Made by a program: the position numbers and the translations under genes. From Xylanimonas ulmi (GTDB lineage Bacteria; Actinomycetota; Actinomycetes; Actinomycetales; Cellulomonadaceae): DNA of 64,000 nucleotides. Shown here one piece after another: positions 1-64,000 of this stretch (position 1 is its first letter; every line of letters begins with the position of its first letter). Location: contig NZ_SGWX01000001.1 of assembly GCF_004216535.1 (NCBI RefSeq), forward strand, positions 310,001 through 374,000, in the 5' to 3' direction. The notes beneath the pieces are model-generated. The model made no database searches and was not told where the DNA came from. It saw nothing but the letters and a program-made list of their open reading frames with translations.

Positions 1-2
1 AC

Positions 3-752
3 CGCAAGCCCACGGGCGCGGTCACCGGGATCGACCGGGGTGTGGCGAACACGATCGCGACCTCGGAGTCGGTCATGGGTTCCATCCCCGGGTGGACGCC
101 CGGGGAGCAGGCCCGCTACGTGGCGTTGCAGCAGCAGTTGGCCCGCCAGGTCAAGGGCTCCAACCGGCGCGCTGTCACCAAGGGCAAGATCGCGCGCCTG
201 CACCAACGCCTGACCGACCGGCGCACCGACTGGATCGAGCAGACCACCACCACCCTCGTGCGCGAGCACGACCTGATCGGGATCGAAGCCCTGAACACCC
301 GGGGCATGGTCCGCAAGCCCGCCCCGAAGCCCGACCCCGAGAACACCGGCGTGTTCCTACCTAACGGCGCGAAGGCCAAGGCTGCCCTCAACAAGACGAT
401 CCACGCCTCGTGCTGGGGCAAGTTCGCGAAGCGCCTGCACGACAAGGCCGCAAACACCCCGGCCGGTGCCAAGACCCTGGTGGTCGAGGTGCCCGCCAGA
501 TACACGTCCCAGCGTTGCCACCACTGCGGTCACACCGCACCCGAGAACCGCAAGAACCAAGCGGAGTTCCGGTGCGTCGACTGCGGTCACGAGGCGAACG
601 CCGACACCAACGCCGCCGAGAACATCCTGTCTCGCGCGATCACCCTTGCCGCCGGACAGGCGGTAGACCCCCGACCACGTCGGACGGTCGATGGACGCAA
701 CCGTGGCACGACCACAACCGCGTCAACCACCCGAGAACGGAAGGCAGTATGA
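3..752 (+). CDS. tnpB: TnpB (IS200/IS605 OrfB) RNA-guided nuclease, 5' end outside window
   Basis: The frame is open from the first base of the window, so the N-terminal part (roughly 130-150 residues of a usual 370-400) lies upstream. What remains is the RuvC-like half. The first catalytic Asp is in GIDRGVAN, the Glu is in IGIEALNTRGM, a four-Cys zinc finger runs from CHHCGH to CVDCGH, and the final Asp is in the ANADTNAAENIL motif. Proteins of this family are omega-RNA-guided DNA nucleases carried by IS200/IS605 and IS607 elements. No stop codon interrupts the visible part, so the nuclease could be intact. The element's transposase (tnpA), if present, would be upstream of the window. Confidence 0.93.
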   Translation, partial: RKPTGAVTGIDRGVANTIATSESVMGSIPGWTPGEQARYVALQQQLARQVKGSNRRAVTKGKIARLHQRLTDRRTDWIEQTTTTLVREHDLIGIEALNTRGMVRKPAPKPDPENTGVFLPNGAKAKAALNKTIHASCWGKFAKRLHDKAANTPAGAKTLVVEVPARYTSQRCHHCGHTAPENRKNQAEFRCVDCGHEANADTNAAENILSRAITLAAGQAVDPRPRRTVDGRNRGTTTTASTTRERKAV

Positions 753-804
753 CCGCCAACCAGAACCCGGGAATCCCCGTCCTTCAGGGCGGGAGGATGT
801 CAAC
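753..804 (+). ncRNA. Right end of the IS element / 3' part of the TnpB omega-RNA scaffold
   Basis: Directly after the tnpB stop is the hairpin typical of IS200/IS605 right ends. CCCGTCC (776-782) pairs with GGGCGGG (787-793), including one G.U pair, around a TTCA loop, followed by AGGATGTCAAC. In characterised TnpB systems the omega-RNA runs from the 3' end of tnpB to this right end, and the flanking DNA acts as the guide. The guide here would begin at about 804 and is therefore the 3' end of the neighbouring DUF2974 gene. The exact cleavage point (803-805) is inferred from the usual TCAA(C) terminus. Confidence 0.75.
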
Positions 805-2397
805 TCGCATGGATACCAGTACCTCTGTGGTTCCTACGACACTGAGGTATACGCCGGCCTGCAGGACGAAGGCCGGCTGGACGTGCCCGGCCGTGGTGAG
901 CGCGAAGATCCCGAGAGCGGTGGCGAGGACACCACTCATCAGGTGCAGGATGCCCTGTAGGCGCCGACGTGGACGTTCGTCCCACCGACGAAACGCCCGC
1001 CGAGAGCTACCCCATGCATGGGCGAGGAACGCGATGCCGAGCAACAGGTTCGTCGGCACGACGAGGACGTCCAGTCGAGGGATGAGGGTGAGCAGCAGGC
1101 CCAGCAGCAGGGCCTGGGCCGTGATGAACCGCCAGTCGAGGTTGTGGACGGTGCGGAATCGAGCCACGTACCGGCTCACGCGGACGGTTCCCCAGACGGC
1201 GAGGATGAAGACGCCCGTCGCCCCGACGATCTGCACGGCGAGCGAGGGCAGTGCCATGAAGAAGATGCCCAGGGCCAGGGAGCCGACGCCGCGCAGGGTG
1301 CGGTTGTCGCGCCCGATCGCGCGGTAGTCGGCTGAGGCCAAGGTGCGTGCGGCGACGCGCAGGGCGAGGGCTACCGGCCGCCGTGTCTGGGGGCGCGAGC
1401 GCATGAGGGCGACGAGCACCGACTCGACGCTCCCGTAGTCGACGTGCGCGATCTCGGTGGTCAGGCGTGCGCCCCCCGCACCGAGCGCGCCGAAGAGTGC
1501 GTTGGTGAAGTCCCTGCGGTCGTCGACGGTGGCGTCGCGCAACCACTCGTCGATTGCTCCGTTGAGGACGCCAGCGCGGCGGGAGATCTCGGCGACCTCT
1601 TTCAAAGAGGCGCGCTCGACCTGCCAGCTCATGATGTCGTGCTGGAGTAGTCCTCGTGCGTCGCTCGCGACGACATGGGTGGGTGGGTCGTTCTCGAACA
1701 GTGCGCCGATGAGCGCCCACTCGGGGACGACTTTCGTGATGCGGTCGCTGATCCGGTTCAGGCCTGCGCGATCGATGAGGTCGGTGCTGAGCCCGGGCCC
1801 GTCGTTGCTGTGGACGTCGAGGAGCCGGGCCTGGTGCTCGGGCGGGAGGAGCATGGCGGAGTAGACGGCGAGGTTGCCTCCTTTGGAGTGCCCGCCGACG
1901 CGTAGTGGGGTCGTCGTGCGCTCGGCCACGGCCCGCAGGTAGGAAGCGGCTTCGACCTGCGCCGGCATGACTTGGAAGCTCATCGCGAAGTCCTCGCGCC
2001 ACCCCATGATCGTGTTGTCCGTGCCGCGGAAGGTGACATAGGTCGTGTCGTCGTCGAGCTGGATCGTCAGGGCCGAGAACTGCATCCCCAAGCTCTCGTC
2101 GGAGTCGTCGCGGTAGTCGCTCAGGAGCGCATCCGCGAAGCGCGCAGTGCGAGCGACGTCGTCGAGGAGTGTCGCCGGCACGATGTCCAGCCGGCGGTCG
2201 GTGCCGCGGTGCTCGTGGGTGGTCGCACGCACGGCGGCCTGCCTGATCGAGATCGAACCGGCGCCGGGTCCGGGGACGATGCCGTCGAGGTCGAGGTACG
2301 CGAGCGCGCTGATGACAAGGTTGTCGACGATGTTGAACGGCCGTTCCGCCAGCGTGACGTCGCCGCGCCAGCGAAGGTAGTCCAGCACGTCAGCCAC
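784..2397 (-). CDS. DUF2974 (Mbeg1-like) alpha/beta-hydrolase with C-terminal membrane region
   Basis: A protein of 537 residues. The N-terminal half resembles the DUF2974/Mbeg1-like lipase family: a YVTFRGTD segment near residue 120 and a nucleophile elbow GHSKGG at about 169-174 with Ser171 as the likely nucleophile. From about residue 365 onward there are several hydrophobic segments (for example GIFFMALPSLAVQIVGATGV), suggesting two pairs of membrane helices like DUF308/HdeD proteins. The stop codon lies in the loop of the IS right-end hairpin, so the final residues VDILPP come from the mobile element and the native C-terminus is lost or altered. It begins 6 nt after the upstream gene stops, so the two are probably cotranscribed. 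Substrate unknown. Confidence 0.8.
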   Translation of the reverse strand: MADVLDYLRWRGDVTLAERPFNIVDNLVISALAYLDLDGIVPGPGAGSISIRQAAVRATTHEHRGTDRRLDIVPATLLDDVARTARFADALLSDYRDDSDESLGMQFSALTIQLDDDTTYVTFRGTDNTIMGWREDFAMSFQVMPAQVEAASYLRAVAERTTTPLRVGGHSKGGNLAVYSAMLLPPEHQARLLDVHSNDGPGLSTDLIDRAGLNRISDRITKVVPEWALIGALFENDPPTHVVASDARGLLQHDIMSWQVERASLKEVAEISRRAGVLNGAIDEWLRDATVDDRRDFTNALFGALGAGGARLTTEIAHVDYGSVESVLVALMRSRPQTRRPVALALRVAARTLASADYRAIGRDNRTLRGVGSLALGIFFMALPSLAVQIVGATGVFILAVWGTVRVSRYVARFRTVHNLDWRFITAQALLLGLLLTLIPRLDVLVVPTNLLLGIAFLAHAWGSSRRAFRRWDERPRRRLQGILHLMSGVLATALGIFALTTAGHVQPAFVLQAGVYLSVVGTTEVLVSMRVDILPP

Positions 2398-2403
2398 GCG
2401 AGC

Positions 2404-3099
2404 TCACCCGGCTGACGATGCTGCGGGGTGCGCCATCAGGCCCGGCCAGAGCAGCGACACCGCGGTGTCGACGGTACCCAGACGCGCGCCGAGCGCTGAC
2501 CAACGACGGTCATCGCCTGCGCCGAGGACGTGCTTAACCAGCGAGGACAGGTCGGCGAGCGTGTAGTGCACCCCCCGGTCGTTGCCATTCGGGCCGAACA
2601 GGATTGCGGCGTCCGCGTCAGGGTGTGACGGACGCGGCTCGTGGTGCGGATCCGTGGCGATGTCGCAGAGACGGACGTGGTCACCGAGCGGACCGACCGA
2701 GCTCGTCCCAGCACGTCCGGTCAACGCGATCCGTAACTCGGGTGCCGGAAGGTCGCGGGTCTGGATGAGGCCCCGGGAGTCGGCCACCAGGATGTCCGGC
2801 TCACCGAGCCGGAACGCCCGCAGCCGACGGCGATCGCGAAGGCTTGGATCTGAGGCCACCACGACGGCACCGATCGACCAGCACGCCCACGCGGCCACGG
2901 CTCGTGCGCTCGCCCTGTCGATCGCAATCGCCACCCTCACACCGAGGCCTGCTCCCGCCGCTGCCAACCGACAGGACATCGTCGCAACCTGTTGCGAGAA
3001 GGTCGATATGCCGTTCCCGGCTCGGCGAATGCTGCACAGGTCAAGTTTGGCGTGGGGCTCGAGCTCGGCGGATGGGGTCGCCTCGTCTTCTACGTTCAT
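2404..3099 (-). CDS. Degenerate, short AMP-binding-enzyme-like protein
   Basis: A protein of 231 residues that resembles the N-terminal part of acyl-CoA synthetases. There is a region AWACWSIGAVVVASDP, as in the substrate-entry part of these enzymes. The place where the Ser/Thr/Gly-rich ATP loop is expected reads ILFGPNGNDRGVHYT, which lacks the usual TSG-TG-PKG residues. The remaining 250-300 residues of the family, including the C-terminal lid, are missing. It could be a decayed ligase or a non-catalytic binding protein. It is the first gene of a two-gene unit with the DUF2974 hydrolase. No strong Shine-Dalgarno is seen before the ATG. Confidence 0.5.
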   Translation of the reverse strand: MNVEDEATPSAELEPHAKLDLCSIRRAGNGISTFSQQVATMSCRLAAAGAGLGVRVAIAIDRASARAVAAWACWSIGAVVVASDPSLRDRRRLRAFRLGEPDILVADSRGLIQTRDLPAPELRIALTGRAGTSSVGPLGDHVRLCDIATDPHHEPRPSHPDADAAILFGPNGNDRGVHYTLADLSSLVKHVLGAGDDRRWSALGARLGTVDTAVSLLWPGLMAHPAASSAG

Positions 3100-3218
3100 G
3101 GGTCATCGCTCGCTCACTGAAAGGGTCGGGGCACCATCGTCGCCAGAGACGGTTGCCAGTGTCGTCACCCAGCCGACGTAACGCCCATACCGCGTCGGCC
3201 GTACGTCGCGTCGTGCCT

Positions 3219-3977
3219 TCAGGCGCTCCCGCCCGGGGTGACCAGGCCGTTCTCGTATGCGAAGACCACGAGCTGGGCGCGGTCGCGCGAGTCCGTCTTC
3301 ATCATGGCGCGGTTGACGTGGGTCTTGGTCGTCGCCGGGCTGATGAACAGCCGACGCGCGATGTCGATGTTCGACAGTCCTCGTCCGACCAGCGCGGTGA
3401 TCTCCCGCTCGCGCGGGGTCAGAGCCTGCAGCGCCGGCCCGGCGGAGAGGGGCGGGATGTCCTCATGTGAGGTCGCCGGCGAACGAGTGCCGCTTGCGCG
3501 GCCCAGAAACCGGCCGATAAGCGCGGTGGTCGCGAGCGGTGACAGCAGGGAGTCGCCCGCTGCGACGGTCCGGATCGCGTCGAGGAACGCACGAGGCTCG
3601 ACGCCTTTGCTGAGGTACCCGCTCGCGCCTGCGGTGATCGCCTGGATGACGAGGTCCTCCGTCTCGAAGGTGGTCAGGACGAGAACCCTGACGCCTGCCA
3701 GGTCGTCGTCGGACGTGATCCGGCGCGTCGCCTCGATGCCGTCCATCTCGGGCATGCGGATATCCATCACGACGACGTCCGCGCGGTCGGAGCGAGCGCG
3801 GGCGACCGCCTCGACGCCGGTGGCGGCCTCGCCGACGACCTCGAGGTCCGGTGTCGCGTCCAGCATCAGACGGAAGGTCGAGCGCAGCAGGGTCTGGTCG
3901 TCTGCGAGCAGAACGCGGATGGGCGCCGCCCGGCCCTCGGGGCCGACTGGTGGTGTGACAGCGACGTCATCGTTCAT
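3219..3977 (-). CDS. NarL/LuxR-family response regulator
   Basis: A 252-residue cytoplasmic regulator. A receiver domain (about 18-140) has the acidic pair ADD near residue 26, the phosphoacceptor Asp72 in MDIRMPEMDG, and a Lys in the YLSKGV segment. A LuxR helix-turn-helix follows (about 185-245), with ALTPREREI and GLSNIDIARRLFISPATTKTHV. I chose ATG 3977 because the open frame to 4133 runs inside the kinase gene, whereas MNDDVAV leads directly into the receiver; the start overlaps the kinase stop by 11 nt. It pairs with the kinase and probably controls the divergent transporter genes. Confidence 0.93.
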   Translation of the reverse strand: MNDDVAVTPPVGPEGRAAPIRVLLADDQTLLRSTFRLMLDATPDLEVVGEAATGVEAVARARSDRADVVVMDIRMPEMDGIEATRRITSDDDLAGVRVLVLTTFETEDLVIQAITAGASGYLSKGVEPRAFLDAIRTVAAGDSLLSPLATTALIGRFLGRASGTRSPATSHEDIPPLSAGPALQALTPREREITALVGRGLSNIDIARRLFISPATTKTHVNRAMMKTDSRDRAQLVVFAYENGLVTPGGSA

Positions 3978-5193
3978 CGGTACCGCCGGGGTGCGTCGTG
4001 GGGATGTGGGCGCGGACGGCGAACCCGCCGTCGTCGCGTGCCGCCGAGTCGAAGCGGCCGCCGGCGGCGAGCGCTCGTTCGCGCAGCCCGATGAGGCCGC
4101 TGCGCGATCCGATACCTTGCACCTGCCGGCCATCGCGGCGTAGCCCGTTGACGACCTGGATCTCGAGCTCGTCGGGTCGCCAGGTCAGGTGCACCCGGAT
4201 GTCGGACCCGGGTGCGTGCTTGAGCGCGTTCGTCAGGGATTCCTGGACGATGCGGTATCCGGCGAGGTCCCCGCTCGTGGTCAGCGGCTGGGGCTCACCC
4301 TCGAGGTGGAGGGTGATGCGGGCCCCTGACGCGCGGAACTCGGAGACGAGTCGCTCGACATCGCCCATCCCCGGCGAGGGTGTGCGTGCCTCCACGGTCG
4401 CCGTGGTCTCCCCACCGTCCTCGCGCAGCACACCAACGGTGGTGCGCAACTCGTCCAGCGCCTCGCGGGTGTGTCGGGCGATGTCCTTCACGGCGGCGCC
4501 AGCCCCGGGCTGTCCCTCCTCGACCAGGTACTCGGCGACGGACGCCTGGGCGTTGACGAGCGTCAGGCGGTGGGCGAGCGCGTCGTGCAGCTCGCGTGCG
4601 ATCCGCATCCGCTCGTCCACGACCGCCCGGCGAGCGTGCTCGGCGCGGGCCTGCTCCTGCCGGTGGATCCGCTCCCGACGGGACGACTGCGCGGCACCGA
4701 CGACTGTCGCGAGCACCACGGTGTCGAGCATGACGAAGTCGGTGGTGACCAGCCCTGACCTGCCCGCCACCAGGCCGGTGACAAACAGCGCCGCGGCGGC
4801 CACGACCCCGGGCGCCCAGCCACGAAGCCCGGGGTGGCGGGCGGCGAGGGTCCACGCGGCGAAGGACGTCGCGAGCGGGACGGGCTGGTACGCCCCCAGG
4901 CCCACCGCGTCTGCGAGCCCATGGGCGTCGACTGGGAGAACCACGATGTGCAGACACTCGACCACGGCCGTGCCGACGAGCGCGACCAGCGGGTACGGCC
5001 TTCGCGCCGCGAGGGGCGCCCACGCGCCGACGACGAACACCAGGAGCAGCCCATCGGGCGCCTTCCACGAGCCCTCGTACAGCCAGGACACGCTGAGCAT
5101 GGCCACGAGAACGACGAGTAGGACGACGGACTCGGTCAGCCACGTCCGCGTTCTCGAGACCGGCTTCACCGGCCCGCTGATCGCGTCCCTCAC
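3967..5193 (-). CDS. Sensor histidine kinase (HisKA_3 / DesK-LiaS type)
   Basis: A membrane sensor kinase of about 408 residues. The N-terminus has four to five hydrophobic segments with no large extracellular loop, then the dimerisation motif RELHDALAHRLTLV with the phosphorylated His, and a HATPase_c domain (GYRIVQESLTNALKHA; GSRSGLIGLRERA). I prefer GTG 5193 because GGGGAG lies nine bases upstream. An in-frame ATG at 5250 would give 427 residues but lacks a ribosome site. Its neighbours (regulator, MMPL protein, BcrA-type ABC) match cell-envelope or antibiotic-stress modules of Gram-positive bacteria. The signal is unknown. Confidence 0.9.
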   Translation of the reverse strand: MRDAISGPVKPVSRTRTWLTESVVLLVVLVAMLSVSWLYEGSWKAPDGLLLVFVVGAWAPLAARRPYPLVALVGTAVVECLHIVVLPVDAHGLADAVGLGAYQPVPLATSFAAWTLAARHPGLRGWAPGVVAAAALFVTGLVAGRSGLVTTDFVMLDTVVLATVVGAAQSSRRERIHRQEQARAEHARRAVVDERMRIARELHDALAHRLTLVNAQASVAEYLVEEGQPGAGAAVKDIARHTREALDELRTTVGVLREDGGETTATVEARTPSPGMGDVERLVSEFRASGARITLHLEGEPQPLTTSGDLAGYRIVQESLTNALKHAPGSDIRVHLTWRPDELEIQVVNGLRRDGRQVQGIGSRSGLIGLRERALAAGGRFDSAARDDGGFAVRAHIPTTHPGGTDER

Positions 5194-5397
5194 GGCTGAC
5201 CGCTCCCCTCGTGGTGGTTCCTCGGGCGCCGTCGCGGCGCCAAGACCCATCGTGCCGTGCCCCGGGGTCCGCGGTGTCCTGGTCGCGCCGATGTACACCA
5301 ACAGCGGTATGGCGATACCGCACCGGTCCGACGACTGCGAACGACCGAGCAGCGAGGGTGGCGACATCCAGTCCAGCTCCCGTGGAAGGCCGTGTCC

Positions 5398-7578
5398 ATG
5401 TCTGCTCTCGCCCGGTGGTCCGTCAGGCACCGCTTCGTCGTCGTCGGTATCTGGCTCTTGTTGTTTGCGGGTGCCGGTGTCGGGGTCCTCACCGCAGGCA
5501 ACGCCTTCACCGACGAAACGTCCGCGCCCGGGACCGAGTCGAGCACGGCCTATGCTCTGCTCGCTGACGCGGGAGCGGGCGCGACGAAGGCGAGCGCCGG
5601 TACCGCGAAGATCGTGTGGCACGTCGAGGACGTACCGATCGACGACCCGTGGGTCGTCCAACAGGTCGACACCTTGCTGGCCGAAGTGGCCGAGGTTGAC
5701 GGCATCGAGTCGGTCCTGAGCCCGTACGACGACGCGGGAGCCGCTCAGCTCAGCACGGAGACCGGTACTGCCTACGCCACGCTGGGCGTAGCGGACGGTG
5801 CCGACACGGCGGCCGTGACCGAGTTGGTGGACACGTTCGACGAGTCGGCCGGGTTCGATGCCGCAGCCTGGGGCTCGCAGTTCCATCAGTCCTTCGGCGG
5901 CGCTCCCGTCGAGCTGATCGGCGTGGTCGCTGCGCTGCTCGTACTGCTCCTGGTCTTCCGCTCGGCCTGGGCCGCAGTGCTACCAATCGCGACTGGGGTC
6001 GCCGGGGTCGCGTTGTCCGCGCTGGTCGTCATGCTTGGCTCCCACGTGATCGACCTGTCCAGCCAGACCACGTCGATGGGCTCGCTCATCGGGCTCGGGG
6101 TCGGCATCGACTACGCCCTGTTCATCGTGAACCGCCATCGCAAGGCGCTGCTGCGCGGCAAGTCCGTCGAAGCGGCGGCGGCCGAGGCGATCAGCACGTC
6201 CGGTCGCGCAGTGATCTTCGCCGGCGGGACGGTCATCGTCGCGCTCTTGGGCCTGCTGGTGCTGCAAGTTGGGATCCTGTCCGGCATGGCCGTGGGAGCG
6301 GCGATCACGGTCGCACTCACAGTCGCCTCCGCCGTGACTCTCCTGCCGGCCTTCCTCGGCTTCATGGGGCATCGAGTGCTGAGCCGCAAGCAGCGCCGCG
6401 CCCTACCCATGGACAGTGCGGTGACGGAGACGGCCGGCGGCGTGTTCGCGCGCTGGGCTGCGACCGTCGGGCGCCGGCCGGTTGCCGCCGCCGTCACGGC
6501 GGGGATCGTCATGCTGACGCTCGCTGTGCCCGCACTGAGCATCCGCCTGGGTTCGGCCGACGCGAGCAGTGACCCCGTCTCCTCCGCCACGAACCGCTTC
6601 CACGTCCTCATGGCCGACGGTTTCGGAGAGGGCTTCGACTCTCCGCTGCTGCTCGTGGCCCAGACTCCGGACGACGCTGCTCGTACGAGCTTCGACAAGC
6701 TCGCCTCCGAGATCACGGACACGCCCGGAGTCGCGAGCGTCGCCGCTGCCCCGACGGGACCAGATCAGCAGATCGCGGTCCTGACCGTCACACCCACGAC
6801 CACGGCGCAGGACGAGGGGACGGCCCGACTGGTCGACACCCTGCGGTCCGACGTGATCCCCGACGCAGAGTCCGGAACGAGGCTCCAGGTGTACGTGGGC
6901 GGCACGACGGCCTCGAACGTGGACTTCGCGCAGTTGCTCACGTCAAAGCTCCCGTTGTACCTCGCCATCATCGCGACCCTGGGATTCCTGCTGCTCGTCC
7001 TCGCGTTCCGCAGCATCGTGGTCCCGCTCGTCGGAGCGCTCAGCAACCTGCTGACGATGGCGGTCTCCCTCGGCGCCGTCACCGCAGCCTTCCAGTGGGG
7101 CTGGCTCTCCGGCCTGCTTGGCGTCGGCGGGGCCGCACCGATCGAACCCTTGGTTCCCGTGGTCGTCGTAGGCATCGTGTTCGGGCTCTCCATGGACTAC
7201 CAGGTGTTCCTCGTGAGCCGAATCCACGAGGAGTGGAGCCTCACCCGGGACAACCACCGCGCCATCCAAATCGGCATGAGCGAGACCGGCCACGTCATCG
7301 CCGCCGCCGCAACGATCATGTTCCTGGTCTTCGCCTCGTTCGGCACGATCGGGTTCCGCATCATCGCCGAGATGGGCATCGGCATGGCCGTCGCCATCCT
7401 CGCGGACGCCTTCATCGTGCGACTCGGCCTGATGCCAGCCCTGATGCACCTCATCGGCCCTCGCAACTGGTGGTTCCCCCGCTGGGCCGACCGCATCACA
7501 CCGCAAGTCTCGATCGAAGGAGAGCACCTCAGTCGCACGGTCGACGCCACCCAGCCCTTAGCGACCTCGACGCGATGA
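5398..7578 (+). CDS. MMPL/RND-family membrane transporter
   Basis: A protein of 726 residues with the MMPL layout: one N-terminal helix (FVVVGIWLLLF), a periplasmic domain, five helices, a second such half, and a charged C-terminal tail. The characteristic proton-relay motifs are GVGIDYALFIVNRHR in the first half and GLSMDYQVFLVSRIHEEW in the second. The start is ATG 5398, with GGAAGG nine bases upstream; the longer open frame would overlap the kinase promoter. Family members export lipids or drugs. It is divergent from the two-component system and upstream of an ABC exporter, which suggests a regulated resistance or lipid-export locus. Confidence 0.92.
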   Translation: MSALARWSVRHRFVVVGIWLLLFAGAGVGVLTAGNAFTDETSAPGTESSTAYALLADAGAGATKASAGTAKIVWHVEDVPIDDPWVVQQVDTLLAEVAEVDGIESVLSPYDDAGAAQLSTETGTAYATLGVADGADTAAVTELVDTFDESAGFDAAAWGSQFHQSFGGAPVELIGVVAALLVLLLVFRSAWAAVLPIATGVAGVALSALVVMLGSHVIDLSSQTTSMGSLIGLGVGIDYALFIVNRHRKALLRGKSVEAAAAEAISTSGRAVIFAGGTVIVALLGLLVLQVGILSGMAVGAAITVALTVASAVTLLPAFLGFMGHRVLSRKQRRALPMDSAVTETAGGVFARWAATVGRRPVAAAVTAGIVMLTLAVPALSIRLGSADASSDPVSSATNRFHVLMADGFGEGFDSPLLLVAQTPDDAARTSFDKLASEITDTPGVASVAAAPTGPDQQIAVLTVTPTTTAQDEGTARLVDTLRSDVIPDAESGTRLQVYVGGTTASNVDFAQLLTSKLPLYLAIIATLGFLLLVLAFRSIVVPLVGALSNLLTMAVSLGAVTAAFQWGWLSGLLGVGGAAPIEPLVPVVVVGIVFGLSMDYQVFLVSRIHEEWSLTRDNHRAIQIGMSETGHVIAAAATIMFLVFASFGTIGFRIIAEMGIGMAVAILADAFIVRLGLMPALMHLIGPRNWWFPRWADRITPQVSIEGEHLSRTVDATQPLATSTR

Positions 7579-7587
7579 GCAACCGGT

Positions 7588-7619
7588 ACGTGGGGTACCG
7601 CACCTGCGGTACCCCACGT
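7588..7619. terminator. Perfect 15-bp inverted repeat between MMPL and ABC genes
   Basis: ACGTGGGGTACCGCA (7588-7602) is followed by CC and its exact complement TGCGGTACCCCACGT (7605-7619), starting 10 nt after the MMPL stop. There is no U-run, as is common for actinobacterial hairpin terminators. With a spacer of only two bases the arms must open slightly to form a loop, so a DNA-binding operator for the downstream ABC genes is also possible. Confidence 0.6.
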
Positions 7620-7695
7620 CCTACCCCGGTCCGATGCCCCGCACCGGACCAGGCTCGCATCGTGGTCTCACCGACACCAGAGAGCAAGGAACACC

Positions 7696-8643
7696 ATGAT
7701 CGAGCTGCACGAGCTCACGAAGAGATACGGCGACAAGACCGCGGTGGACGGGATCACCGCAACGATCCAGCCCGGCGCCGTCACCGGGTTCCTCGGACCC
7801 AACGGGGCCGGCAAGTCCACCACGATGCGCCTCATCCTCGGTTTGGACGGCCCGACGTCAGGCCATGCACACGTCAACGGCAAGCCCTACTCGACATCCA
7901 AGGCGCCGCTCGCCGAGGTCGGGGCGGTACTGGACGCGAAGGCGATCGACGGCGGACGCTCCGCCCGCAACCACCTCCTCGCCCTCGGAGCCAGCGTGAA
8001 GGTCGGCCCGCGCCGAGTCGACGAGGTCATCGACCTCGTCGGCCTGACCGACGTCGCGCACCGTCGGACCCGACAGTTCTCCCTCGGCATGGGCCAGCGC
8101 CTCGGGATCGCCTCAGCGCTACTCGCCGACCCCGAGATCCTCATCCTCGACGAGCCGGTTAACGGGCTCGACGTCGACGGCGTGCAGTGGCTGCGCGGCC
8201 TCCTCACCGACATGGCCGCCGAGGGCAGGACCGTCCTGCTCTCCTCGCACCTCATGAGCGAGATGGAACTCGTTGCCGAGCGACTGCTCGTCATCGGGCA
8301 GGGAAAGATCCTCGCCGACTCCACCATCAGGGACTTCATCCAGCACTCCGCTGTGGGGTCCGTCTCGGTCGTCTCCCCAGACGCCGACCGGCTCATTCAT
8401 CTGCTCCAGGGCGACGGGATCGCCATCACGACCACCGGGAGCGAGCGGTTCCAGGTGCAGGGGATGGGAACCCGAACCATCGGTGACATCGCCTTCCAGA
8501 ACAGGCTGCGGATCCACGAGCTCGCACCGCACGCTGGTTCGCTCGAGGAGGCCTACATGGCCATGACGCGCGACGCCGTCGAGTACAGCGGGACCCACGC
8601 CCACACACCGGCAAGCACCACCGTGACAGGAGCCCTGCGATGA
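7696..8643 (+). CDS. ABC transporter ATP-binding protein (BcrA-type)
   Basis: A 315-residue ATPase with Walker A GPNGAGKST (about residues 36-44), signature FSLGMGQRLG, Walker B LILDEPVNGLD and the switch His in LSSHLMSEME. The roughly 90-residue C-terminal extension is typical of BcrA/LabF-like exporters of bacitracin or lantibiotic type. The start ATG has GAGCAAGGA upstream. It overlaps the permease start by 4 nt (ATGA), so the pair is translationally coupled. It lies next to a DesK-type two-component system. Confidence 0.93.
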   Translation: MIELHELTKRYGDKTAVDGITATIQPGAVTGFLGPNGAGKSTTMRLILGLDGPTSGHAHVNGKPYSTSKAPLAEVGAVLDAKAIDGGRSARNHLLALGASVKVGPRRVDEVIDLVGLTDVAHRRTRQFSLGMGQRLGIASALLADPEILILDEPVNGLDVDGVQWLRGLLTDMAAEGRTVLLSSHLMSEMELVAERLLVIGQGKILADSTIRDFIQHSAVGSVSVVSPDADRLIHLLQGDGIAITTTGSERFQVQGMGTRTIGDIAFQNRLRIHELAPHAGSLEEAYMAMTRDAVEYSGTHAHTPASTTVTGALR

Positions 8644-9449
8644 GCACCACGATCACCACCGATGTCGGCGCACCGCGGACCGTGCCGTACCGGCAGACCA
8701 TGGCGACGGTCATCCGGTTCGAGTGGATCAAGGCACGCAGCCTGTCCAGCACCTGGTTCCTCGCCGGTGCCGTGATCGCGCTGATGATCGCCTTCGCCAT
8801 CATCGCAGCCGCGGTCCAAGGCGCCGACACCCCCGACGACGCGGTCACGACGATCATGTCCGGGGCCTCCATCACCGTCCTGGTCATCGGCATCCTCGGC
8901 TGCCTCACGGGCGCTCGCGAGTACGGCTCACGGATGATCGCGGCGACGATGTCCGCCGTCCCCAGGCGGTGGAAGGCTCTGGCAGCCAAGGCCATCGTGC
9001 TCACCGGCCTGAGCGTCGTGACCGCAGCGATCGCCGTCGCCGGCGCGTTCTTCATCGGCGCCGCCGTCCTGTCCGGGAACGGCGACCCTGCCCCCGCACT
9101 CGGTGACCCCGGGGTCCTGGGCGACCTGCTGGGCATGGTGCTCTACCTGACCGTGGTCGCACTGATCGGCCTCGGGGTCGGGCTGCTGCTGCGGAACGTG
9201 GCAGGCAGCATCGGGACCGTCGCCGCCGGGCTGCTGCTTGTCCCCGGGCTGATGGCCGGCCTGCTCCCCGACAGCTGGGGCCCGGCAGTGCTCAAGTTCA
9301 TGCCCAGCGAGGCCGCAGCCGGCATCACCACCGTGTACGGCACCGGCTCAGAGTCGCTCGGCGCAGGAGCCGCGATCATCGTCGAGCTCGCGTGGGTCAT
9401 CGTTCTGGTCGGCGGAGCCGTCGTCGCAGTCAACCGGCGGGACGTCTGA
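8640..9449 (+). CDS. ABC-2 type membrane permease of the BcrA-type exporter
   Basis: A 269-residue membrane protein. The N-terminus VIRFEWIKARSLSSTW is the usual cytoplasmic entry of ABC-2 permeases, followed by about six hydrophobic helices (for example FLAGAVIALMIAFAIIAAA and LGMVLYLTVVALIGLGVGLL). The final helix ends in VAVNRRDV. It forms the membrane part for the ATPase immediately upstream, with which it overlaps by 4 nt. Substrate unknown; antimicrobial peptides are the usual substrates in this context. Confidence 0.9.
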   Translation: MSTTITTDVGAPRTVPYRQTMATVIRFEWIKARSLSSTWFLAGAVIALMIAFAIIAAAVQGADTPDDAVTTIMSGASITVLVIGILGCLTGAREYGSRMIAATMSAVPRRWKALAAKAIVLTGLSVVTAAIAVAGAFFIGAAVLSGNGDPAPALGDPGVLGDLLGMVLYLTVVALIGLGVGLLLRNVAGSIGTVAAGLLLVPGLMAGLLPDSWGPAVLKFMPSEAAAGITTVYGTGSESLGAGAAIIVELAWVIVLVGGAVVAVNRRDV

Positions 9450-9548
9450 TTCGCTCGCTCATGTGCCGGACGTCCTATTCCAGGGACACTGGCGCGCGCA
9501 TGGCGAGCAGCCGCCGGGCGCCGCCAGCGCGGCATCCCGAGGGGGGGA

Positions 9549-9773
9549 GTGCATCTCCGGGCATGCAGCGAGCTCACCGCAGGTAACGACATCGACATGC
9601 TCCACCGCACCCTGCGCGTTCGCCGGCTCGCCGAAGACCTGCCGCGCGAGGCTGCCGGACGGATACGCACCGTGCGCCCGCCCCGCGTGCACGCCAGGTC
9701 CGGCCCGGCGCTGGTCGTCGACGACGAGGGGTTCCCCCTGGACTTCGACGACTACGACGAGCCCGGCGCTTGA
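9549..9773 (+). CDS. Small hypothetical protein or gene remnant
   Basis: An open frame of up to 74 residues whose C-terminal 58 (from ATG 9597) have GC-rich third positions and an acidic tail, VVDDEGFPLDFDDYDEP. I do not recognise the family. GTG 9549 has a GGGGGGAG run but with no spacing, and ATG 9597 lacks a ribosome site, so it may be the 3' end of a decayed gene. The 355-base interval 9450-9804 holds nothing else that I can identify. Confidence 0.3.
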   Translation: MHLRACSELTAGNDIDMLHRTLRVRRLAEDLPREAAGRIRTVRPPRVHARSGPALVVDDEGFPLDFDDYDEPGA

Positions 9774-9804
9774 GGTGCGCGAAGACGCGCTGCCCCCGGG
9801 ATGC

Positions 9805-10194
9805 TCAGCGCGGTCGGCACCAGGACTCGAGGGCGTGCGCCAGGGACGGCACATCGCGCATCGACCCATCGGCCACGGACATGATCAGGTCGAAGATCTC
9901 GTCCTGGGGTGCGTCGAAGTCAAGGCCGTTGAGGCCGTAGAACACGAACACCGCGACAAGGCCGGCGCGCTTGTTCCCGTCGACCAGTCCGTGGTTGTTG
10001 ACCACGGAGTCCAGCAGCGCGGCCGCCTTGAGGTGCAGGCTCGGGTACGCCTCGACGCCGAGCATCGCGGCGCGGGGGCGTGCGAGCGCGGACTCGAGCA
10101 TGCCCAGGTCGCGCACCTCGGGCTCGTTGCCGAGGAGCGAACCCGAGAGCGTCAGCAGGTGGAACAGGTCGAGGTAGCGGACCTCATCCGTCAT
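9805..10194 (-). CDS. doc: Doc-type Fic-domain toxin
   Basis: A 129-residue protein of the Fic/Doc fold. The active-site loop is NNHGLVDGNKRAGL (about residues 66-79), with the catalytic His68 and the Asp/Asn-Gly-Asn-Lys-Arg anion pocket. Doc toxins phosphorylate elongation factor Tu and are neutralised by a small antitoxin encoded just upstream, which is the arrangement here: the antitoxin stop overlaps this start by 4 nt. The length is normal for Doc (about 125). The gene lies in the accessory part of the window, probably as a stability or defence module. Confidence 0.92.
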   Translation of the reverse strand: MTDEVRYLDLFHLLTLSGSLLGNEPEVRDLGMLESALARPRAAMLGVEAYPSLHLKAAALLDSVVNNHGLVDGNKRAGLVAVFVFYGLNGLDFDAPQDEIFDLIMSVADGSMRDVPSLAHALESWCRPR

Positions 10195-10391
10195 GCGCCC
10201 TGGGCCAGCCGGTCGAGCGCGTCCTTGTACCGGTCGATGCCCTTGGCCACGAGAGCGGCGAACTGCTCGTCGTCCTCGGCGTACCGGCGCACGGCGTCAC
10301 GAGCCGCCTCCTGCTTGCTGATCCCCCGCCGTTGGGCGGCGCGCTCAAGAGCGGCGTCCTCGGCGGGTGTGAGCCGCAGTGTCATTGCCAT
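10191..10391 (-). CDS. Ribbon-helix-helix antitoxin of the Doc pair
   Basis: A 66-residue protein. The N-terminal MTLRLTPAEDAALERAAQRRG and the helix SKQEAARDAVRRYAEDD resemble Arc/MetJ-type (RHH) antitoxins, with a C-terminal tail (FAALVAKGIDRYKDALDRLAQ) suited to binding the toxin. Classical Doc partners are Phd-fold; RHH partners are common in Actinobacteria. ATG 10391 was chosen because AAGGAG lies nine bases upstream. It is cotranscribed with doc (ATGA overlap). A palindrome 18 bp upstream is the likely autoregulatory site. Confidence 0.88.
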   Translation of the reverse strand: MAMTLRLTPAEDAALERAAQRRGISKQEAARDAVRRYAEDDEQFAALVAKGIDRYKDALDRLAQGA

Positions 10392-10408
10392 CGTGGGATC
10401 TCCTTCGT

Positions 10409-10425
10409 GGTATCTGCATGATACC
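10409..10425. promoter_or_regulatory. Candidate operator of the toxin-antitoxin pair
   Basis: GGTATC, a five-base spacer TGCAT, and GATACC form a perfect 6-bp inverted repeat 18 bp upstream of the antitoxin ATG. This is the expected position for a site bound by the RHH antitoxin to repress its own operon. Confidence 0.55.
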
Positions 10426-10480
10426 GCCCGACGGTTTGGACGGGCGCGGTGGTCGACCGGCGCACGTTCGTTGAAGGGGC

Positions 10481-11806
10481 ATGACGCTCTACACCGAGCA
10501 GCTGGCCATGGTCCCGCCCGCGCAGCGGGCGGGGTACATCGCAGACCAGCCGTCCTACGAGATGGTCGCCGACGACGACGGCGACGTCCTGGACCTGCCT
10601 GACTGGCTGGCGTCCGACGCCGGCCGGTCGTGGCTCGCCGGTGGTGACGCGCCCGCCGAGCCGGCGGCCTCGAGATCGAATCCGGCGCCGCCGAGCGAGA
10701 CCTCGGCTCAGACGGCCAGCCGGGCGCTGCTGGACGCGGCGCGCGCACAGTCGGTGGCGCTGCGAGGAGCCACAAACCGACCGTGCCTGCGCCTGCAGAT
10801 CCCGGTGGACCTGGCCGTCGAGCTGCTCGCCGGGCACCCGGCGCTGGCGTTGGCGGTGCGCGAGCTCGACACGCGCAAGACGCCGAACAAGGACACCGTC
10901 GCCCCGCAGGCTTTGGCCGCGGCGCTGCTCGCCGCAGCCTCGCTGCACGGGGCCAGCGTCGAGCACGCCGAGCCCGACCTGACCTGGGTGGCCGCCCGGG
11001 AGGCGGCCGCCGCGTCACGAGAGGCGGTGCGTGAGTCCGCCGCTGCGACATCGGACCTGCACGGCGAGATCTCCGGGCTGGGGGACAAGATCGCCGCAGA
11101 GGTCGCCCGCGCAGCGGGCCAGGTGGCCCGCGAGGTGGCCAGCGTCGTGGCGGCACAGGTAGCCGACGCGGCCACCGTCAGCCGGCTCGCCGCGGAGAGG
11201 GCCGACGAACGGGTCATGCTGCGGCTGCTGGCGACGCTGCTGGCCCACTCGCCAGTGTCATCGGGCGCCGACTCGATCGACCTGGTCGCCTCCGACAAGA
11301 CGACCCGGATGGAGAACGCCGTGCGCGAGCAGGCGGGTGAGCTGTTGGCCACCGACGCTGGTCGCGGGCAGGTGCTCGCACGCGCCGCCGAGTCGGGCGC
11401 CGACCCGCGCACGGTCGTGGTCCACGGCGCGCACCTGCAGACCGCCATGGACGCCGCAGCGACCACCTCGGGCGCCCCACTCGGGGTGGCGGACTGGGTC
11501 CGCAGCGAGCTGACGAAGCTGCGCGCCCTGCGCGCCCCGCGCGCCCCGCGCGGCCCGGGCGGCCGGGTGACCTGGGCGTTCGACAACCCACGCCAGGTGC
11601 TCGACGCCGCCGACATCATCGATCTCGTCGGCGCCGACCACGTGCTGTTGACGGGGTTGACGGAGACCACGCTCGAGGCGTTCGCGACCGTCGTGGACGC
11701 CAACCCGTCACCGGCGTTGCGGCGGCTGAGCACCGGCGCGAACTCCGAACACGTCACCGCGCTCAAGCGCGGCTCGTCGGTGGTGTGCTTCGAGCGGGTT
11801 CGTTGA
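10481..11806 (+). CDS. Hypothetical protein with central helical region
   Basis: A 441-residue soluble-looking protein that I do not recognise. Residues 1-65 are acidic (VADDDGDVLDLPDWLASD), followed by a Pro/Ser linker. Residues about 80-160 are compact and hydrophobic. A long Ala/Glu/Arg-rich stretch (about 165-240) looks like a coiled coil. The last 150 residues contain ordered segments such as TWAFDNPRQVLDAADIIDLVG and DHVLLTGLTE. No membrane segment or known catalytic motif is visible. It is divergent from the toxin-antitoxin pair and precedes hipB, in the accessory part of the window. Confidence 0.6.
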   Translation: MTLYTEQLAMVPPAQRAGYIADQPSYEMVADDDGDVLDLPDWLASDAGRSWLAGGDAPAEPAASRSNPAPPSETSAQTASRALLDAARAQSVALRGATNRPCLRLQIPVDLAVELLAGHPALALAVRELDTRKTPNKDTVAPQALAAALLAAASLHGASVEHAEPDLTWVAAREAAAASREAVRESAAATSDLHGEISGLGDKIAAEVARAAGQVAREVASVVAAQVADAATVSRLAAERADERVMLRLLATLLAHSPVSSGADSIDLVASDKTTRMENAVREQAGELLATDAGRGQVLARAAESGADPRTVVVHGAHLQTAMDAAATTSGAPLGVADWVRSELTKLRALRAPRAPRGPGGRVTWAFDNPRQVLDAADIIDLVGADHVLLTGLTETTLEAFATVVDANPSPALRRLSTGANSEHVTALKRGSSVVCFERVR

Positions 11807-11823
11807 GCTACAACGGTCTGCCT

Positions 11824-11866
11824 GTCGGCGTACACAGACATCGCAGGAGTGTCTGCGTACGTTGAC
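11824..11866. promoter_or_regulatory. Imperfect 17-bp inverted repeat, candidate HipB operator
   Basis: GTCGGCGTACACAGACA (11824-11840) and TGTCTGCGTACGTTGAC (11850-11866) pair at 14 of 17 positions around a 9-base spacer, ending three bases before the hipB ATG. HipB-type antitoxins bind palindromes at their own promoter. The position suggests a nearly leaderless transcript. Confidence 0.5.
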
Positions 11867-11869
11867 ATC

Positions 11870-12103
11870 ATGGAGGTGTACAACGCGAGGTCGCTGCCCC
11901 GTCTGGGCTCATCCGTCAAGAGCCTGCGGCTCGCGCGCGGGCTGACTCAGGCGACCCTGGCGTCCTCGGCCGACGTCTCGCGCCAGACCGTCGTCGCGCT
12001 GGAGGCGGGCAAGACACGCGGGATGGAGATAGGCGTCATCCTGCGCGTCCTGGACGCCCTCGACGCGAGCCTGCTCATCCGCGACGATTTGGAGACGCGA
12101 TGA
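11870..12103 (+). CDS. hipB: HipB-like XRE-family antitoxin/regulator
   Basis: A 77-residue Cro/C1-type helix-turn-helix protein: SVKSLRLARGLTQATLASSADVSRQTVVALEAGK covers the HTH, followed by a short dimerisation tail (LRVLDALDASLLI). This is the HipB form. ATG 11870 is preferred, but a GTG at 11849 would add seven residues; neither has a well-placed ribosome site. The stop overlaps the start of a hipA remnant by 4 nt, the normal hipBA arrangement. With the kinase destroyed it is an orphan repressor. Confidence 0.82.
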   Translation: MEVYNARSLPRLGSSVKSLRLARGLTQATLASSADVSRQTVVALEAGKTRGMEIGVILRVLDALDASLLIRDDLETR

Positions 12104-12506
12104 CGAGAGCCAGTCGCCTCGCCGTGCTGCTGGCGGGCGAGCACGTCGCAGACGTCGAGCGCACGCGCGCCGGGGCCCTGCGCCTGACGTTCACCGACCT
12201 CGGACGCACGCCGGGTTGCACGCCCCTGTCCCTCTCGCTTCCTGCGAGGACCGGGCCGCACACCGGCGAGGCGGTCGAGTCGTACCTTTGGGGCTTGCTG
12301 CCCGAGAGCGACGCGGCCGCGTCGAGGAGGCATGGCTGCTGGGCCGCGTCGCGCACATGGCCGACCGAGCGCCCGACCTGTTCAGCGACGCGCTCGACGA
12401 GGTCGACGACTGGGACGGGTCAGTCAGTGTGTTGCGCGAACGGCTGCTGCCTGCCCTGCGCTCCCACGCTCGACGCATGGCCGGCGGCTGCGGCGGTGGG
12501 CGATGA
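12100..12506 (+). pseudogene. hipA: hipA remnant with internal deletion and frame shift
   Basis: The first 65 or so residues match the N-terminal subdomain of HipA kinases (LAVLLAGEHVADVERTRAGALRLTF; PLSLSLPARTGPHTGEAVESYLWGLLPES). The expected next 250-300 residues, with the kinase core, are absent. From about 12307 a different frame reads RGRVEEAWLLGRVAHMADRAPDL and on to a stop at 12504-12506, which resembles the helical end of HipA proteins. Head and tail are therefore joined by a large out-of-frame deletion. The toxin should be inactive. Assignment of the tail to HipA is less certain than that of the head. Confidence 0.7.
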
Positions 12507-12618
12507 TCGCTCAGCCTGGCGTCAACGACCTTTCACCTGTCTTGCGTCACCGCAGGTCGCAGGGCTTCGGCGTCCGTCGCCCCACCCACCCCGGCCGACC
12601 CGTCGGCTCCGCGAGCGC

Positions 12619-13152
12619 TCAGGCGAGCTCGAGGACGGTGACGCGCCACTGGCCGCGGTGGGCCTGCAGGCGCACGGCCGCCGCGCGGACGCGTCCGTTG
12701 TCCTCGACGATCACCGCGGCCTCGGCGGACTCTCCGCGCAGGTCGACCCGCACGCGGCGCACGTGTGCCGGCCGGCCTCCGGGGGACTGGCGGGCCGTCT
12801 CGCGCAGCACGCGTGCGCGTTCGGTGAGCTGGTCGAGCACCACGGGGGAGACCCAGCGGGCCAGTTGCGCGGCCGCGCGCTCGCCGCGCAGCACCTCGAC
12901 CGCCGCGCGGACCACGGAGCAGCACATCGCCGTCGGATCGGGCAGGGGCGGTGCGGGCCGCTCGGCGACGGGTCGGGCCGAGGCGAGATCTTCGGCGGCC
13001 TCGGAGGTCAGCACCCGGTCGGAGCCGAGCCGCACCCGCGCCACGCGCGGCGGACGGGTCGGGGCGCGAGGGGGTAGACCCGGACGCGGAGTAAGTCCGC
13101 GCACGGTCAGGCGGGGGACGGCGGGCGAGGGGTGCTCGACGGTGGTGGACAT
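12619..13152 (-). CDS. Rv3235-family protein (DUF6459)
   Basis: A 177-residue cytoplasmic protein with a disordered Pro/Arg-rich first third. The conserved C-terminal part contains AAVEVLRGERAAAQLARWVSPVVLDQLTERARV, then a beta-rich region ending in HRGQWRVTVLELA. This is the pattern of the actinobacterial Rv3235 family, whose function is unknown. It begins 29 nt after the LysM gene stops and is likely cotranscribed with it. The next genes downstream are the hipBA remnant and other accessory genes. Confidence 0.75.
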   Translation of the reverse strand: MSTTVEHPSPAVPRLTVRGLTPRPGLPPRAPTRPPRVARVRLGSDRVLTSEAAEDLASARPVAERPAPPLPDPTAMCCSVVRAAVEVLRGERAAAQLARWVSPVVLDQLTERARVLRETARQSPGGRPAHVRRVRVDLRGESAEAAVIVEDNGRVRAAAVRLQAHRGQWRVTVLELA

Positions 13153-13181
13153 CGGTGTCTCCAGGGTGTCGGGGTCGTGCG

Positions 13182-14318
13182 TCAGGTGGGCCGGACGAGG
13201 ATCTGGCCCGGCAGGATGAGGTCGGGGTCGTCCCCGATGACGGCGCGGTTGGCCTGGTGCCAGGCGAGCATGGCGGCGAGAATCTCGCCGTCGGTCGGTC
13301 GGCCGCCGAGGTCGCGCGCGGCGATGTCCCAGAGCGTGTCGCCGCGCGCCACGACGACGGTCTCGGCGCCACGCGAGGTCGGCGCCGGTGTGACGATGAC
13401 AGGCGAGATCTCCTCCGTCGGCGCCGACGTGCCCGGGGTCTGGGGGGTTCGCGATGCCCCCGCAGTGGCCGCATCTGCCGTCGCGGACCCGGACGTCCCG
13501 GCGCCTGTGGAGGCGTGCGACGGCGTCGGGGCCGACGTGGGCGCCTGCGTGCTGGCCGCGGCGGAGGCGGACGGCGTCGTCGCTGAACCGGCGGGGGTCC
13601 CAGAACTCCCCGGCGTGGCCGCGCCCGCGGAGGCCGGGGCGGGGTTCGCCGCGGGGGACGGGCCCGCTGAGGGGGTGAGGTCCGAGGCTGCGGAGCGGTC
13701 TGCGGTGGGGGACTGGGCCACCGTGGGCGACAGCGCCGCGGTGGACCGCCAGGCGAGGTCGAGCCCGCCACTGGCGTTCGCGCCGACAGTGAGGATCGCC
13801 CCGGCGCCGGAGTCGCGCCCCGCGCCGCCTGCGCCGAGCGCGCTCGGGCCGGCGCCATCAGGGAAGCGGGCGCCCTCGTCGACGCCTCCCTCATGGATGG
13901 CGTCACCCTGCGCGACGGCGGCGATCGGATCGGGCGGCGCGGTCGCGGCGAACGCCGCCGCGGGCGTGAGCGCGAGCGAGGCGCCGACGCCGACGCCCGC
14001 GCCGACCCGCACGAGCCGCCGCACGACGCCGGGCGCCATGCAACGCACCACGGCCTCACCCGCATGCCAGCGCGCTCCGGCGCGCGAGCAAACGACGACG
14101 GCGAGTCCGAGCAGCGCGCTGACCCCCACCCAGGTGGCCGCAATCGCCGCGGCGGCGAGGACGCCGAGTTCGACCCAGTCTTCGACTCGTGCCGCGGGCG
14201 AATGGGCCTGCGGCCAGATCGCGACAGCGCGCGAGACGAGCGCTGCCACTGCCGCGCCGAGTCCGGCCGCGAGTGAGAAGAGCGGTCCGACAGTGATCGG
14301 GCGGCTTCGCGGCCTCAT
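13182..14318 (-). CDS. LysM-domain membrane/envelope protein
   Basis: A 378-residue protein. Two or three N-terminal hydrophobic segments are followed by a signal-like AAFAATAPP site near residue 130, a long Ala/Ser/Thr/Pro-rich low-complexity stretch (about 210-315), and one C-terminal LysM domain (VVARGDTLWDIAARDLGG to GQILVRPT). LysM binds the N-acetylglucosamine backbone of peptidoglycan, so the tail probably anchors in the wall. ATG 14318 was chosen because AAGGAG lies five bases upstream; the longer frame starting at 14447 has no such site. No catalytic domain is visible. Confidence 0.85.
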   Translation of the reverse strand: MRPRSRPITVGPLFSLAAGLGAAVAALVSRAVAIWPQAHSPAARVEDWVELGVLAAAAIAATWVGVSALLGLAVVVCSRAGARWHAGEAVVRCMAPGVVRRLVRVGAGVGVGASLALTPAAAFAATAPPDPIAAVAQGDAIHEGGVDEGARFPDGAGPSALGAGGAGRDSGAGAILTVGANASGGLDLAWRSTAALSPTVAQSPTADRSAASDLTPSAGPSPAANPAPASAGAATPGSSGTPAGSATTPSASAAASTQAPTSAPTPSHASTGAGTSGSATADAATAGASRTPQTPGTSAPTEEISPVIVTPAPTSRGAETVVVARGDTLWDIAARDLGGRPTDGEILAAMLAWHQANRAVIGDDPDLILPGQILVRPT

Positions 14319-14518
14319 AGCGGCTCCTTGTGGTGACGTTTGACGTCGTTTGGCGACGATGGCTGCCGGAAGGGAAGCACGCCTCGCGGCGGCTGTCCAG
14401 AGTCGTGTCGCAACGGGACTCACGGGTGTCAGGGCGATCCGTGGCACGCTGTGCCGCGGCGCCGCAGGGCGCCACCGGCCGCGTCAGGCCGATCCGGTGG
14501 GTGTCACAAGGAGGGGTG

Positions 14519-15067
14519 ATGACCGCAGCGGGAGCCCAACGCTGGGACCTGCTCTTCGCCGACCTCGAGGCGCAGCTCGTCGCGCACGAGCAAGCCGTGC
14601 GCGACGGTCAGGTCGCCGAGCTCACGCGCGCCGAGCACGCGCAGATCGCGCTCGCGGACCGGCTGCGCGCCGTCGTCGGCGCGCGCGTGGCCGTCGACCT
14701 GGGCGACGGCGACGGTGTGCGGGGCGTGGTCCGCCAGGTCGCCGCGGCATGGGTCCTGATCGAGGGACACGGCGCCCGCGGGCGGACCGAGCACCTGGTG
14801 CCGTTGGCCGCCGTCGGCGCGATCACGGGCCTGACCAGGCGCTGTGTCCCGTCGACGGCGCGTACTGACGCCCTCGGGTTGGGCGTCGTGCTGCGCGAGC
14901 TGCAGCGTGACCGCGCTCGCGTCTTGGTGCGGACGAGCGCGGGGCAGGCGGTCGGTCGCCTCGCGCGCGTCGGACAGGACCATCTCGACCTGGAGGAGTC
15001 CGACCGGGCGCCCACCTGCGTGCGGACCGTGCCGTTCGCGGCCCTGCGGTGCGTCAGCCAGGCGTAG
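14519..15067 (+). CDS. Hypothetical protein
   Basis: A 182-residue protein of unknown function. An N-terminal helix (WDLLFADLEAQLVAHEQAVRDGQVAEL) precedes a small beta-rich region (VGARVAVDLGDGDGVRGVVRQVAAAWVLIEG, then TEHLVPLAAVGAITGL) that looks like a barrel-type fold. The ATG at 14519 follows AAGGAGG. It is divergent from the LysM gene and convergent with the HTH gene, whose stop is 3 nt away. Confidence 0.7.
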   Translation: MTAAGAQRWDLLFADLEAQLVAHEQAVRDGQVAELTRAEHAQIALADRLRAVVGARVAVDLGDGDGVRGVVRQVAAAWVLIEGHGARGRTEHLVPLAAVGAITGLTRRCVPSTARTDALGLGVVLRELQRDRARVLVRTSAGQAVGRLARVGQDHLDLEESDRAPTCVRTVPFAALRCVSQA

Positions 15068-15070
15068 GGC

Positions 15071-15280
15071 TCACAGCTGTCCGGAGTCGATGCGCTCGCG
15101 GGTGCGCGCGTACTGGCGCGCGATGTAGGCCTCGAGCTCGCTCGCCTCGACCCGCCAGACTCCGCGTCCGCCGATCTGGATCGCCGGCAGCTCTCCGCTG
15201 CGCACGAGCGCGTACGCCTGGCGGGTCGAGATCGCGAGCATCTCCTCGACGTCGGCGAGGGACAGGAAGCGAGCGGCCAT
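15071..15280 (-). CDS. Excisionase-family (MerR-like) HTH DNA-binding protein
   Basis: A 69-residue protein. FLSLADVEEMLAISTRQAYALVRSGELPAIQIGGRG with VWRVEASELEAYIA is the HTH_17/excisionase fold. Such stand-alone proteins in Actinobacteria are chromosomal regulators and need not be phage-derived; no integrase or attachment site is visible nearby. ATG 15280 gives exactly the domain; the much longer open frame upstream runs antisense to two real genes. Confidence 0.85.
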   Translation of the reverse strand: MAARFLSLADVEEMLAISTRQAYALVRSGELPAIQIGGRGVWRVEASELEAYIARQYARTRERIDSGQL

Positions 15281-15404
15281 GGCGTCAGTCTCGCACAGCG
15301 GAGCCAGGCAGGAGATGTCGTTTATCCACAGGTGGCTTCGTTGTGTGGCGGTAGACCGCTGATGATGTTCGCTGCCGACCCGGCACCACGACGAAAGGAC
15401 GCGC

Positions 15405-16061
15405 ATGAGCGACCAGAGCCTCTCCGCGCCGCTGGCGCCCCGCCTGCGACGCCCGTCCTGGCGCGACCCTCGGCTGGTCACCGGCGTCGTGCTCGTGGCC
15501 CTGGCGGTCGCGCTCGGCTCGTGGGCGGTGTCCTCGGCGTCACGCACCGTCCCCGTCTGGGCGGCCGCCGGAGCGCTCACGCCGGGCGACCCGGTGACCG
15601 CCGAGACGGTGCGTGCGGTCGACGTGCGGCTGGCCGACGGCGTCGGGCGGTACCTGCCGGCCGACGAGCCGCCGCCTGCGGGACTGGTCGTGACGCGCGC
15701 CGTGGGTGAGGGCGAGCTCGTGGCGCGCTCCGCGCTCGGCGACGCCGCGAGCCTCGACCTGCGCTCGGTCGCGGTCCCCGTCTCGGGCGCGCTGTCGCCG
15801 CGCGTGCGCAAGGGCGCGGCCGTCGACGTCTGGTTCGTGCCCGACGAGGGCCCAGGCGCGACGGCCGCGGCGCCGCAGCCGCGCGCCGTCGTCGAGGGGG
15901 TGCTGGTCGAGAAGGTCGACGACGCCGGGACGCGGCTCGTGGTCGGGTCCTCCACGACGCTGCACGTGCTGGTGCCGTCCGCCGACCTCGCCGATCTGCT
16001 CGCCGCGCTCGCCGCCGACGGAACGGTCGGGGTCGTGCCCGTCGCCGGGTCGGGGGCCTGA
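15405..16061 (+). CDS. SAF-domain protein (RcpC/CpaB-like, Flp pilus assembly)
   Basis: A 218-residue protein with one N-terminal membrane helix (GVVLVALAVALGSWAV) followed by an SAF domain (AAGALTPGDPVTAETVRAVDVRLAD to VGEGELVARSALG) and a beta-rich C-terminal part. It resembles the shorter actinobacterial RcpC/CpaB-type proteins of Flp/Tad pilus loci. AAAGGA precedes the ATG. The stop overlaps the next gene's start by 1 nt. Confidence 0.82.
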   Translation: MSDQSLSAPLAPRLRRPSWRDPRLVTGVVLVALAVALGSWAVSSASRTVPVWAAAGALTPGDPVTAETVRAVDVRLADGVGRYLPADEPPPAGLVVTRAVGEGELVARSALGDAASLDLRSVAVPVSGALSPRVRKGAAVDVWFVPDEGPGATAAAPQPRAVVEGVLVEKVDDAGTRLVVGSSTTLHVLVPSADLADLLAALAADGTVGVVPVAGSGA

Positions 16062-17386
16062 TGCCCACTCCGGTCACCGTCCTGGCGGCTGTGCGCGGCG
16101 CGGCCGAGACGCAGGTCGTCGTCGCGCTCGGAGCCCCGGACTCGGGGGCGAGGGTCACACGCCGGTGCGGCGACGTCGTCGAGCTGCTCGCGGCCGCCGC
16201 GGCGGGAGCGGGGTGCGTCGCGATCGTCTCCGGGGACCTTCCCGGCCTCGACCGAGAGACGGTCACCCGGCTGCACGCCGCGGGGGTGCGCGTCGTCGGG
16301 CTCGACGACGGACAGGTGGCGGGGCGCCTGCGCGCGATGGGCGTCGACGTCGTGCTCGACGTCGCGTCCGGACCGGCGGCAAGCGAGCTGGTCGCGGCGG
16401 TGGGCGAGGCGGCGAGCGCCGTCGAGCCCGCGTCCGAGGGGCCCGCCGGCGCGCCCGCGGTGCGCGGCGCCCCGTCGCCCGACGAGGCGGCCGCCGCGGG
16501 GGAGCCCTCGGGTCAGGTCGTGACCGTGTGGGGACCAGTCGGCGCGCCGGGGCGCACCACCGTCGCGCTCGAGCTCGCGGCGCACCTGGCCGGTCTGGCG
16601 GGCTCGGGCGCCCGCGCAGGACGGCGTGCGGGGACGGGCCGCCACGCGCGTCCGGCGCCAGCGCCCGTCGCCGGCGACGTGTTGCTGGTCGACGCCGACA
16701 CCTACGGCTCGTCGCTCGCCATGCGGCTGGGGCTGCTCGACGACGCTCCCGGACTGGCCGCCGCGTGCCGCGCCGCGGGCCAGGGCTCGCTCGACGCCGC
16801 CGCTCTGGCCCGCCAGTGCCCCGTGGTCGCGCCGGGCCTGCGGGCCCTGACGGGGCTCACGCGGGCCGCGCGCTGGCCCGAGGTCCCGGCCTCCGGGTTG
16901 GAGGTCGTGTTCGAGCAGGCCCGGCGGATCGCGGTGTGGACCGTGGTCGACACCGGCGCACCGATCGAGGCCGACGAGCTGCTGATGTACGACACGCACG
17001 CGCCGCAACGCAACGCCGCCGCGCTGGCCTCGCTCGCCGCGGCCGACCATGTGGTGGTCGTGGGTTGCGCCGACCCGGTGGGGATCGGGCGGTTGGTGCG
17101 CGCGCTGGAGGATCTGCGCGAGGCGCCGATCGCGGTGGCCGCGCCCAGCGTCGTCGTGGTCAACCGCGCGCGGGCGTCGTCCGTCGGGCCGCGACCCGAG
17201 GCCGCGGTGCGCGAGGCCATGGCACGCTACGCGGGGCTCGACGACGTCGTCGTGGTCCCTGACGACCCGGGCGCCGCCGACGGGGCGCTGTTGGCGGGGC
17301 GCAGCCTCGCCGAGCACGCCCCTGCCTCACCCGCCCGTGCGGCGATCGCCCAGGTGGCCGACCGACTGCGGCGCGCGGCCACCTGA
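16061..17386 (+). CDS. CpaE-like ParA-family ATPase
   Basis: A 441-residue protein. The first 140 residues are receiver-like, as in CpaE/TadZ. A Pro/Glu linker precedes the ATPase: a deviant Walker A GPVGAPGRTTVALELA (no second Lys; Arg-Thr-Thr), the switch LLVDADTYGSSLAMRLGL, and a later VVDTGAP. CpaE/TadZ proteins localise the Flp pilus machine. The tadA, tadB and tadC genes that usually follow are not present; a sugar symporter comes next. The pilus partners must be elsewhere or absent. Confidence 0.82.
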   Translation: MPTPVTVLAAVRGAAETQVVVALGAPDSGARVTRRCGDVVELLAAAAAGAGCVAIVSGDLPGLDRETVTRLHAAGVRVVGLDDGQVAGRLRAMGVDVVLDVASGPAASELVAAVGEAASAVEPASEGPAGAPAVRGAPSPDEAAAAGEPSGQVVTVWGPVGAPGRTTVALELAAHLAGLAGSGARAGRRAGTGRHARPAPAPVAGDVLLVDADTYGSSLAMRLGLLDDAPGLAAACRAAGQGSLDAAALARQCPVVAPGLRALTGLTRAARWPEVPASGLEVVFEQARRIAVWTVVDTGAPIEADELLMYDTHAPQRNAAALASLAAADHVVVVGCADPVGIGRLVRALEDLREAPIAVAAPSVVVVNRARASSVGPRPEAAVREAMARYAGLDDVVVVPDDPGAADGALLAGRSLAEHAPASPARAAIAQVADRLRRAAT

Positions 17387-17535
17387 TCTGCGGCGGCGTG
17401 GGCTTCGACACACTGGCGCACATCGATTTGTCGCGTGACCGCTTGGGGGCGCACCCTGTACAGGTTGCCCGCGCGCACCGTGCGACCACTCCGCGGCCCG
17501 GGCGACGGATCCGACGACGGTGAGAGGGCACAGCC

Positions 17536-18978
17536 ATGACCGCGACCATTGAAGGCGCTGGGAGCGCTCTCAGGCTCGAAAAGCCTGGTGAGGAGCACGG
17601 CTTCTACCGCCTGACCTGGACTCAGCGCATCGGCTTCGGCTCGGGCGACCTGGCCCAGAACCTCATCTACAACACGGTCTCGACATACCTGCTGTTCTTC
17701 TACACCGAGGTCTTTGGCCTCTCGGCGGCGGCCGCGGCGACAATGTTCCTGGCCGTGCGACTCATCGACGTGGTGTGGGACCCGATCGTCGGCGCGATGG
17801 TCGACAAGCACTCGACCCCGTGGGGCCGCTACCGCGGCTACCTGGTGATCGCGGGCATCCCGCTGTCGGCGCTCGCCGTCCTGGTGTTCTGGACGGGGAT
17901 GTCGGGCTCGCTGGTGTACGCCTATGTCACCTACGTCGGCCTGTCGATGCTCTACACGCTGCTCAACGTGCCCTACGGCGCCCTCAACTCCTCGCTCACG
18001 CGTGACAACGACGAGATCTCGGTGCTGACCACCACGCGCATGTTCCTCGCGAACATCGGCGGCCTCGCCGTCGCGTTCGGCGTGCCGGTGCTGGTGCGCC
18101 TCTTCTCCGCCGACGGGCACTGGGACACCCCGGCCGCGGCGGGCGGATGGCTGACCACCATGGCGATCTACGCCGCCGTCGGCCTGGCGGTGCTGGTCTT
18201 CACGTTCACGCAGACCAAGGAGCGCGTCGTCATGGACGACGCCGCCGCCGAGCAGGTCCGCGTCTCCGACCTGGCCACCGAGTTCCGCCGCAACCAGCCG
18301 CTGCGCGTGGTCGCGTTCTTCTTCATCACGGCGTTCGCGATGATGTCCGTCGGCAACGCGGGCGCGGCCTACTACATGAACGACGTCGTGCGCGCCGAGG
18401 GCGCCGTGCAGTGGTTCAACGCGCTGGGCGTGCTGCCCGCGTTCGTGTTCCTGCCGCTGGTGCCGCGCATCAAGCGCCGCGTCGGCAAGAAGCCGCTGTT
18501 CATCGGGTTCCTTGCGATCGCGATCGCCGGCATGGCGATGCTCTACCTCATCCCGAACCCGGCCGAGCATGTGGGCCTGGTCATGGCGGCCCAGTTCGTG
18601 CGGTCCACGGGCGTCATCGTCGCCACCGGCTACATGTGGTCGCTCATCCCTGAGGTCGTCTCCTATGGCGAGTGGCGCACCGGTCGACGCATCTCGGGCA
18701 TCGTCAACGCCCTGACCGGCATCTTCTTCAAGGCGGGCATGGCCCTGGGCGGCGTGGTGCCCGGCGTCGTGCTGGCGATCACGGGCTACCGCTCCGACGC
18801 CGGCACGCAGTCGCACGCCGCCACGCAGGGCATCTTGTGGCTCGTCTCGGTCATCCCGGCGGCCCTGCTCGTGGTGGCCATGGTCGTCATCAGCCGGTAC
18901 GACCTGGACGACGACCGGCTCACCGCGATGAACGCCGAGATCGAGCAGCGCGCGGCATCTGACGCCGCAGCCGCCTGA
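17536..18978 (+). CDS. GPH-family sugar:cation symporter
   Basis: A 480-residue membrane protein with twelve predicted helices and the typical GPH start, LTWTQRIGFGSGDLAQNLIYNTVSTYLLFFYTEVFGL, then RLIDVVWDPIVGAMVDKHSTPWGRYRGYL, the family's D-P-x-x-G/D-R loop. Members import glycosides, pentosides or hexuronides with protons or sodium. The start ATG has GAGAGGG upstream. A near-perfect CelR-type LacI operator lies in codons 8-13, suggesting induction by plant-polymer sugars. No glycosidase or sugar regulator is adjacent. Confidence 0.9.
   Translation: MTATIEGAGSALRLEKPGEEHGFYRLTWTQRIGFGSGDLAQNLIYNTVSTYLLFFYTEVFGLSAAAAATMFLAVRLIDVVWDPIVGAMVDKHSTPWGRYRGYLVIAGIPLSALAVLVFWTGMSGSLVYAYVTYVGLSMLYTLLNVPYGALNSSLTRDNDEISVLTTTRMFLANIGGLAVAFGVPVLVRLFSADGHWDTPAAAGGWLTTMAIYAAVGLAVLVFTFTQTKERVVMDDAAAEQVRVSDLATEFRRNQPLRVVAFFFITAFAMMSVGNAGAAYYMNDVVRAEGAVQWFNALGVLPAFVFLPLVPRIKRRVGKKPLFIGFLAIAIAGMAMLYLIPNPAEHVGLVMAAQFVRSTGVIVATGYMWSLIPEVVSYGEWRTGRRISGIVNALTGIFFKAGMALGGVVPGVVLAITGYRSDAGTQSHAATQGILWLVSVIPAALLVVAMVVISRYDLDDDRLTAMNAEIEQRAASDAAAA
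17559..17572. promoter_or_regulatory. CelR-like LacI-family operator inside the symporter's first codons
   Basis: TGGGAGCGCTCTCA matches the 14-bp palindrome TGGGAGCGCTCCCA described for CelR of cellulolytic Actinobacteria at 13 of 14 positions. It lies 23-36 nt after the A of the symporter ATG, a position where a bound repressor would block elongation. Confidence 0.65.
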
Positions 18979-19005
18979 GCCGCCCGGCTCGGGCACAATC
19001 GGGAC

Positions 19006-19518
19006 ATGCGCCTCTACGTGCCCGCCACGCTCGACGACCTGGACTCCGCCGACGTCACTGACGTCGGCGCCACGTGGACGGTTCCGGGCCGCCTCGCCCA
19101 CGCGGTCACGGCCGGGCTTCAGACCTCCTTCCCCGACGAGGACGAGGAGGGGCTGGAGTGGCAGGCGTTCCTCGCCGCGGCCCACGACTCGCTGCTGCGT
19201 GTCGCCGAGTCGCCCGACGGCGTTCGGCTGCGCGTCGTGGTCACGGTCGAGGTGCCCGACGACGTCGTCCAGGTGCCGCGCGCCCGCACCAACGCGCTGT
19301 CCCAGGTGTGCGTGACCGACGACGTGCCCGGGGTCGAGGTTGTGGCGCTGCACGTCGACGAGCCCGACGCCTTCCTCGACATCGCCGACGTGCTCGACGC
19401 CGCGGCCGACGAAGCGCCCGGCGCCGACGCGGCGCTCGACGACGCCATCCAGCGCGTCACCGACCGTGACCTGTTGTGGTACGCGCCCGCCGAGCTGCGC
19501 GCGATCCCGCGCGCCTGA
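19006..19518 (+). CDS. DUF6912-family hypothetical protein
   Basis: A 170-residue acidic cytoplasmic protein starting MRLYVPATLDDL, with an internal ARTNALSQVCVTDDVPGVEVVALHVDE and a C-terminal DLLWYAPAELRAIPR. The pattern corresponds to the small actinobacterial family annotated DUF6912, of unknown function. It follows the symporter by 27 nt but has its own conserved context in the phylum. Confidence 0.75.
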   Translation: MRLYVPATLDDLDSADVTDVGATWTVPGRLAHAVTAGLQTSFPDEDEEGLEWQAFLAAAHDSLLRVAESPDGVRLRVVVTVEVPDDVVQVPRARTNALSQVCVTDDVPGVEVVALHVDEPDAFLDIADVLDAAADEAPGADAALDDAIQRVTDRDLLWYAPAELRAIPRA

Positions 19519-19623
19519 GACGCGGCGCCGCCTGAGTCTGTCGCGCCGACGTCGGCGGCACCTGAGGCAGCGGTGCCTGCGGCTGCGGCGCGAGCGTCCT
19601 GAGGCGTGAGCCTCCTGGGAGCG

Positions 19624-20490
19624 CTACGCCGCGAACACCGCACGCCGGGCGGTGCGGCGCAGCACGTGCAGCAGCCCCGGGCCGAGCACCGTCAGGAGCA
19701 CGACGCACGTGATCGCCCGCCCGAGGTTCCACCCGAGCGAGGTGACGGTGTTGACGACGGCGAAGGTGCGCAGGTTGGCCCACGGCCCCGCGGCCGGGTC
19801 GAACCCGGCCTGGGAGCCGGTGCCGAACACGAAGGGCCAGAACGCCAGGTCAAGCAGATACCCGTAGGCGAACGAGGCCACGAAGCCGTAGGCGCCCAGG
19901 AGCGCGACCTCGGCGCGCGACCCCGCCCGAGTCGGGGGCAGCAACCCCGCGCCCAGGCCCACGAACGCGGCGGCGACCATCTGGTACGGCATCCACGGGC
20001 CCACCCCGGCCGTCACGAGCGCGGAGGCGAAGATCGTCAGGGCGCCCAGCAGGTAGCCGAACCCGGCGCCGAACGCGCGCCCGCCGAGCACGATGAGGAA
20101 GAACACCGTCTCCAGCCCACCCGCGCCCGCGCCCAGCGGGCGCACGATGGAGCCGATGGCGGCGAGCACACCGAGCATCGCCAGCGTCGTGGTGCGCACC
20201 TCGCGCGCCGACAGCTCGACCAGCACCAGTCCGGCGACGACCAGCAGCACGACGCCCATGACGACGGGAGCCACGCTCGCCCCGGTGCGGTCGTCGCCGA
20301 CCAGCGACGACGGGTCGACCAGCAGCGGCCAGGTGAACGCGAGCAGCCCGATCAGGGCCGCGGCGACGAGCGTGACCCGCGCTCGGGGGGCGAGCGGGAC
20401 GGCGCGCACCCGCGGGGCGCGGTCGGCGCGACCGCCGGGGTCGGGGCCACTGGCCGACGCCGGGGCCGGCGCCCGAGCCGGGGCCGTCAT
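19624..20490 (-). CDS. ECF transporter S component, probably for cobalamin (CbrT-like)
   Basis: A 288-residue integral membrane protein with a disordered N-terminus (about 45 residues) and six or seven hydrophobic helices (VTLVAAALIGLLAFTWPLL; VMGVVLLVVAGLVLVEL; LETVFFLIVLGGRAFGAGFG). It is the last gene of the ECF operon and starts 4 nt inside the end of the EcfA gene. In ECF transporters this subunit binds the vitamin. The B12 riboswitch at the head of the operon identifies a corrinoid as the likely substrate. Confidence 0.85.
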   Translation of the reverse strand: MTAPARAPAPASASGPDPGGRADRAPRVRAVPLAPRARVTLVAAALIGLLAFTWPLLVDPSSLVGDDRTGASVAPVVMGVVLLVVAGLVLVELSAREVRTTTLAMLGVLAAIGSIVRPLGAGAGGLETVFFLIVLGGRAFGAGFGYLLGALTIFASALVTAGVGPWMPYQMVAAAFVGLGAGLLPPTRAGSRAEVALLGAYGFVASFAYGYLLDLAFWPFVFGTGSQAGFDPAAGPWANLRTFAVVNTVTSLGWNLGRAITCVVLLTVLGPGLLHVLRRTARRAVFAA

Positions 20491-22199
20491 GCCCGACCGC
20501 CTGCGGCCGGGTCGCGCTCGGGCCCGCCGGCCTGCGGCCGCGTGTGCAGGCCCGCGCGCACGTCGTCGAGCGTGAGCCACGGCAGCGGCCAGAACACCTT
20601 CGCGAGCTGCGGGGCATAGGCGGGCGACGCCGCGCAGATCTCGCGCGCGGGACCGTCGGCCACGACCTGGCCGTCCGCGAGGATGACCGCGCGGTCGGCG
20701 ACCTCGGCGGCGAACTCGACGTCGTGCGTCGCGCACACGACCGTGGCGCCCTCGCTCGCGAGCTCGCGCGCCAGGGCGGCGAGCCGCTCCTTGGTCGCGT
20801 AGTCGAGCCCGCGTGTGGGCTCGTCGAGCAGCACGACGGCGGGGCGCGAGACGAGCTGCACGGCCAGCACGAGTCCGAGGCGCTGGCCCTCGGACAGGTC
20901 GGCCGGGTCGGCGTTCGGGTCCGCGCCCAGCCGGCGCTCGCCGTCGCCCCGTTCGGCGCCCTCGAGCCGGGCCAGCAGCCGTGCGGTGCTGCCCGGGGCC
21001 GCCGCGCTGTCGCGGTCGGCCTGCGCGCACTCGGCCGCGACCGTGGGCAGGTAGAGCAGGTCGGAGGCCGTCTGCGGCACGAGCGTCACCACGCGCCGGG
21101 CGGCGCCGGCGGGCAGCCGGCGCGGGTCGGCGCCCGCGACCGAGAGCGCGCCCGACGACGTCGTCGCCCCCGCCAGCGCCCACAGCAGCGAGGACTTGCC
21201 CGCGCCGTTGCGCCCCATGACCACGGTCACGGTCCCGGGCGCGAGCGTCAGGTCGAGGCCGTCGACCGCAGCGGTCTCCCCGTACCGCACGGTCAGGTCG
21301 CGGGCGACGACGGCGGGCTCCGCGCAGCCGGGCCCCGGGCCGTCGTGGCCCGCTCCGGCGGGCGCCGCCGCGACGGATGCGACGGCCTTCGCCAGCTCGG
21401 GGTGCTCGCGGCGCACCGTGCGCCGCGCCTCGCGCACGTCGAGCGGCACGCTCGGCCAGCCGAGCTCACGCGCGAGCGCCGCCAGGGGCGGGCGCACATC
21501 GGCGCGCGCGAGCACCTGCGAGCCCGGCCCGACGACGGCGGACCCGTCGCCCGGAAGCCACACGACCTGGTCGGCGGCCTGCATGACCCGTTCGACGCGG
21601 TGCTCGGCGAGCACCACGGTGAGCCCGACGTCGTGCACCAGAGAGGTGATGGCCGCGAGCACGTCGCCCGCCGCCGTCGGGTCGAGCGCCGACGTCGGCT
21701 CGTCGAGCACCAGCACGCGCGGCTGCGCGGCGAGCACCGACGCGATCGCGACGCGCTGCTGCTGCCCGCCTGAGAGCGTCGCGAGCGGCGCCCGGCGCAG
21801 CTCGCCGATGCCGAGCAGGTCGCACGTCTCCTCCACACGCTTGCGCATCGCGGTCGGGGCGACGCCGAGCTGCTCCATGCCGTAGGCGATCTCGTCCTCG
21901 ACCCGGTCGGTGACGAACCCGCGCAGCGGGTCCTGGCCGACGTAGCCGACCAGGCGGGCCATCTGACGCGGGGGATGCTCGCGTGTGGCGCGCCCCGCCA
22001 CGGTGACCGTGCCGCTCATCGTCGCGCCCGTGAAATGGGGCACCAGTCCGTTGACCGCGCCCAACAGCGTGGACTTGCCGCTGCCGGTGCGCCCGACGAC
22101 AAGGCACAGGTCGCCCTCGGCGACCTCGAGGCCGACGTGGCTCAGCACGGCGCGGCGCGACCCCGCGGGGGTGATCGTGACGTCGTCGAACCTGATCAT
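20487..22199 (-). CDS. Fused double ATPase of an ECF transporter (EcfA-EcfA')
   Basis: A 570-residue protein with two complete ABC ATPase domains. First: Walker A GRTGSGKST, signature LSGGQQQR, Walker B VLVLDEPTSALDP. Second: Walker A GRNGAGKSS, signature LSEGQRLG, Walker B VVLLDEPTRGLD. Each has its switch His (LAEHRVERV; CATHDVEFA). It supplies energy to EcfT and the S component. The ATG at 22199 overlaps the EcfT stop by 4 nt. Fusion of both ATPases into one chain is common in Actinobacteria. Confidence 0.93.
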   Translation of the reverse strand: MIRFDDVTITPAGSRRAVLSHVGLEVAEGDLCLVVGRTGSGKSTLLGAVNGLVPHFTGATMSGTVTVAGRATREHPPRQMARLVGYVGQDPLRGFVTDRVEDEIAYGMEQLGVAPTAMRKRVEETCDLLGIGELRRAPLATLSGGQQQRVAIASVLAAQPRVLVLDEPTSALDPTAAGDVLAAITSLVHDVGLTVVLAEHRVERVMQAADQVVWLPGDGSAVVGPGSQVLARADVRPPLAALARELGWPSVPLDVREARRTVRREHPELAKAVASVAAAPAGAGHDGPGPGCAEPAVVARDLTVRYGETAAVDGLDLTLAPGTVTVVMGRNGAGKSSLLWALAGATTSSGALSVAGADPRRLPAGAARRVVTLVPQTASDLLYLPTVAAECAQADRDSAAAPGSTARLLARLEGAERGDGERRLGADPNADPADLSEGQRLGLVLAVQLVSRPAVVLLDEPTRGLDYATKERLAALARELASEGATVVCATHDVEFAAEVADRAVILADGQVVADGPAREICAASPAYAPQLAKVFWPLPWLTLDDVRAGLHTRPQAGGPERDPAAGGRA

Positions 22200-23275
22200 C
22201 GCGTGGCCTCCGGGGCGGGCGCGGGCGTCCACAGCAGGGCGCTCGCGGCCAGCGCCGGGACGGCGAGCATGGCCAGCGTAGGCGCAGGCCACGGGGGAGT
22301 CGTCGGGCGCATGACCGACGTGGCGGTCGCGAGCGCCCACGCCGCGACGGCGAACGTGGCGGCCCCGGTGGCGGCCAACGCCCACTCGACGCGCGTCCAC
22401 TCGGTGGGGCGGTAGCGCGTGACGGCCAGGCGCCGGCGCGCGAGGGTCACGGCGCCGGCCGCGCAGGCCGTCCCGGCGACCAGGCACGCCGTCCCGGTGG
22501 CGCCCGCGCCGGGCAGGCCGAGCACGGCGAACGCCCCGAACCCGAGCAAGGCCAGCGCGGTCGCCGTCAGCGCGGTCGTCGCAGGCGGCACGCGCCGGGC
22601 GTCGAGCGTGGCGCCGTAGCCGCGCGCCTCCATCGCCGCGGCGATCGACACCGACCGGTCGACGGCGTCGCCGAACACGGGCAGCACCACCGTGCGCATC
22701 AGGCGCAGGCGCCCGGGCGGTCCGCCGCGCAGGCGCCGGGCGCGGCGCACGCGGGCCGCGGAGTCGAGCAGCTGCGGGGCCACGGTGAGCGCGATCGCCA
22801 GCGCGGTGGTGACCTCGCCGAGCGCGGCGGGCACCGTGCGCAGCGCCCGCCGCGGGCTGGCCAGCACGGCCGCGGCGCCGACGCACATGACGATCGCGGC
22901 CAGGCGCGCGCCGTCGCCGAGGGCCAGCGCCAGGCCGTCGGTGGTCACGGGGCCGCCGAGCCGGATGCCCGCCGCCCAGTCGGGCAGGGGGACGCGGGGG
23001 AGCGTGAACAGGACGGCGCCCGAGCGGTTGACGCCGAGCAGCGCCTGGAACACGACCCGCACCACGACGATCGCCGCGCCGAGCCCGGCGTACAGCCACC
23101 ACGTGCGGCGGGCGCCGTCGGCCGGGCGCCGGCGCAGCGCGACGGCGCCCGCGACGGCCGCCACCAGGACGGACAGCAGCGCGTGGGTGGTCAGGGAGAC
23201 GGCCGCGGCCGCGCCCAGGGCCCACACCCACCAGGCGCCTGGGTGCGCCTCGCGCCCCCGGGGGGCACGGGCCAT
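22196..23275 (-). CDS. ecfT: EcfT / CbiQ-family energy-coupling membrane protein
   Basis: A 359-residue membrane protein. N-terminal helices (WALGAAAAVSLTTHALLSVLVAAVAGAVAL) are followed by the coupling region with the two Ala-Arg-type motifs (LDSAARVRRARRLRGG and SIAAAMEARGYG), which contact the ATPases, and further C-terminal helices. It lies 3 nt downstream of the lipoprotein gene and overlaps the ATPase gene. Confidence 0.9.
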   Translation of the reverse strand: MARAPRGREAHPGAWWVWALGAAAAVSLTTHALLSVLVAAVAGAVALRRRPADGARRTWWLYAGLGAAIVVVRVVFQALLGVNRSGAVLFTLPRVPLPDWAAGIRLGGPVTTDGLALALGDGARLAAIVMCVGAAAVLASPRRALRTVPAALGEVTTALAIALTVAPQLLDSAARVRRARRLRGGPPGRLRLMRTVVLPVFGDAVDRSVSIAAAMEARGYGATLDARRVPPATTALTATALALLGFGAFAVLGLPGAGATGTACLVAGTACAAGAVTLARRRLAVTRYRPTEWTRVEWALAATGAATFAVAAWALATATSVMRPTTPPWPAPTLAMLAVPALAASALLWTPAPAPEATR

Positions 23276-23278
23276 CGC

Positions 23279-23821
23279 TCAGCCCACGGGGTCCGGCTCG
23301 GTCACGCCGGCGATCTTGGGCGGGGCGCACACGTCGCCGTAGCACCAGCCCTCGATCGAGCCGGGGGCGGGCACGGCGTCGTCGGACCCGGTCGTGGCGA
23401 ACTGCCACTGCCCGTCCGGGACGGCGCTGTAGTACTGCCAGAAGCGGCCGTCGAACGTCGTGGGGCACGCAGCTGGCTCGCCGCCAATCGCACAGATCAG
23501 GCCGTTCGCGTCGCGTGCGATCTCGAGCCCGGCGGCCTCGAGCGCGGCGGTCCCGGTCTGCGGGGTTCCGACGCACTCGTCGGCCAGCACGGTCCCATCC
23601 TCGGCGCCCACGACGAGCCAGACGTCGCCCGCCGTCGTGCAGCCGGCCACGTCGACGACCTCGGCGCCCGTCGCGGCGTCGGTGGGCTCGGGCGAGGATC
23701 CGCCGTCGGACGACGGCGAGCTGGAGCACGCGCCCAGCAGGAGCAGAGCGCCGCACGCGGCGGCGAGGGCGCTCAGCGCGCGACGGGAGCCCGGGGTGGG
23801 GGCGGGGCGTGTCGGTCTCAT
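23279..23821 (-). CDS. Lipoprotein heading the B12 ECF operon (DUF4430-like)
   Basis: A 180-residue secreted lipoprotein. A signal peptide (RRALSALAAACGALLLLGAC) ends in the lipobox LLGAC, with lipidated Cys at about residue 33, then a Ser/Pro linker. The globular part includes LICAIGGEPAACPTTFDGRFWQYYSA and a C-terminal WQFATTGSDDAVPAPGSIEGWCYG. This resembles the DUF4430/transcobalamin-like domains that accompany ECF vitamin transporters, so it may capture corrinoids outside the cell. The start ATG follows AGGAGG by four bases. It is the first gene after the riboswitch. Confidence 0.8.
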   Translation of the reverse strand: MRPTRPAPTPGSRRALSALAAACGALLLLGACSSSPSSDGGSSPEPTDAATGAEVVDVAGCTTAGDVWLVVGAEDGTVLADECVGTPQTGTAALEAAGLEIARDANGLICAIGGEPAACPTTFDGRFWQYYSAVPDGQWQFATTGSDDAVPAPGSIEGWCYGDVCAPPKIAGVTEPDPVG

Positions 23822-23920
23822 GGTGCCTCCTGGAGACGGGCGCGACCAGGCGTGGGCACCGCCGACGGCGGGGTGACCCACCCGCAGTCCGCGACGGGTG
23901 TGGTGCTCGATGCGGTGCGG

Positions 23921-24022
23921 GGAGGGCGGTCCGGCTCGGCGCGCACGCGCCTCACGGTTGCGGGTCAGCTCCGGATTCGCACCGGATTCCCCCGCCCCGA
24001 CGGGGGCAACGGTAGCCCGCGG
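23921..24022 (-). promoter_or_regulatory. Cobalamin riboswitch
   Basis: Read on the minus strand, the conserved core GGGGGAATCCGGTGCGAATC continues into a segment ending CTGACCCGCAACCGTGA, which matches the B12-riboswitch receptor core. It is followed by the B12-box-like GAGCCGGACCGCC. The 5' arm GGGCTACCGTTGCC (about 24005-24018) supplies the pairing partner. It lies 100 nt upstream of the lipoprotein start and should repress the ECF operon when cobalamin is plentiful. Ends are approximate. Confidence 0.92.
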
Positions 24023-24058
24023 CCGTCGCCGCCGCGCTCACGTCTGCGCTCTGTGACA

Positions 24059-24090
24059 ACTGGTCCTGCGGATCGAACGATTACTGGTCC
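24059..24090. promoter_or_regulatory. Direct repeat ACTGGTCC x2 upstream of eutH
   Basis: ACTGGTCC occurs at 24059-24066 and again at 24083-24090, exactly 24 bp apart (slightly over two helical turns, same face). It lies between the divergent eut and ECF operons, 133-164 bp before eutH and just upstream of the riboswitch. MocR-type regulators bind spaced direct repeats, and a MocR gene flanks the operon. Assignment to that protein is inference. Confidence 0.45.
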
Positions 24091-24222
24091 AGATCTACCC
24101 GGCGGCGCGCGGCGCGCCGTTCCTAGCCTGGCAGGAAAGCCGCTGGCGAGGCGCCCATCCCCGGGCGCCCGACCTGCGGTCGGGCGACGAGGCCCGGTCC
24201 GACGGGTGACAAGGAAGTGACT

Positions 24223-25383
24223 GTGGACATCAACGAAGTGATCGTCTGGATCCTCATGATCTGCATGGTCCTGGGTGGCCTGGACCGTGCCTTCGGCAGC
24301 CGGTTCGGGCTGGGCCAGCAGTTCGAGGAGGGGTTCAACGCGATGGGGCCCCTCGCCCTGGCGATGGTCGGCGTCATGTCGCTGTCGCCGGTCTTGGCCA
24401 AGGTGCTCGACCCCGTGATCACGCCAATCTACTCGCTCGTCGGAGCGGACCCGGCCATGTTCGCCGGGACGCTGCTCGCGTGCGACATGGGCGGTTGGCC
24501 GTTAGCGATGGAGATGGCGCCAGGCGTCGACGGGGTTCCGTCGATGGCGGCGCAGCTCTCGGGCCTGATCCTGGGCTCGATGATGGGCCCCACCATCGTC
24601 TTCTCGATCCCGGTCGCCCTGTCGATCATCGACAAGAAGGACCGCGGCTACCTGGCCAAGGGCATCCTCGCCGGCATGGTCACCATCCCGCTGGGTGTGC
24701 TGGTCGGCGGTCTGGTGGCGGGCTTCCCGCTGTCGATGGTGCTGCCCAACCTCGTCCCGATCATCGTGGTCGCGATCCTCATCGCGCTGGGCCTGTGGTT
24801 CATCCCCAACAAGATGACGCGCGGCTTCGAGGTCTTCGGCAAGGGCCTGGTCGGCCTCATCTCGATCGGCCTGGTCGTGGGCGTCTTCGAGGAGCTCACG
24901 GGCACCGCGATCATGCCTGCGGGCTGGGAGCTCATCCCGCCGTCCGAGGGCATCGCCGTCGTCGGCTCGATCGCCATGATGTTGCTCGGCGCGTTCCCGG
25001 CCGTGCACCTCATCATCCGGTTCGCGTCCAAGCCGCTGACCAAGGCCGGCACGCTCATCGGCGTCAACGACACCGCGGCGGGCGGCCTCATCGCGACGCT
25101 CGCGAACAACATCCCGATGTTCCAGATCATGAAGGACATGGACCCGCGCGGAAAGGTGGTCAACGCCGCCTTCGCCGTCTCCGCGGCCTTCGCGTTCGGC
25201 GACCACCTCGGATTCGTCGCAGGCGCCTCGCGCGACCTGATCTTCCCGGTCATCGCGGGCAAGCTTGTCGCGGGCATCACGGCGATCGTGGTCGCGCTGC
25301 TCATCTTCGGCCGGTCGATGCCCGCCTACTCGGACGAGGTCAGCTCCGACCTGCCCGCCGGCGCCGCGGGAGAGGCGGCCTGA
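24223..25383 (+). CDS. eutH: Ethanolamine permease/facilitator EutH
   Basis: A 386-residue membrane protein with ten or more helices. It matches EutH throughout: an N-terminal DINEVIVWILMICMVLGGLD, GLGQQFEEGFNAMGPLALAM, a central LLACDMGGWPLAM, and C-terminal NDTAAGGLIATLANNIPMF and AFAFGDHLGFVAG. EutH brings ethanolamine into the cell at low concentration. GTG 24223 is preferred (AAGGAA eight bases upstream, matching the usual EutH N-terminus); a GTG at 24217 is too close to that site. First gene of the eut operon; one base separates it from eutN. Confidence 0.95.
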   Translation: MDINEVIVWILMICMVLGGLDRAFGSRFGLGQQFEEGFNAMGPLALAMVGVMSLSPVLAKVLDPVITPIYSLVGADPAMFAGTLLACDMGGWPLAMEMAPGVDGVPSMAAQLSGLILGSMMGPTIVFSIPVALSIIDKKDRGYLAKGILAGMVTIPLGVLVGGLVAGFPLSMVLPNLVPIIVVAILIALGLWFIPNKMTRGFEVFGKGLVGLISIGLVVGVFEELTGTAIMPAGWELIPPSEGIAVVGSIAMMLLGAFPAVHLIIRFASKPLTKAGTLIGVNDTAAGGLIATLANNIPMFQIMKDMDPRGKVVNAAFAVSAAFAFGDHLGFVAGASRDLIFPVIAGKLVAGITAIVVALLIFGRSMPAYSDEVSSDLPAGAAGEAA

Positions 25384-25384
25384 G

Positions 25385-25675
25385 ATGCTCATCGCCCGCG
25401 TCGTCGGGTCGGCGGTCGCCACGATCAAGGCGGACTCGCTGCGTGGGGTCAAGCTCCTCGTGGTGCGCAGCGCGACGCCCGCCGACGAACTGGTCGGCGA
25501 GCCGTTCGTGGCGGTCGACGCCGTCGGCGCGGGCCAGGGCGAGCTGGTGCTGGTGGCGCGCGGCAGCGCGGGCCGCCAGACCGGCCCGACCCAGGACGCG
25601 CCCATCGACGCCGTCATCATGGCGATCCTCGACTCGCTCGAGGTCGCCGGTGACGTGACCTTCAGGAAGAGCTGA
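25385..25675 (+). CDS. eutN: EutN/CcmL-family microcompartment vertex protein
   Basis: A 96-residue protein: MLIARVVGSAVATIKADSLRGVKLLVV, then the conserved FVAVDAVGAGQGELVLVARGSAGRQT and a C-terminal APIDAVIMAILDSLEV. This is the pentameric EutN/CcmL family that closes the corners of the polyhedral shell. The start is ATG 25385, one base after the eutH stop. Placing the vertex gene second in the operon, ahead of the enzymes, differs from enteric eut operons. Confidence 0.95.
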   Translation: MLIARVVGSAVATIKADSLRGVKLLVVRSATPADELVGEPFVAVDAVGAGQGELVLVARGSAGRQTGPTQDAPIDAVIMAILDSLEVAGDVTFRKS

Positions 25676-25685
25676 GGGCGGCGAC

Positions 25686-27143
25686 GTGGCTGAGACGCGG
25701 CAGGTGCTGAGCGTGGGAATCGACATCGGCACGACGACGAGCCAGTTCGTCGTCTCGCGTCTGACCGTGAGCAACCAGGCGCGCGGCGGGCTGGTGCCGC
25801 GCCTCGGGGTCGACGACCGCGCCGTGCTCTACCAGTCCCAGCCGCACCTGACGCCCCTGGCCGCCCCCGACCGCGTCGACGTCGCCGGGGTGCTCGCGAT
25901 GGTCCACCGCGAGTACGAGCTCGCCGGGATCGACGCCTCGCAGGTCGAGAGCGGCGCCGTCATCGTGACGGGCGAGACGGCGCGCACCCGCAACGCCGAG
26001 GCGATCCTCAACGGCCTGTCGGACCTGGCGGGCGAGTTCGTCGTCACCGTCGCGGGCCCTGCCCTGGAGGCGCAGATCGCGGGGCGCGGCTCGGGGGCGT
26101 GCGAGTGGTCGAGCGGGCACTACGCGACCGTCGTCAACGTCGACATCGGCGGCGGCAGCTCCAACGCCGCGGTGTTCCGCTCGGGCAAGCACATCGCGTC
26201 GGCCGCGGCCATGGTGGGTGGGCGCCAGGCGATGGTCGACCCCGACACGGGCGTGCTGACCCACCTCAAACCCGCGGGCGCGCAACTGGTCGAAGCACTC
26301 GGCCTCGACGACCTGGTCGTCGGCCGGCGCGTCGAGGTGGCGGCGCTGCGCCGGCTCACCGACGCGATGGCCGACGTCGTCGTCGACCTCGTGTTGGGCG
26401 CGACGACGCCGCTGACCGAGTTGGTCGCGCTCACCCCACCACTGCGGGTCGAGGAGCAGGTGTCCGCGTGCTTCGTCTCGGGTGGCGTCGGGCACCTGTA
26501 CTACGCCGACGAGCCGTGCGAGACGCTCGCCCAGGTCGCGCGCTTCGGTGACGTCGGGCCGCTGCTGGCGCGCTCGCTGCGCGAGAGCCCGCGGTGGGCC
26601 ACGCTGCGCGTCGAGCGCCCGCAGCAGACGCTGCGGGCCACGGTGCTGGGCGCCTCCAACCAACAGGTCACGCTGTCGGGCTCGACCATCTGGACAGACG
26701 CCGCCTACCTGCCGCTGCGGAACCTTCCGGTGGTCGAGCCGCGCTTCGGGGCGCTGCTCGACGGCGCCGTCGAGCCCGACGACGTGCGCACCGCCGTCGC
26801 CGGGGCCGTGCGGCGCTGGGACCTGGAGGCCGAGCGCGGCACCTTCGCGCTCGTGCTCGACCTGCCCGAGCGCATGGCCTACCGGCAGGTCGTCGGCCTG
26901 GCCGAGGGCCTGGCCGCGTTCGCCGGCGACTACCTGCCGCCGTCCCGACCCCTGGTGCTGGTCACCGAGGCGGACTACGCGCAGGTCATCGGTCAGACCC
27001 TCAAGGGGCGCCTGCCCGACCTGCCCCTCGTCGTCGTCGACCAGATCGGCCTCGACGAGGGCGACTTCATCGACATCGGCGAGCCGTTGTTCGACGGGCG
27101 GGCAGTGCCCGTGTCCGTCAAGACGCTCGTCTTCTACCAATGA
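25686..27143 (+). CDS. eutA: Ethanolamine ammonia-lyase reactivase EutA
   Basis: A 485-residue actin-like ATPase. VGIDIGTTTSQFVVSRL is the phosphate-1 motif, NVDIGGGSSNAAVF phosphate 2, and VTGETARTRNA is typical of EutA. The family exchanges damaged cobalamin on EutBC for fresh adenosylcobalamin using ATP. The GTG start lies 10 nt after eutN; the stop is 37 nt before eutB. Length is normal for EutA (about 470-480). Confidence 0.95.
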   Translation: MAETRQVLSVGIDIGTTTSQFVVSRLTVSNQARGGLVPRLGVDDRAVLYQSQPHLTPLAAPDRVDVAGVLAMVHREYELAGIDASQVESGAVIVTGETARTRNAEAILNGLSDLAGEFVVTVAGPALEAQIAGRGSGACEWSSGHYATVVNVDIGGGSSNAAVFRSGKHIASAAAMVGGRQAMVDPDTGVLTHLKPAGAQLVEALGLDDLVVGRRVEVAALRRLTDAMADVVVDLVLGATTPLTELVALTPPLRVEEQVSACFVSGGVGHLYYADEPCETLAQVARFGDVGPLLARSLRESPRWATLRVERPQQTLRATVLGASNQQVTLSGSTIWTDAAYLPLRNLPVVEPRFGALLDGAVEPDDVRTAVAGAVRRWDLEAERGTFALVLDLPERMAYRQVVGLAEGLAAFAGDYLPPSRPLVLVTEADYAQVIGQTLKGRLPDLPLVVVDQIGLDEGDFIDIGEPLFDGRAVPVSVKTLVFYQ

Positions 27144-27180
27144 CCCGACTCATGACCGACAGATCGAAGGAGGTGGCCCG

Positions 27181-28548
27181 ATGATCCTGCGCACCAAGCT
27201 GTTCGGCACGACCTACGAGTTCGGCTCGGTCAAGGAGCTCCTGGCCAAGGCGAACGAGCCGAAATCCGGTGACCAGCAGGCAGGCATCGCGGCGCGCAGC
27301 CAGGCCGAGCGCGTCGCGGCCCGGTTCGTGCTGGCAGAGGTACCGCTGAGCGTGCTGCGCGAGAACCCGGTGGTGTCCGTCGAGGAGGACGAGGTCTCGA
27401 GAGTCATCGATGAGGGCGTCAACGAGACCGTCTACCGGGAGATCAAGGGCTGGACGGTCGGGGACCTGCGCGAGTGGATCCTGGCCAACTCGACCGACTC
27501 GGACATGATCCGGAGGGTCTCCAACGGCCTGACGGGGGAGATGGTCGCGGCCGTCACCAAGCTGATGAGCAACCTCGACCTCATCCTCGCGGGCAAGAAG
27601 ATCCACGTGGTGCGCCACTGCCAGAACACCATCGGGCTGCCCGGCACACTCGGCTCGCGCAACCAGCCCAACCACCCGACCGACTCGGTCGAGGGCATCC
27701 GCGCGACGCTGTACGAGGGGCTGTCCTACGGGTCGGGCGACTCGGTCATCGGCATCAACCCGGCCGACGACTCGGTGGGCTCGGTCTCCCGGCTGCTCGA
27801 CATGACCAAGGACGTCATCGACCGCTGGCAGATCCCGACGCAGAACTGCGTACTGGCGCACGTGAGCACCCAGATGGAGTGCCTGCGGCGAGGCAGCCCC
27901 GTGGGCCTGGTGTTCCAGTCGATCGCGGGCTCGCAGAAGGCGATGGAGTCCTTCGGCGTCTCGGTCGCGCTCATCGACGAGGCCGCCGAGCTCGCCGCGA
28001 AGTACTGCTGGACCGAGGGCCCCGACTACATGTACTTCGAGACGGGCCAGGGCTCGGCGCTGTCGGCCGACGCCCACCACGGCGCCGACCAGCTCGTGCT
28101 GGAGGCGCGCATCTACTCGATGGCCAAGCGGTGGCACCCGTTCCAGGTCAACACGGTCGTGGGGTTCATCGGCCCCGAGTACCTCTACGACGCCGTGCAG
28201 ATCACCCGGGCCGGCCTCGAGGACCACTTCATGGGCAAGCTGACGGGCATCTCGATGGGCTGCGACGTCTGCTACACCAACCACGCCAAAGCCAACCAGA
28301 ACGACCTGGAGAACCTGGCCGTGCTGCTCGCCGCCGCCGGCGGCAACTACATCATGGGCGTCCCGATGGGCGACGACGCGATGCTCTCGTACCAGTCCAC
28401 GAGCTACCACGACGCCCCCGCCCTGCGCCAGGCCCTGGGCCTGCGCCCGCTGCCCGAGTTCGAGGCCTGGATGCAGGACCTCGGGCTGTGGCGTGACGGG
28501 GCCCTGACCGACCTGGCCGGCGACCCCTCCTTCTTCCTGCAGAGGTGA
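27181..28548 (+). CDS. eutB: Ethanolamine ammonia-lyase large subunit
   Basis: A 455-residue TIM-barrel subunit, normal length. Matching segments include GLTGEMVAAVTKLMSNLDLI, GLPGTLGSRNQPNHPTDSVE, YGSGDSVIGINPADDS, and METGQGSALSA-type and GISMGCDVCYTNHAKANQND motifs. With EutC it splits ethanolamine into acetaldehyde and ammonia by an adenosylcobalamin radical mechanism inside the microcompartment. GAAGGAGG precedes the ATG at an ideal distance. eutC follows 4 nt after the stop. Confidence 0.97.
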   Translation: MILRTKLFGTTYEFGSVKELLAKANEPKSGDQQAGIAARSQAERVAARFVLAEVPLSVLRENPVVSVEEDEVSRVIDEGVNETVYREIKGWTVGDLREWILANSTDSDMIRRVSNGLTGEMVAAVTKLMSNLDLILAGKKIHVVRHCQNTIGLPGTLGSRNQPNHPTDSVEGIRATLYEGLSYGSGDSVIGINPADDSVGSVSRLLDMTKDVIDRWQIPTQNCVLAHVSTQMECLRRGSPVGLVFQSIAGSQKAMESFGVSVALIDEAAELAAKYCWTEGPDYMYFETGQGSALSADAHHGADQLVLEARIYSMAKRWHPFQVNTVVGFIGPEYLYDAVQITRAGLEDHFMGKLTGISMGCDVCYTNHAKANQNDLENLAVLLAAAGGNYIMGVPMGDDAMLSYQSTSYHDAPALRQALGLRPLPEFEAWMQDLGLWRDGALTDLAGDPSFFLQR

Positions 28549-28552
28549 ACCC

Positions 28553-29482
28553 ATGACCGAGGAGATCACGCGGGCTCAGAGCCCGGCGGACATCGAGCAG
28601 ATCGTGGCCAAGGTCATCGCCGAGCTCGTGCGTGAGGGCCTGCCGCTGGGCGTGCCCACGCCCGGGCCGCGCGCGGTGGCCGGCGACGACGGCGGGCTCG
28701 TCATCGACCTGCCCGACCCCACCCTGGAGCCCGCGCGCCGCACGCTCGGGGTCGCCCACCCCCACGACCCGGACGGCCTGCGCAACCTGTGCGCGGCCAC
28801 GACGGCGCGGCTGGGCGTCGGGCGCACCGGCGCGCGCCCGCGCACGGCGTCGCTGCTGTTGTTCCAGGCCGACCACGCGGTCACCCAGGACGCCATCTAC
28901 GGCGTCGTGGAGGAGTCGACCAAGGACGCGCTGGGGCTGTTCACGGTGACCACGCAGGTGGCCGACCGTGAGGAGTACCTGCTGCGGCCCGACCTGGGGC
29001 GGCGGCTGTCGGAGGAGTCCAAGGCGACGATCGCCGAGCGCTGCGTCAAGGGCGTCGACGTGCAGCTGTGCGTCGGCGACGGGCTGTCGGCGGCGGCCAT
29101 CACCAACAACCTCGCCGACATCTACCCGGTCATCGAGCAGGGCCTCAAGGCGGCCGGACTGAGCCTCGGGACGCCGTTCTTCATCGAGAACGCGCGCGTC
29201 GGGGTCATGAACGACATCAACGCGATCGTCGGCGCCAAGGCCGTGGTGCTGCTCATCGGCGAGCGCCCCGGCCTGGGGATCGCCGACGCGATGAGCGCCT
29301 ACATGGGCTTCGACCCGCAGCCCGGCAAGTCGGACGCCGACCGCGACCTGATCTGCATGATCACCACCCACGGGGGGACGAACCCGCTCGAGGCGGGCGC
29401 CTACGTCGTGGAGTTCGTCAAGAAGATGATCCAGCACTCGGCCAGCGGCGTCCGGTTGCGCGACGCCATCGGCGCGCAGTGA
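28553..29482 (+). CDS. eutC: Ethanolamine ammonia-lyase small subunit
   Basis: A 309-residue cobalamin-binding subunit. The body matches EutC: ARLGVGRTGARPRT, FQADHAVTQDAIYGVV, KATIAERCVKGVDVQLCVGDGLSAAAI and LLIGERPGLGIADAMSAYMGF. The first 30 residues contain an amphipathic helix (ADIEQIVAKVIAELVREG) ahead of a linker, the place of the known shell-targeting peptide of EutC. It is coupled to eutB by 4 nt. Confidence 0.96.
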   Translation: MTEEITRAQSPADIEQIVAKVIAELVREGLPLGVPTPGPRAVAGDDGGLVIDLPDPTLEPARRTLGVAHPHDPDGLRNLCAATTARLGVGRTGARPRTASLLLFQADHAVTQDAIYGVVEESTKDALGLFTVTTQVADREEYLLRPDLGRRLSEESKATIAERCVKGVDVQLCVGDGLSAAAITNNLADIYPVIEQGLKAAGLSLGTPFFIENARVGVMNDINAIVGAKAVVLLIGERPGLGIADAMSAYMGFDPQPGKSDADRDLICMITTHGGTNPLEAGAYVVEFVKKMIQHSASGVRLRDAIGAQ

Positions 29483-29501
29483 GACGAAGGAGCCAACGGC
29501 C

Positions 29502-30158
29502 ATGCCCATCCTCGAACCAGTCAAGCCCACCATCCTCGCCACGCGGATGATCCCGAACGTCGACCGCGGCTACGCGGCCAAACTCGGGCTCAGCGACGCG
29601 CAGCGGTCGATCGGCCTGATCACGTGCGACATCGACGACTCGCTGTACGTCTCGCTCGACGAGGCCACCAAGTTCGCCGAGGTCGACGTCGTGTACGCCA
29701 AGAGCTTCTACGCGGGCTCGGGCTACCCATCGGGCCCCCTGTCCGGCGAGATCATCGGCATCCTCGCCGGCCCCGACCCGGCCGAGGTGCGCGCCGGAAT
29801 GGACGCCTGCATCGCCTATTGCGAGGAGGAGGCGTGGTTCTACTCGGCGAATGAGGCCGGTGACCTGACCTTCTTCCCGCACCTGATCAGCTCGACCGGC
29901 TCGTACCTGTCGCAGGGCGCGGGCATCGCGCGCGGGCAGTCGCTGGCCTACCTCATCGCGCCGCCGCTCGAGGCGACGTACGGACTCGACGCGGCGATCA
30001 AGGCCGCCGAGGTCGAGATGAAGGTCTTCTACGAGCCGCCGTCGGAGACCAACTTCGCGGGCGGCCTGCTGACCGGCTCGCAGAGCGCGTGCCGTGCGGC
30101 GTGCGCCGCGTTCCAGGACGCGGTGCTCGACGTCGCGGCCTCGCCCCGCAAGTACTGA
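29502..30158 (+). CDS. eutL: Microcompartment shell protein EutL
   Basis: A 218-residue tandem-domain (BMC-T) shell protein of the usual EutL length. Diagnostic stretches are ATRMIPNVDRGYAAKLGL, GLITCDIDDSLYVSLDEATK, YAKSFYAGSGYPSGPLSGE and a C-terminal PPSETNFAGGLLTGSQSACR. EutL trimers have a large gated central pore thought to admit bulky cofactors. The gene lies between eutC and eutE, as in enteric operons. Confidence 0.95.
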   Translation: MPILEPVKPTILATRMIPNVDRGYAAKLGLSDAQRSIGLITCDIDDSLYVSLDEATKFAEVDVVYAKSFYAGSGYPSGPLSGEIIGILAGPDPAEVRAGMDACIAYCEEEAWFYSANEAGDLTFFPHLISSTGSYLSQGAGIARGQSLAYLIAPPLEATYGLDAAIKAAEVEMKVFYEPPSETNFAGGLLTGSQSACRAACAAFQDAVLDVAASPRKY

Positions 30159-30197
30159 CCCGGACCACACGACACGCGCCAGGAGGTGACCACACCG

Positions 30198-31731
30198 GTG
30201 AGCACGACTCAGAGCACGACCGCGGGCGTGACGTCCGAGGCGGAGACCGGCCGGTTCGACGCCGACCTCGTCGCGATCCAGCACGCCCGTGACAAGGTCG
30301 TGGCCGCGCACGAGGCGATGCGCTCGTTCCAGTTCGCCTCGCAAGAGGAGGTCGACCGCGTCTGCGAGGCGATGGTCGCGGCCGCGATGCGCGAGGCGGG
30401 ACCGCTGGGCCGCATGGCCCACGAGGAGACCGGGTTCGGTGACCCCGCGCACAAGCGGATCAAGAACGAGTTCGCGGCCTCCAGCGTCTGGGAGTCGATC
30501 CGCGACGTGCGCACCTGCGGCGTCATCGGCCGCGACGAGGCGCGTGGCATCGTGGAGATCGGCTGGCCGGTGGGAGTGGTCGCGGCGCTCGCGCCGTCGA
30601 CCAACCCCACGTCAACCGCCATCTTCAAGGCGCTCATCGCCGTCAAGGCCCGCAACGGCGTCGTCGTGGCGCCGCACCCCTCGGCGCGTCGCTCGACCGC
30701 CGAGGCCGTGCGGGTCGTGGCCGAGGCGGGTGAGCGCGCCGGGATGCCTCCCGGGCTGGTGTCCTGCCTGACCGAGGTGACGGTCGAGGGCACCCACGCG
30801 CTCATGAGCCACCGGCTCACGTCGCTGGTGCTCGCCACGGGCGGACCCGGCATGGTGCGCGCCGCGCACTCGTGCGGCAAGCCCGCGATCGGCGTGGGCC
30901 CCGGCAACGTGCCCGCCTACGTCGACCGCAGCGCCGACGTCGAGCAGGCCGCGCGCATGATCGTCGAGTCGAAGGCGTTCGACTGCTCGACGATCTGCGC
31001 GACCGAGCAGGTGGTCGTCGCCGACGCCCCGATCGCCGACCGGCTGCGCGAGGCCATGCGGGCCAACGGCGCGCACTGGCTCACGCGCGACGAGGCCAAC
31101 CGGCTCGCGGCGATGATGTTCCGCCCCGGTGGGCTCATGGTCGCCGACTACGTCGGACGCACCCCGCAGCACCTGGGGGAGCGGGCCGGGATCGCGGTGC
31201 CGGCCGACGCGCGCGTGCTGGTCGCGGACCTCGACGGCGTCGGGGCCGCGCACCCGCTCTCGCGCGAGAAGCTCACCACGGTGCTCGGCTTCATGGTCGC
31301 CGACGGCTGGCGGGCCGGGTGCGAGCGCTCGATCGAGCTGCTGCGGTTCGGCGGCGACGGGCACTCGATCGTCGTCCACGCCAGCGACGAGGAGGTGATC
31401 CTCGCCTTCGGCGTCGAGAAGCCAGCCTTCCGCATCCTGGTCAACACCTGGGGGTCGCTCGGCGGCATCGGCGCCACCACGGGCCTTGACCCGTCCCTGA
31501 CGCTGGCGCCCGGCGGCCTGGGCGGGGCGACCGTCTCCGACAACGTCTCGGTGCGGCACCTGCTCAACGTCAAGCGCATCGCCTACCACCGAGCCGACCC
31601 GCCGCCCGGGGCGCGGGTCGCGGGCGGCGGAGCCCCGCGCGCCGTGGCGCCGCCCGAGGCCGACGCCGACGCGGCGGCCATCGAGCGCATGGTGCGCCGC
31701 GTCCTGGAGCAGCTCGGGGGAGGGGTGAGCC

Positions 31732-31739
<8 letters not shown>
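30198..31739 (+). CDS. eutE: CoA-acylating acetaldehyde dehydrogenase EutE
   Basis: A 513-residue aldehyde dehydrogenase that oxidises acetaldehyde to acetyl-CoA with NAD+. Visible motifs are [43 protein letters not shown] and the catalytic [14 protein letters not shown], where the second Cys corresponds to the nucleophile. The C-terminal 24 residues after an Ala/Pro linker form an amphipathic helix ([18 protein letters not shown]), a typical encapsulation peptide. GTG 30198 was chosen because AGGAGG lies 11 bases before it; GTG 30186 overlaps that site. Confidence 0.95.
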
Positions 31740-32334
<595 letters not shown>

Positions 32335-32347
32335 GGGGTGACTGGTG

Positions 32348-33076
32348 ATGGGTCGCATCGCAGTCAGTGCCGCTGACGTCCGTGCGGCCGGCGAGGGCGG
32401 GCGGCTCGTGCTGCCCGCTCGGGCGGTGGTCACGCCCCTCGCACGCGAGGTGGCCCGTGACCTGCGCGTCACCCTGGTGGACGACACGCCTGCGGCGGGG
32501 CAGACCTCGCCGCAGGCGCCCGCCACGCCGGTCCACACGCCGGTCCAGCCAACGCCGGGACCCGGGCCGTCGTCGACGGCGGGACCTGGCGCCCCGACGC
32601 CCGGACTCGCCGGGCAGTGCGCCGACGGCGTCGAGGCCCGCGTGCGGGCGATCGTCGCGTCGGTGCTGGGCGCGGTCGCGCCCACGTCCGCCCCGCCGCC
32701 CGCTCCCACGCCCGCACGCCCGGTCGTCCTGGCCCGCGCGTGTGACGCGCCGCTGGCGCCGTTCGGGCACCCGGGCCCCGAGCCCGGCCAGGACGTGCGC
32801 ACCGTCGACGTCGTGACGTCCGCCCATGGCGCGCCCATGGCGGCCGGCTACATGACGCTGACCAAGGGCTCGTTTCCCTGGACGTTGACCTACGACGAGG
32901 TCCAGGTCGTGCTCGAGGGCGAGCTGCGCATCGGCACGAGCGACGGCGAGCGCGTCGGACGCCCGGGCGACGTGCTGTACGTGCCCAAGGGCTCGCGCAT
33001 CACGTTCGGCACGCCGGGATGGGCGAAGTTCGTCTACGTGACCTTCCCGGCCGACTGGGAGGGGCAGGCGGGGTGA
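32348..33076 (+). CDS. eutQ: EutQ-like cupin protein with N-terminal module
   Basis: A 242-residue protein in four parts: a roughly 40-residue N-terminal module (VSAADVRAAG, then LPARAVVTPLAREVARD), a Pro/Thr linker, a short amphipathic helix at 93-110 (DGVEARVRAIVASVLGAV), a second linker, and a C-terminal cupin (about 145-240; TYDEVQVVLEGELRIGTSDGE, GDVLYVPKGSRITF). EutQ has been reported as an acetate-kinase-like factor also needed for compartment formation. The start ATG is 13 nt after eutM and the stop overlaps eutT by 4 nt. Confidence 0.9.
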   Translation: MGRIAVSAADVRAAGEGGRLVLPARAVVTPLAREVARDLRVTLVDDTPAAGQTSPQAPATPVHTPVQPTPGPGPSSTAGPGAPTPGLAGQCADGVEARVRAIVASVLGAVAPTSAPPPAPTPARPVVLARACDAPLAPFGHPGPEPGQDVRTVDVVTSAHGAPMAAGYMTLTKGSFPWTLTYDEVQVVLEGELRIGTSDGERVGRPGDVLYVPKGSRITFGTPGWAKFVYVTFPADWEGQAG

Positions 33077-33891
33077 TCCTCACCGAGGCTGACCTGCGCG
33101 ACCGCCTGCGCCGGCCCGTTGCCGGGGCGGTGGTGGCCGTGCCGCCGGGCGTGCGGCTGACGCCGGCCGCGGCCGACTTCGTCGCGCAGTGGAAGCTCGA
33201 GTTGACGCAGGAGCCCGCCGACATGACCAGGCAGACGCCCGCCACGCCGACGCCCCCGCAGGGGGGCGGCCAGGCCACGCAGCCCGCCGCACCCGCCCGA
33301 CCCGACTGGGACGCCGACGCGTCGTTCCCGGTGGACCGGGACGCGACACCGCTGTGCACGCAGTGCGGCTGCGCCGTGACCGCCAAGCCCGCGTGGCTGA
33401 CGCAGCTCAACCACAACCACTATGTGGCCAAGACACATCCGCGCATCGTGCTGCGCGGCCAGCTCGACACCCTCGGCGCCCAGCTCCTGGCCGCGGCTGC
33501 CGAGGCGTTGGCCGCCGGGCAGCAGGAGGCCGGCGCCAACCTCGCCACGCTCGCCGCCTACTGCCGCGAGCTGCTCAGCGCCGAGTACAACGAGCGTCCG
33601 GCGGGTGAGCTGGTCATGGCGGGGTGGGACGACGAGCGGATCCACCGGGCGACCCACGACCCCGTCACCGAGGTCGGCGTGCCGCATATGACGCTCACCG
33701 AGCGGTCGGCGCCGCTGCAGCACCACGTCAACCTGGCCCGCGCCCGGTCGCGCGAGGTCGAGGTCACCGCGGCGGGCGTCTTCCCCAGCCCGCACCACCC
33801 CTACGGCGCCTCGGTCTGCCAGGGCCTCAACCGCCTGTCCTCGGCGTGCTACCTCGTCCAGCTGCTCCTGGCGCGCGGGGGTGTCACGTGA
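33073..33891 (+). CDS. eutT: Cobalamin adenosyltransferase EutT
   Basis: A 272-residue protein. The N-terminal module (LTEADLRDRL, VPPGVRLTPAAADF) is shared with EutQ and EutD, followed by a Pro/Gln linker. The catalytic part starts with the metal-binding LCTQCGC and HNHYVAKTHPRIVLRGQLDTL and ends in a helical bundle (HHPYGASVCQGLNRLSSACYLVQLLL). It makes adenosylcobalamin, the cofactor of EutBC. It uses a GTG start overlapping eutQ (GTGA) and overlaps eutJ by 4 nt. Confidence 0.92.
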   Translation: MILTEADLRDRLRRPVAGAVVAVPPGVRLTPAAADFVAQWKLELTQEPADMTRQTPATPTPPQGGGQATQPAAPARPDWDADASFPVDRDATPLCTQCGCAVTAKPAWLTQLNHNHYVAKTHPRIVLRGQLDTLGAQLLAAAAEALAAGQQEAGANLATLAAYCRELLSAEYNERPAGELVMAGWDDERIHRATHDPVTEVGVPHMTLTERSAPLQHHVNLARARSREVEVTAAGVFPSPHHPYGASVCQGLNRLSSACYLVQLLLARGGVT

Positions 33892-34766
33892 GCGAGGCCA
33901 CCGGCGAGCGTGCCGCGCAGGGGATCGACGAGCGTGTCGACGCCCTCATGGCACGCGCCCGCGCGGCGATCGACTTCCCGCAGCCGATCGCGCTCGACGT
34001 GCCCATCCGCGTCGGCGTCGACCTCGGCACCGCCTACACCGTCATCACCGTGACCGACGCCGAGGGCGTCCCGCTCGCCGCGGCGACGACGTTCGCCGAC
34101 GTGGTGCGCGACGGCGTCGTGTGGGACTTCGCGGGCGCGTCGGCCGTGGTGCTCGGTCTGCGCGAGGACCTCGAGCAGGCGACCGGGCGGCGGCTGGCGT
34201 GCGCCGCGGTGACCCTGCCGCCCGGCGTCGACGTCTCCGACGCGCGCGCCCACCGCTACGTGCTCGAGTCGGCGGGCATCGAGTGCGTCGCCGTCATCGA
34301 CGAGCCCACCGCGGCCAACGCCGTCCTGCGGCTGCGCGAGGGCGCCGTGGTCGACATCGGTGGCGGCACCACGGGCACCGCCGTCGTGCGCGGCGGCGTC
34401 GTGGTCGCGACCGACGACGAGCCCGGCGGCGGGACCCACCTGAGCCTCGTGCTCGCCGGAGGGCTCGGCATGTCGTTCGAGGAGGCCGAGCTGCTCAAGC
34501 GTGACGCCGCCTTCCAGAAGCGCTACCTCCCGCTGGCCGTGCCCGTCTTCGAACGGCAGGCGGGCATCGTGGCGCGTGCCGTGGCCGGGTACGAGGTGAC
34601 CCAGATCGTGCTGGTCGGCGGCACCTGCGCGTTCGCCGGGATCGACCGGGTCGTGGCCCGGGTCACCGGCGTTCCGTGCGTCGTCGCGCCCGAGCCCGCG
34701 CTGGTGACCCCGCTCGGGGTCGCCGCCTTCGCCCCGACCATCACCGAGGACGGTGCCCTGCCATGA
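33888..34766 (+). CDS. eutJ: EutJ chaperonin-like protein
   Basis: A 292-residue actin/Hsp70-like ATPase: VGVDLGTAYTVITVTD (phosphate 1), VVDIGGGTTGTAVV (phosphate 2), VAVIDEPTAANAVLRL and VLVGGTCAFAGIDRVV (adenosine motif). This is the EutJ family, found only in eut operons and presumed to help fold or load lyase or cargo. The GTG start overlaps the eutT stop by 4 nt; its stop overlaps the next shell gene by 4 nt. Confidence 0.93.
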   Translation: MSEATGERAAQGIDERVDALMARARAAIDFPQPIALDVPIRVGVDLGTAYTVITVTDAEGVPLAAATTFADVVRDGVVWDFAGASAVVLGLREDLEQATGRRLACAAVTLPPGVDVSDARAHRYVLESAGIECVAVIDEPTAANAVLRLREGAVVDIGGGTTGTAVVRGGVVVATDDEPGGGTHLSLVLAGGLGMSFEEAELLKRDAAFQKRYLPLAVPVFERQAGIVARAVAGYEVTQIVLVGGTCAFAGIDRVVARVTGVPCVVAPEPALVTPLGVAAFAPTITEDGALP

Positions 34767-35416
34767 CCGCCGACGCACGCTCCCGCACGCGCGAGGCCTT
34801 CCAGTTGCGCGCCTACTGCCACATCGACCGCATGCAGCCGCAGTTCGCGGCGTTCATCGGCACCATCACCCAGGGCGACCCGGTCGTGGAGGGGTGGGCG
34901 GCGCTGTACGTCGAGATGGCGCCCGGCAACTGGGTCTTCCCCATCGTCGACCGCGTGGTCAAGTCGACCGACGTGCGCCCCGGAAGCCAGATCGTCGAGC
35001 GGCACTACGGCATGTTCGAGGTGCACTCGGGCTCGCAGGCCGACGTGCTGCGGGCCGGCGAGGTGGTGCTCGAGGAGCTGGGGCTCGCGCAGTCGGAGCG
35101 GATGCGCCCGCAGGTCGCGTCGGTGCAGGTGGTCACCAACGTCAACCCGTTCCAGTGCCAGCTGCTCAACCGCTTCAACCGCGGGTCGATGATCGTCGCG
35201 GGCGAGACCATGCTGGTGCTCGAGGTCGAGCCCGCCGCGTATGTCACGCTCGCCGCCAACGAGGCCGAGAAGGCCGCGGCCGTCCGGCTCAACCACTTCT
35301 CCTCGGTCGGCGCGTTCGGGCGGCTGTGGATGTCGGGCACCGAGGCCGACGTGCTGGCCGCGCGCGACGCCGCGCTGACCGCGCTCGAGGCGATCGACGG
35401 AGTCGACCATGCGTGA
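34763..35416 (+). CDS. Tandem-domain BMC shell protein (BMC-T-like)
   Basis: A 217-residue protein with two BMC-like halves. The first includes WAALYVEMAPGNWVFPIVDRV and YGMFEVHSGSQADVLRAGEVVLEEL (about 45-107). The second has GSMIVAGETMLVLEVEPAAYVTLAANEAEKAA and SSVGAFGRLWMSGTEADVLAARDAALTAL (about 141-210). It is not EutL, which is present separately, and it is unlike the single-domain EutS or EutK of enterics. A permuted trimeric (BMC-T) protein similar to those in actinobacterial aminopropanol/Rhodococcus-Mycobacterium compartments is the best guess. The ATG overlaps eutJ. Confidence 0.75.
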   Translation: MTADARSRTREAFQLRAYCHIDRMQPQFAAFIGTITQGDPVVEGWAALYVEMAPGNWVFPIVDRVVKSTDVRPGSQIVERHYGMFEVHSGSQADVLRAGEVVLEELGLAQSERMRPQVASVQVVTNVNPFQCQLLNRFNRGSMIVAGETMLVLEVEPAAYVTLAANEAEKAAAVRLNHFSSVGAFGRLWMSGTEADVLAARDAALTALEAIDGVDHA

Positions 35417-36683
35417 GTCGGCGTGGCCCGAGTCGGCGTGGCCCGAGGCGCCGCCGCGCGCCACGTCCGGGCCGCGCCCCGTCGCGGGTCACCCCGTGTG
35501 GACCCGCGCGCGGGTGCGCGACGCGGTCGGGAGCGGGCTGCGCGAGTTGCGTGTGCCGGCCGGGGCCATCCTCACCCCCGACGCCCGCGACCTCGCCCGT
35601 GACCACGGGCTGCGGCTCGTGGTGGCCGTCCCCGGAGCGCGCGTCACACCCCCCGAAGCGATCCCGGACCTGCCCGCGCAGGCCGCCGAGCGGCCAGGCG
35701 CCGCGTTCCTCGCCACCCTGCACGCGCGCGCCCGCGCGGCCGACCGCACGATCGTGCTGCCCGAGGGCGACGAGCCGCGCGTGTGCGCCGCCGCCGCCCG
35801 CGTGGTCGCCGAGCGCCTCGCCCGCGTGGTGCTGCTCGGGCCCGACGACGTCGTGCGCGCCACCGCGCGCGAGGCGGGGCTCGACCCGGACGCCGTGGCG
35901 ATCTGGGACCCGCAGACCTCCCCGCACCGTGAGGCCTTCGAGCGCCGCTACCTGGAGTTGCGCGCCCACAAGGGCGTCACCTGCGACCAGGCGCGCGCCG
36001 CGATGGGAGACGTGTCGTACTTCGGCACGATGATGGTCGAACGGGGCCTGGCCGACGGCATGGTCTCGGGCGCGGCCCACACCACCGCGCACACCGTGCG
36101 CCCGGCGCTGGAGGTCATCGGCGCCCGCGAGGACGCCGACCTCGTCTCCTCGGTGTTCCTCATGTGCCTGCCGCACGGCGGCGACGACGTGCTCGTGTTC
36201 GCCGACTGCGCGATCAACATCAGCCCCACGGCCCCGCAGATCGCGGCGATCGCGGTGACCTCGGCCCGCACAGCGCGCCAGCTCGGCGTCGAGCCGCGCG
36301 TGGCGCTGCTCTCGTACGCCACCTACGGCTCGGGCGCCGGGCCCGACGTCGACCTGGTGCGTGAGGCGACGGCGCTGGCGCGCCAGGCGGCGCCCGACCT
36401 GCCCATCGACGGACCGCTGCAGTACGACGCCGCCGTCGTGCCCGAGGTCGGCGCGCGCAAGGCGCCGGGCTCGCTCGTCGCGGGGCGCGCCACGGTGCTC
36501 GTCTTCCCCGACCTGTCGGCCGGCAACATCGCGTACAAGGCGGTGCAGCGATCGGCGGGGGCGCTCGCGGTCGGGCCGGTGCTGCAGGGCCTGCGCAAGC
36601 CGGTCAACGACCTGTCGCGCGGGGCGAGCGTCGAGGACATCGTCTCGACGATCGCCGTCACCGCCGTCCAGGCGACCGGATAG
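35409..36683 (+). CDS. eutD: Phosphotransacetylase EutD (PTA type) with extra N-terminal module
   Basis: A 424-residue protein. The catalytic part (about 95-424) is a classical phosphate acetyltransferase: RTIVLPEGDEPRV, GDVSYFGTMMVERGLADGMVSGA, INISPTAPQIAAIAVTSARTAR and DGPLQYDAAVVPEVGARKAPGS. It converts acetyl-CoA to acetyl phosphate, recycling CoA. Residues about 30-72 carry an extra module (TRARVRDAVGSGL, VPAGAILTPDARDLARDHGL) resembling the N-termini of EutQ and EutT here. Enteric EutD lacks such an extension as far as I know. The start overlaps the preceding gene by 8 nt and the 3' end overlaps the convergent MocR gene by 26 bp. Confidence 0.92.
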   Translation: MRESAWPESAWPEAPPRATSGPRPVAGHPVWTRARVRDAVGSGLRELRVPAGAILTPDARDLARDHGLRLVVAVPGARVTPPEAIPDLPAQAAERPGAAFLATLHARARAADRTIVLPEGDEPRVCAAAARVVAERLARVVLLGPDDVVRATAREAGLDPDAVAIWDPQTSPHREAFERRYLELRAHKGVTCDQARAAMGDVSYFGTMMVERGLADGMVSGAAHTTAHTVRPALEVIGAREDADLVSSVFLMCLPHGGDDVLVFADCAINISPTAPQIAAIAVTSARTARQLGVEPRVALLSYATYGSGAGPDVDLVREATALARQAAPDLPIDGPLQYDAAVVPEVGARKAPGSLVAGRATVLVFPDLSAGNIAYKAVQRSAGALAVGPVLQGLRKPVNDLSRGASVEDIVSTIAVTAVQATG

Positions 36684-38061
36684 CCCGTTCGGCCCCCGGG
36701 CCGAGGGCCGAGGCGAGCGCGACGGCGAAGCCGCGCGCCGCGAGCGCCGGAAGGTTGCTGTAGTCCACCACCAGGGCGGCGCGTTGCGCGTGCACCGCGA
36801 AGTCGCCGAGGGTCGAGCAGCGGAAGCCCGCCTCGCGCACCGCGCGCGCGATCCGGAAGGGGTCGGCTCCGGCGGGCAGGACGACGACAGCCTCGGTGCC
36901 GCTGCCCGCGCCGCGCACGCGCACGGTGGGCGCGCGAGCCGCGAGCGCGGCGACGAGGGCGTCGCGCCGATCCTGGACCAACCGCAGCGTGCGGGCGTGC
37001 TGGCGGTAGAGGGCGCCTGAGGTGAGGTAGTCGGCCAGCGCGCGCGCCGTGAACCCGCAGACGGGCGCCGACGCCTCGTCGCGACCGGGCGCCCGACGCG
37101 CGCCGACGAGCCACACGACCTGCAGGTCGGTGGCGACGAGCTTGGCCGAGGAGCCGAGGTAGACCAGGTTCTCGCAGGCGTCGTCGCCGCGGGCCTGAGC
37201 GAACAGCGGCACGGAGGGGGCCGAGTCGAAGACGAACAGCGCGTCGTGGTCGTTCTCGATGATGACGCCGCCGGTGCGGCGCGACCAGTCCAGCAGGGCG
37301 GCCCGGCGCTCGGCGCTCAGGGGCGCCCCTGTGGGCCACTGCCGTGCGGGGGTCACGTGCACGGCGGCGACCTCGTTGCCGAGCAGGTCGACGCGCAGCC
37401 CCTGCTCGTCGACGGGGACGCAGCGCACCCGGCACCCGGACATCGCCAGGCGGCGCTGGAGGCCCGGCAGGCAGGGGTCCTCGATCGCGATCTCGCGGCC
37501 GGTCAGGTCGAACGCGTCGATGACGTCGCCCAGCGCGGCGCCCAGGCTCGGGCGCAGAACAAGCTCTTCCGGGGTGGTGACGATCCCGCGGGTCGTGCGA
37601 AGGAAGTCGACCAGGGCGTCGCTCAGGCAGGCGTCCGGCGCGAGCGGCGCGATGGCGCGCCGCCACGCGCGGTTCCAGTCCTTGGGGTCGAGCGCCTCGG
37701 ATGCGGCGCCTCCGGGCACCGACAGGTCGATGGAGTCGGGCGCTCGACGCGGCGGCGCGCGCGGCGGCTCCGGTGTGGCGGGGTCGACGAGGCGGGCCGC
37801 CCCGAGCCGCACCGCCGTCGCGCGTCCCTGCACCGCGATGAGCACGCCCATCCCGGCCAGGCGCTCGTAGGCGCACACCACCGATGAGCGGGCGATCCCG
37901 CTGGCGTCGGCGAGCGCGCGCGACGACGGCATCGGGTCGCCGTCCTTGATCAGCCCGTCGCGCAGCGCCCGCACCACGCCGCGCACCACGCGTTCGGTCG
38001 CAGGTCGGACCGCGGGGTCGAGGGCGAGGCACGGGGTCACGGTGGCTCGACGTCGGGCCAT
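36658..38061 (-). CDS. MocR/GabR-type PLP-binding GntR regulator
   Basis: A 467-residue regulator. An N-terminal GntR winged helix (VVRALRDGLIKDGDPMPSSRALADASGIARSSVVCAYERLAGMGVL) is joined by a Pro-rich linker to an aminotransferase-fold domain (about 110-460), with an IIENDHDALFVFD segment and the PLP Lys in LGSSAKLVATDLQVVW. Such proteins sense amines or PLP through the aldimine. Its 3' end overlaps eutD by 26 bp tail-to-tail, and the operon has no eutR or eutVW, so it may regulate eut. ATG 38061 gives the usual length; the open frame upstream has no domain. Confidence 0.87.
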   Translation of the reverse strand: MARRRATVTPCLALDPAVRPATERVVRGVVRALRDGLIKDGDPMPSSRALADASGIARSSVVCAYERLAGMGVLIAVQGRATAVRLGAARLVDPATPEPPRAPPRRAPDSIDLSVPGGAASEALDPKDWNRAWRRAIAPLAPDACLSDALVDFLRTTRGIVTTPEELVLRPSLGAALGDVIDAFDLTGREIAIEDPCLPGLQRRLAMSGCRVRCVPVDEQGLRVDLLGNEVAAVHVTPARQWPTGAPLSAERRAALLDWSRRTGGVIIENDHDALFVFDSAPSVPLFAQARGDDACENLVYLGSSAKLVATDLQVVWLVGARRAPGRDEASAPVCGFTARALADYLTSGALYRQHARTLRLVQDRRDALVAALAARAPTVRVRGAGSGTEAVVVLPAGADPFRIARAVREAGFRCSTLGDFAVHAQRAALVVDYSNLPALAARGFAVALASALGPGAERAIRSPGRR

Positions 38062-38095
38062 GCCCCCACAGTGGCGCCTGGTGGACCCTGCTGTC

Positions 38096-38118
38096 CGCAA
38101 TATGGCAGACGCAGTATG
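38096..38118. repeat. Direct repeat CGCARTATG x2 upstream of the MocR gene
   Basis: CGCAATATG (38096-38104) and CGCAGTATG (38110-38118) are 14 bp apart, 35-57 bp upstream of the MocR ATG. They could be an autoregulatory site for this direct-repeat-binding family. They differ from the repeat upstream of eutH, so the evidence is weak. Confidence 0.3.
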
Positions 38119-38155
38119 CGCGTGTGGCACGCTCGCGCTGGCGAGATGCGTCACG

Positions 38156-38180
38156 CCGCGGGCGGGGGCGGCGCCCGCGG
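38156..38180 (-). terminator. Hairpin terminator after hisN
   Basis: CCGCGGGCG (38156-38164) and CGCCCGCGG (38172-38180) form a perfect 9-bp all-GC stem with a 7-base loop, starting five bases after the hisN stop. There is no U-tract. It would separate the aroA-rsgA-hisN operon from the MocR gene. Confidence 0.6.
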
Positions 38181-38184
38181 GCCG

Positions 38185-38979
38185 TCAGCCGAGGTAGACC
38201 AGGACCTCGTCGTGCAGGCGCCCGTTGGTCGCCACGGCGTTGCCGCCCCACGGACCGGGCTCGCCGTCGAGCGAGGTGAAGCGTCCGCCCGCCTCGGTCA
38301 CGATCGGCACGAGCGCGGCCATGTCGTAGAGCTGGAGCTCGGGCTCGGCCGCGATGTCGGCGGCGCCCTCGGCCACGAGCATGTATGACCAGAAGTCTCC
38401 GTAGCCGCGCGTGCGGTAGCAGCGGCGCGTCAGGTCGAGGAACCCGCCGAGCTTGTCGCGCTCCTCCCAGCCGCCGAGCGAGGCGTAGGAGAACGAGGCG
38501 TCCTCGATGGCGCGCACCCCCGAGACGTTCATGCGCGTGGCCGAGGAGAGCGCGCGGCCGGTCCACGCGCCCTGGCCGCGGGCGGCCCACCAGCGCCGCC
38601 CGAGCGCCGGGGCGGACACCAGGCCCATGACGACCTCGTCGCCGTCGGCGAGTGCGATGAGCGTGGCCCACACGGGCACGCCGCGCACAAAGTTCTTGGT
38701 GCCGTCGATGGGGTCGATGATCCAGCGCCGCGCGCCGCCACCGGCCGTGCCGTACTCCTCTCCCACCACGGCGTCCCGCGTGCGGGCTCGCTTGAGCTGC
38801 GCGCGGATGAACTCCTCGGCGGCTTTGTCGGCGTCGGAGACTGGCGTGTTGTCCGGCTTGGTCTCGACGTGCAGGTCGAGGGCGCGGAAGCGCTCCATGG
38901 TCAGGGCGTCGACCTGGTCGGCGATCACATGCGCCAGTCGCAGGTCGTCCTCGTACGTGCGATCGGTGCTCACGCTCAC
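38185..38979 (-). CDS. hisN: Histidinol-phosphatase of the inositol monophosphatase family
   Basis: A 264-residue enzyme with the IMPase metal-site motifs: VVGEEYG, WIIDPIDGTKNFVRGVPVWATLIAL and, near the end, LYDMAALVPIVTEAGGRF. In Actinobacteria this subfamily is HisN, which dephosphorylates histidinol phosphate in histidine synthesis, although inositol phosphatase activity cannot be excluded from sequence. The GTG start overlaps the rsgA stop by 4 nt. Last gene of the aroA-rsgA-hisN operon. Confidence 0.88.
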   Translation of the reverse strand: MSVSTDRTYEDDLRLAHVIADQVDALTMERFRALDLHVETKPDNTPVSDADKAAEEFIRAQLKRARTRDAVVGEEYGTAGGGARRWIIDPIDGTKNFVRGVPVWATLIALADGDEVVMGLVSAPALGRRWWAARGQGAWTGRALSSATRMNVSGVRAIEDASFSYASLGGWEERDKLGGFLDLTRRCYRTRGYGDFWSYMLVAEGAADIAAEPELQLYDMAALVPIVTEAGGRFTSLDGEPGPWGGNAVATNGRLHDEVLVYLG

Positions 38980-40007
38980 ACGCTAGCGGTGCGCGAGGCC
39001 AGAAGGCGTCGAAAGCTCACCACACGGGCCTGCCGTGTCGCCCGCGTCTCGGCGTCGGGCGACGCCTCAAGCCACTCGTCGAGCGCGCAGTCGGGCGCTT
39101 CGGCCAGGTGCGTGCACCCGCGCGGGCACTCGGCCGCGGCCTCGTCCAGGTCCTCGAAAGCGGCCAGCACGTGGTCCACCTCGACGTGCGCGAGGCCCAG
39201 CGACCGGACGCCCGGGGTGTCGACCACCCAGCCCTGTGCGCCCGGCAGGCGCAGCGCCACCGCCGACGTCGAGGTGTGCCGTCCGCGCCCGGTGACGTCG
39301 TTGACGTGCCCGGTCGCCCGCCGCGCGCCCGGCACCAGCGCGTTGACCAGCGTCGACTTGCCGACGCCCGAGTGCCCCAGCAGCACCGAGACGCGCCCGC
39401 GCAGCCGCTCGCGCACCGCGTCGAGGGAGGCGGGGTCGGTGAGCGTCGAGGTGACCACGACGTCGACTCCGAGCGGCTCATAGAGCCCGCGCAACCCGTC
39501 GGCCGGGGCGAGGTCGGACTTGGTCAGGCACAGCAGCACGCGCATCCCGGCGTCGTACGCCGCGACGACCGCGCGATCGATCATCCCGGTGCGCGGCTCG
39601 GGCTGCGCCAGCGCTGTGACGATCACGAGCTGGTCCGCATTGGCGACCACGATGCGCTCATACGGGTCGGTGTCGTCCGCGGTGCGCCGCAGCACCGAGG
39701 TGCGCTCGGCGATCCGCACGATGCGCGCCAGGGTGCCCTTGTCGCCGCTCGTGTCGCCGACGACGTCGACGCGGTCGCCGACGACGGCGCGCGTGCGCGA
39801 GAGCTCGCGCGCCTTCATCGCCAGCACCGCCCGCTCGTCGTCGCCGCCCTCATCCAGCAGCAGCGTGTAGCGCCCGCGGTCGACGCCCGTCACCAGGCCC
39901 GTGACGGCGTCGGCGTGCTCGGGGCGCTGCTTGGAGCGGGGCCGGCTGCCCCGTTTGGACGGGCGAGCGAACGCCTCGTGCTCGTCGCGCCCGCCCCGTC
40001 GCGCCAT
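38976..40007 (-). CDS. rsgA: Ribosome small-subunit-dependent GTPase A
   Basis: A 343-residue circularly permuted GTPase: OB domain, then LCLTKSDLAPA (G4), LGHSGVGKSTLVNALV (G1), DTPGVRSLGL (G3), and a C-terminal zinc site around CPRGCTHLAEAPDCAL. It acts in late 30S maturation. ATG 40007 overlaps the aroA stop by 4 nt and is preferred over the upstream ATG at 40025, which lies inside aroA. Confidence 0.95.
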   Translation of the reverse strand: MARRGGRDEHEAFARPSKRGSRPRSKQRPEHADAVTGLVTGVDRGRYTLLLDEGGDDERAVLAMKARELSRTRAVVGDRVDVVGDTSGDKGTLARIVRIAERTSVLRRTADDTDPYERIVVANADQLVIVTALAQPEPRTGMIDRAVVAAYDAGMRVLLCLTKSDLAPADGLRGLYEPLGVDVVVTSTLTDPASLDAVRERLRGRVSVLLGHSGVGKSTLVNALVPGARRATGHVNDVTGRGRHTSTSAVALRLPGAQGWVVDTPGVRSLGLAHVEVDHVLAAFEDLDEAAAECPRGCTHLAEAPDCALDEWLEASPDAETRATRQARVVSFRRLLASRTASV

Positions 40008-41329
40008 CAGAGCATCGCCTGCCACAGCCCCGCGAACCCGGGCAGGGTCTTGGCGGTGGTCTCGACGTCCTCGACCATGACCCCGGGAACCCGCAGGCCG
40101 AGCAGCGCGCCCGAGGTGGCCATGCGGTGGTCGGCGTAGGTGTGGAACACGCCGCCGTGCAGGGGACGGGGAGTGATGACGAGCCCGTCGCGCGTCTCCT
40201 CGGCCTGGCCGCCCAGCCGTGTGATCTCCGCCGCCAGCGCCGCCAGGCGGTCGGTCTCATGCCCGCGCAGGTGCGCGATGCCGCGCAGGCGGCTGGGGGA
40301 GTCGGCCAGCGCGGCGAGCGCGGCGATCGTGGGGGCGAGCTCTCCCGCGGCCTTGAGGTCGACGTCGACGCCGCGCACCGTGCCGTCTCCGGTCACCGTG
40401 AGCACGCCGTCGGGCGACAGCGACGTGGAGGCGCCCATCTGCTCCAGCAGCCCGGGCACGAGCGCGCCCGGCTGCGTGGTCGCAGCCGGCCACCCCGGCA
40501 CCGACACGCGGCCCCCGGCCACGAGCGCGGCGGCCAGGAACGGCGCCGCGTTGGACAGGTCAGGCTCGACGCGCACGTCGCGCGCGGAGATCGGTCCGGG
40601 GGTGACCACCCAGATGCCGTCCCGTGAGTCGTCGACGCGCACCCCGGCGTCGCGCAGCGTGGCGACCGTCATCTGGATGTGCGGCAGGCTCGGCAGCGTC
40701 GTGCCGACGTGGCGCAGCGTCAGACCCTGCTCGAACCGCGCGGCGGCCAGCAGCAGGCCCGAGACGAACTGGCTCGACGCCGACGCGTCGACGTCCACGG
40801 CGCCGCCGCGCAGGCCGCCGCGCCCGGCCACCGTGAATGGCAGCGTCGAGGGCAGGTCGGGGGAGCCGGGCGCGCTCACGACGACGCCGAGGGCGTGCAG
40901 CGCGCGCAGCACCGGACCCATGGGGCGTACGCGGGCCTGCGGGTCGCCGTCGAAGCGCACGGGGCCGTCGGCCAGCGCCGCGACGGGCGGAAGGAAGCGC
41001 ATGACGGTGCCGGCCAGACCGCAGTCGATGTCGACGTCGCCCGTCAGCGGGCCGGGGGTGACGTGGAGCGTGGAGGGCGCCTCACCCTCCTCGACGCCGA
41101 CGCCGAGCGTGCGCAGCGCGCCGATCATGAGGTCGGCGTCGCGGCTGCGTAGTGCGCCACGCAGCGTGCCCGGCCCGTCGGCGAGCGCCGCCAGCACCAG
41201 CAGCCGGTTGGTCAGCGACTTGGAGCCGGGGACCTCGACGGTCGCGTCGAGCGGCCTCGCGGTGACGGGCGCCGCCCACAGGTCGGCGGCGGTGGGCTGG
41301 GGCGCCCCGGCGGGCGCGGTCGACGTCAT
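40007..41329 (-). CDS. aroA: 3-phosphoshikimate 1-carboxyvinyltransferase (EPSP synthase)
   Basis: A 440-residue EPSP synthase of the shikimate pathway. Motifs are [86 protein letters not shown] and a C-terminal [20 protein letters not shown]. The LAGTVMRF substrate loop matches the usual LGNAGTAMRF pattern in a variant form common in Actinobacteria. It heads the operon with rsgA and hisN. Confidence 0.96.
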
Positions 41330-41409
41330 GGGGCCCAGGCTACTGGGCGGGGTGAGGGCCCCTCGCGGCGCGGCCGGAGTCGGTCGGCCGACCGGACTGC
41401 CGCTGACGG

Positions 41410-41889
41410 CTAATCAGCGTGGCGGACGTCGGCCTGGCGCGCCTGCGCCTTGAGCCTGCGGGCGTTGCTCACCCGCCACGACAGCCCCGGCTTGCCCTCG
41501 GTGTCCAACCCGGCGAGCAGCGCGCCCCCGACGAGCCCGAGCGCGCGCACGAACCGCGCGGACTTCTCGGCGCGCTCGGGGCCCCTGGTGGTGAACGGCT
41601 GGTGTGCCACCGCCAGCGGCGCCGTGAGCGCCGCGAGCTTGAGCGAGGCGACACGCGGCAGGAGCCCGACGCCCAGCCCGACGCCGAGCGCCGCCGTGAG
41701 CCCGCCGTGCGCGCGCACGGCGAGCGTGAGGTTCGCGTCGGTGAGCCGGGCGACGCCCAGACGGTCGGTGACCTGGTCGGCGAGTCCTCGCGCGGCCTCG
41801 ACGTGCTCGTCGGGGTGCAGGGCCGCCTGGACGCCGTCGTACACGAACGGAGCGGCCAGGAGGGGGCGGGCGATACGACGCAGCAGCAT
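41410..41889 (-). CDS. DoxX-family membrane protein
   Basis: A 159-residue protein with four hydrophobic helices: [23 protein letters not shown], then [37 protein letters not shown] and a C-terminal [16 protein letters not shown]. This is the DoxX/YphA pattern, with functions ranging from quinol oxidation partners to redox membrane complexes. ATG 41889 has GTGGAG upstream. It is divergent from the sigR promoter region, which hints at a redox role, but this is weak. Confidence 0.8.
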
Positions 41890-41979
41890 GGCTCCACCAT
41901 TCCAGAGCGGCGGGCCGCGCGCAGGCCGGCGGCGGCGCCGACCGCGCCACACCGCGCTGTGGCGCGCCATGGCGCGCGC

Positions 41980-42007
41980 GGGAATGCGGACACCGCGCGT
42001 GGGCGTT
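41980..42007 (+). promoter_or_regulatory. SigR/SigH-type promoter of sigR
   Basis: GGGAAT (41980-41985), exactly 18 bases, then CGTT (42004-42007) matches the GGGAAT-N18-CGTT consensus of actinobacterial SigR/SigH. Transcription would begin near 42013-42015, only a few bases before an in-frame ATG at 42018. This makes sigR self-inducing. Confidence 0.8.
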
Positions 42008-42200
42008 GAGCCCAACGATGTCGTACGCACCCTGCCCCAGCCGACCCGCGCCACCCGTCGCGCAGGTCGCCGCGCCTCGTCCCGTCGAGACGGTCCGGCT
42101 GTTCGCCTTCCCCGCCGAGGTCGACGGCGTGACCAAGGAGCGCGCGTCGGCGAGGGCCTGGCCGCCCGGCGCGATGGTCCAGGGGCTAGGCTCGTCGGCG

Positions 42201-42872
42201 ATGAGCGACGACCTGACCGACGAGCGGGACACCGACCTGGGCGAGCCCGGGACGGCCCGCGCCCCCGAGGGCGAGGACGCCACCGCGCGCGCGGCGCGCT
42301 TTGAGCGGGACGCGATCGTGCACCTGGATCAGCTCTACTCGGCCGCGCTGCGCATGACGCGCAACCCCGCCGACGCCGAGGACCTGGTGCAGGAGACCTT
42401 CGCCAAGGCGTTCGCGGCATTCCACCAGTACCGTCCGGGCACCAACCTCAAGGCGTGGCTGTACCGGATCTTGACGAACACGTTCATCAACAGCTACCGC
42501 AAGAAGCAGCGTGAGCCGCAGCAGTCCCAGACCGACGACGTCGAGGACTGGCAGATCGCGCGCGCGGCGTCGCACACCTCGCAGGGCCTGCGCTCTGCCG
42601 AGGCAGAGGCCCTGGACCGCCTGCCCGACTCCGACGTCAAGCGCGCCCTCGCGCAGCTTCCGGAGGACCGCCGCATGGTCGTCTACTACGCCGACGTCGA
42701 GGGCTTCCCCTACAAGGAGATCGCCGAGATCATGGGCACGCCCATCGGCACCGTGATGTCCCGGCTCCACCGCGGTCGCAAGCAGCTGCGTGAGCTGCTC
42801 GCCGACTACGCCGCGGAGCGAGGGCTGGTCGCACCCCACGTCCCTGCGCAGGCGCACGGAGGCACGAAGTGA
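42201..42872 (+). CDS. sigR: ECF sigma factor SigR/SigH (thiol-oxidative stress)
   Basis: A 223-residue sigma factor of the SigR/SigH (ECF12) group. Region 2 (about 35-105): [59 protein letters not shown]. Region 4 (about 145-205): [47 protein letters not shown]. It is held by RsrA and released by disulfide stress to drive thioredoxin, mycothiol and protease genes. ATG 42201 gives the standard protein. The frame is open further upstream to ATG 42018, allowing a 284-residue isoform from the self-induced promoter. A TAGGCT 9 bases before ATG 42201 could give a near-leaderless basal transcript. Confidence 0.95.
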
Positions 42873-43135
42873 GCAAGCCGATCCCGCACGACACCACGGG
42901 CGAGTCCGAGTGCGAGCACGCGCTCGTGCACCTGTACGAGTTCCTCGACTCGGAGATGACGCCCGACGATGAGCAGCGCATGCGTGACCACCTCGCGCAC
43001 TGCTCGCCGTGCCTCGCCGAGCTCAGCGCCGAGGAGATCGTCAAGAAGCTCGTGCGGCGCTCGTGCGCCGAGCGCGCCCCCGAGGCGCTGCGCGTGCGCA
43101 TCCACGCGCAGTTGACGGTGATGACGACGGGCTGA
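42869..43135 (+). CDS. rsrA: Zinc-binding anti-sigma factor RsrA
   Basis: An 88-residue redox anti-sigma factor of the ZAS family. The zinc/redox centre is [12 protein letters not shown] (H-x3-C-x2-C) with an upstream Cys in [14 protein letters not shown], followed by a sigma-binding helix. Oxidation of the cysteines ejects zinc and frees SigR. The GTG start overlaps the sigR stop by 4 nt. It is followed 22 nt later by a strong terminator. Confidence 0.95.
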
Positions 43136-43156
43136 GCGCCCCACCCTCGACGCAGA

Positions 43157-43190
43157 TGAGGCCGCGGACCCTGGGGGGTCCGCGGCCTCA
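43157..43190 (+). terminator. Terminator of sigR-rsrA
   Basis: TGAGGCCGCGGACC (43157-43170) pairs perfectly over 14 bp with GGTCCGCGGCCTCA (43177-43190) across a CTGGGG loop, 22 nt after the rsrA stop. The following TTCGCG gives no real U-run. Confidence 0.85.
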
Positions 43191-43204
43191 TTCGCGTCAG
43201 CGAC

Positions 43205-43573
43205 GGCTCAGGCTGTCCTTGTGAACGCCTGAGCCTGCGGCTTCGCTGCGGGCGAGTGCCTCGTACCTCGGCCCTCACCCTCCGCTACGCCTACGGCTCA
43301 GGCTGTCCTTTTGAACGCCTGAGCCTGCGGCTTCGCTGCGGGCGAGTGCCTCGTACCTCGGCCCTCACCCTCCGCTACGCCTACGGCTCAGGCTGTCCTT
43401 TTGAACGCCTGAGCCTGCGGCTTCGCTGCGGGCGAGTGCCTCGTACCTCGGCCCTCACCCTCCGCTACGCCTACGGCTCAGGCTGTCCTTTTGAACGCCT
43501 GAGCCTGCGGCTTCGCTGCGGGCGAGTGCCTCGTACCTCGGCCCTCACCCTCCGCTACGCCTACGGCTCAGGC
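43205..43573. repeat. Four tandem 90-bp repeats plus a 9-bp partial copy
   Basis: Units start at 43205, 43295, 43385 and 43475, each exactly 90 bp, and a fifth begins at 43565 but ends after GGCTCAGGC. Copies 2-4 appear identical; copy 1 differs by one base (GTCCTTG versus GTCCTTT). Every copy contains a 9-bp inverted repeat, GGCTCAGGC and GCCTGAGCC around a 13-base loop, so RNA from either strand would form a row of hairpins. The unit length is a multiple of three and leaves one frame open throughout, but I do not think it is coding. The partial copy contains the stop codon of bL37. Together with the rsrA terminator it fills the 432-base gap between rsrA and bL37. Confidence 0.93.
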
Positions 43574-43642
43574 GTTGGGACGCTTGCCGTGGTTGGCGCC
43601 GTTGCCCTTGCGGGCGCGACGCTTCCGACCGCGCTTGCTCAT
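43568..43642 (-). CDS. 50S ribosomal protein bL37
   Basis: A 24-residue, extremely basic protein: MSKRGRKRRARKGNG, then ANHGKRPNA. It matches the mycobacterial ribosomal protein bL37 almost throughout (MAKRGRKKR...ANHGKRPNA). GGGAG lies upstream of the ATG at 43642. The gene is too short for routine ORF calls. Its TGA stop lies in the truncated fifth copy of the 90-bp repeat, so the repeat array starts directly downstream on its own transcript. Confidence 0.92.
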   Translation of the reverse strand: MSKRGRKRRARKGNGANHGKRPNA

Positions 43643-43708
43643 GGTTACTCCCACTGATGGTGGACGGGGGTCGCTCCATGATCCCACATGGGGTTGGCAG
43701 TCCACGAA

Positions 43709-43749
43709 ACGCGATATATCGTGTTCGGGAGAGACGCGATATATCGCGT
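43709..43749. promoter_or_regulatory. Twin palindromic operators, probably for PadR
   Basis: ACGCGATATATCGTGT (43709-43724, one mismatch) and ACGCGATATATCGCGT (43734-43749, perfect) are two 16-bp palindromes 25 bp apart centre to centre, ending 30 bp before the DUF4097 gene. The AT-rich GATATATC core stands out in this GC-rich DNA and fits PadR-type binding sites. They also lie 67 bp upstream of the divergent bL37 gene. Confidence 0.7.
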
Positions 43750-43779
43750 CGCCCCCCGGAGTTCGAGGAGAGCACGACC

Positions 43780-44583
43780 ATGGCGGCAGAGCACTGGACC
43801 GTGACCGGTCCGCAGACCCTCGAGCTCGAGGGCGTCACGTCGTTGTCGGTGCGGTGCGTCGACGGGCGCGTCGACGTCGTCGCGCACGACGAGCCGGTGA
43901 CGCGGGTCGAGGCGCACGCGGTCGACGGCAGGGCGCTCGAGGTGCGCCTTGACGACGACGGCCGGCTCGTCGTCGGACACGAGACGCTCAGCGGCTGGAA
44001 GGCGTTCTTCGAGAACTTCGCCGACTTCACGGGGCGCGCCCGCGCCGACCTGCAGGTGGCCGTGCCGCGCGCCGTGCCCGTCAGCGCCGGCCTCGTGCGC
44101 GGCGACGTGCTGGTGGCCGGAACCCGCGCCGCGACACGCGTGCACACGGTCACCGGCTCCGCGCTCGCCGCCGACGTGCGCGGACCGCTCGACGTCAACA
44201 CCGTCTCGGGCGAGGTCACCGTGCGCGACCTGCGCGGCGACGTGCGCGCGAACAGCGTCTCGGGCGACCTGACCGTCACGGGCGCCGTCCCGTCCGCCGA
44301 CATCAGCACGGTCTCGGGCAACGTCACGCTCGACCTGCACGAGCAGCCGCGCTGGGTGCGCTGCAACGCCGTGTCCGGGTCGTTCGTCGTGCGCGTGCCC
44401 GACGCCGAGGCCGTGCGCGCGCGACTGACCGGCGTGGGCGGGCGGCTCGTGGTGGGCGGCGTCGAGGCGAGCGGGTTCGGGACCAAGACGCTCGGGCCGA
44501 GCGGCTCGGTCCCCACGACGCTGGAGGCGAACGTCGTCACGGGCGACGTGACCGTCATCGGCGCGAGCGTGGGAGCCCGCTGA
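43780..44583 (+). CDS. DUF4097-family beta-helix (adhesin-like) protein
   Basis: A 267-residue protein with repeating beta strands of the DUF4097 type: VNTVSGEVTVRDLRGDVRANSVSGDLTVTGAV, DISTVSGNVTL and CNAVSGSFVV, each turn marked by V-S-G. There is no signal peptide or membrane helix, so it is probably cytoplasmic. The family is frequently paired with PadR regulators in Actinobacteria, as here (stop and start overlap, TGATG). ATG 43780 has GAGGAG upstream; the longer frame would run through the operators. Confidence 0.85.
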   Translation: MAAEHWTVTGPQTLELEGVTSLSVRCVDGRVDVVAHDEPVTRVEAHAVDGRALEVRLDDDGRLVVGHETLSGWKAFFENFADFTGRARADLQVAVPRAVPVSAGLVRGDVLVAGTRAATRVHTVTGSALAADVRGPLDVNTVSGEVTVRDLRGDVRANSVSGDLTVTGAVPSADISTVSGNVTLDLHEQPRWVRCNAVSGSFVVRVPDAEAVRARLTGVGGRLVVGGVEASGFGTKTLGPSGSVPTTLEANVVTGDVTVIGASVGAR

Positions 44584-45188
44584 TGCCACCGGTCTTCGCC
44601 CACGGCGAGCTGCGCCTGTACCTCCTGGCCCTGCTCGAGGACGGCCCGCGCCACGGGTACGAGCTCATGACCGCGCTGAGCGAGCGGTTCGGCGGCACCT
44701 ACCGACCCAGCGCCGGCACGGTCTACCCGCGGCTGGCCCGCATGGAGGAGGAGGGGTTGGTGCGTCGCGACGACGCCGGGCGCACGGCGCCGTACGTGCT
44801 GACCGAGGCGGGCCGCGCGCTGCTCGACGAGCGCCGCGGCGACCTGCGCCGCCTGGAGCACTCCGTGGCCGAGACGGTCCGCGCCCGCGCGGACGAGCTG
44901 CGCGCCGACGTGAGCGCGGCGATGCGTGGCCTGCGGGCCGAGCTGGCCGCCGCGGCGCAGGAGGTGCGCGCCCGGCCCGCCCCCGACGTGCCGCCCGACC
45001 CGCGCCGGGCCCAGTCATACGCCGCGCGCCGCGAGGTCGAGGCGCTCGTGCAGGGGTTCCGCGCCGACGTGCTTGCCGACCTGCGCCGGGCCGACGTCGA
45101 AGGGGCGATCAGCGCGCTCACCGTCGAGACCGCGCGCACCGTGCTCGACGGCGCCCGGGCCGCGATCCGCGCCACCGTGCGCCCCTGA
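44583..45188 (+). CDS. PadR-family transcriptional regulator
   Basis: A 201-residue regulator. The PadR winged helix occupies about residues 8-85 (GELRLYLLALLEDGPRHGYELMTALSERFGGTYRPSAGTVYPRLARMEEEGLVRR). A long, highly charged helical C-terminus follows (SVAETVRARADELRADVSAAMRGLRAEL), larger than in basic PadR proteins and probably involved in dimerisation. It overlaps the DUF4097 gene by 1 nt and likely binds the two palindromes upstream of that gene. Confidence 0.92.
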   Translation: MPPVFAHGELRLYLLALLEDGPRHGYELMTALSERFGGTYRPSAGTVYPRLARMEEEGLVRRDDAGRTAPYVLTEAGRALLDERRGDLRRLEHSVAETVRARADELRADVSAAMRGLRAELAAAAQEVRARPAPDVPPDPRRAQSYAARREVEALVQGFRADVLADLRRADVEGAISALTVETARTVLDGARAAIRATVRP

Positions 45189-45208
45189 GGGCCGGGCCGC
45201 GCGCGGCC

Positions 45209-45811
45209 TCACTCCTGGTCGGGCAGCCCCAGCCAGGCGTGCCACCCGGTGTGCAGCACGAGCCACGCCATCAGCCCGTAGCCGGCCTGCCCGGGGTAGA
45301 GCGAGGCGTTCTGCGCGAGGTCCGCGAGCCACTGCTCGTGGTGGGCCAGGGGTGTGTAGGTGTCGACGTAGGGCACACGCCGACGCGAGGCGACGTCCTC
45401 GAACGCCGCCGACAGCTCGGCGATCCGGTCGCCGTCCTCAGGCCGTCCGGGCGGCGGGCCGACGACGAACGCCGCCACGCTGCCGTTCGCGGCCACGTCC
45501 AGGATGTTGGCGAGGTTGAGCCGCGAGCGCGCGATCGAGAGCCCCGCCGTGACGTCGTGCCGACCGAGCGCGACCACCAGCCGGTTCTCGCACTCGGCGC
45601 CAGGACCGAACCGCGTGGCGACCTCCGGCTGCCAACGGGCGCCGAGCCCCGACGTCGTCTCGCCCGGCACCGCGAGCGTGAAGTGCATCGCGGGATGGTC
45701 GAAGTGCGACCGTGCCATGACGCGGCCCACCCAGCCCAGCGCACGAGGGTCACCGACCCCCACGCTCAACTCGTCGCCGACCACGCAGATGCGCACCGCT
45801 CGTGCGGTCAC
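45209..45811 (-). CDS. GDSL/SGNH-type hydrolase-like protein with altered nucleophile motif
   Basis: A 200-residue protein of the SGNH fold: block I ICVVGDELSVGVGDPRALGWVGR, a block III-like VVALGRHDVTAG, and a C-terminal YPGQAGYGLMAWLV. The expected GDS reads GDE, so the canonical serine nucleophile is missing, and the final D-x-x-H is not obvious. Similar GDEL variants are common in Actinobacteria. It may be a binding protein rather than an esterase. No signal peptide. Convergent with the PadR gene. Confidence 0.75.
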   Translation of the reverse strand: MTARAVRICVVGDELSVGVGDPRALGWVGRVMARSHFDHPAMHFTLAVPGETTSGLGARWQPEVATRFGPGAECENRLVVALGRHDVTAGLSIARSRLNLANILDVAANGSVAAFVVGPPPGRPEDGDRIAELSAAFEDVASRRRVPYVDTYTPLAHHEQWLADLAQNASLYPGQAGYGLMAWLVLHTGWHAWLGLPDQE

Positions 45812-45886
45812 GGCCCCACCCTGCCTTCCGATGTCGTCACCCCCGCGCCGACATTCTCGCGTGCGCAGCCCGCGATGGCGGGGATG

Positions 45887-46813
45887 TCAGAGCAGCGTGG
45901 CGCCCCAGCGCACGACGTGCACGTCACCCGGCGCCAGGCGCACCAGGCGCTCACCGGTGTTGAAGGCGTCCGCGACGCAGCTCATCGGCTCGGCCGCGAG
46001 GCCCGCGCGGTGGAAATGCGGGATGTGGTCGGCCGAGCACACCTGCCAGGCGTCCATCGACTCGTCCATCCACACCGCGGGCGTGCGCCCGTCGGGGCGC
46101 CCGAGGCGGCACCACGAGCGGCCCTCGGCGTCGCGGGTGACGCCGAGCCAGGCGTCGTCGAGGTCGAGTCCGGCGAGCGAGCGCTCGGCGACCAGGTCGA
46201 ACGGGCCGGCGACCGGCTCCGTGCCGGTGGGCAGCAGGCGCTCGTCGACGGTGACGTGCGTCGTCGCGTCGAGGCGCACCGTGCACTCGTCGAGGCTCGC
46301 GCCGCCGGGCGACAGCCACGGGTGGAACCCGACGCCGTAGGGCGCCGTCCCGACGCCGACATTGCGTGTCGTGAGCGTGACCTCGAGCCCGGCGTCGGAC
46401 AGCGCGTAGCGCGCCTGCGAGACGAGCTGGAACGGCCAGCCCTTCTGCGCCGGCAGAGCCAGTTCGAGCGTCACGGAGCTCGCGGTGGTCTGGACAAGCG
46501 ACCAGCGGGTCCAGCACGCCAAGCCGTGCAGCGCGTTGCCGCGCGCGGGCTCGCTCTGGGCGAGCTCGTAGGTCGTCCCGTCGACCGTGTAGGCGCCATC
46601 GCGCAGGCGGTTGGGCCACGGGAGCAGCACCGCGCCGTTGAAGACGGGGGCCACCTCGCTCTGCGCGAAGGGGACGAACACGTCGCGCCCGCCGACCGTG
46701 TACTCGCGGACCATGGCGCCGACCTCGACGATCACGGCACGATGCTCGGCATAGGAGATGACATATTGGGCGCCCGAGGGCGCTGGAACGATTTCGGGCT
46801 CGCTCAGGGTCAC
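45887..46813 (-). CDS. Aldose 1-epimerase family protein
   Basis: About 308 residues from GTG 46813 (the open frame extends to 46864, through the likely promoter region). It is a galactose-mutarotase-like beta-sandwich: FNGAVLLPWPNRLRDGAYT near the N-terminus, NALHGLACWTRWSL with the first catalytic His, a GVGFHPWLSPGG segment with the second, and VWMDESMDAWQVCSADHIPH. It interconverts anomers of hexoses. Divergent from the aldo/keto reductase gene. Confidence 0.85.
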   Translation of the reverse strand: MTLSEPEIVPAPSGAQYVISYAEHRAVIVEVGAMVREYTVGGRDVFVPFAQSEVAPVFNGAVLLPWPNRLRDGAYTVDGTTYELAQSEPARGNALHGLACWTRWSLVQTTASSVTLELALPAQKGWPFQLVSQARYALSDAGLEVTLTTRNVGVGTAPYGVGFHPWLSPGGASLDECTVRLDATTHVTVDERLLPTGTEPVAGPFDLVAERSLAGLDLDDAWLGVTRDAEGRSWCRLGRPDGRTPAVWMDESMDAWQVCSADHIPHFHRAGLAAEPMSCVADAFNTGERLVRLAPGDVHVVRWGATLL

Positions 46814-46884
46814 GAGCACACCGTAGCCGCCCGTCGAGCGGTGCGCGTCGTACTGTGTGCTCACTGAACTATCGGGGAGGAACG

Positions 46885-47877
46885 ATGGAACGACGGGTTC
46901 TCGGCCGCACGGGCCGGCTTGTCTCGGTCGTCGGCCTAGGCACCTGGCAACTGGGCGCCGACTGGGGAGAGGTCAGCGACGACGACTCGCGGGCCGTCCT
47001 CGAGGCGGCGCTCGAGTCCGGAGTGACCTTCTACGACACCGCTGACGTCTACGGCGACGGGCGGTCCGAGCAGGCTCTCGGACGGTTCGTGAAGGACCAT
47101 CCGGACGCTGGGATCACGGTGGCCACGAAGATGGGCCGCCGGGTCGACCAGACGCCCGAGAACTACGTGCTGGCCAACTTCCGCGAGTGGACCGACCGGT
47201 CGCGGCGCAACCTCGGCGTCGACACGCTCGATCTGGTCCAACTGCACTGCCCGCCGACGTCGGTCTACTCGACGGCGGAGGTCTACGACGCGCTCGACAC
47301 CCTCGTGGCCGAGGGCGCGGTCGCGAACTACGGCGTCAGCGTCGAGACGTGCGACGAGGCGATCGAGGCGATCAAGCACCCCGGCGTGGCGAGCGTGCAG
47401 ATCATCCTCAACGCCTTCCGCCTCAAGCCGCTCGAGCAGGTGCTGCCCGCCGCGTCGGCCGCCGGGGTCGGCGTCATCGCGCGGGTTCCGCTGGCCTCGG
47501 GTCTGCTGTCGGGGCGCTACACCAAGGAGACGGCGTTCGCGCCAAGCGACCACCGGTCCTACAACCGGCACGGGGAGGCGTTCGACGTCGGCGAGACGTT
47601 CTCGGGCGTCGACTACGACACGGGCGTGACGGCCGCGGCCGAGTTCGCGGCGCTGACGGCGACGCTGCCGGGCGGGCTGAGCCCCGCACAGGCCGCGATC
47701 GCCTGGATCTGGCAGCAGCCCGGCGTCTCGACCGTCATCCCGGGGGCGCGCAGCGCCGAGCAGGCGCGCGCCAACGCCGCCGCGGGCGCGGTCCCGGCGC
47801 TCGGTCCGCTGTTCGCCTCGGAGATCCGCGAGCTGTACGACCGCCACCTGCGCGACCAGATCCACTCTCGCTGGTGA
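46885..47877 (+). CDS. Aldo/keto reductase
   Basis: A 330-residue NADPH-dependent oxidoreductase. LGRTGRLVSVVGLGTWQLGADWG, FYDTADVYGDGRSEQALG (catalytic Asp and Tyr), VATKMGRR (Lys), DLVQLHCPP (His), a RVPLASGLLSGRYT segment and a C-terminal VIPGARSAEQARAN cofactor site are all present. ATG 46885 follows GGGGAGG. Substrate not predictable. A long perfect hairpin follows the stop. Confidence 0.92.
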   Translation: MERRVLGRTGRLVSVVGLGTWQLGADWGEVSDDDSRAVLEAALESGVTFYDTADVYGDGRSEQALGRFVKDHPDAGITVATKMGRRVDQTPENYVLANFREWTDRSRRNLGVDTLDLVQLHCPPTSVYSTAEVYDALDTLVAEGAVANYGVSVETCDEAIEAIKHPGVASVQIILNAFRLKPLEQVLPAASAAGVGVIARVPLASGLLSGRYTKETAFAPSDHRSYNRHGEAFDVGETFSGVDYDTGVTAAAEFAALTATLPGGLSPAQAAIAWIWQQPGVSTVIPGARSAEQARANAAAGAVPALGPLFASEIRELYDRHLRDQIHSRW

Positions 47878-47897
47878 CCGTCTGGCCACCAGCCGAC

Positions 47898-47949
47898 CAC
47901 AGACCGCGAGGCTGACAGTTCGCCTGAACTGTCAGCCTCGCGGTCTGTG
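47898..47949. terminator. 24-bp perfect hairpin, bidirectional terminator
   Basis: The arms 47898-47921 and 47926-47949 are perfectly complementary over 24 bp with a GCCT loop. The left arm starts CACAGACCGCGAGGCTGA and ends CAGTTC. It lies between the convergent aldo/keto reductase (+, stop 47877) and kgd (-, stop 47965), so it can end transcription from both sides. Confidence 0.88.
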
Positions 47950-47964
47950 CCGGCGCGGCCCGCG

Positions 47965-50900
47965 TCAGCGGGCGAAGGCCTCGGCGATCAGCGTCTGCTG
48001 CTGGGCCGCGTGCAGGCGGTGCGTGCCCGCCGCGGTCGCGGCGGACGCCGGTCGGGACACGACGCGCACCGTGCGGCGCAGGTCGGCCGGCAGCGCCAGG
48101 TGCAGGTAGGACCACGCGCCCTGGTTCTGCGGCTCGTCCTGGACCCACACGACGTCGTCGGTCCCGTACCTGGCCAGCTGCGCGAGGATCTCGTCCTCGG
48201 GCAGCGGGTAGAGCTGCTCCAAGCGCACCAGCGCCGTCGAGGTGTCACCGCGCTGCGTGCGCTCGGCGAGCAGGTCGTAGTAGACGCGGCCCGAGCACAG
48301 GATCACGCGCGTGACGCCCGCCGCGGGCGTGGCGACGTCGGGCAGCACCGGCTGGAACGTGCCTGTCGTGAAGTCCTCGACGGCCGACGCCGCGGCCTTG
48401 AGGCGCAGCAGCTGCTTGGGCGTGAACGCGATGAGCGGCTTGCGCGGGCGCTGGTAGGCCTGGCGGCGCAGCAGGTGGAAGTAGGACGCCGGGGTCGAGG
48501 GGTGCGCGACGACCATATTGTCCTCGGCCGCGAGCTGCAGGAACCGCTCGATGCGCGCCGACGAGTGGTCCGGCCCCTGGCCCTCGTACCCGTGCGGCAG
48601 CAGCATGACCAGTGACGAGGACTGGCCCCACTTCTGCTCGGCCGAGGAGACGAACTCGTCGATGACGGTCTGCGCGCCGTTGACGAAGTCGCCGAACTGC
48701 GCCTCCCACAGCACGAGCGCGTCGGGGCGCTCGACCGAGTAGCCGTACTCGAAGCCCAGGGCCGCGTACTCCGACAGCGAGGAGTCGTAGACCCAGAACT
48801 TGGCCTGGTCCTTGACCAGGTAGTTCAGGGGCGTCCACTCGGCGCCGTTGGTGCGGTCGTGGAACACGGCGTGGCGCTGCGTGAACGTCCCGCGCCGCGA
48901 GTCCTGACCCGCCAGGCGCACCGGGGTGCCCTCCATGAGCAGCGAGCCGAACGAGAGGATCTCCCCGAAGCCCCAGTCGATGCCGCCGTCCTTCGACATG
49001 ATGCGGCGGGTCTCCAGGAGCTTGAGCAGCTTGGGGTGCACCGTGAACCCCTCGGGCGGGGCCGAGTGCGCCTCGCCGATGCGCTCGATGACCGAGTGCG
49101 ACACGGCCGTGCGCCAGCCGACCATCGTGCCGGCGTCCTCGCGCTGCGACTCGGGCCGCTCCAGGCCGCCGACGTGCTCGGCCTTGGGCTTGGCGCCGAC
49201 ACCCTGCTTGGTCTCGGTGAACACGCGCTCCAACTGCTGCTGGTAGTCCTGCAGCGCGAGCTCGGCCTCCTCGACCGTGATGTCGCCGCGGCCCACCAGG
49301 CTCTCGGTGTACAGCCGGCGCACCGAGCGCTTCTTCTCGATGAGGTTGTACATGAGCGGCTGCGTCATCGACGGGTCGTCGCCCTCGTTGTGGCCGCGGC
49401 GCCGGTAGCAGATCATGTCGATCACGACGTCGCGGTCGAACTGCTCGCGGTAGGCGAACGCGAGCTCGGCGACGCGCACGACGGCCTCCGGGTCGTCGCC
49501 GTTGACGTGCAGCACCGGCACCTGGAAGCCCTTGGCGATGTCGGTCGCGTACGTCGTCGAGCGAGATGAGGACGGGCCCGTGGTGAAGCCGACCTGGTTG
49601 TTGACGATGATGTGGATCGTGCCGCCCGTGCGGTACCCGCGCAGCTGCGCGAGGTTGAGCACCTCGGGCACCACGCCCTGGCCGGCGAACGCGGCGTCGC
49701 CGTGCACCAGGATCGGCAGCACGGAGAAGCCGTCGCCACCCAGGTCGATGCGGTCCTGCTTGGCGCGCACGATGCCCTCGAGCACCGGGTCGACGGCCTC
49801 CAGGTGCGAGGGGTTCGCGGCCAGGTGCACCTTGGTGGTCGCGCCCGACTCGGCCGTGAACGTGCCCTCGGTGCCGAGGTGGTACTTGACGTCGCCCGAG
49901 CCCTGGACCGAGCGCGGGTCGAGCTGGCCCTCGAACTCCTTGAAGATCTGCCCGTAGCTCTTGCCCGCGATATTGGCCAGCACGTTGAGCCGGCCGCGGT
50001 GCGACATGCCGATGCCGACCTCGTCGAGTCCGTTCTCGGCGGCCTTCGACAGGATCGCGTCGAGCAGCGGGATGAGCGACTCGCCGCCCTCGAGCGAGAA
50101 GCGCTTCTGGCCCACGAACTTGGTCTGCAGGAACGTCTCGAACGCCTCGGCCGAGTTCAGGCGGCGCAGGATGCGCAGCTGGTCCTCGCGCGGGGTGCGG
50201 GCGTAGCCCGTCTCCAGGCGGTCCTGGATCCACTTGCGCTGTGTGCGGTCGGCGATGTGCATGTACTCGATGCCGATGCTGCGGCAGTAGGAGTCGCGCA
50301 GCAGGCCGAGGGTCTCGCGCAGCGTCGCCTTGGGTTTGCCGCCGAATCCGGCGGTGGGGAACGTGCGGTCCAGGTCCCACAGCGTCAGGCCGTGGTTCTG
50401 CACGTCGAGGTCCGGGTGCTTGCGCAGGCGGTAGGCGAGCGGGTCGGTGTCCGCCATGAGGTGCCCGCGCGAACGGTAGGAGTGGATGAGCTCGGCGATG
50501 CGCGCGGGCTTGGCGGCCTCGTCGTCGGCGTCGTGGGTGTTGTCGCGCACCCAGCGCACGGGCTCGTACGGGATGCGCAGCGACGTGAACACGCGGTCGT
50601 AGAAGCCGTCGAGGCCCAGGAGCTTGTCGGAGATGGCCTTGAGGAACTCGCCCGACTGCGCGCCCTGGATGATGCGGTGGTCGTACGTCGAGGTCAGGGT
50701 CATGACCTTCGAGACGCCCATCTTCGACAGTTGTTCGAGCGAGGCGCCGGCGAACTCGGCCGGGTAGTCCATGGCGCCGACGCCGACGATCGCGCCCTGG
50801 CCCTGCATGAGGCGCGGCACCGAGTGCACCGTGCCGATGCCGCCCGGGTTGGTCAGCGAGATCGTGGTGCCCTGGAAGTCCTCGACGGTCAGGCGGCCGT

Positions 50901-51699
50901 TGCGCGCCTTGCGCACCAGGTCCTCGTAGGCGGAGACGAACGCCGCGAAGTCGAGCGCCCCGGCGTCCTTGATCGAGGGCACCAGGAGCTGGCGCGAGCC
51001 GTCGTCCTTGGCCAGGTCGATGGCCAGCCCGAATCCGACGGCGGCGGGCTGGACGACGCCCGGCTTGCCGTCGACGAGCGTGTAGTGCGCGTTCATCACG
51101 GGCGTGTCGGCCAGCGCCTCGATCAGCGCGAAGCCGATCAGGTGCGTGAAGGAGACCTTGCCGCCGCGCGTGCGCGCGAGGTGGTTGTTGATGACGATGC
51201 GGTTGTCCACCATGAGCTTGGCGGGCACGGCGCGCACCGACGTCGCGGTCGGGACCTCGAGCGAGGACTCCATGTTGGTCACGACGCGCGCGGCCGGGCC
51301 GCGCAGCTTCGCGACGGCGTCCTGTGCGGCCGCCTGTGGCTTGGACTTGACGACGGCGGCCTCCGCGTACGGCGCGGTGGTCGGCTGTGCGGTCGCGACA
51401 GGGCGCTCGGCGGGCAGCGGGTCAGTGGGGAGCACCGGCCCGGGCGCCGTGGCGGGCGGCATCGGGGCCCGGCTCGCCTGGGTGGAGGAGCCGTTGGCGG
51501 ACACCGTCCGTTCGGCCACGCCCGACGGGGCGTACCCCTCGAAGAAGTCCCACCACGCGGGGTCCACCGTGCTCCGGTCGTTCAGGTACTGCTCGTACAG
51601 CTCGTCCACGAGCCCGGCGTTGGCGCCGAACGCGGCTGCGGCGCTCTCGCTGATCGACGTCGACTCAGCCTTAGGGGACACCACGCGTGTTTCGCCCAC
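47965..51699 (-). CDS. kgd: Multifunctional 2-oxoglutarate decarboxylase/dehydrogenase (E2o-E1o fusion)
   Basis: A 1244-residue fusion typical of Actinobacteria. An N-terminal E1 segment (AFGANAGLVDELYEQYLNDRS) is followed by an E2-type acyltransferase domain (about 110-350; TSTYDHRIIQGAQSGEFL is its catalytic site) and the E1o part (about 380-1244), with the thiamine site GDAAFAGQGVVPEVLNLAQL to NNQVGFTTG. No lipoyl domain is present, as expected for this family. It converts 2-oxoglutarate towards succinyl-CoA in the TCA cycle. GTG 51699 is assumed; a GTG at 51684 is an alternative. Confidence 0.96.
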   Translation of the reverse strand: MGETRVVSPKAESTSISESAAAAFGANAGLVDELYEQYLNDRSTVDPAWWDFFEGYAPSGVAERTVSANGSSTQASRAPMPPATAPGPVLPTDPLPAERPVATAQPTTAPYAEAAVVKSKPQAAAQDAVAKLRGPAARVVTNMESSLEVPTATSVRAVPAKLMVDNRIVINNHLARTRGGKVSFTHLIGFALIEALADTPVMNAHYTLVDGKPGVVQPAAVGFGLAIDLAKDDGSRQLLVPSIKDAGALDFAAFVSAYEDLVRKARNGRLTVEDFQGTTISLTNPGGIGTVHSVPRLMQGQGAIVGVGAMDYPAEFAGASLEQLSKMGVSKVMTLTSTYDHRIIQGAQSGEFLKAISDKLLGLDGFYDRVFTSLRIPYEPVRWVRDNTHDADDEAAKPARIAELIHSYRSRGHLMADTDPLAYRLRKHPDLDVQNHGLTLWDLDRTFPTAGFGGKPKATLRETLGLLRDSYCRSIGIEYMHIADRTQRKWIQDRLETGYARTPREDQLRILRRLNSAEAFETFLQTKFVGQKRFSLEGGESLIPLLDAILSKAAENGLDEVGIGMSHRGRLNVLANIAGKSYGQIFKEFEGQLDPRSVQGSGDVKYHLGTEGTFTAESGATTKVHLAANPSHLEAVDPVLEGIVRAKQDRIDLGGDGFSVLPILVHGDAAFAGQGVVPEVLNLAQLRGYRTGGTIHIIVNNQVGFTTGPSSSRSTTYATDIAKGFQVPVLHVNGDDPEAVVRVAELAFAYREQFDRDVVIDMICYRRRGHNEGDDPSMTQPLMYNLIEKKRSVRRLYTESLVGRGDITVEEAELALQDYQQQLERVFTETKQGVGAKPKAEHVGGLERPESQREDAGTMVGWRTAVSHSVIERIGEAHSAPPEGFTVHPKLLKLLETRRIMSKDGGIDWGFGEILSFGSLLMEGTPVRLAGQDSRRGTFTQRHAVFHDRTNGAEWTPLNYLVKDQAKFWVYDSSLSEYAALGFEYGYSVERPDALVLWEAQFGDFVNGAQTVIDEFVSSAEQKWGQSSSLVMLLPHGYEGQGPDHSSARIERFLQLAAEDNMVVAHPSTPASYFHLLRRQAYQRPRKPLIAFTPKQLLRLKAAASAVEDFTTGTFQPVLPDVATPAAGVTRVILCSGRVYYDLLAERTQRGDTSTALVRLEQLYPLPEDEILAQLARYGTDDVVWVQDEPQNQGAWSYLHLALPADLRRTVRVVSRPASAATAAGTHRLHAAQQQTLIAEAFAR

Positions 51700-51927
51700 T
51701 TTCCCGTGTTGCAGAGGGTTTGGTTGTCGCCCGGAGTGATACGCGGCACACTCTCGGACGCGCCCAGCCTATGCCTTGTCGCTCGGTGATCACCGGGGTG
51801 TCCGGCCGGTGTTCCTGACCCGGTCGGGGGCAGGCAAAAGGTCGGGCAAGGCCTGTCCCAACGGACTGGTGAAACGTCAACCGCCGGCATCCGTCGGCTT
51901 GGTAAGTGGCCCCTCACCTGCGTCTGG

Positions 51928-51943
51928 CGTGATCGAAATCACA
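51928..51943. promoter_or_regulatory. Crp/GlxR-like site upstream of kgd
   Basis: On the minus strand TGTGATTTCGATCACG fits TGTGA-N6-TCAC(A), the Crp/GlxR consensus, with one end base off. It lies in the 266-base interval between the sensor kinase stop and kgd, about 230 bp before the kgd start. Nothing else was identified in that interval. Confidence 0.4.
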
Positions 51944-51965
51944 CCTTGATCGCTCGTGGTGGTGT

Positions 51966-53039
51966 TCAGGTGTCGGACGCCGCCGTCGTGACGCCCGGCG
52001 CCGGACGCGCCTTGGCGGGCAGCACGAGCCGCATCGTCGCGCCCCTGCCCGCGGGCGAGTCGGTGACGCCCACATGCCCGCCGTGCAGGTCGACGGCCCA
52101 GCGCACGATGGCCAGACCGATGCCCGTGCCCCCCGACGCTGTGCCCACCCCGCTCGTCGCCGCACCGCTCGCGGCGCCGCCGCGCGCGAAGCGCTCGAAG
52201 ACGCGCTCGCGGTCCTGCGGCGCGATGCCCGGCCCGTCGTCGGCGACCTCGATGACGACGTCGTCGCCCTCGGGGTAGGCGTCCAGCCGGATCTCGCCGC
52301 CGGGCGGCGAGTGCCGGATCGCGTTCTGCAGCAGGTTGACGACGATCTGCCGCAGCCGCTCGGCGTCGGCCTCAAGCACCAGGTCGGACGGCGTGACGTC
52401 GACGACGTAGCGCAGGTTCTTGGCCGCCTCGACCATGCTGAGCGCCTGCGCGCACTCCTCAAGGAAGTCGCCGACGTCGATCGGGGTCACGGTGAGCGCC
52501 GACGCGCCCGCCTCGACGCGCGACAGGTCGAGCAGGTAGGTGACCAGGCGGGTCAGGCGCTCGGTCTGCGCGAGCGAGAGCTCCAGGGCCGCGGGCGTCG
52601 GCTCGGTGACGCCGTCGACCATGTTCTCCAGCTGCGCCTGCAGCGCGGCGACCGGCGTGCGCAGCTCGTGCGAGACGTTGGCGATCAGGTCGCGGCGCGT
52701 GCGGTCCGCCGAGGCCAGGTCCTCGGCCATCTGGTTGAACGCCGTCGCGAGCGCGCCGACCTCGTCGCGGCTGGTCGCCGTGACGCGTTGGTCGTAGTCA
52801 CCGGCCGCCATCGCCTGTGCCGCGGCCGTCATCTCGCGCAGCGGCGAGGTCATCCCACGCGCGAGCACCTGGGTGATGACCAGCGCCAACACGATCACCA
52901 GGGGGAACGTGCGGCTGGGGCCGAGGTGCTGGCGCAGCCCCAGCCAGGTCATCGCGGCCGCGAACGTGGCGGCGGCGACCACCAGCACGCCCAACTTGAT
53001 CTTGATCGACCTCAGGGGGTCGAGCGGACGGATCGCCAT
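51966..53039 (-). CDS. OmpR-system sensor histidine kinase
   Basis: A 357-residue membrane kinase: two N-terminal helices with a very short external loop (LGVLVVAAATFAAAMTWLGL; FPLVIVLALVITQVLA), a HAMP linker (MTSPLREMTAAAQAMAAGDYDQRV), a HisKA domain with the His in NVSHELRTPVAALQ, and a HATPase_c domain (NLLQNAIRHSPPGGE; DDGPGIAP; GTGIGLAIVRWAVDLHGG). The start is ATG 53039, 17 nt after the regulator gene stops. The signal is unknown; the lack of a sensor domain suggests membrane-stress sensing. Confidence 0.93.
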   Translation of the reverse strand: MAIRPLDPLRSIKIKLGVLVVAAATFAAAMTWLGLRQHLGPSRTFPLVIVLALVITQVLARGMTSPLREMTAAAQAMAAGDYDQRVTATSRDEVGALATAFNQMAEDLASADRTRRDLIANVSHELRTPVAALQAQLENMVDGVTEPTPAALELSLAQTERLTRLVTYLLDLSRVEAGASALTVTPIDVGDFLEECAQALSMVEAAKNLRYVVDVTPSDLVLEADAERLRQIVVNLLQNAIRHSPPGGEIRLDAYPEGDDVVIEVADDGPGIAPQDRERVFERFARGGAASGAATSGVGTASGGTGIGLAIVRWAVDLHGGHVGVTDSPAGRGATMRLVLPAKARPAPGVTTAASDT

Positions 53040-53056
53040 GGCGTGCCTCCGGCCCC

Positions 53057-53770
53057 TCAGGAGGCCGGCGGCTCGAACGCGTAGCCGACGCCGTGCACCG
53101 TGCGGATCAGGTCCGGCCCGAGCTTGCGGCGCAGCGCCTTGATGTGCGAGTCGACGGTGCGCGTTCCGGACGCGTCGGCCCAGTCCCATACCTCGGCGAG
53201 CAGGCGCTCGCGCGTGAGCACGGTCTTGGGCGAGGAGGCCAGCATGACGAGCAGCTCGAACTCGGTGGGGGTCAGGTGCACCTCGTCGCCCGCGCGGTGC
53301 ACACGCCGCTGCGCCCGGTCGATGGTCACATCACCCATCACGAGCGGCGGGTCGGCGGGCGACGTCGCAGCCGCCTGCTGGGCGCGCTCGACGCGGCGCA
53401 GCAGCGCCTTGAGCCGCGCGACGAGCTCGCGCATCGAGAACGGCTTGGTCATGTAGTCGTCGGCGCCGACGCCGAGCCCCACCAGCATGTCCGTCTCGTC
53501 GTCGCGCGCGGTGAGCATGAGGATCGGCAGGGGGTGGTCGGCCTGGATGCGGCGGGTCACCTCAAGCCCGTCGATGCCGGGCAGCATGACGTCGAGCACG
53601 ACGGCGTCAGGGCGCAGCCTCGCGGCCGCGTCCACGGCCGCGAGCCCGTCGCGCGCCACCTCGACGCGCCATCCCTCGGCCGTCAGACGCTGGGCGACGG
53701 CGGTGGCGATCGCGGGCTCGTCCTCGACCACCAGAATGGTGGCCGGTTGCTGGTTGACGTCGGTTGCCAT
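53057..53770 (-). CDS. OmpR/PhoB-family response regulator
   Basis: A 237-residue regulator. The receiver has VVEDEPA, the phosphoacceptor Asp in VVLDVMLPGIDG, and LTARDDETD with the Lys in DDYMTKPFSMREL. The winged helix is LTPTEFELLVMLASSPKTVLTRERLLAEVWDWADASGTRTVDSHIKALRRKLG. It pairs with the kinase downstream and is divergent from the CNNM genes. The start ATG 53770 fits the family's usual length. Confidence 0.95.
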   Translation of the reverse strand: MATDVNQQPATILVVEDEPAIATAVAQRLTAEGWRVEVARDGLAAVDAAARLRPDAVVLDVMLPGIDGLEVTRRIQADHPLPILMLTARDDETDMLVGLGVGADDYMTKPFSMRELVARLKALLRRVERAQQAAATSPADPPLVMGDVTIDRAQRRVHRAGDEVHLTPTEFELLVMLASSPKTVLTRERLLAEVWDWADASGTRTVDSHIKALRRKLGPDLIRTVHGVGYAFEPPAS

Positions 53771-53989
53771 GACCTCAGGTTGGCACACGCCGATGGGCGA
53801 AGCCTGGCAGGTGGTCGCCGCGGCGTCGTCTCGCGCCGCGGCGGGCGCCACGTCGCGGATGCGATGTGACCCGGACGCGACAGGCTCCGGACGTGACGTG
53901 CTCGAACGCCCGACGCCGATACGATCGGTGCCGATGGATGAGCCTCGACATCCCAGCGCCCTTGCCCGCCTCACAACGTCGCACGTGCC

Positions 53990-55300
53990 ATGACGGGCGA
54001 GTGGCTCATGGTCGCCCTCGGTGTCGCCCTCACCGTGGGCACGGCGGTCTTCGTCGCCGGCGAGTTCGCGCTCGTCACGCTGGACCCGGCGACCCTCAGC
54101 GACGGGTCGGGCCGCCGCCACCGCGCGGTGCGCGCAAGCCTCAAGCACCTGTCGATCGAGCTCAGCTCGGCGCAGGTCGGTGTGACGGTCACGACCATCC
54201 TGCTGGGCTACACCACGCAGCCCGCGCTGCTGTCGCTGTTCTCGGCGGGGTTGCGCGCCACTCCCGTCGCCCCGGCGCTCGCGTCGGTGCTCGCCGCGGT
54301 GTTCGGCCTCATCGTCGTCAACGGATTCTCGATGCTCGTGGGCGAGCTCATCCCCAAGAACTTCGCGCTGTCGGCGCCGTACCGCACCGCGCTGTGGGTG
54401 GTGCCCGTCGTGCGCGGCTTCACCCGCGTGTTCCGCCCGCTCATCCTGGTGCTCAACCGGTCGGCGAACGGGCTGCTGCGCCGCGTGGGCGTCGAGCCGC
54501 GCGAGGAGCTCTCGGGCGCGCGCTCGGCCCCCGAGCTGCTGTCGCTGGTCAAGCGCTCGGCGCAGGAGGGCACGCTGGAGCAGTCGGTCGCGACGCTGCT
54601 GACCAACTCGATCGAGCTCGACGAGCTCTCGGCCCGCGACGTCATGACCGACCGCCTGCGCATGGCCGTCGTCGGGCGCGAGGACACCGCCGACCAGGTC
54701 ATCGCGCTCGCCCGGCGCACCGGCCACTCGCGGTTCCCGGTCATCGGCGCCGACCGCGACGACGTCGTCGGCATCGTGCATCTGCGCCGCGCCGTCGGCG
54801 TGCCCCACGAGCGGCGCGCCGAGGTGCCGGTCGCGGCGCTCATGGGCGACGCGCCCCGCGTGCCCGAGACCGTGCGCCTGGGCCCGCTGCTGGTCGAGCT
54901 GCGCTCGTTCGGGCTGCAGATGGCCGTCGTCGTCGACGAGTACGGCGGCACGTCGGGCATCGTCACGCTGGAGGACGTCGTCGAGGAGCTTGTCGGCGAC
55001 GTGGCCGACGAGCACGACCCCCGTCGAGCGGGCGCCGTGCGCGCCGCGGACGGCTCGTGGATCGTCCCGGGCGTCATGCGGCCCGACGAGTTGGAGGAGG
55101 CCACGGGCCTGGTGGTTCCCGAGGAGCCGGCCTACGAGACGCTGGGCGGGCTCATCATGGCGCGGCTGGGGCGCGTGCCGACTGTCGGCGACGTCGTCGA
55201 GGTGCGCGAGCCGCGCGGCGGCGTGCGGCTGCGTGTCGAGGCGATGACGGGGCGGCGCGCCGAACGGGTGCGCGTCCTGGGCGTGGAGGAGGAGCGATGA
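53990..55300 (+). CDS. CNNM/CorC-family membrane protein (hemolysin family), full length
   Basis: A 436-residue protein: a CNNM/DUF21 membrane domain (about 1-185; VFVAGEFALVTLD, ELSSAQVGVTVTTILLGY, GELIPKNFALSAPY), two CBS domains (about 215-330; ARDVMTDRLRMAVVG, GTSGIVTLEDVVEELVGD) and the C-terminal transporter-associated CorC_HlyC domain (about 345-425). Family members are linked to magnesium or cobalt efflux and magnesium homeostasis. It overlaps the next gene by 4 nt. Confidence 0.92.
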   Translation: MTGEWLMVALGVALTVGTAVFVAGEFALVTLDPATLSDGSGRRHRAVRASLKHLSIELSSAQVGVTVTTILLGYTTQPALLSLFSAGLRATPVAPALASVLAAVFGLIVVNGFSMLVGELIPKNFALSAPYRTALWVVPVVRGFTRVFRPLILVLNRSANGLLRRVGVEPREELSGARSAPELLSLVKRSAQEGTLEQSVATLLTNSIELDELSARDVMTDRLRMAVVGREDTADQVIALARRTGHSRFPVIGADRDDVVGIVHLRRAVGVPHERRAEVPVAALMGDAPRVPETVRLGPLLVELRSFGLQMAVVVDEYGGTSGIVTLEDVVEELVGDVADEHDPRRAGAVRAADGSWIVPGVMRPDELEEATGLVVPEEPAYETLGGLIMARLGRVPTVGDVVEVREPRGGVRLRVEAMTGRRAERVRVLGVEEER

Positions 55301-56352
55301 GCACGCCCGTCGCGATCGCCATCGGGGTGCTGCTGCTGGCGGGCAACGCGTTCTTCGTCGGCGCCGAGTTCGCCATCATCTCCGCGCGTCGCGCCGCGAT
55401 CGAGCCTCGGGCCGCCGCGGGCGACCGGCGCGCGCAGGTGGTGCTGTGGGCCATGGAGCACGTCTCGCTCATGCTCGCCGCCGCGCAACTGGGGGTGACG
55501 GTGTGCTCGACCGGGCTGGGCATCGTCGCCGAGCCCGCCGTCGCGGCGCTGCTGGAGGGCCCGTTGCACGCGGTGGGCGTGCCCGAGGCGCTCGCGCACC
55601 CCGTCTCGTTCGTCGTGGCGATCACACTGGTCGTCTACCTGCACGTGGTGCTGGGCGAGATGGTGCCCAAGAACCTCGCCGTCGCGGGACCCGAGGCGGC
55701 CGTGCTGTGGTTCGGGCCACCCCTGGTGGTGCTCGCGCGGGCCGTGCGACCCGTGATCGGGGCGCTCAACTGGCTCGCCAACCACGCCGTGCGCCTGGCG
55801 GGCGTCGAGCCCAAGGACGAGGTCGCCTCGGCCTTCACCGCGCAGGAGGTCCAGTCGATCGTCGAGCACTCGCAGGCCGAGGGTGTGCTGAGCGACGAGC
55901 AGGGCCTGCTCGGCTCGGCGATCGAGTTCTCCGCGCGCACGGCGGGCGACGTCATGGTCCCGGTCGAGGACCTGGTCACCGTGCCCGACGACGTCACACC
56001 CGACGCCGTCGAGCACCTGGTCGCGCGCACGGGCTTCTCGCGCTTCCCCGTCGCGGCGCCGGGCCGCGCGGGAGGCGAGCTGGTCGGCTACCTGCACCTG
56101 AAGGACGTGCTCTACGCCTCTGACGGCGACCGCCACGAGCCGGTGCCGGCCTTCCGTGTGCGGGCACTGGCCATGGTGCGTCCGCACGACGAGGTCGAGG
56201 ACGCGCTGCGCGCGATGCAGCGCAGCGGCGCCCACCTGGCACGGGTCGAGAGCCCGGGCGGTCTGGTCGGCGTCGTCTTCCTCGAGGACATCCTCGAGGA
56301 GCTGGTGGGCGAGGTTCGCGACGCCATGCAGCGCCATCTGCCGCGCGCCTGA
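55297..56352 (+). CDS. CNNM/CorC-family membrane protein lacking the C-terminal domain
   Basis: A 351-residue paralogue of the upstream gene: a CNNM domain (FFVGAEFAIISARRAAIE; AAAQLGVTVCSTGLGI; LGEMVPKNLAVAGPE) and paired CBS domains (AGDVMVPVEDLVTVPDD; GVVFLEDILEELVGEV). It ends right after CBS2 and lacks the CorC_HlyC domain that its neighbour has. The ATGA overlap suggests the two are made in equal amounts and may form a heterodimer, since CNNM proteins work as dimers. Confidence 0.9.
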   Translation: MSTPVAIAIGVLLLAGNAFFVGAEFAIISARRAAIEPRAAAGDRRAQVVLWAMEHVSLMLAAAQLGVTVCSTGLGIVAEPAVAALLEGPLHAVGVPEALAHPVSFVVAITLVVYLHVVLGEMVPKNLAVAGPEAAVLWFGPPLVVLARAVRPVIGALNWLANHAVRLAGVEPKDEVASAFTAQEVQSIVEHSQAEGVLSDEQGLLGSAIEFSARTAGDVMVPVEDLVTVPDDVTPDAVEHLVARTGFSRFPVAAPGRAGGELVGYLHLKDVLYASDGDRHEPVPAFRVRALAMVRPHDEVEDALRAMQRSGAHLARVESPGGLVGVVFLEDILEELVGEVRDAMQRHLPRA

Positions 56353-56358
56353 GGCCTC

Positions 56359-56374
56359 GGTGACCTTCGTCACA
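56359..56374. promoter_or_regulatory. Crp/GlxR-like palindrome
   Basis: GTGACCTTCGTCACA contains GTGAC-N4-GTCAC. On the minus strand it reads TGTGACGAAGGTCACC, fitting TGTGA-N6-TCAC. It lies 58 bp before the likely -35 element of the VanY-type gene. The binding protein is inferred only from the consensus. Confidence 0.4.
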
Positions 56375-56431
56375 TGAGGCGCGGGTTGCGCCACAGCGTG
56401 CCCGATTCGGCGTCTTTCATCACGGAAGGGC

Positions 56432-56460
56432 TTGGCGGGGGCGGAACGCCCCGTTATGGT
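56432..56460 (+). promoter_or_regulatory. Housekeeping-type promoter of the VanY-like gene
   Basis: TTGGCG (56432-56437), 17 bases, then TATGGT (56455-56460): four of six matches to each consensus hexamer with ideal spacing. The start would be near 56467, giving a leader of about 110 nt. Confidence 0.5.
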
Positions 56461-56579
56461 TCCGTGACGAGCGGGCCGTGGCGGAGGCGGACCACGCCGG
56501 CTCTTGCGAGCAAGACCCTTCGTGACCAGGACAACAGTGACGCCTGCGCCGGTCGGCGGCGCGTGAACGGGAGGCAGAC

Positions 56580-57959
56580 GTGGAGCAGATGAGCGCCACG
56601 TCTCGACCCCCGGGTCAGGTCCTGATGACCCGACGAGAGCGCCGCGAGGCCGAGGCGCGCGAGCGCGAGGCGGCACTGCGCGCGACCGGGCGCTCCGGCG
56701 ACACCGTCGTGGTCGGAGGCATCACGTTCCCCGGCCCAGCGCCGGTCAGCCCCGCGCTCGGCAACCCGGTCGTCGAGCCGGCGCGCCGCGTGGTCCAGCC
56801 GCGGCACGGCGCCGTGGCGGGTGGGCCGACGCCGCCCGCGAGCGCCCCTCGGCCCAGTCGCCCCGACGTGCCCGCCCGACTGCCCGCGCTGAGCCGGCCC
56901 GACGCCCACGCGGGCCGCCCATCGCCAAGCGGTCCCGACGCTCCTGCGGCCCGCCCGTCGCCGCGCCGCGCCGAGCGCGTCGCCCCGGCGGCCCCCGCAG
57001 CGCCCCGGCTGTTCCCGGCGACCGCCGTCCCGGCCCCAGTGGCGCCCTCGGCCCCGGCGCCGTGGCACACCGCCGTCTCGCCCTTCCCTGAGCCCCGCCC
57101 CGCCGCCGTCGTCCCCGCCCGCGAGGTCCCGATCGCGGCGCGCCCCGCCGAGCCCCGCCCCGCCGTCCCCCGCCCCGCCGTGCGCACGCGCGCCGAGCGC
57201 GCCGGGCGCACCCGCTCGGCCCTGCCCGAGCAGCCGTGCGAGCGCAAGCGCGGCGCCTGGCTCCCGCGCGTCGCCGTGCTCGGCACACTCGCCGCGGCCA
57301 CGATCGCCGCGCCGCTGACCCCTCTCAGTTCGACGCTCAGCGCCGACGCGCGCTCGCCGTTCGACCTCGACATCGCCCCCACCGGCCCCTCGACGCTCGA
57401 CGTCGTGCGCGACCCCGTCGTCGCGTCGGCGACTGCGCCCGGCATCGCTGCCCCGCCGGCTGTCGCGCGCGCCACGAGCGGCGCCTCGCGCTCGTTGGAG
57501 CGCGACCCGCTGCCGGGGTGCGACGGCGCGGTGACGGTCACCAGCACCAACGGCCACCTGACGGACGGCGAGCTGTGCGACCTGCCGTTCGCGCCCGGGA
57601 TGCGCCTGCAGCCGCGTGCCGCGGTCGCGCTGACGGCGCTCAACGAGGCGTTCCGCGCGCAGTTCGGCACGGACATCGGTCTGGTGGACTCCTACCGTTC
57701 GCTCGGCCGCCAGTACTCGGTCAAGGGGTCGCGCGGCTATCTCGCCGCGCAGCCGGGCACGTCCATGCACGGCCTCGGCCTGGCCATCGACCTGTCGTCG
57801 GCGGTCACGGGCAGCTCGGCCGCATACCGGTGGCTGGTCGAGAACGGCGCCGCGTACGGCTGGGAGAACCCGGCGTGGGCGCGGCGCGGGGGCAGCGGCA
57901 ACTATGAGCCCTGGCACTTCGAGTTCCGCCCGGGCGTCGAGGAGCTGTCGGCCGGCTGA
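56580..57959 (+). CDS. VanY-type D-alanyl-D-alanine carboxypeptidase (M15) with long N-terminal region
   Basis: A 459-residue protein. Residues 1-220 are charged then Pro/Ala/Arg-rich and probably cytoplasmic; one membrane helix (LPRVAVLGTLAAATIAAPL) follows at about 226-246. The catalytic domain is at the C-terminus (about 310-455): SYRSLGRQY, SMHGLGLAIDL with the zinc His and Asp, and EPWHFEF with the catalytic Glu and second zinc His. It cleaves terminal D-Ala from peptidoglycan stems. GTG 56580 is favoured (GGGAGG five bases upstream); ATG 56589 is possible. Confidence 0.88.
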   Translation: MEQMSATSRPPGQVLMTRRERREAEAREREAALRATGRSGDTVVVGGITFPGPAPVSPALGNPVVEPARRVVQPRHGAVAGGPTPPASAPRPSRPDVPARLPALSRPDAHAGRPSPSGPDAPAARPSPRRAERVAPAAPAAPRLFPATAVPAPVAPSAPAPWHTAVSPFPEPRPAAVVPAREVPIAARPAEPRPAVPRPAVRTRAERAGRTRSALPEQPCERKRGAWLPRVAVLGTLAAATIAAPLTPLSSTLSADARSPFDLDIAPTGPSTLDVVRDPVVASATAPGIAAPPAVARATSGASRSLERDPLPGCDGAVTVTSTNGHLTDGELCDLPFAPGMRLQPRAAVALTALNEAFRAQFGTDIGLVDSYRSLGRQYSVKGSRGYLAAQPGTSMHGLGLAIDLSSAVTGSSAAYRWLVENGAAYGWENPAWARRGGSGNYEPWHFEFRPGVEELSAG

Positions 57960-57964
57960 GGTCG

Positions 57965-58600
57965 CTACAGGGCGAGCCGGGTGTTGGGGCCGAAGTCCTG
58001 CCGGAAGCTCGGCCCGGCCTGGGCCAGCTCGCGCGCGAATCCCGCTGCCCACCCGCTGAACGGGTCCACCGCGAGCGACTCGTTGGAGAACCGGCGGTCG
58101 TCGGTCAGCTCGGTGACGCAGAACTCGGGAATCTGCAGGTCGACGACCGGACCGGAGCGCTCGCACTCGGCGACGATGAGCGGGTGGTTGGCGCCGCCGA
58201 ACACGTCGATGACCCAGCCGTCGGCGCCGAGCCAGGCCGCGTAGCGCGTCTTGAGGATCTGCGCGCCGCCGCGCCGCACCAGCTCGACGCCCACGCTCGG
58301 CTCGATCTCGCGCTCCGCCTCGTAGCGCGTGCCGCCCACGCTCGGACCCTTGACCGTGACCGCCGCGAAGTCGACCTCGCCCTGGTGGCGGTCGAGCACC
58401 TCACGCGCGTCGGACGACGCCCCCAGACCCGCCTCGACCCCCGACGCTTGGCAGCGCACCCGCAGCGCGTACCCGCCGTCGGACAGGAAGTAGCTCTGCA
58501 CGATGAGGGCCGGGGTGTCGCGCAGCGTCGCCGGCAGATCGCGCACCAGGAACCGACGCTCGAACTCGAAGTCGGCGTAGCCGGGGGTCTCGTCGGTCAT
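57965..58600 (-). CDS. CYTH-domain protein (triphosphate tunnel metalloenzyme)
   Basis: A 211-residue protein. FEFERRFLVRDLP carries the E-x-E of the signature, with Arg where Lys is usual. Further tunnel residues lie in YALRVRCQ, AAVTVKGPSVGGTRYEAEREI, ILKTRYAAWLG and LIVAECERS. CYTH enzymes hydrolyse tripolyphosphate or thiamine triphosphate or make cAMP; which applies here cannot be decided. It starts 9 nt after prpC stops and is probably the last gene of the methylcitrate operon. Confidence 0.85.
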   Translation of the reverse strand: MTDETPGYADFEFERRFLVRDLPATLRDTPALIVQSYFLSDGGYALRVRCQASGVEAGLGASSDAREVLDRHQGEVDFAAVTVKGPSVGGTRYEAEREIEPSVGVELVRRGGAQILKTRYAAWLGADGWVIDVFGGANHPLIVAECERSGPVVDLQIPEFCVTELTDDRRFSNESLAVDPFSGWAAGFARELAQAGPSFRQDFGPNTRLAL

Positions 58601-58609
58601 ACGGCCACC

Positions 58610-59749
58610 CTACGAGGCCGTCCACCCGGGCACGGACCGCTCGGCGACGCCGTCGTAGGCGGCGAGCGGGCGGATCAGCGCGTTGCGCGCCTGCTGCTCC
58701 AGGATGTGCGCGGTCCAGCCGGTCACGCGCGCTGCGACGAACAGCGGCGTGAACGTCGGGGTGTCGAAGCCCATGAGGTGGTAGGCGGGCCCTGACGGGA
58801 AGTCGAGGTTGGGGTAGATGCCCTTGCGCTCGACGAACGCCGCCTCCAGGGCCTCGTAGAGCGTGAGCAGGTCAGGGCGGACGTAGTGCTCGACCAGGTC
58901 GCCGAGCGCGGCCCGCATGGTCGGCACGCGCGAGTCGCCGTGCTTGTACACGCGGTGGCCGAACCCCATGATCTTGCGCTTGTCGGCGAGAGCCCGCTCC
59001 AGCCACGGGACCACGTTGTCCGCCGCGCCGATCTCGTCGAAGGTGTGCATGACCATCTCGTTGGCCCCGCCGTGCAGCGGCCCCTTCAGAGCGCCGATGG
59101 CCCCGACGACGGCGGAGTACAGGTCGCTGAGCGTGCTCGCGATGACGCGCGCGGTGAAGGTCGAGGCGTTGAACGAGTGCTCGGCGTACAAGATCATCGA
59201 GCGGTTGAACGCGTCGACCACGACGGGGTCGGGCAGGGAGCCGTGCGTCATCCACAGGAAGTTCTGCGCGTAGGTGAGGCTCTCGTCCGGGGCGATGGGC
59301 TCCAGCCCGTGCCGGCGCCGTTGCCCGTAGGCGACGATCGCCGGCAGTGCGGCGAACAGGCGCAGGCTGCGCGCGACGTTCTCGGCCCGCGTCCCCGCGG
59401 TCTCCTCCAGTGCCCGGCCGGCGGTCTCGGCGGCGCCGATGATGCTGACGGCGGTGCGCACCTCGTCCATGGGGTGCGCGTCGCGCGGCAGCGCGTCGAT
59501 GGCCGCGCGCACCTCGGGAGCCAGCGACCGGAACGGGCGCCCGTTGGCGTGCAGCCAGGCGAGCTCGTCGGCGGTGGGCAGGTCGCCGTTCCACAGCAGC
59601 CAGGCGACGGCCTCGAAGGGCTGGGTGTCGGCGAGCTGCTGCACGGGGTAGCCGCGGTAGAGCAGCGAGTTGGTCTCCGGGTTGACGCGGCTGATTGCGG
59701 TGGCGTCGGCGTAGACGCCGGCGAGGCCGGGGTGCACTTGGGGGTTCAC
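58610..59749 (-). CDS. prpC: 2-methylcitrate synthase / citrate synthase
   Basis: A 379-residue citrate-synthase-family enzyme. Motifs are SLLYRGYPVQQLAD, HSFNASTFTARVIASTLSDLYSAVVGAIGALKGPLHGGANE (active-site His), IMGFGHRVYKHGDSR (second His) and YPNLDFPSGPAYHLMGF (catalytic Asp). Its position after prpD and prpB assigns it to condensation of propionyl-CoA with oxaloacetate. The start overlaps the prpB stop by 4 nt. Confidence 0.94.
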   Translation of the reverse strand: MNPQVHPGLAGVYADATAISRVNPETNSLLYRGYPVQQLADTQPFEAVAWLLWNGDLPTADELAWLHANGRPFRSLAPEVRAAIDALPRDAHPMDEVRTAVSIIGAAETAGRALEETAGTRAENVARSLRLFAALPAIVAYGQRRRHGLEPIAPDESLTYAQNFLWMTHGSLPDPVVVDAFNRSMILYAEHSFNASTFTARVIASTLSDLYSAVVGAIGALKGPLHGGANEMVMHTFDEIGAADNVVPWLERALADKRKIMGFGHRVYKHGDSRVPTMRAALGDLVEHYVRPDLLTLYEALEAAFVERKGIYPNLDFPSGPAYHLMGFDTPTFTPLFVAARVTGWTAHILEQQARNALIRPLAAYDGVAERSVPGWTAS

Positions 59750-60651
59750 TGCTCCTCCTTGAGTGTGAAGTCGTACACGGCGCCGTCGAACGCCGCGTAG
59801 GCGGCGTAGTCGAGCAGCTCATACAGGCGCGAGCGGGTCTGCATGCCCGCGACCTGGGAACGCAGCGACCCCTGCGCGCGCAGGGCGTCCAGGGCCCGCT
59901 CGGCCGCCCCCATCGCGACGCGCAGCAGGGACACCGGATGGATGACGATCGCGACGCCGGCGTCACGCAGCTGCTCGCGGGTGAACAGCTCGCCCTTGCC
60001 GAACTCGGTCATATTGGCCAGCACGGGGACGCCGAGCGCGTCGGCGAACGCCGCGAACTCGTCCAGGCTGGTCAGCGCCTCGGGGAAGACGGCGTCGGCG
60101 CCGGCGTCGACGAGCGCGCGCGCCCGATCGAGCGCCGCGTCGAGGCCGAGCACCGCGCGCGCGTCGGTGCGCGCCATGAGGAGCAGGTCGGGGTCGCGGC
60201 GCGCCTGGGCGGCGGCGCGCACACGCTGCGCCGCCGTTGCGTCGTCGACGACCTGCTTGCCGTCCAGGTGGCCGCACCGCTTGGGGTTGACCTGGTCCTC
60301 GAGGTGCAGGCCCGCGACGCCGGCGTCCTCGAGCGTCTGCACGGTGCGCGCCACGTTCATGGCCTCGCCGAAACCCGTGTCGGCGTCGACCAGCGTCGGC
60401 AGGTCGGTCATACGGGCGATCTGCGCGGCGCGCGCGGCGACCTCGCTCAACGTGGTCAGCCCGACGTCGGGCAGGGCCAGGTCGGCGGCCACCACGGCGC
60501 CTGAGACGTAGACGCCGTCGAACCCCTTGTCCTGGATGAGGCGCGCCGCGAGCGGGTTGAACGCGCCTGGCAGGGTCAGCAGCTCACCGCTGCGCAGCCT
60601 CTCGCGCAACGCGCGCCGCTTGGCGGACGGCGTGAGCGTCGAGTACAGCAT
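59746..60651 (-). CDS. prpB: Methylisocitrate lyase
   Basis: A 301-residue isocitrate-lyase-superfamily enzyme. GAFNPLAARLIQDKGFDGVYVSGA, LVDADTGFGEAMNVARTV (metal-binding Asp residues), HLEDQVNPKRCGHLDGK (the K-R-C-G-H catalytic signature with the active Cys) and LLMARTDAR are all intact. It splits 2-methylisocitrate into pyruvate and succinate. ATG 60651 overlaps the prpD stop by 4 nt; an upstream in-frame extension lies inside prpD. Confidence 0.95.
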   Translation of the reverse strand: MLYSTLTPSAKRRALRERLRSGELLTLPGAFNPLAARLIQDKGFDGVYVSGAVVAADLALPDVGLTTLSEVAARAAQIARMTDLPTLVDADTGFGEAMNVARTVQTLEDAGVAGLHLEDQVNPKRCGHLDGKQVVDDATAAQRVRAAAQARRDPDLLLMARTDARAVLGLDAALDRARALVDAGADAVFPEALTSLDEFAAFADALGVPVLANMTEFGKGELFTREQLRDAGVAIVIHPVSLLRVAMGAAERALDALRAQGSLRSQVAGMQTRSRLYELLDYAAYAAFDGAVYDFTLKEEQ

Positions 60652-62168
60652 CAGAAGATCCCCCCTCGTGGCGCGTGCGCGGCCGCGGGGTCGGTCAGCG
60701 GGGTGACGGTCAGGCCGTCGAGCTCGTCGGGGCGCAGGTCGGGCAGGCGCTGGGCCAGGTCGAGGAACCGCTCGGCCTCGGCGTCGGCCACGACGCCCTG
60801 GGCGAGCGTGCGGAACTTGCGCACGTAGTCGGCGCGCGCGAACGGGCGGGCGCCCAGCGGGTGCGCGTCGGCGACGGCGATCTCCTCCACCACGGTGTCC
60901 CCGCTGGTCAGGGTGATCTCGACGCGCCCGCCGAACGCCTTCTCGTTCGGGTCCGGCGAGTGGTAGCGGCGCGTCCACTCGGGATCCTCGGCCGTGGTGA
61001 CCTTGCGCCACAGCGCGAGGGTGTCGGGGCGGGCCGCGCGCGTGGGGGAGTAGGAGTCGACGTGGTGCCACGCGCCGTCCTGCAGCGCGACGGCGAAGAT
61101 GTAGGGGATCGAGTGGTCGAGCGTCTCGCGTGAGGCCGTCGGGTCGTACTTCTGCGGGTCGCCGCTGCCCGAGCCGATGACGTAGTGCGTGTGGTGGCTG
61201 GTGTGCAGCACCACCGACTCGACCGCGGCCGGGTCGCGCAGCTCAGGGCGCTCGCGGCCCAGGCGGCGGGCGAGGTCGATCCACGCCTGGGCCTGATACT
61301 CGGCCGAGTGCTCCTTGGTGTAGGTGTCGAGGATCGCCCGGCGCGGCTCGCCCGGCTCGGGCAGGGCGACGTCGTACGCGCCGTCGGGCCCGTCGAGCAG
61401 CCAGGCGATGACGCCGTCCTCGCCCTCGTAGATGGGCGACGGGCTGGTCTGGCCGCGCATCGCGCGGTCGACCGCCTCGACGGCGGCCTTGCCCGCGAAC
61501 GCGGGCGCGTACGCCTTCCACGTCGAGATCTCGCCCTTGCGCGACTGGCGGGTCGCGGTGGTGGTGTGCAGCGCCTGCGCGACGGCCTGGGAGATGGTGG
61601 CGGCGTCGAGCCCCAGCAGCGTGCCGATCCCGGCCGCCGCGCTCGGGCCCAGGTGGGCGACGTGGTCGATCTTGTGCGCGTGCAGGCTGATGGCCTTGAC
61701 CAGGTCGACCTGGATCTCGTAGCCGGTCACGACGCCGCGCACGAACGCCGCGCCGTCGGCCCCGGTGTGCTGCGCGACGGCGAGGATCGGCGGGATGTTG
61801 TCGCCCGGGTGCGAGTACTCCGCCGCGAGGAAGGTGTCGTGGTAGTCGAGCTCGCGCACCGCGACGCCGTTGGCCCACGCCGCCCATTCGGGGCTGGTGC
61901 GCTGGGCGCTGCCGACGACGGTGGCGCCGCGCCCGCCCGACGACGGCGCGTGCGCCTGCGCCTGCGCGCGCGCGGCGAGCACCGGGGCGCGCCCCAGGCT
62001 GGCGACGCTGACGGCCGCGTTGTCGATGACGCGGTTGACCACCATGTCGGTGACCTCGGGCGTCGGGTCGATCCGCTCGGCGGCGACCGTGGCGATCGCG
62101 TGGGCGAGCTGGCGCTCGCGGGGCAGGGGCTCGTCGCTGCGGTGGACGCGGACGTGATGGGTTCTCAT
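60651..62168 (-). CDS. prpD: 2-methylcitrate dehydratase (MmgE/PrpD family)
   Basis: A 505-residue PrpD with matching segments such as [79 protein letters not shown] and [15 protein letters not shown]. It dehydrates 2-methylcitrate to 2-methylaconitate. The start overlaps the regulator gene by 4 nt, and its stop overlaps prpB by the same amount. Confidence 0.95.
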
Positions 62169-62887
62169 GCGGGCTGTGCTCCCGTTCGGATGACGTTCTC
62201 GAGGCTGTGGTGCAGGTGGACGTGGGTGGCGTGCGCGGCGAGGTCGGCGTCGCCCGCGGCGATGGCGGCGGCGATCGTTCGGTGCTCGACGGCGGCCGCG
62301 GCCAGGCGGGCGGGGTCGTCCTGGGCGACGCGCCGGATGCGCTCCAGGTGCGTGCGCACGCTCGCGAGCGCGGCGGTCAGGTAGTCGTTGGCGGCCGCGG
62401 CGTCGATCGCGGCGTCGAGGCGGGCCACGAGGCCGTAGTAGGCCGCGCGGTCGGGGGACTCGGCCGCGCCGGCGCCGTCGGGCGTGGGGCGCGCGCCGTC
62501 GGGCGTGGGGTGTGCGCCGTCGTCGGGCCGGGGCTGGGTCGCGGCGAGCTCACGCGCGAGCGCGGTGAAGACGGTGGGGTCGCCGCGGCGGGCGGCCAGC
62601 CGCGCGGCCTGTGTCTCCAGCGCCTGGCGCACCTCGTACAGCGCGTGCACCCGCCCCAGGTCCATGGGAGCGACGGCGAGCCCGCGCCCGCCGACGGCGA
62701 CCGCGAGCCCGTCGGCGACCAGGCGGGCCAGCGCCTCGCGCACCGGGGTGCGCGAGACGCCCAGCCGTTCGGCCAGCTCGATCTCGCCGAGCGCGTCGCC
62801 GGGCCGCAGCTCCCAATGGACGATGGCCTCGCGCAGCGCGCGGTACGCGCGCTCACCCGCGCGCGGTGTGACATCGGCGACACTCAT
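62165..62887 (-). CDS. GntR/FadR-type regulator of the methylcitrate operon
   Basis: A 240-residue regulator. The GntR winged helix is at about 12-75 ([49 protein letters not shown]). The FCD effector domain (about 85-235) has metal-ligand-like residues [28 protein letters not shown] and HLHHSLENV, with an internal Pro/Asp/Gly linker containing a small repeat ([19 protein letters not shown]). First gene of prpR-prpD-prpB-prpC. The ATG abuts a GTATAC operator, so the mRNA is likely leaderless or nearly so. Confidence 0.88.
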
Positions 62888-62946
62888 GTATACAGAACGT
62901 AGCCTTCCGCCGCCCTTCTGGCTAGAGCCGGGCCGGTTCTGTATAC
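62888..62946. promoter_or_regulatory. Pair of inverted GTATACAGAAC operators
   Basis: GTATACAGAAC (62888-62898) and its exact inverse GTTCTGTATAC (62936-62946) lie 48 bp apart, the first touching the regulator's ATG. Each holds the palindrome GTATAC, in the style of FadR-subfamily GntR sites. They probably mediate autoregulation of the prp operon, and the distal one could affect the divergent ppk2 gene. Confidence 0.65.
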
Positions 62947-63036
62947 GCGGGCCCGCTGTGACCGACGTCGGCCGACGTGTCCCCGCGGCCGGCGTGACGA
63001 CGGGACTACCGTCGGAGCACGACGAGAGGAGCACTC

Positions 63037-63960
63037 ATGAACGCCCTCCACCACGGCGGCGACTTCCCGCCGCAAGACCTGCGCGGGTACATCGAGTACC
63101 TGCGCGAACGCGGCTACTCGGTGCGCGACGGGCAGTCGCCCGACCCCGACCTCATCGACCCGCACGGCAACCCGGTGCTCACCTGGCAGGAGGGGTACCC
63201 GTACGCCGAGCGCATGGAGCGTGAGGAGTACGAGCTGATGAAGTACCGCCTCCAGGTCGAGCTGCTCAAGTTTCAGTACTGGTTGGAGGACCACGGGGAG
63301 CGTGTCGTGGTGCTGTTCGAGGGCCGCGACGCCGCGGGCAAGGGTGGCACCATCAAGCGCTTCACCGAGCACCTCAACCCGCGCACCGCGCGCGTCGTCG
63401 CGCTGACCAAGCCGAGCGAGCGCGAGCGGGGGCAGTGGTATTTCCAGCGGTACGTGCGCCACTTGCCGACGGCCGGGGAGATCGTGCTCTTCGACCGCTC
63501 CTGGTACAACCGCGCCGGCGTCGAGCGGGTCATGGGCTTTTGCACCGATGAGGAGTACGAGAGCTTCATGGTTCAGGCGCCGGTCTTCGAGCGCATGCTC
63601 GTCGAGTCCGGCATCCGCGTGATCAAGCTGTGGTTCTCGGTGTCGCGCACCGAGCAGCGCACCCGGTTCGCGATCCGCCAGCTCGACCCGGTGCGGCGCT
63701 GGAAGCTCTCGCCGATGGACCTCGCCTCGCTCGACCGCTGGGAGGACTACACGGTGGCCAAGGAGGCGATGTTCCAGCGCACCGACAAGCGGTACGCGCC
63801 CTGGACCATCATCCGCTCGAACGACAAGAAGCGGGCGCGCACCAACGCGATGCGGTTCTTCCTCAACCAGTTCGACTACGAGGACAAGGACCCCGCCGTC
63901 GTCGGCGCCCCCGACCCCCTCCTGGTCATGCGAGGCAAACAAGAGACCGCCGACGAATAA
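63037..63960 (+). CDS. ppk2: Polyphosphate kinase 2
   Basis: A 307-residue single-domain PPK2. Walker A is VLFEGRDAAGKGGTIKRF, the lid region FQRYVRHLPTAGE, and Walker B LFDRSWYNRAGVERVMGFC, followed by VSRTEQRTRF and YAPWTIIRSNDKKRARTNAM. The family transfers phosphate between polyphosphate and ADP or GDP. The ATG follows GAGAGGAG. The final 40 bases of the window after it hold no visible feature. Confidence 0.95.
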   Translation: MNALHHGGDFPPQDLRGYIEYLRERGYSVRDGQSPDPDLIDPHGNPVLTWQEGYPYAERMEREEYELMKYRLQVELLKFQYWLEDHGERVVVLFEGRDAAGKGGTIKRFTEHLNPRTARVVALTKPSERERGQWYFQRYVRHLPTAGEIVLFDRSWYNRAGVERVMGFCTDEEYESFMVQAPVFERMLVESGIRVIKLWFSVSRTEQRTRFAIRQLDPVRRWKLSPMDLASLDRWEDYTVAKEAMFQRTDKRYAPWTIIRSNDKKRARTNAMRFFLNQFDYEDKDPAVVGAPDPLLVMRGKQETADE

Positions 63961-64000
63961 CCCACCCCCACCCCACCCATTCCCGCGAGATACCGGAATC

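Follow-up and report, generated by a model that had tools for sequence, protein, structure and literature searches.

An eut operon of Xylanimonas ulmi, in which EutQ, EutT, and EutD carry similar N-terminal segments, bears on the open question of how enzymes attach to microcompartment shells. The operon is located in the window, the whole stretch of 64,000 nucleotides analyzed here, and Pfam and NCBIfam models identified in it EutA, EutC, EutL, EutM, EutQ, EutT, a Pta-type EutD, an aldehyde dehydrogenase (EutE), and a BMC-domain protein (Table 1), so that the genes bearing the segment belong to a BMC locus. A preliminary description of this DNA had proposed that the three segments follow a common pattern and may represent a docking domain that gathers the three enzymes at the shell. 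We examined the homology, boundaries, conservation, and distribution of the segment and weighed the possible functions.

Homology and predicted fold of the module

Profiles, decoys, conservation, and secondary-structure prediction all bore out the proposed pattern, and the sequence comparisons confirmed one homologous module on EutQ, EutT, and EutD, in which a T/S-x2-D/R-V/L-R helix is followed by a strand, a TPxA helix, and another strand. The EutD segment was found by a profile built from five EutQ N-termini with an E value of 1.7e-7 and by a pooled profile built without EutD with an E value of 1.3e-10, compared with 0.17 for the best decoy, and the comparison of the EutT-free alignment with an EutT-only alignment by hhalign gave an E value of 3.3e-11. 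The profile alignment that the preliminary description had suggested thus indicated homology, which for both EutD and EutT extends to EutQ residues about 9–41; the E. coli EutQ N-terminus is a part of the seed profile and of the family. The similarity between EutQ and EutT was below significance when they were compared pairwise. Chance similarity was ruled out by the use of shuffles, decoys, and permuted profiles, and scanning the X. ulmi genome with the EutT-free profile yielded EutD and EutQ as the only matches. None of the Pfam or NCBIfam models that matched the module sequences is dedicated to the module.

Table 1. Positions of the module and related features in the window.
Feature	Position	Strand	Basis or remark
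EutC N-terminal encapsulation-peptide-like helix	28580..28639	+	By eye
eutL shell protein, PF00936	29502..30158	+	Other proposed EutQ partner (PMC12487888)
EutE C-terminal encapsulation-peptide-like helix	31668..31736	+	By eye
eutM shell protein, PF00936	32047..32334	+	
eutQ: module, linker, amphipathic helix, cupin PF06249	32348..33076	+	
EutQ module, residues 5–46	32360..32485	+	Profiles; equivalent of Salmonella EutQ helices H1/H2 (PMC12487888)
EutQ residues 94–111, linker amphipathic helix at Salmonella H3/H4 place	32627..32680	+	By eye
eutT: module, linker, cobalamin adenosyltransferase domain PF01923	33073..33891	+	
EutT module, residues 2–47	33076..33213	+	Profiles, model
BMC-domain protein, weak PF00936 match, directly 5' of eutD	34763..35416	+	
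eutD: tail, module, linker, phosphotransacetylase domain PF01515 (residues 100–419)	35409..36683	+	
EutD module, residues 30–73	35496..35627	+	Profiles, conservation, model
EutD linker, residues 74–99, weakly conserved	35628..35705	+	

AlphaFold2 predicted helices at positions 12–21 and 36–45 and strands at 25–29 and 48–52 of the EutD segment (mean pLDDT 71.5, pTM 0.43), and helices at 4–11 and 30–39 and strands at 19–22 and 42–45 of the EutT segment (mean pLDDT 80.1, pTM 0.52). The two models, which were made from disjoint alignments, have an identical order of elements, and the unrelated folds that had been named as a refutation of the common pattern were therefore not obtained. Thus, the module is predicted, at moderate confidence, to be helix-strand-helix-strand, whereas the published EutQ model presents the H1/H2 region as helices only, as described in PMC12487888. 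None of the solved structures matched over the module region.

The module resembles encapsulation peptides (the EutC, EutE, PduD, PduP, and PduM N-termini) in being a terminal targeting element with a flexible linker, but these consist of one amphipathic helix of 15–20 residues, whereas the module, of 42–48 residues, has a conserved TPxA motif and two helices with strands over about 44 residues. The E3-binding domain PF02817 (PSBD of 2-oxo acid dehydrogenases) is also a small docking domain, with a first helix similar to the TPxA helix. Its match to EutD (15.2 bits, E 0.025, positions 3–18 of 36) was, however, below the 23.7-bit cut-off, and two modules, with an E value of 1e-4, matched it only at positions 2–20 of 36. 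A circular permutation of this domain was considered and rejected, as the match stayed at the same 2–20 when modules written in tandem were scanned against Pfam.

Distribution of the module and its relation to PduM

In the compared set of 89 loci with 16,195 frames, the pooled profile matched 201 frames at E ≤ 1, with 198 at E < 0.01. The 201 frames were 86 EutT, 49 EutQ, 3 PduL, 2 EutD, 43 others with a mostly N-terminal module, and 18 others with a C-terminal one, the last two classes being rough in that single adaptors were counted in the C-terminal class. By family, the module was present in 87 of 89 EutT frames, 49 of 55 EutQ frames, and 3 of 19 PduL frames (E 3.4e-6, 0.0013, and a weak 0.021); the EutT of L098 truly lacks it, and the EutT frame of L112 is truncated at the contig end. 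A survey with the EutT-free profile detected the module in at least 15 of 251 genomes in the phylum of an Anaerolineales genome and at least 78 of 348 in that of Geosporobacter, these being lower bounds because many genomes had only part of their candidates scored. Shell genes lay beside 49 of the 54 survey loci (44 within about 1.5 kb and five more on a wider fetch), and the other five comprised three with eutJ only, L187 with too short a contig, and L190, which is not a BMC locus. The L190 match is a coiled-coil protein and the L176 match an ACT-like protein; 16 and 18 kb, respectively, revealed no BMC genes, and both matches are probably false or unrelated.

Several enzymes outside the three families also carry the module. 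Six frames of RpiB-like isomerases have a helix, then the module, and then the enzyme, with PF02502 confirmed in all four tested and shell genes near five of the six; RpiB and aldolase are listed for the sugar-phosphate BMC type in PMC8217296. A C-terminal module was found on PduL in L214 and L228 as well as in the three frames of the compared loci, and an N-terminal one on one aldehyde dehydrogenase in a BMC locus (L230, L236), which could be an assembly oddity. In L057, L060, L061, L062, L067, and L081, the module occurs with a C-terminal domain of no recognized family.

PduM is described in PMC12108088 as having no known homologue outside Pdu, with its mechanism left for future work. The C-terminal part of PduM (TIGR04493, PF15953) and TIGR02536 corresponds to the same module, which in these proteins, unlike in EutD, is C-terminal and lies behind a core-targeting helix and, in the Bacillota forms, a flavoprotein-like core (PF02441). 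In Bacillota pdu loci, the PduM slot is occupied by module proteins of 253–290 residues, some of which have this core. E. coli PduM by itself was below significance (E 0.25 and 0.22), and the alignment of PduM with its slot relatives (11 rows, including two duplicates) matched the EutT-free profile at an E value of 5.4e-15 and the EutT profile at 7.5e-10, permuted controls also being run. A 94-residue adaptor matched both the TIGR02536 C-terminus (2.7e-8) and the EutQ N-terminus (3.4e-5), and the C-terminal part of the PduM models was matched by TIGR02536-like proteins (about 0.002). The link of PduM to the module is thus suggested by the PduM-slot relatives and the family models, not by E. 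coli PduM alone. On PduM, TIGR02536, and RpiB proteins, the module occurs together with encapsulation-type peptides.

This distribution leads us to lean slightly toward the view that the module represents a second general BMC targeting system beside encapsulation peptides, namely, a mobile folded domain that docks to the shell and is spread over Eut, Pdu, and sugar-phosphate-type loci; with the same slight preference, its carriers would be adaptors, PduM, TIGR02536, EutQ, and EutT, joined in certain lineages by EutD, PduL, RpiB, and aldehyde dehydrogenase. If true, such a domain would explain PduM and would supply the shell link in Gram-positive loci in which EutQ lacks the helices. For some Gram-positive EutQ without the first helices, a different assembly was inferred by the authors of PMC12487888, and our finding that in Geosporobacter L094 and L104 EutQ lacks the module, with an adaptor and a TIGR02536-like protein bearing it, is relevant to that claim. 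EutQ shell binding was known (PMC12487888); the available portion of the open-licence literature contained no description of the module as common to EutQ, EutT, EutD, or PduM.

Proposed shell docking and alternative functions

We infer a function in shell docking because the module corresponds to the H1/H2 region of Salmonella EutQ, the shell-binding half according to PMC12487888. As reported there, EutQ without residues 9–41 stays with the cargo and EutQ without residues 62–99 stays with the shell, residues 1–99 suffice for the targeting of sfGFP and are monomeric in isolation, and H3/H4 binds cargo peptides, whereas the NMR signals of H1/H2 did not shift with the EutC peptide. H1/H2 is described in that source for EutQ only, where H3/H4 follows it, whereas the homologous region is here also found alone on EutT and EutD. 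In addition, EutQ without its first 100 residues is reported to lose EutM in pull-downs, for which EutM K53, D57, and Q64 matter (PMC4827028). The window EutM retains the E. coli EutM residues K53 and D57 and has G in place of Q64.

With a probability of roughly two in three, we consider that the 42–48-residue folded module docks its carrier to the inner face of the shell, EutQ acting as a bridge, EutT and EutD being tethered, and EutD having acquired it by fusion from an adaptor. The module would bind the shell wherever it is present. In EutQ, in which it is followed by a flexible linker and a cargo-binding helical part, it would bridge the shell to the cargo; proteins that have a peptide-like helix in addition, as EutQ, adaptors, PduM, and TIGR02536 do, would be bridged to the core, and where the module stands alone, as in EutT and EutD, the enzyme would be tethered to the shell, docking there being suggested by analogy with EutQ. 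CcmN, CsoS2, and PduB 1–37 linkers are similarly described as tying cargo to shell (PMC12487888), a likeness by published function only. The docking part of the preliminary proposal is accordingly supported in part, by the published data for Salmonella EutQ 9–41, but its restriction to three enzymes was too narrow, as many proteins of several organelle types carry the module. The residues of EutM on which its binding to EutQ depends have been placed on an assumed cytosolic face (PMC4827028), which counts against docking inside the shell, and enteric EutD without the module and PduM staying with the cargo (PMC9132943) count against simple shell docking.

The last observation, that PduM colocalizes with the cargo and not the shell on the loss of PduB 1–37, could instead indicate that the module binds the enzyme core, that is, cargo or encapsulation peptides. 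This is unlikely, though, in view of the opposite behavior of the two Salmonella EutQ deletions and the lack of NMR shifts of H1/H2 with the EutC peptide; the location of PduM could also be explained by its own N-terminus, described as a core-targeting peptide in PMC12108088, in which PduM loss is reported to partly separate core and shell. Somewhat less likely still is a pairing domain by which EutQ, EutT, and EutD bind one another, with only EutQ in contact with the shell. The presence of several module carriers per operon would agree with it, but some loci have a single detected carrier (e.g., L040, L056, and L070, although their contigs are short), and isolated EutQ 1–99 is monomeric, as noted above.

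For EutD, the module might be a functionless by-product of gene fusion, given that just two orthologues are known, in one genus, and that enteric EutD works without it. We regard this as improbable on the basis of a comparison of the window EutD with the single other orthologue found (G005), in which the segment was, as the preliminary description had required, conserved. The module was identical at 37 of 44 residues (84%; dN 0.104, dS 0.58) and the Pta domain at 271 of 324 (dN 0.104, dS 0.42), whereas only 9 of 29 residues of the tail and 6 of 16 aligned residues of the linker were identical; to judge by these two sequences, constraint on the module equals that on the catalytic domain (84%), and both flanks are drifting. 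A ligand-binding or regulatory domain, for which the absence of the module from solved structures leaves room for a pocket, is very improbable, since unrelated enzymes and non-enzymes carry the module and their common context is the organelle, not a substrate. The domain common to EutQ, PduM, EutT, adaptors, and enzymes makes both shell attachment and the PduM mechanism testable with one construct set, and it offers a folded, peptide-independent tag to load enzymes onto shells.

Origin of the EutD module

The Pta-type domain of EutD (PF01515, E 3.8e-121) begins at residue 100, and the module is therefore an added N-terminal piece. Surveying EutD homologues, as had been proposed, revealed that it is rare. 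With E. coli MaeB counted in, the compared loci contain 28 PTA frames, of which 2 carry the module and 26 do not, and among 39 related genomes, EutD aligned into the module in G000 and G005 only, no second module-bearing EutD being found in G030, G032, or G037. EutD of Salmonella and E. coli is without the module, which is thus not needed for PTA in general. Within the family, eutT is present in 4 of 221 genomes, namely, G000, G005, G443 (L053, L137), and G445 (L136). In a quick tree with long branches, the catalytic domain of EutD was placed among actinobacterial Pta and did not group with five proteobacterial EutD, as an enteric EUT1-type protein would; Pta-type EutD is said in PMC4207490 to be unique to EUT1 among the loci surveyed there.

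Stand-alone adaptor proteins of about 90–146 residues consist of an N-terminal module and a short helical tail. This tail matched EutQ H3/H4 by hhalign (E 6.3e-5, probability 64), a score reached by 0 of 200 permuted controls. Homology between them was nevertheless not accepted, as EutE C-terminal peptides match both the EutQ linker (probability 51) and the adaptor tail (86), so that a shared amphipathic type is indistinguishable from common descent.

EutD most likely gained its module when its gene fused with that of a stand-alone adaptor, which occupies the same operon slot in sister genera, a route by which an actinobacterial Pta-type catalytic domain and an adaptor module, the adaptor being a module plus helical tail, would have given the EutD of this genus. 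A tree built from 177 modules placed those of the two EutD proteins together (0.95) and next with the adaptor of Tessaracoccus L045 (0.81), the deeper forks being weak (0.44) and the support for an adaptor origin modest. The fetched regions of L053 (G443) and L136 (G445) revealed no eutD, and in both a stand-alone module gene lies directly after a BMC gene. In Tessaracoccus L045, the adaptor gene ends 5 bases before eutD, which there encodes a long Pta without the module.

Carriers of the module in other genomes

Loci L184, L186, L187, L188, L189 and L201 (L231-L235, L175) encode RpiB-like isomerases that carry the module as well as a helix at the N-terminus, and shell genes lie close to five of these six. 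The module is also found at the N-terminus of an aldehyde dehydrogenase encoded in a BMC locus, which is either a true fusion or an oddity of assembly. At six Chloroflexota eut loci, the module is followed by a C-terminal domain.

Coordinates of the features by surveyed locus or window
Feature	Locus	Coordinates	Strand
Module-aldehyde dehydrogenase	L230 (L236)	7117-9033 (in L236)	minus
Module + C-terminal domain	L057	2090-2602	
Module + C-terminal domain	L062	7338-7856	
Module + C-terminal domain	L067	4444-4956	
Module + C-terminal domain	L060	7939-8529	
Module + C-terminal domain	L061	3083-3691	
Module + C-terminal domain	L081	10552-11097	
Treponema EutT	L098	4297-4866	
Additional module copy	L046	14100-14246	
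ACT-like protein	L176	8758-9243	minus
217-aa protein	window	34763-35416	
EutD tail	window	35409-35495	

Absent, additional and doubtful copies

The Treponema EutT lacks the module, and none was found immediately 5' of its gene in the three forward frames. The additional copy at L046 lies past the stand-alone adaptor of the same operon, in a different frame. A 162-aa ACT-like protein was weakly module-like at its N-terminus (E 0.0093); BMC genes were looked for around it, and none was found.

The region ahead of the EutD module

The 217-aa protein, whose BMC match was only weak and under the Pfam cut-off, is conserved ahead of eutD or the adaptor. The EutD tail, the stretch preceding the module, contains a small repeat (ESAWP, twice) and was poorly conserved in the comparison from two EutD orthologues (9/29).
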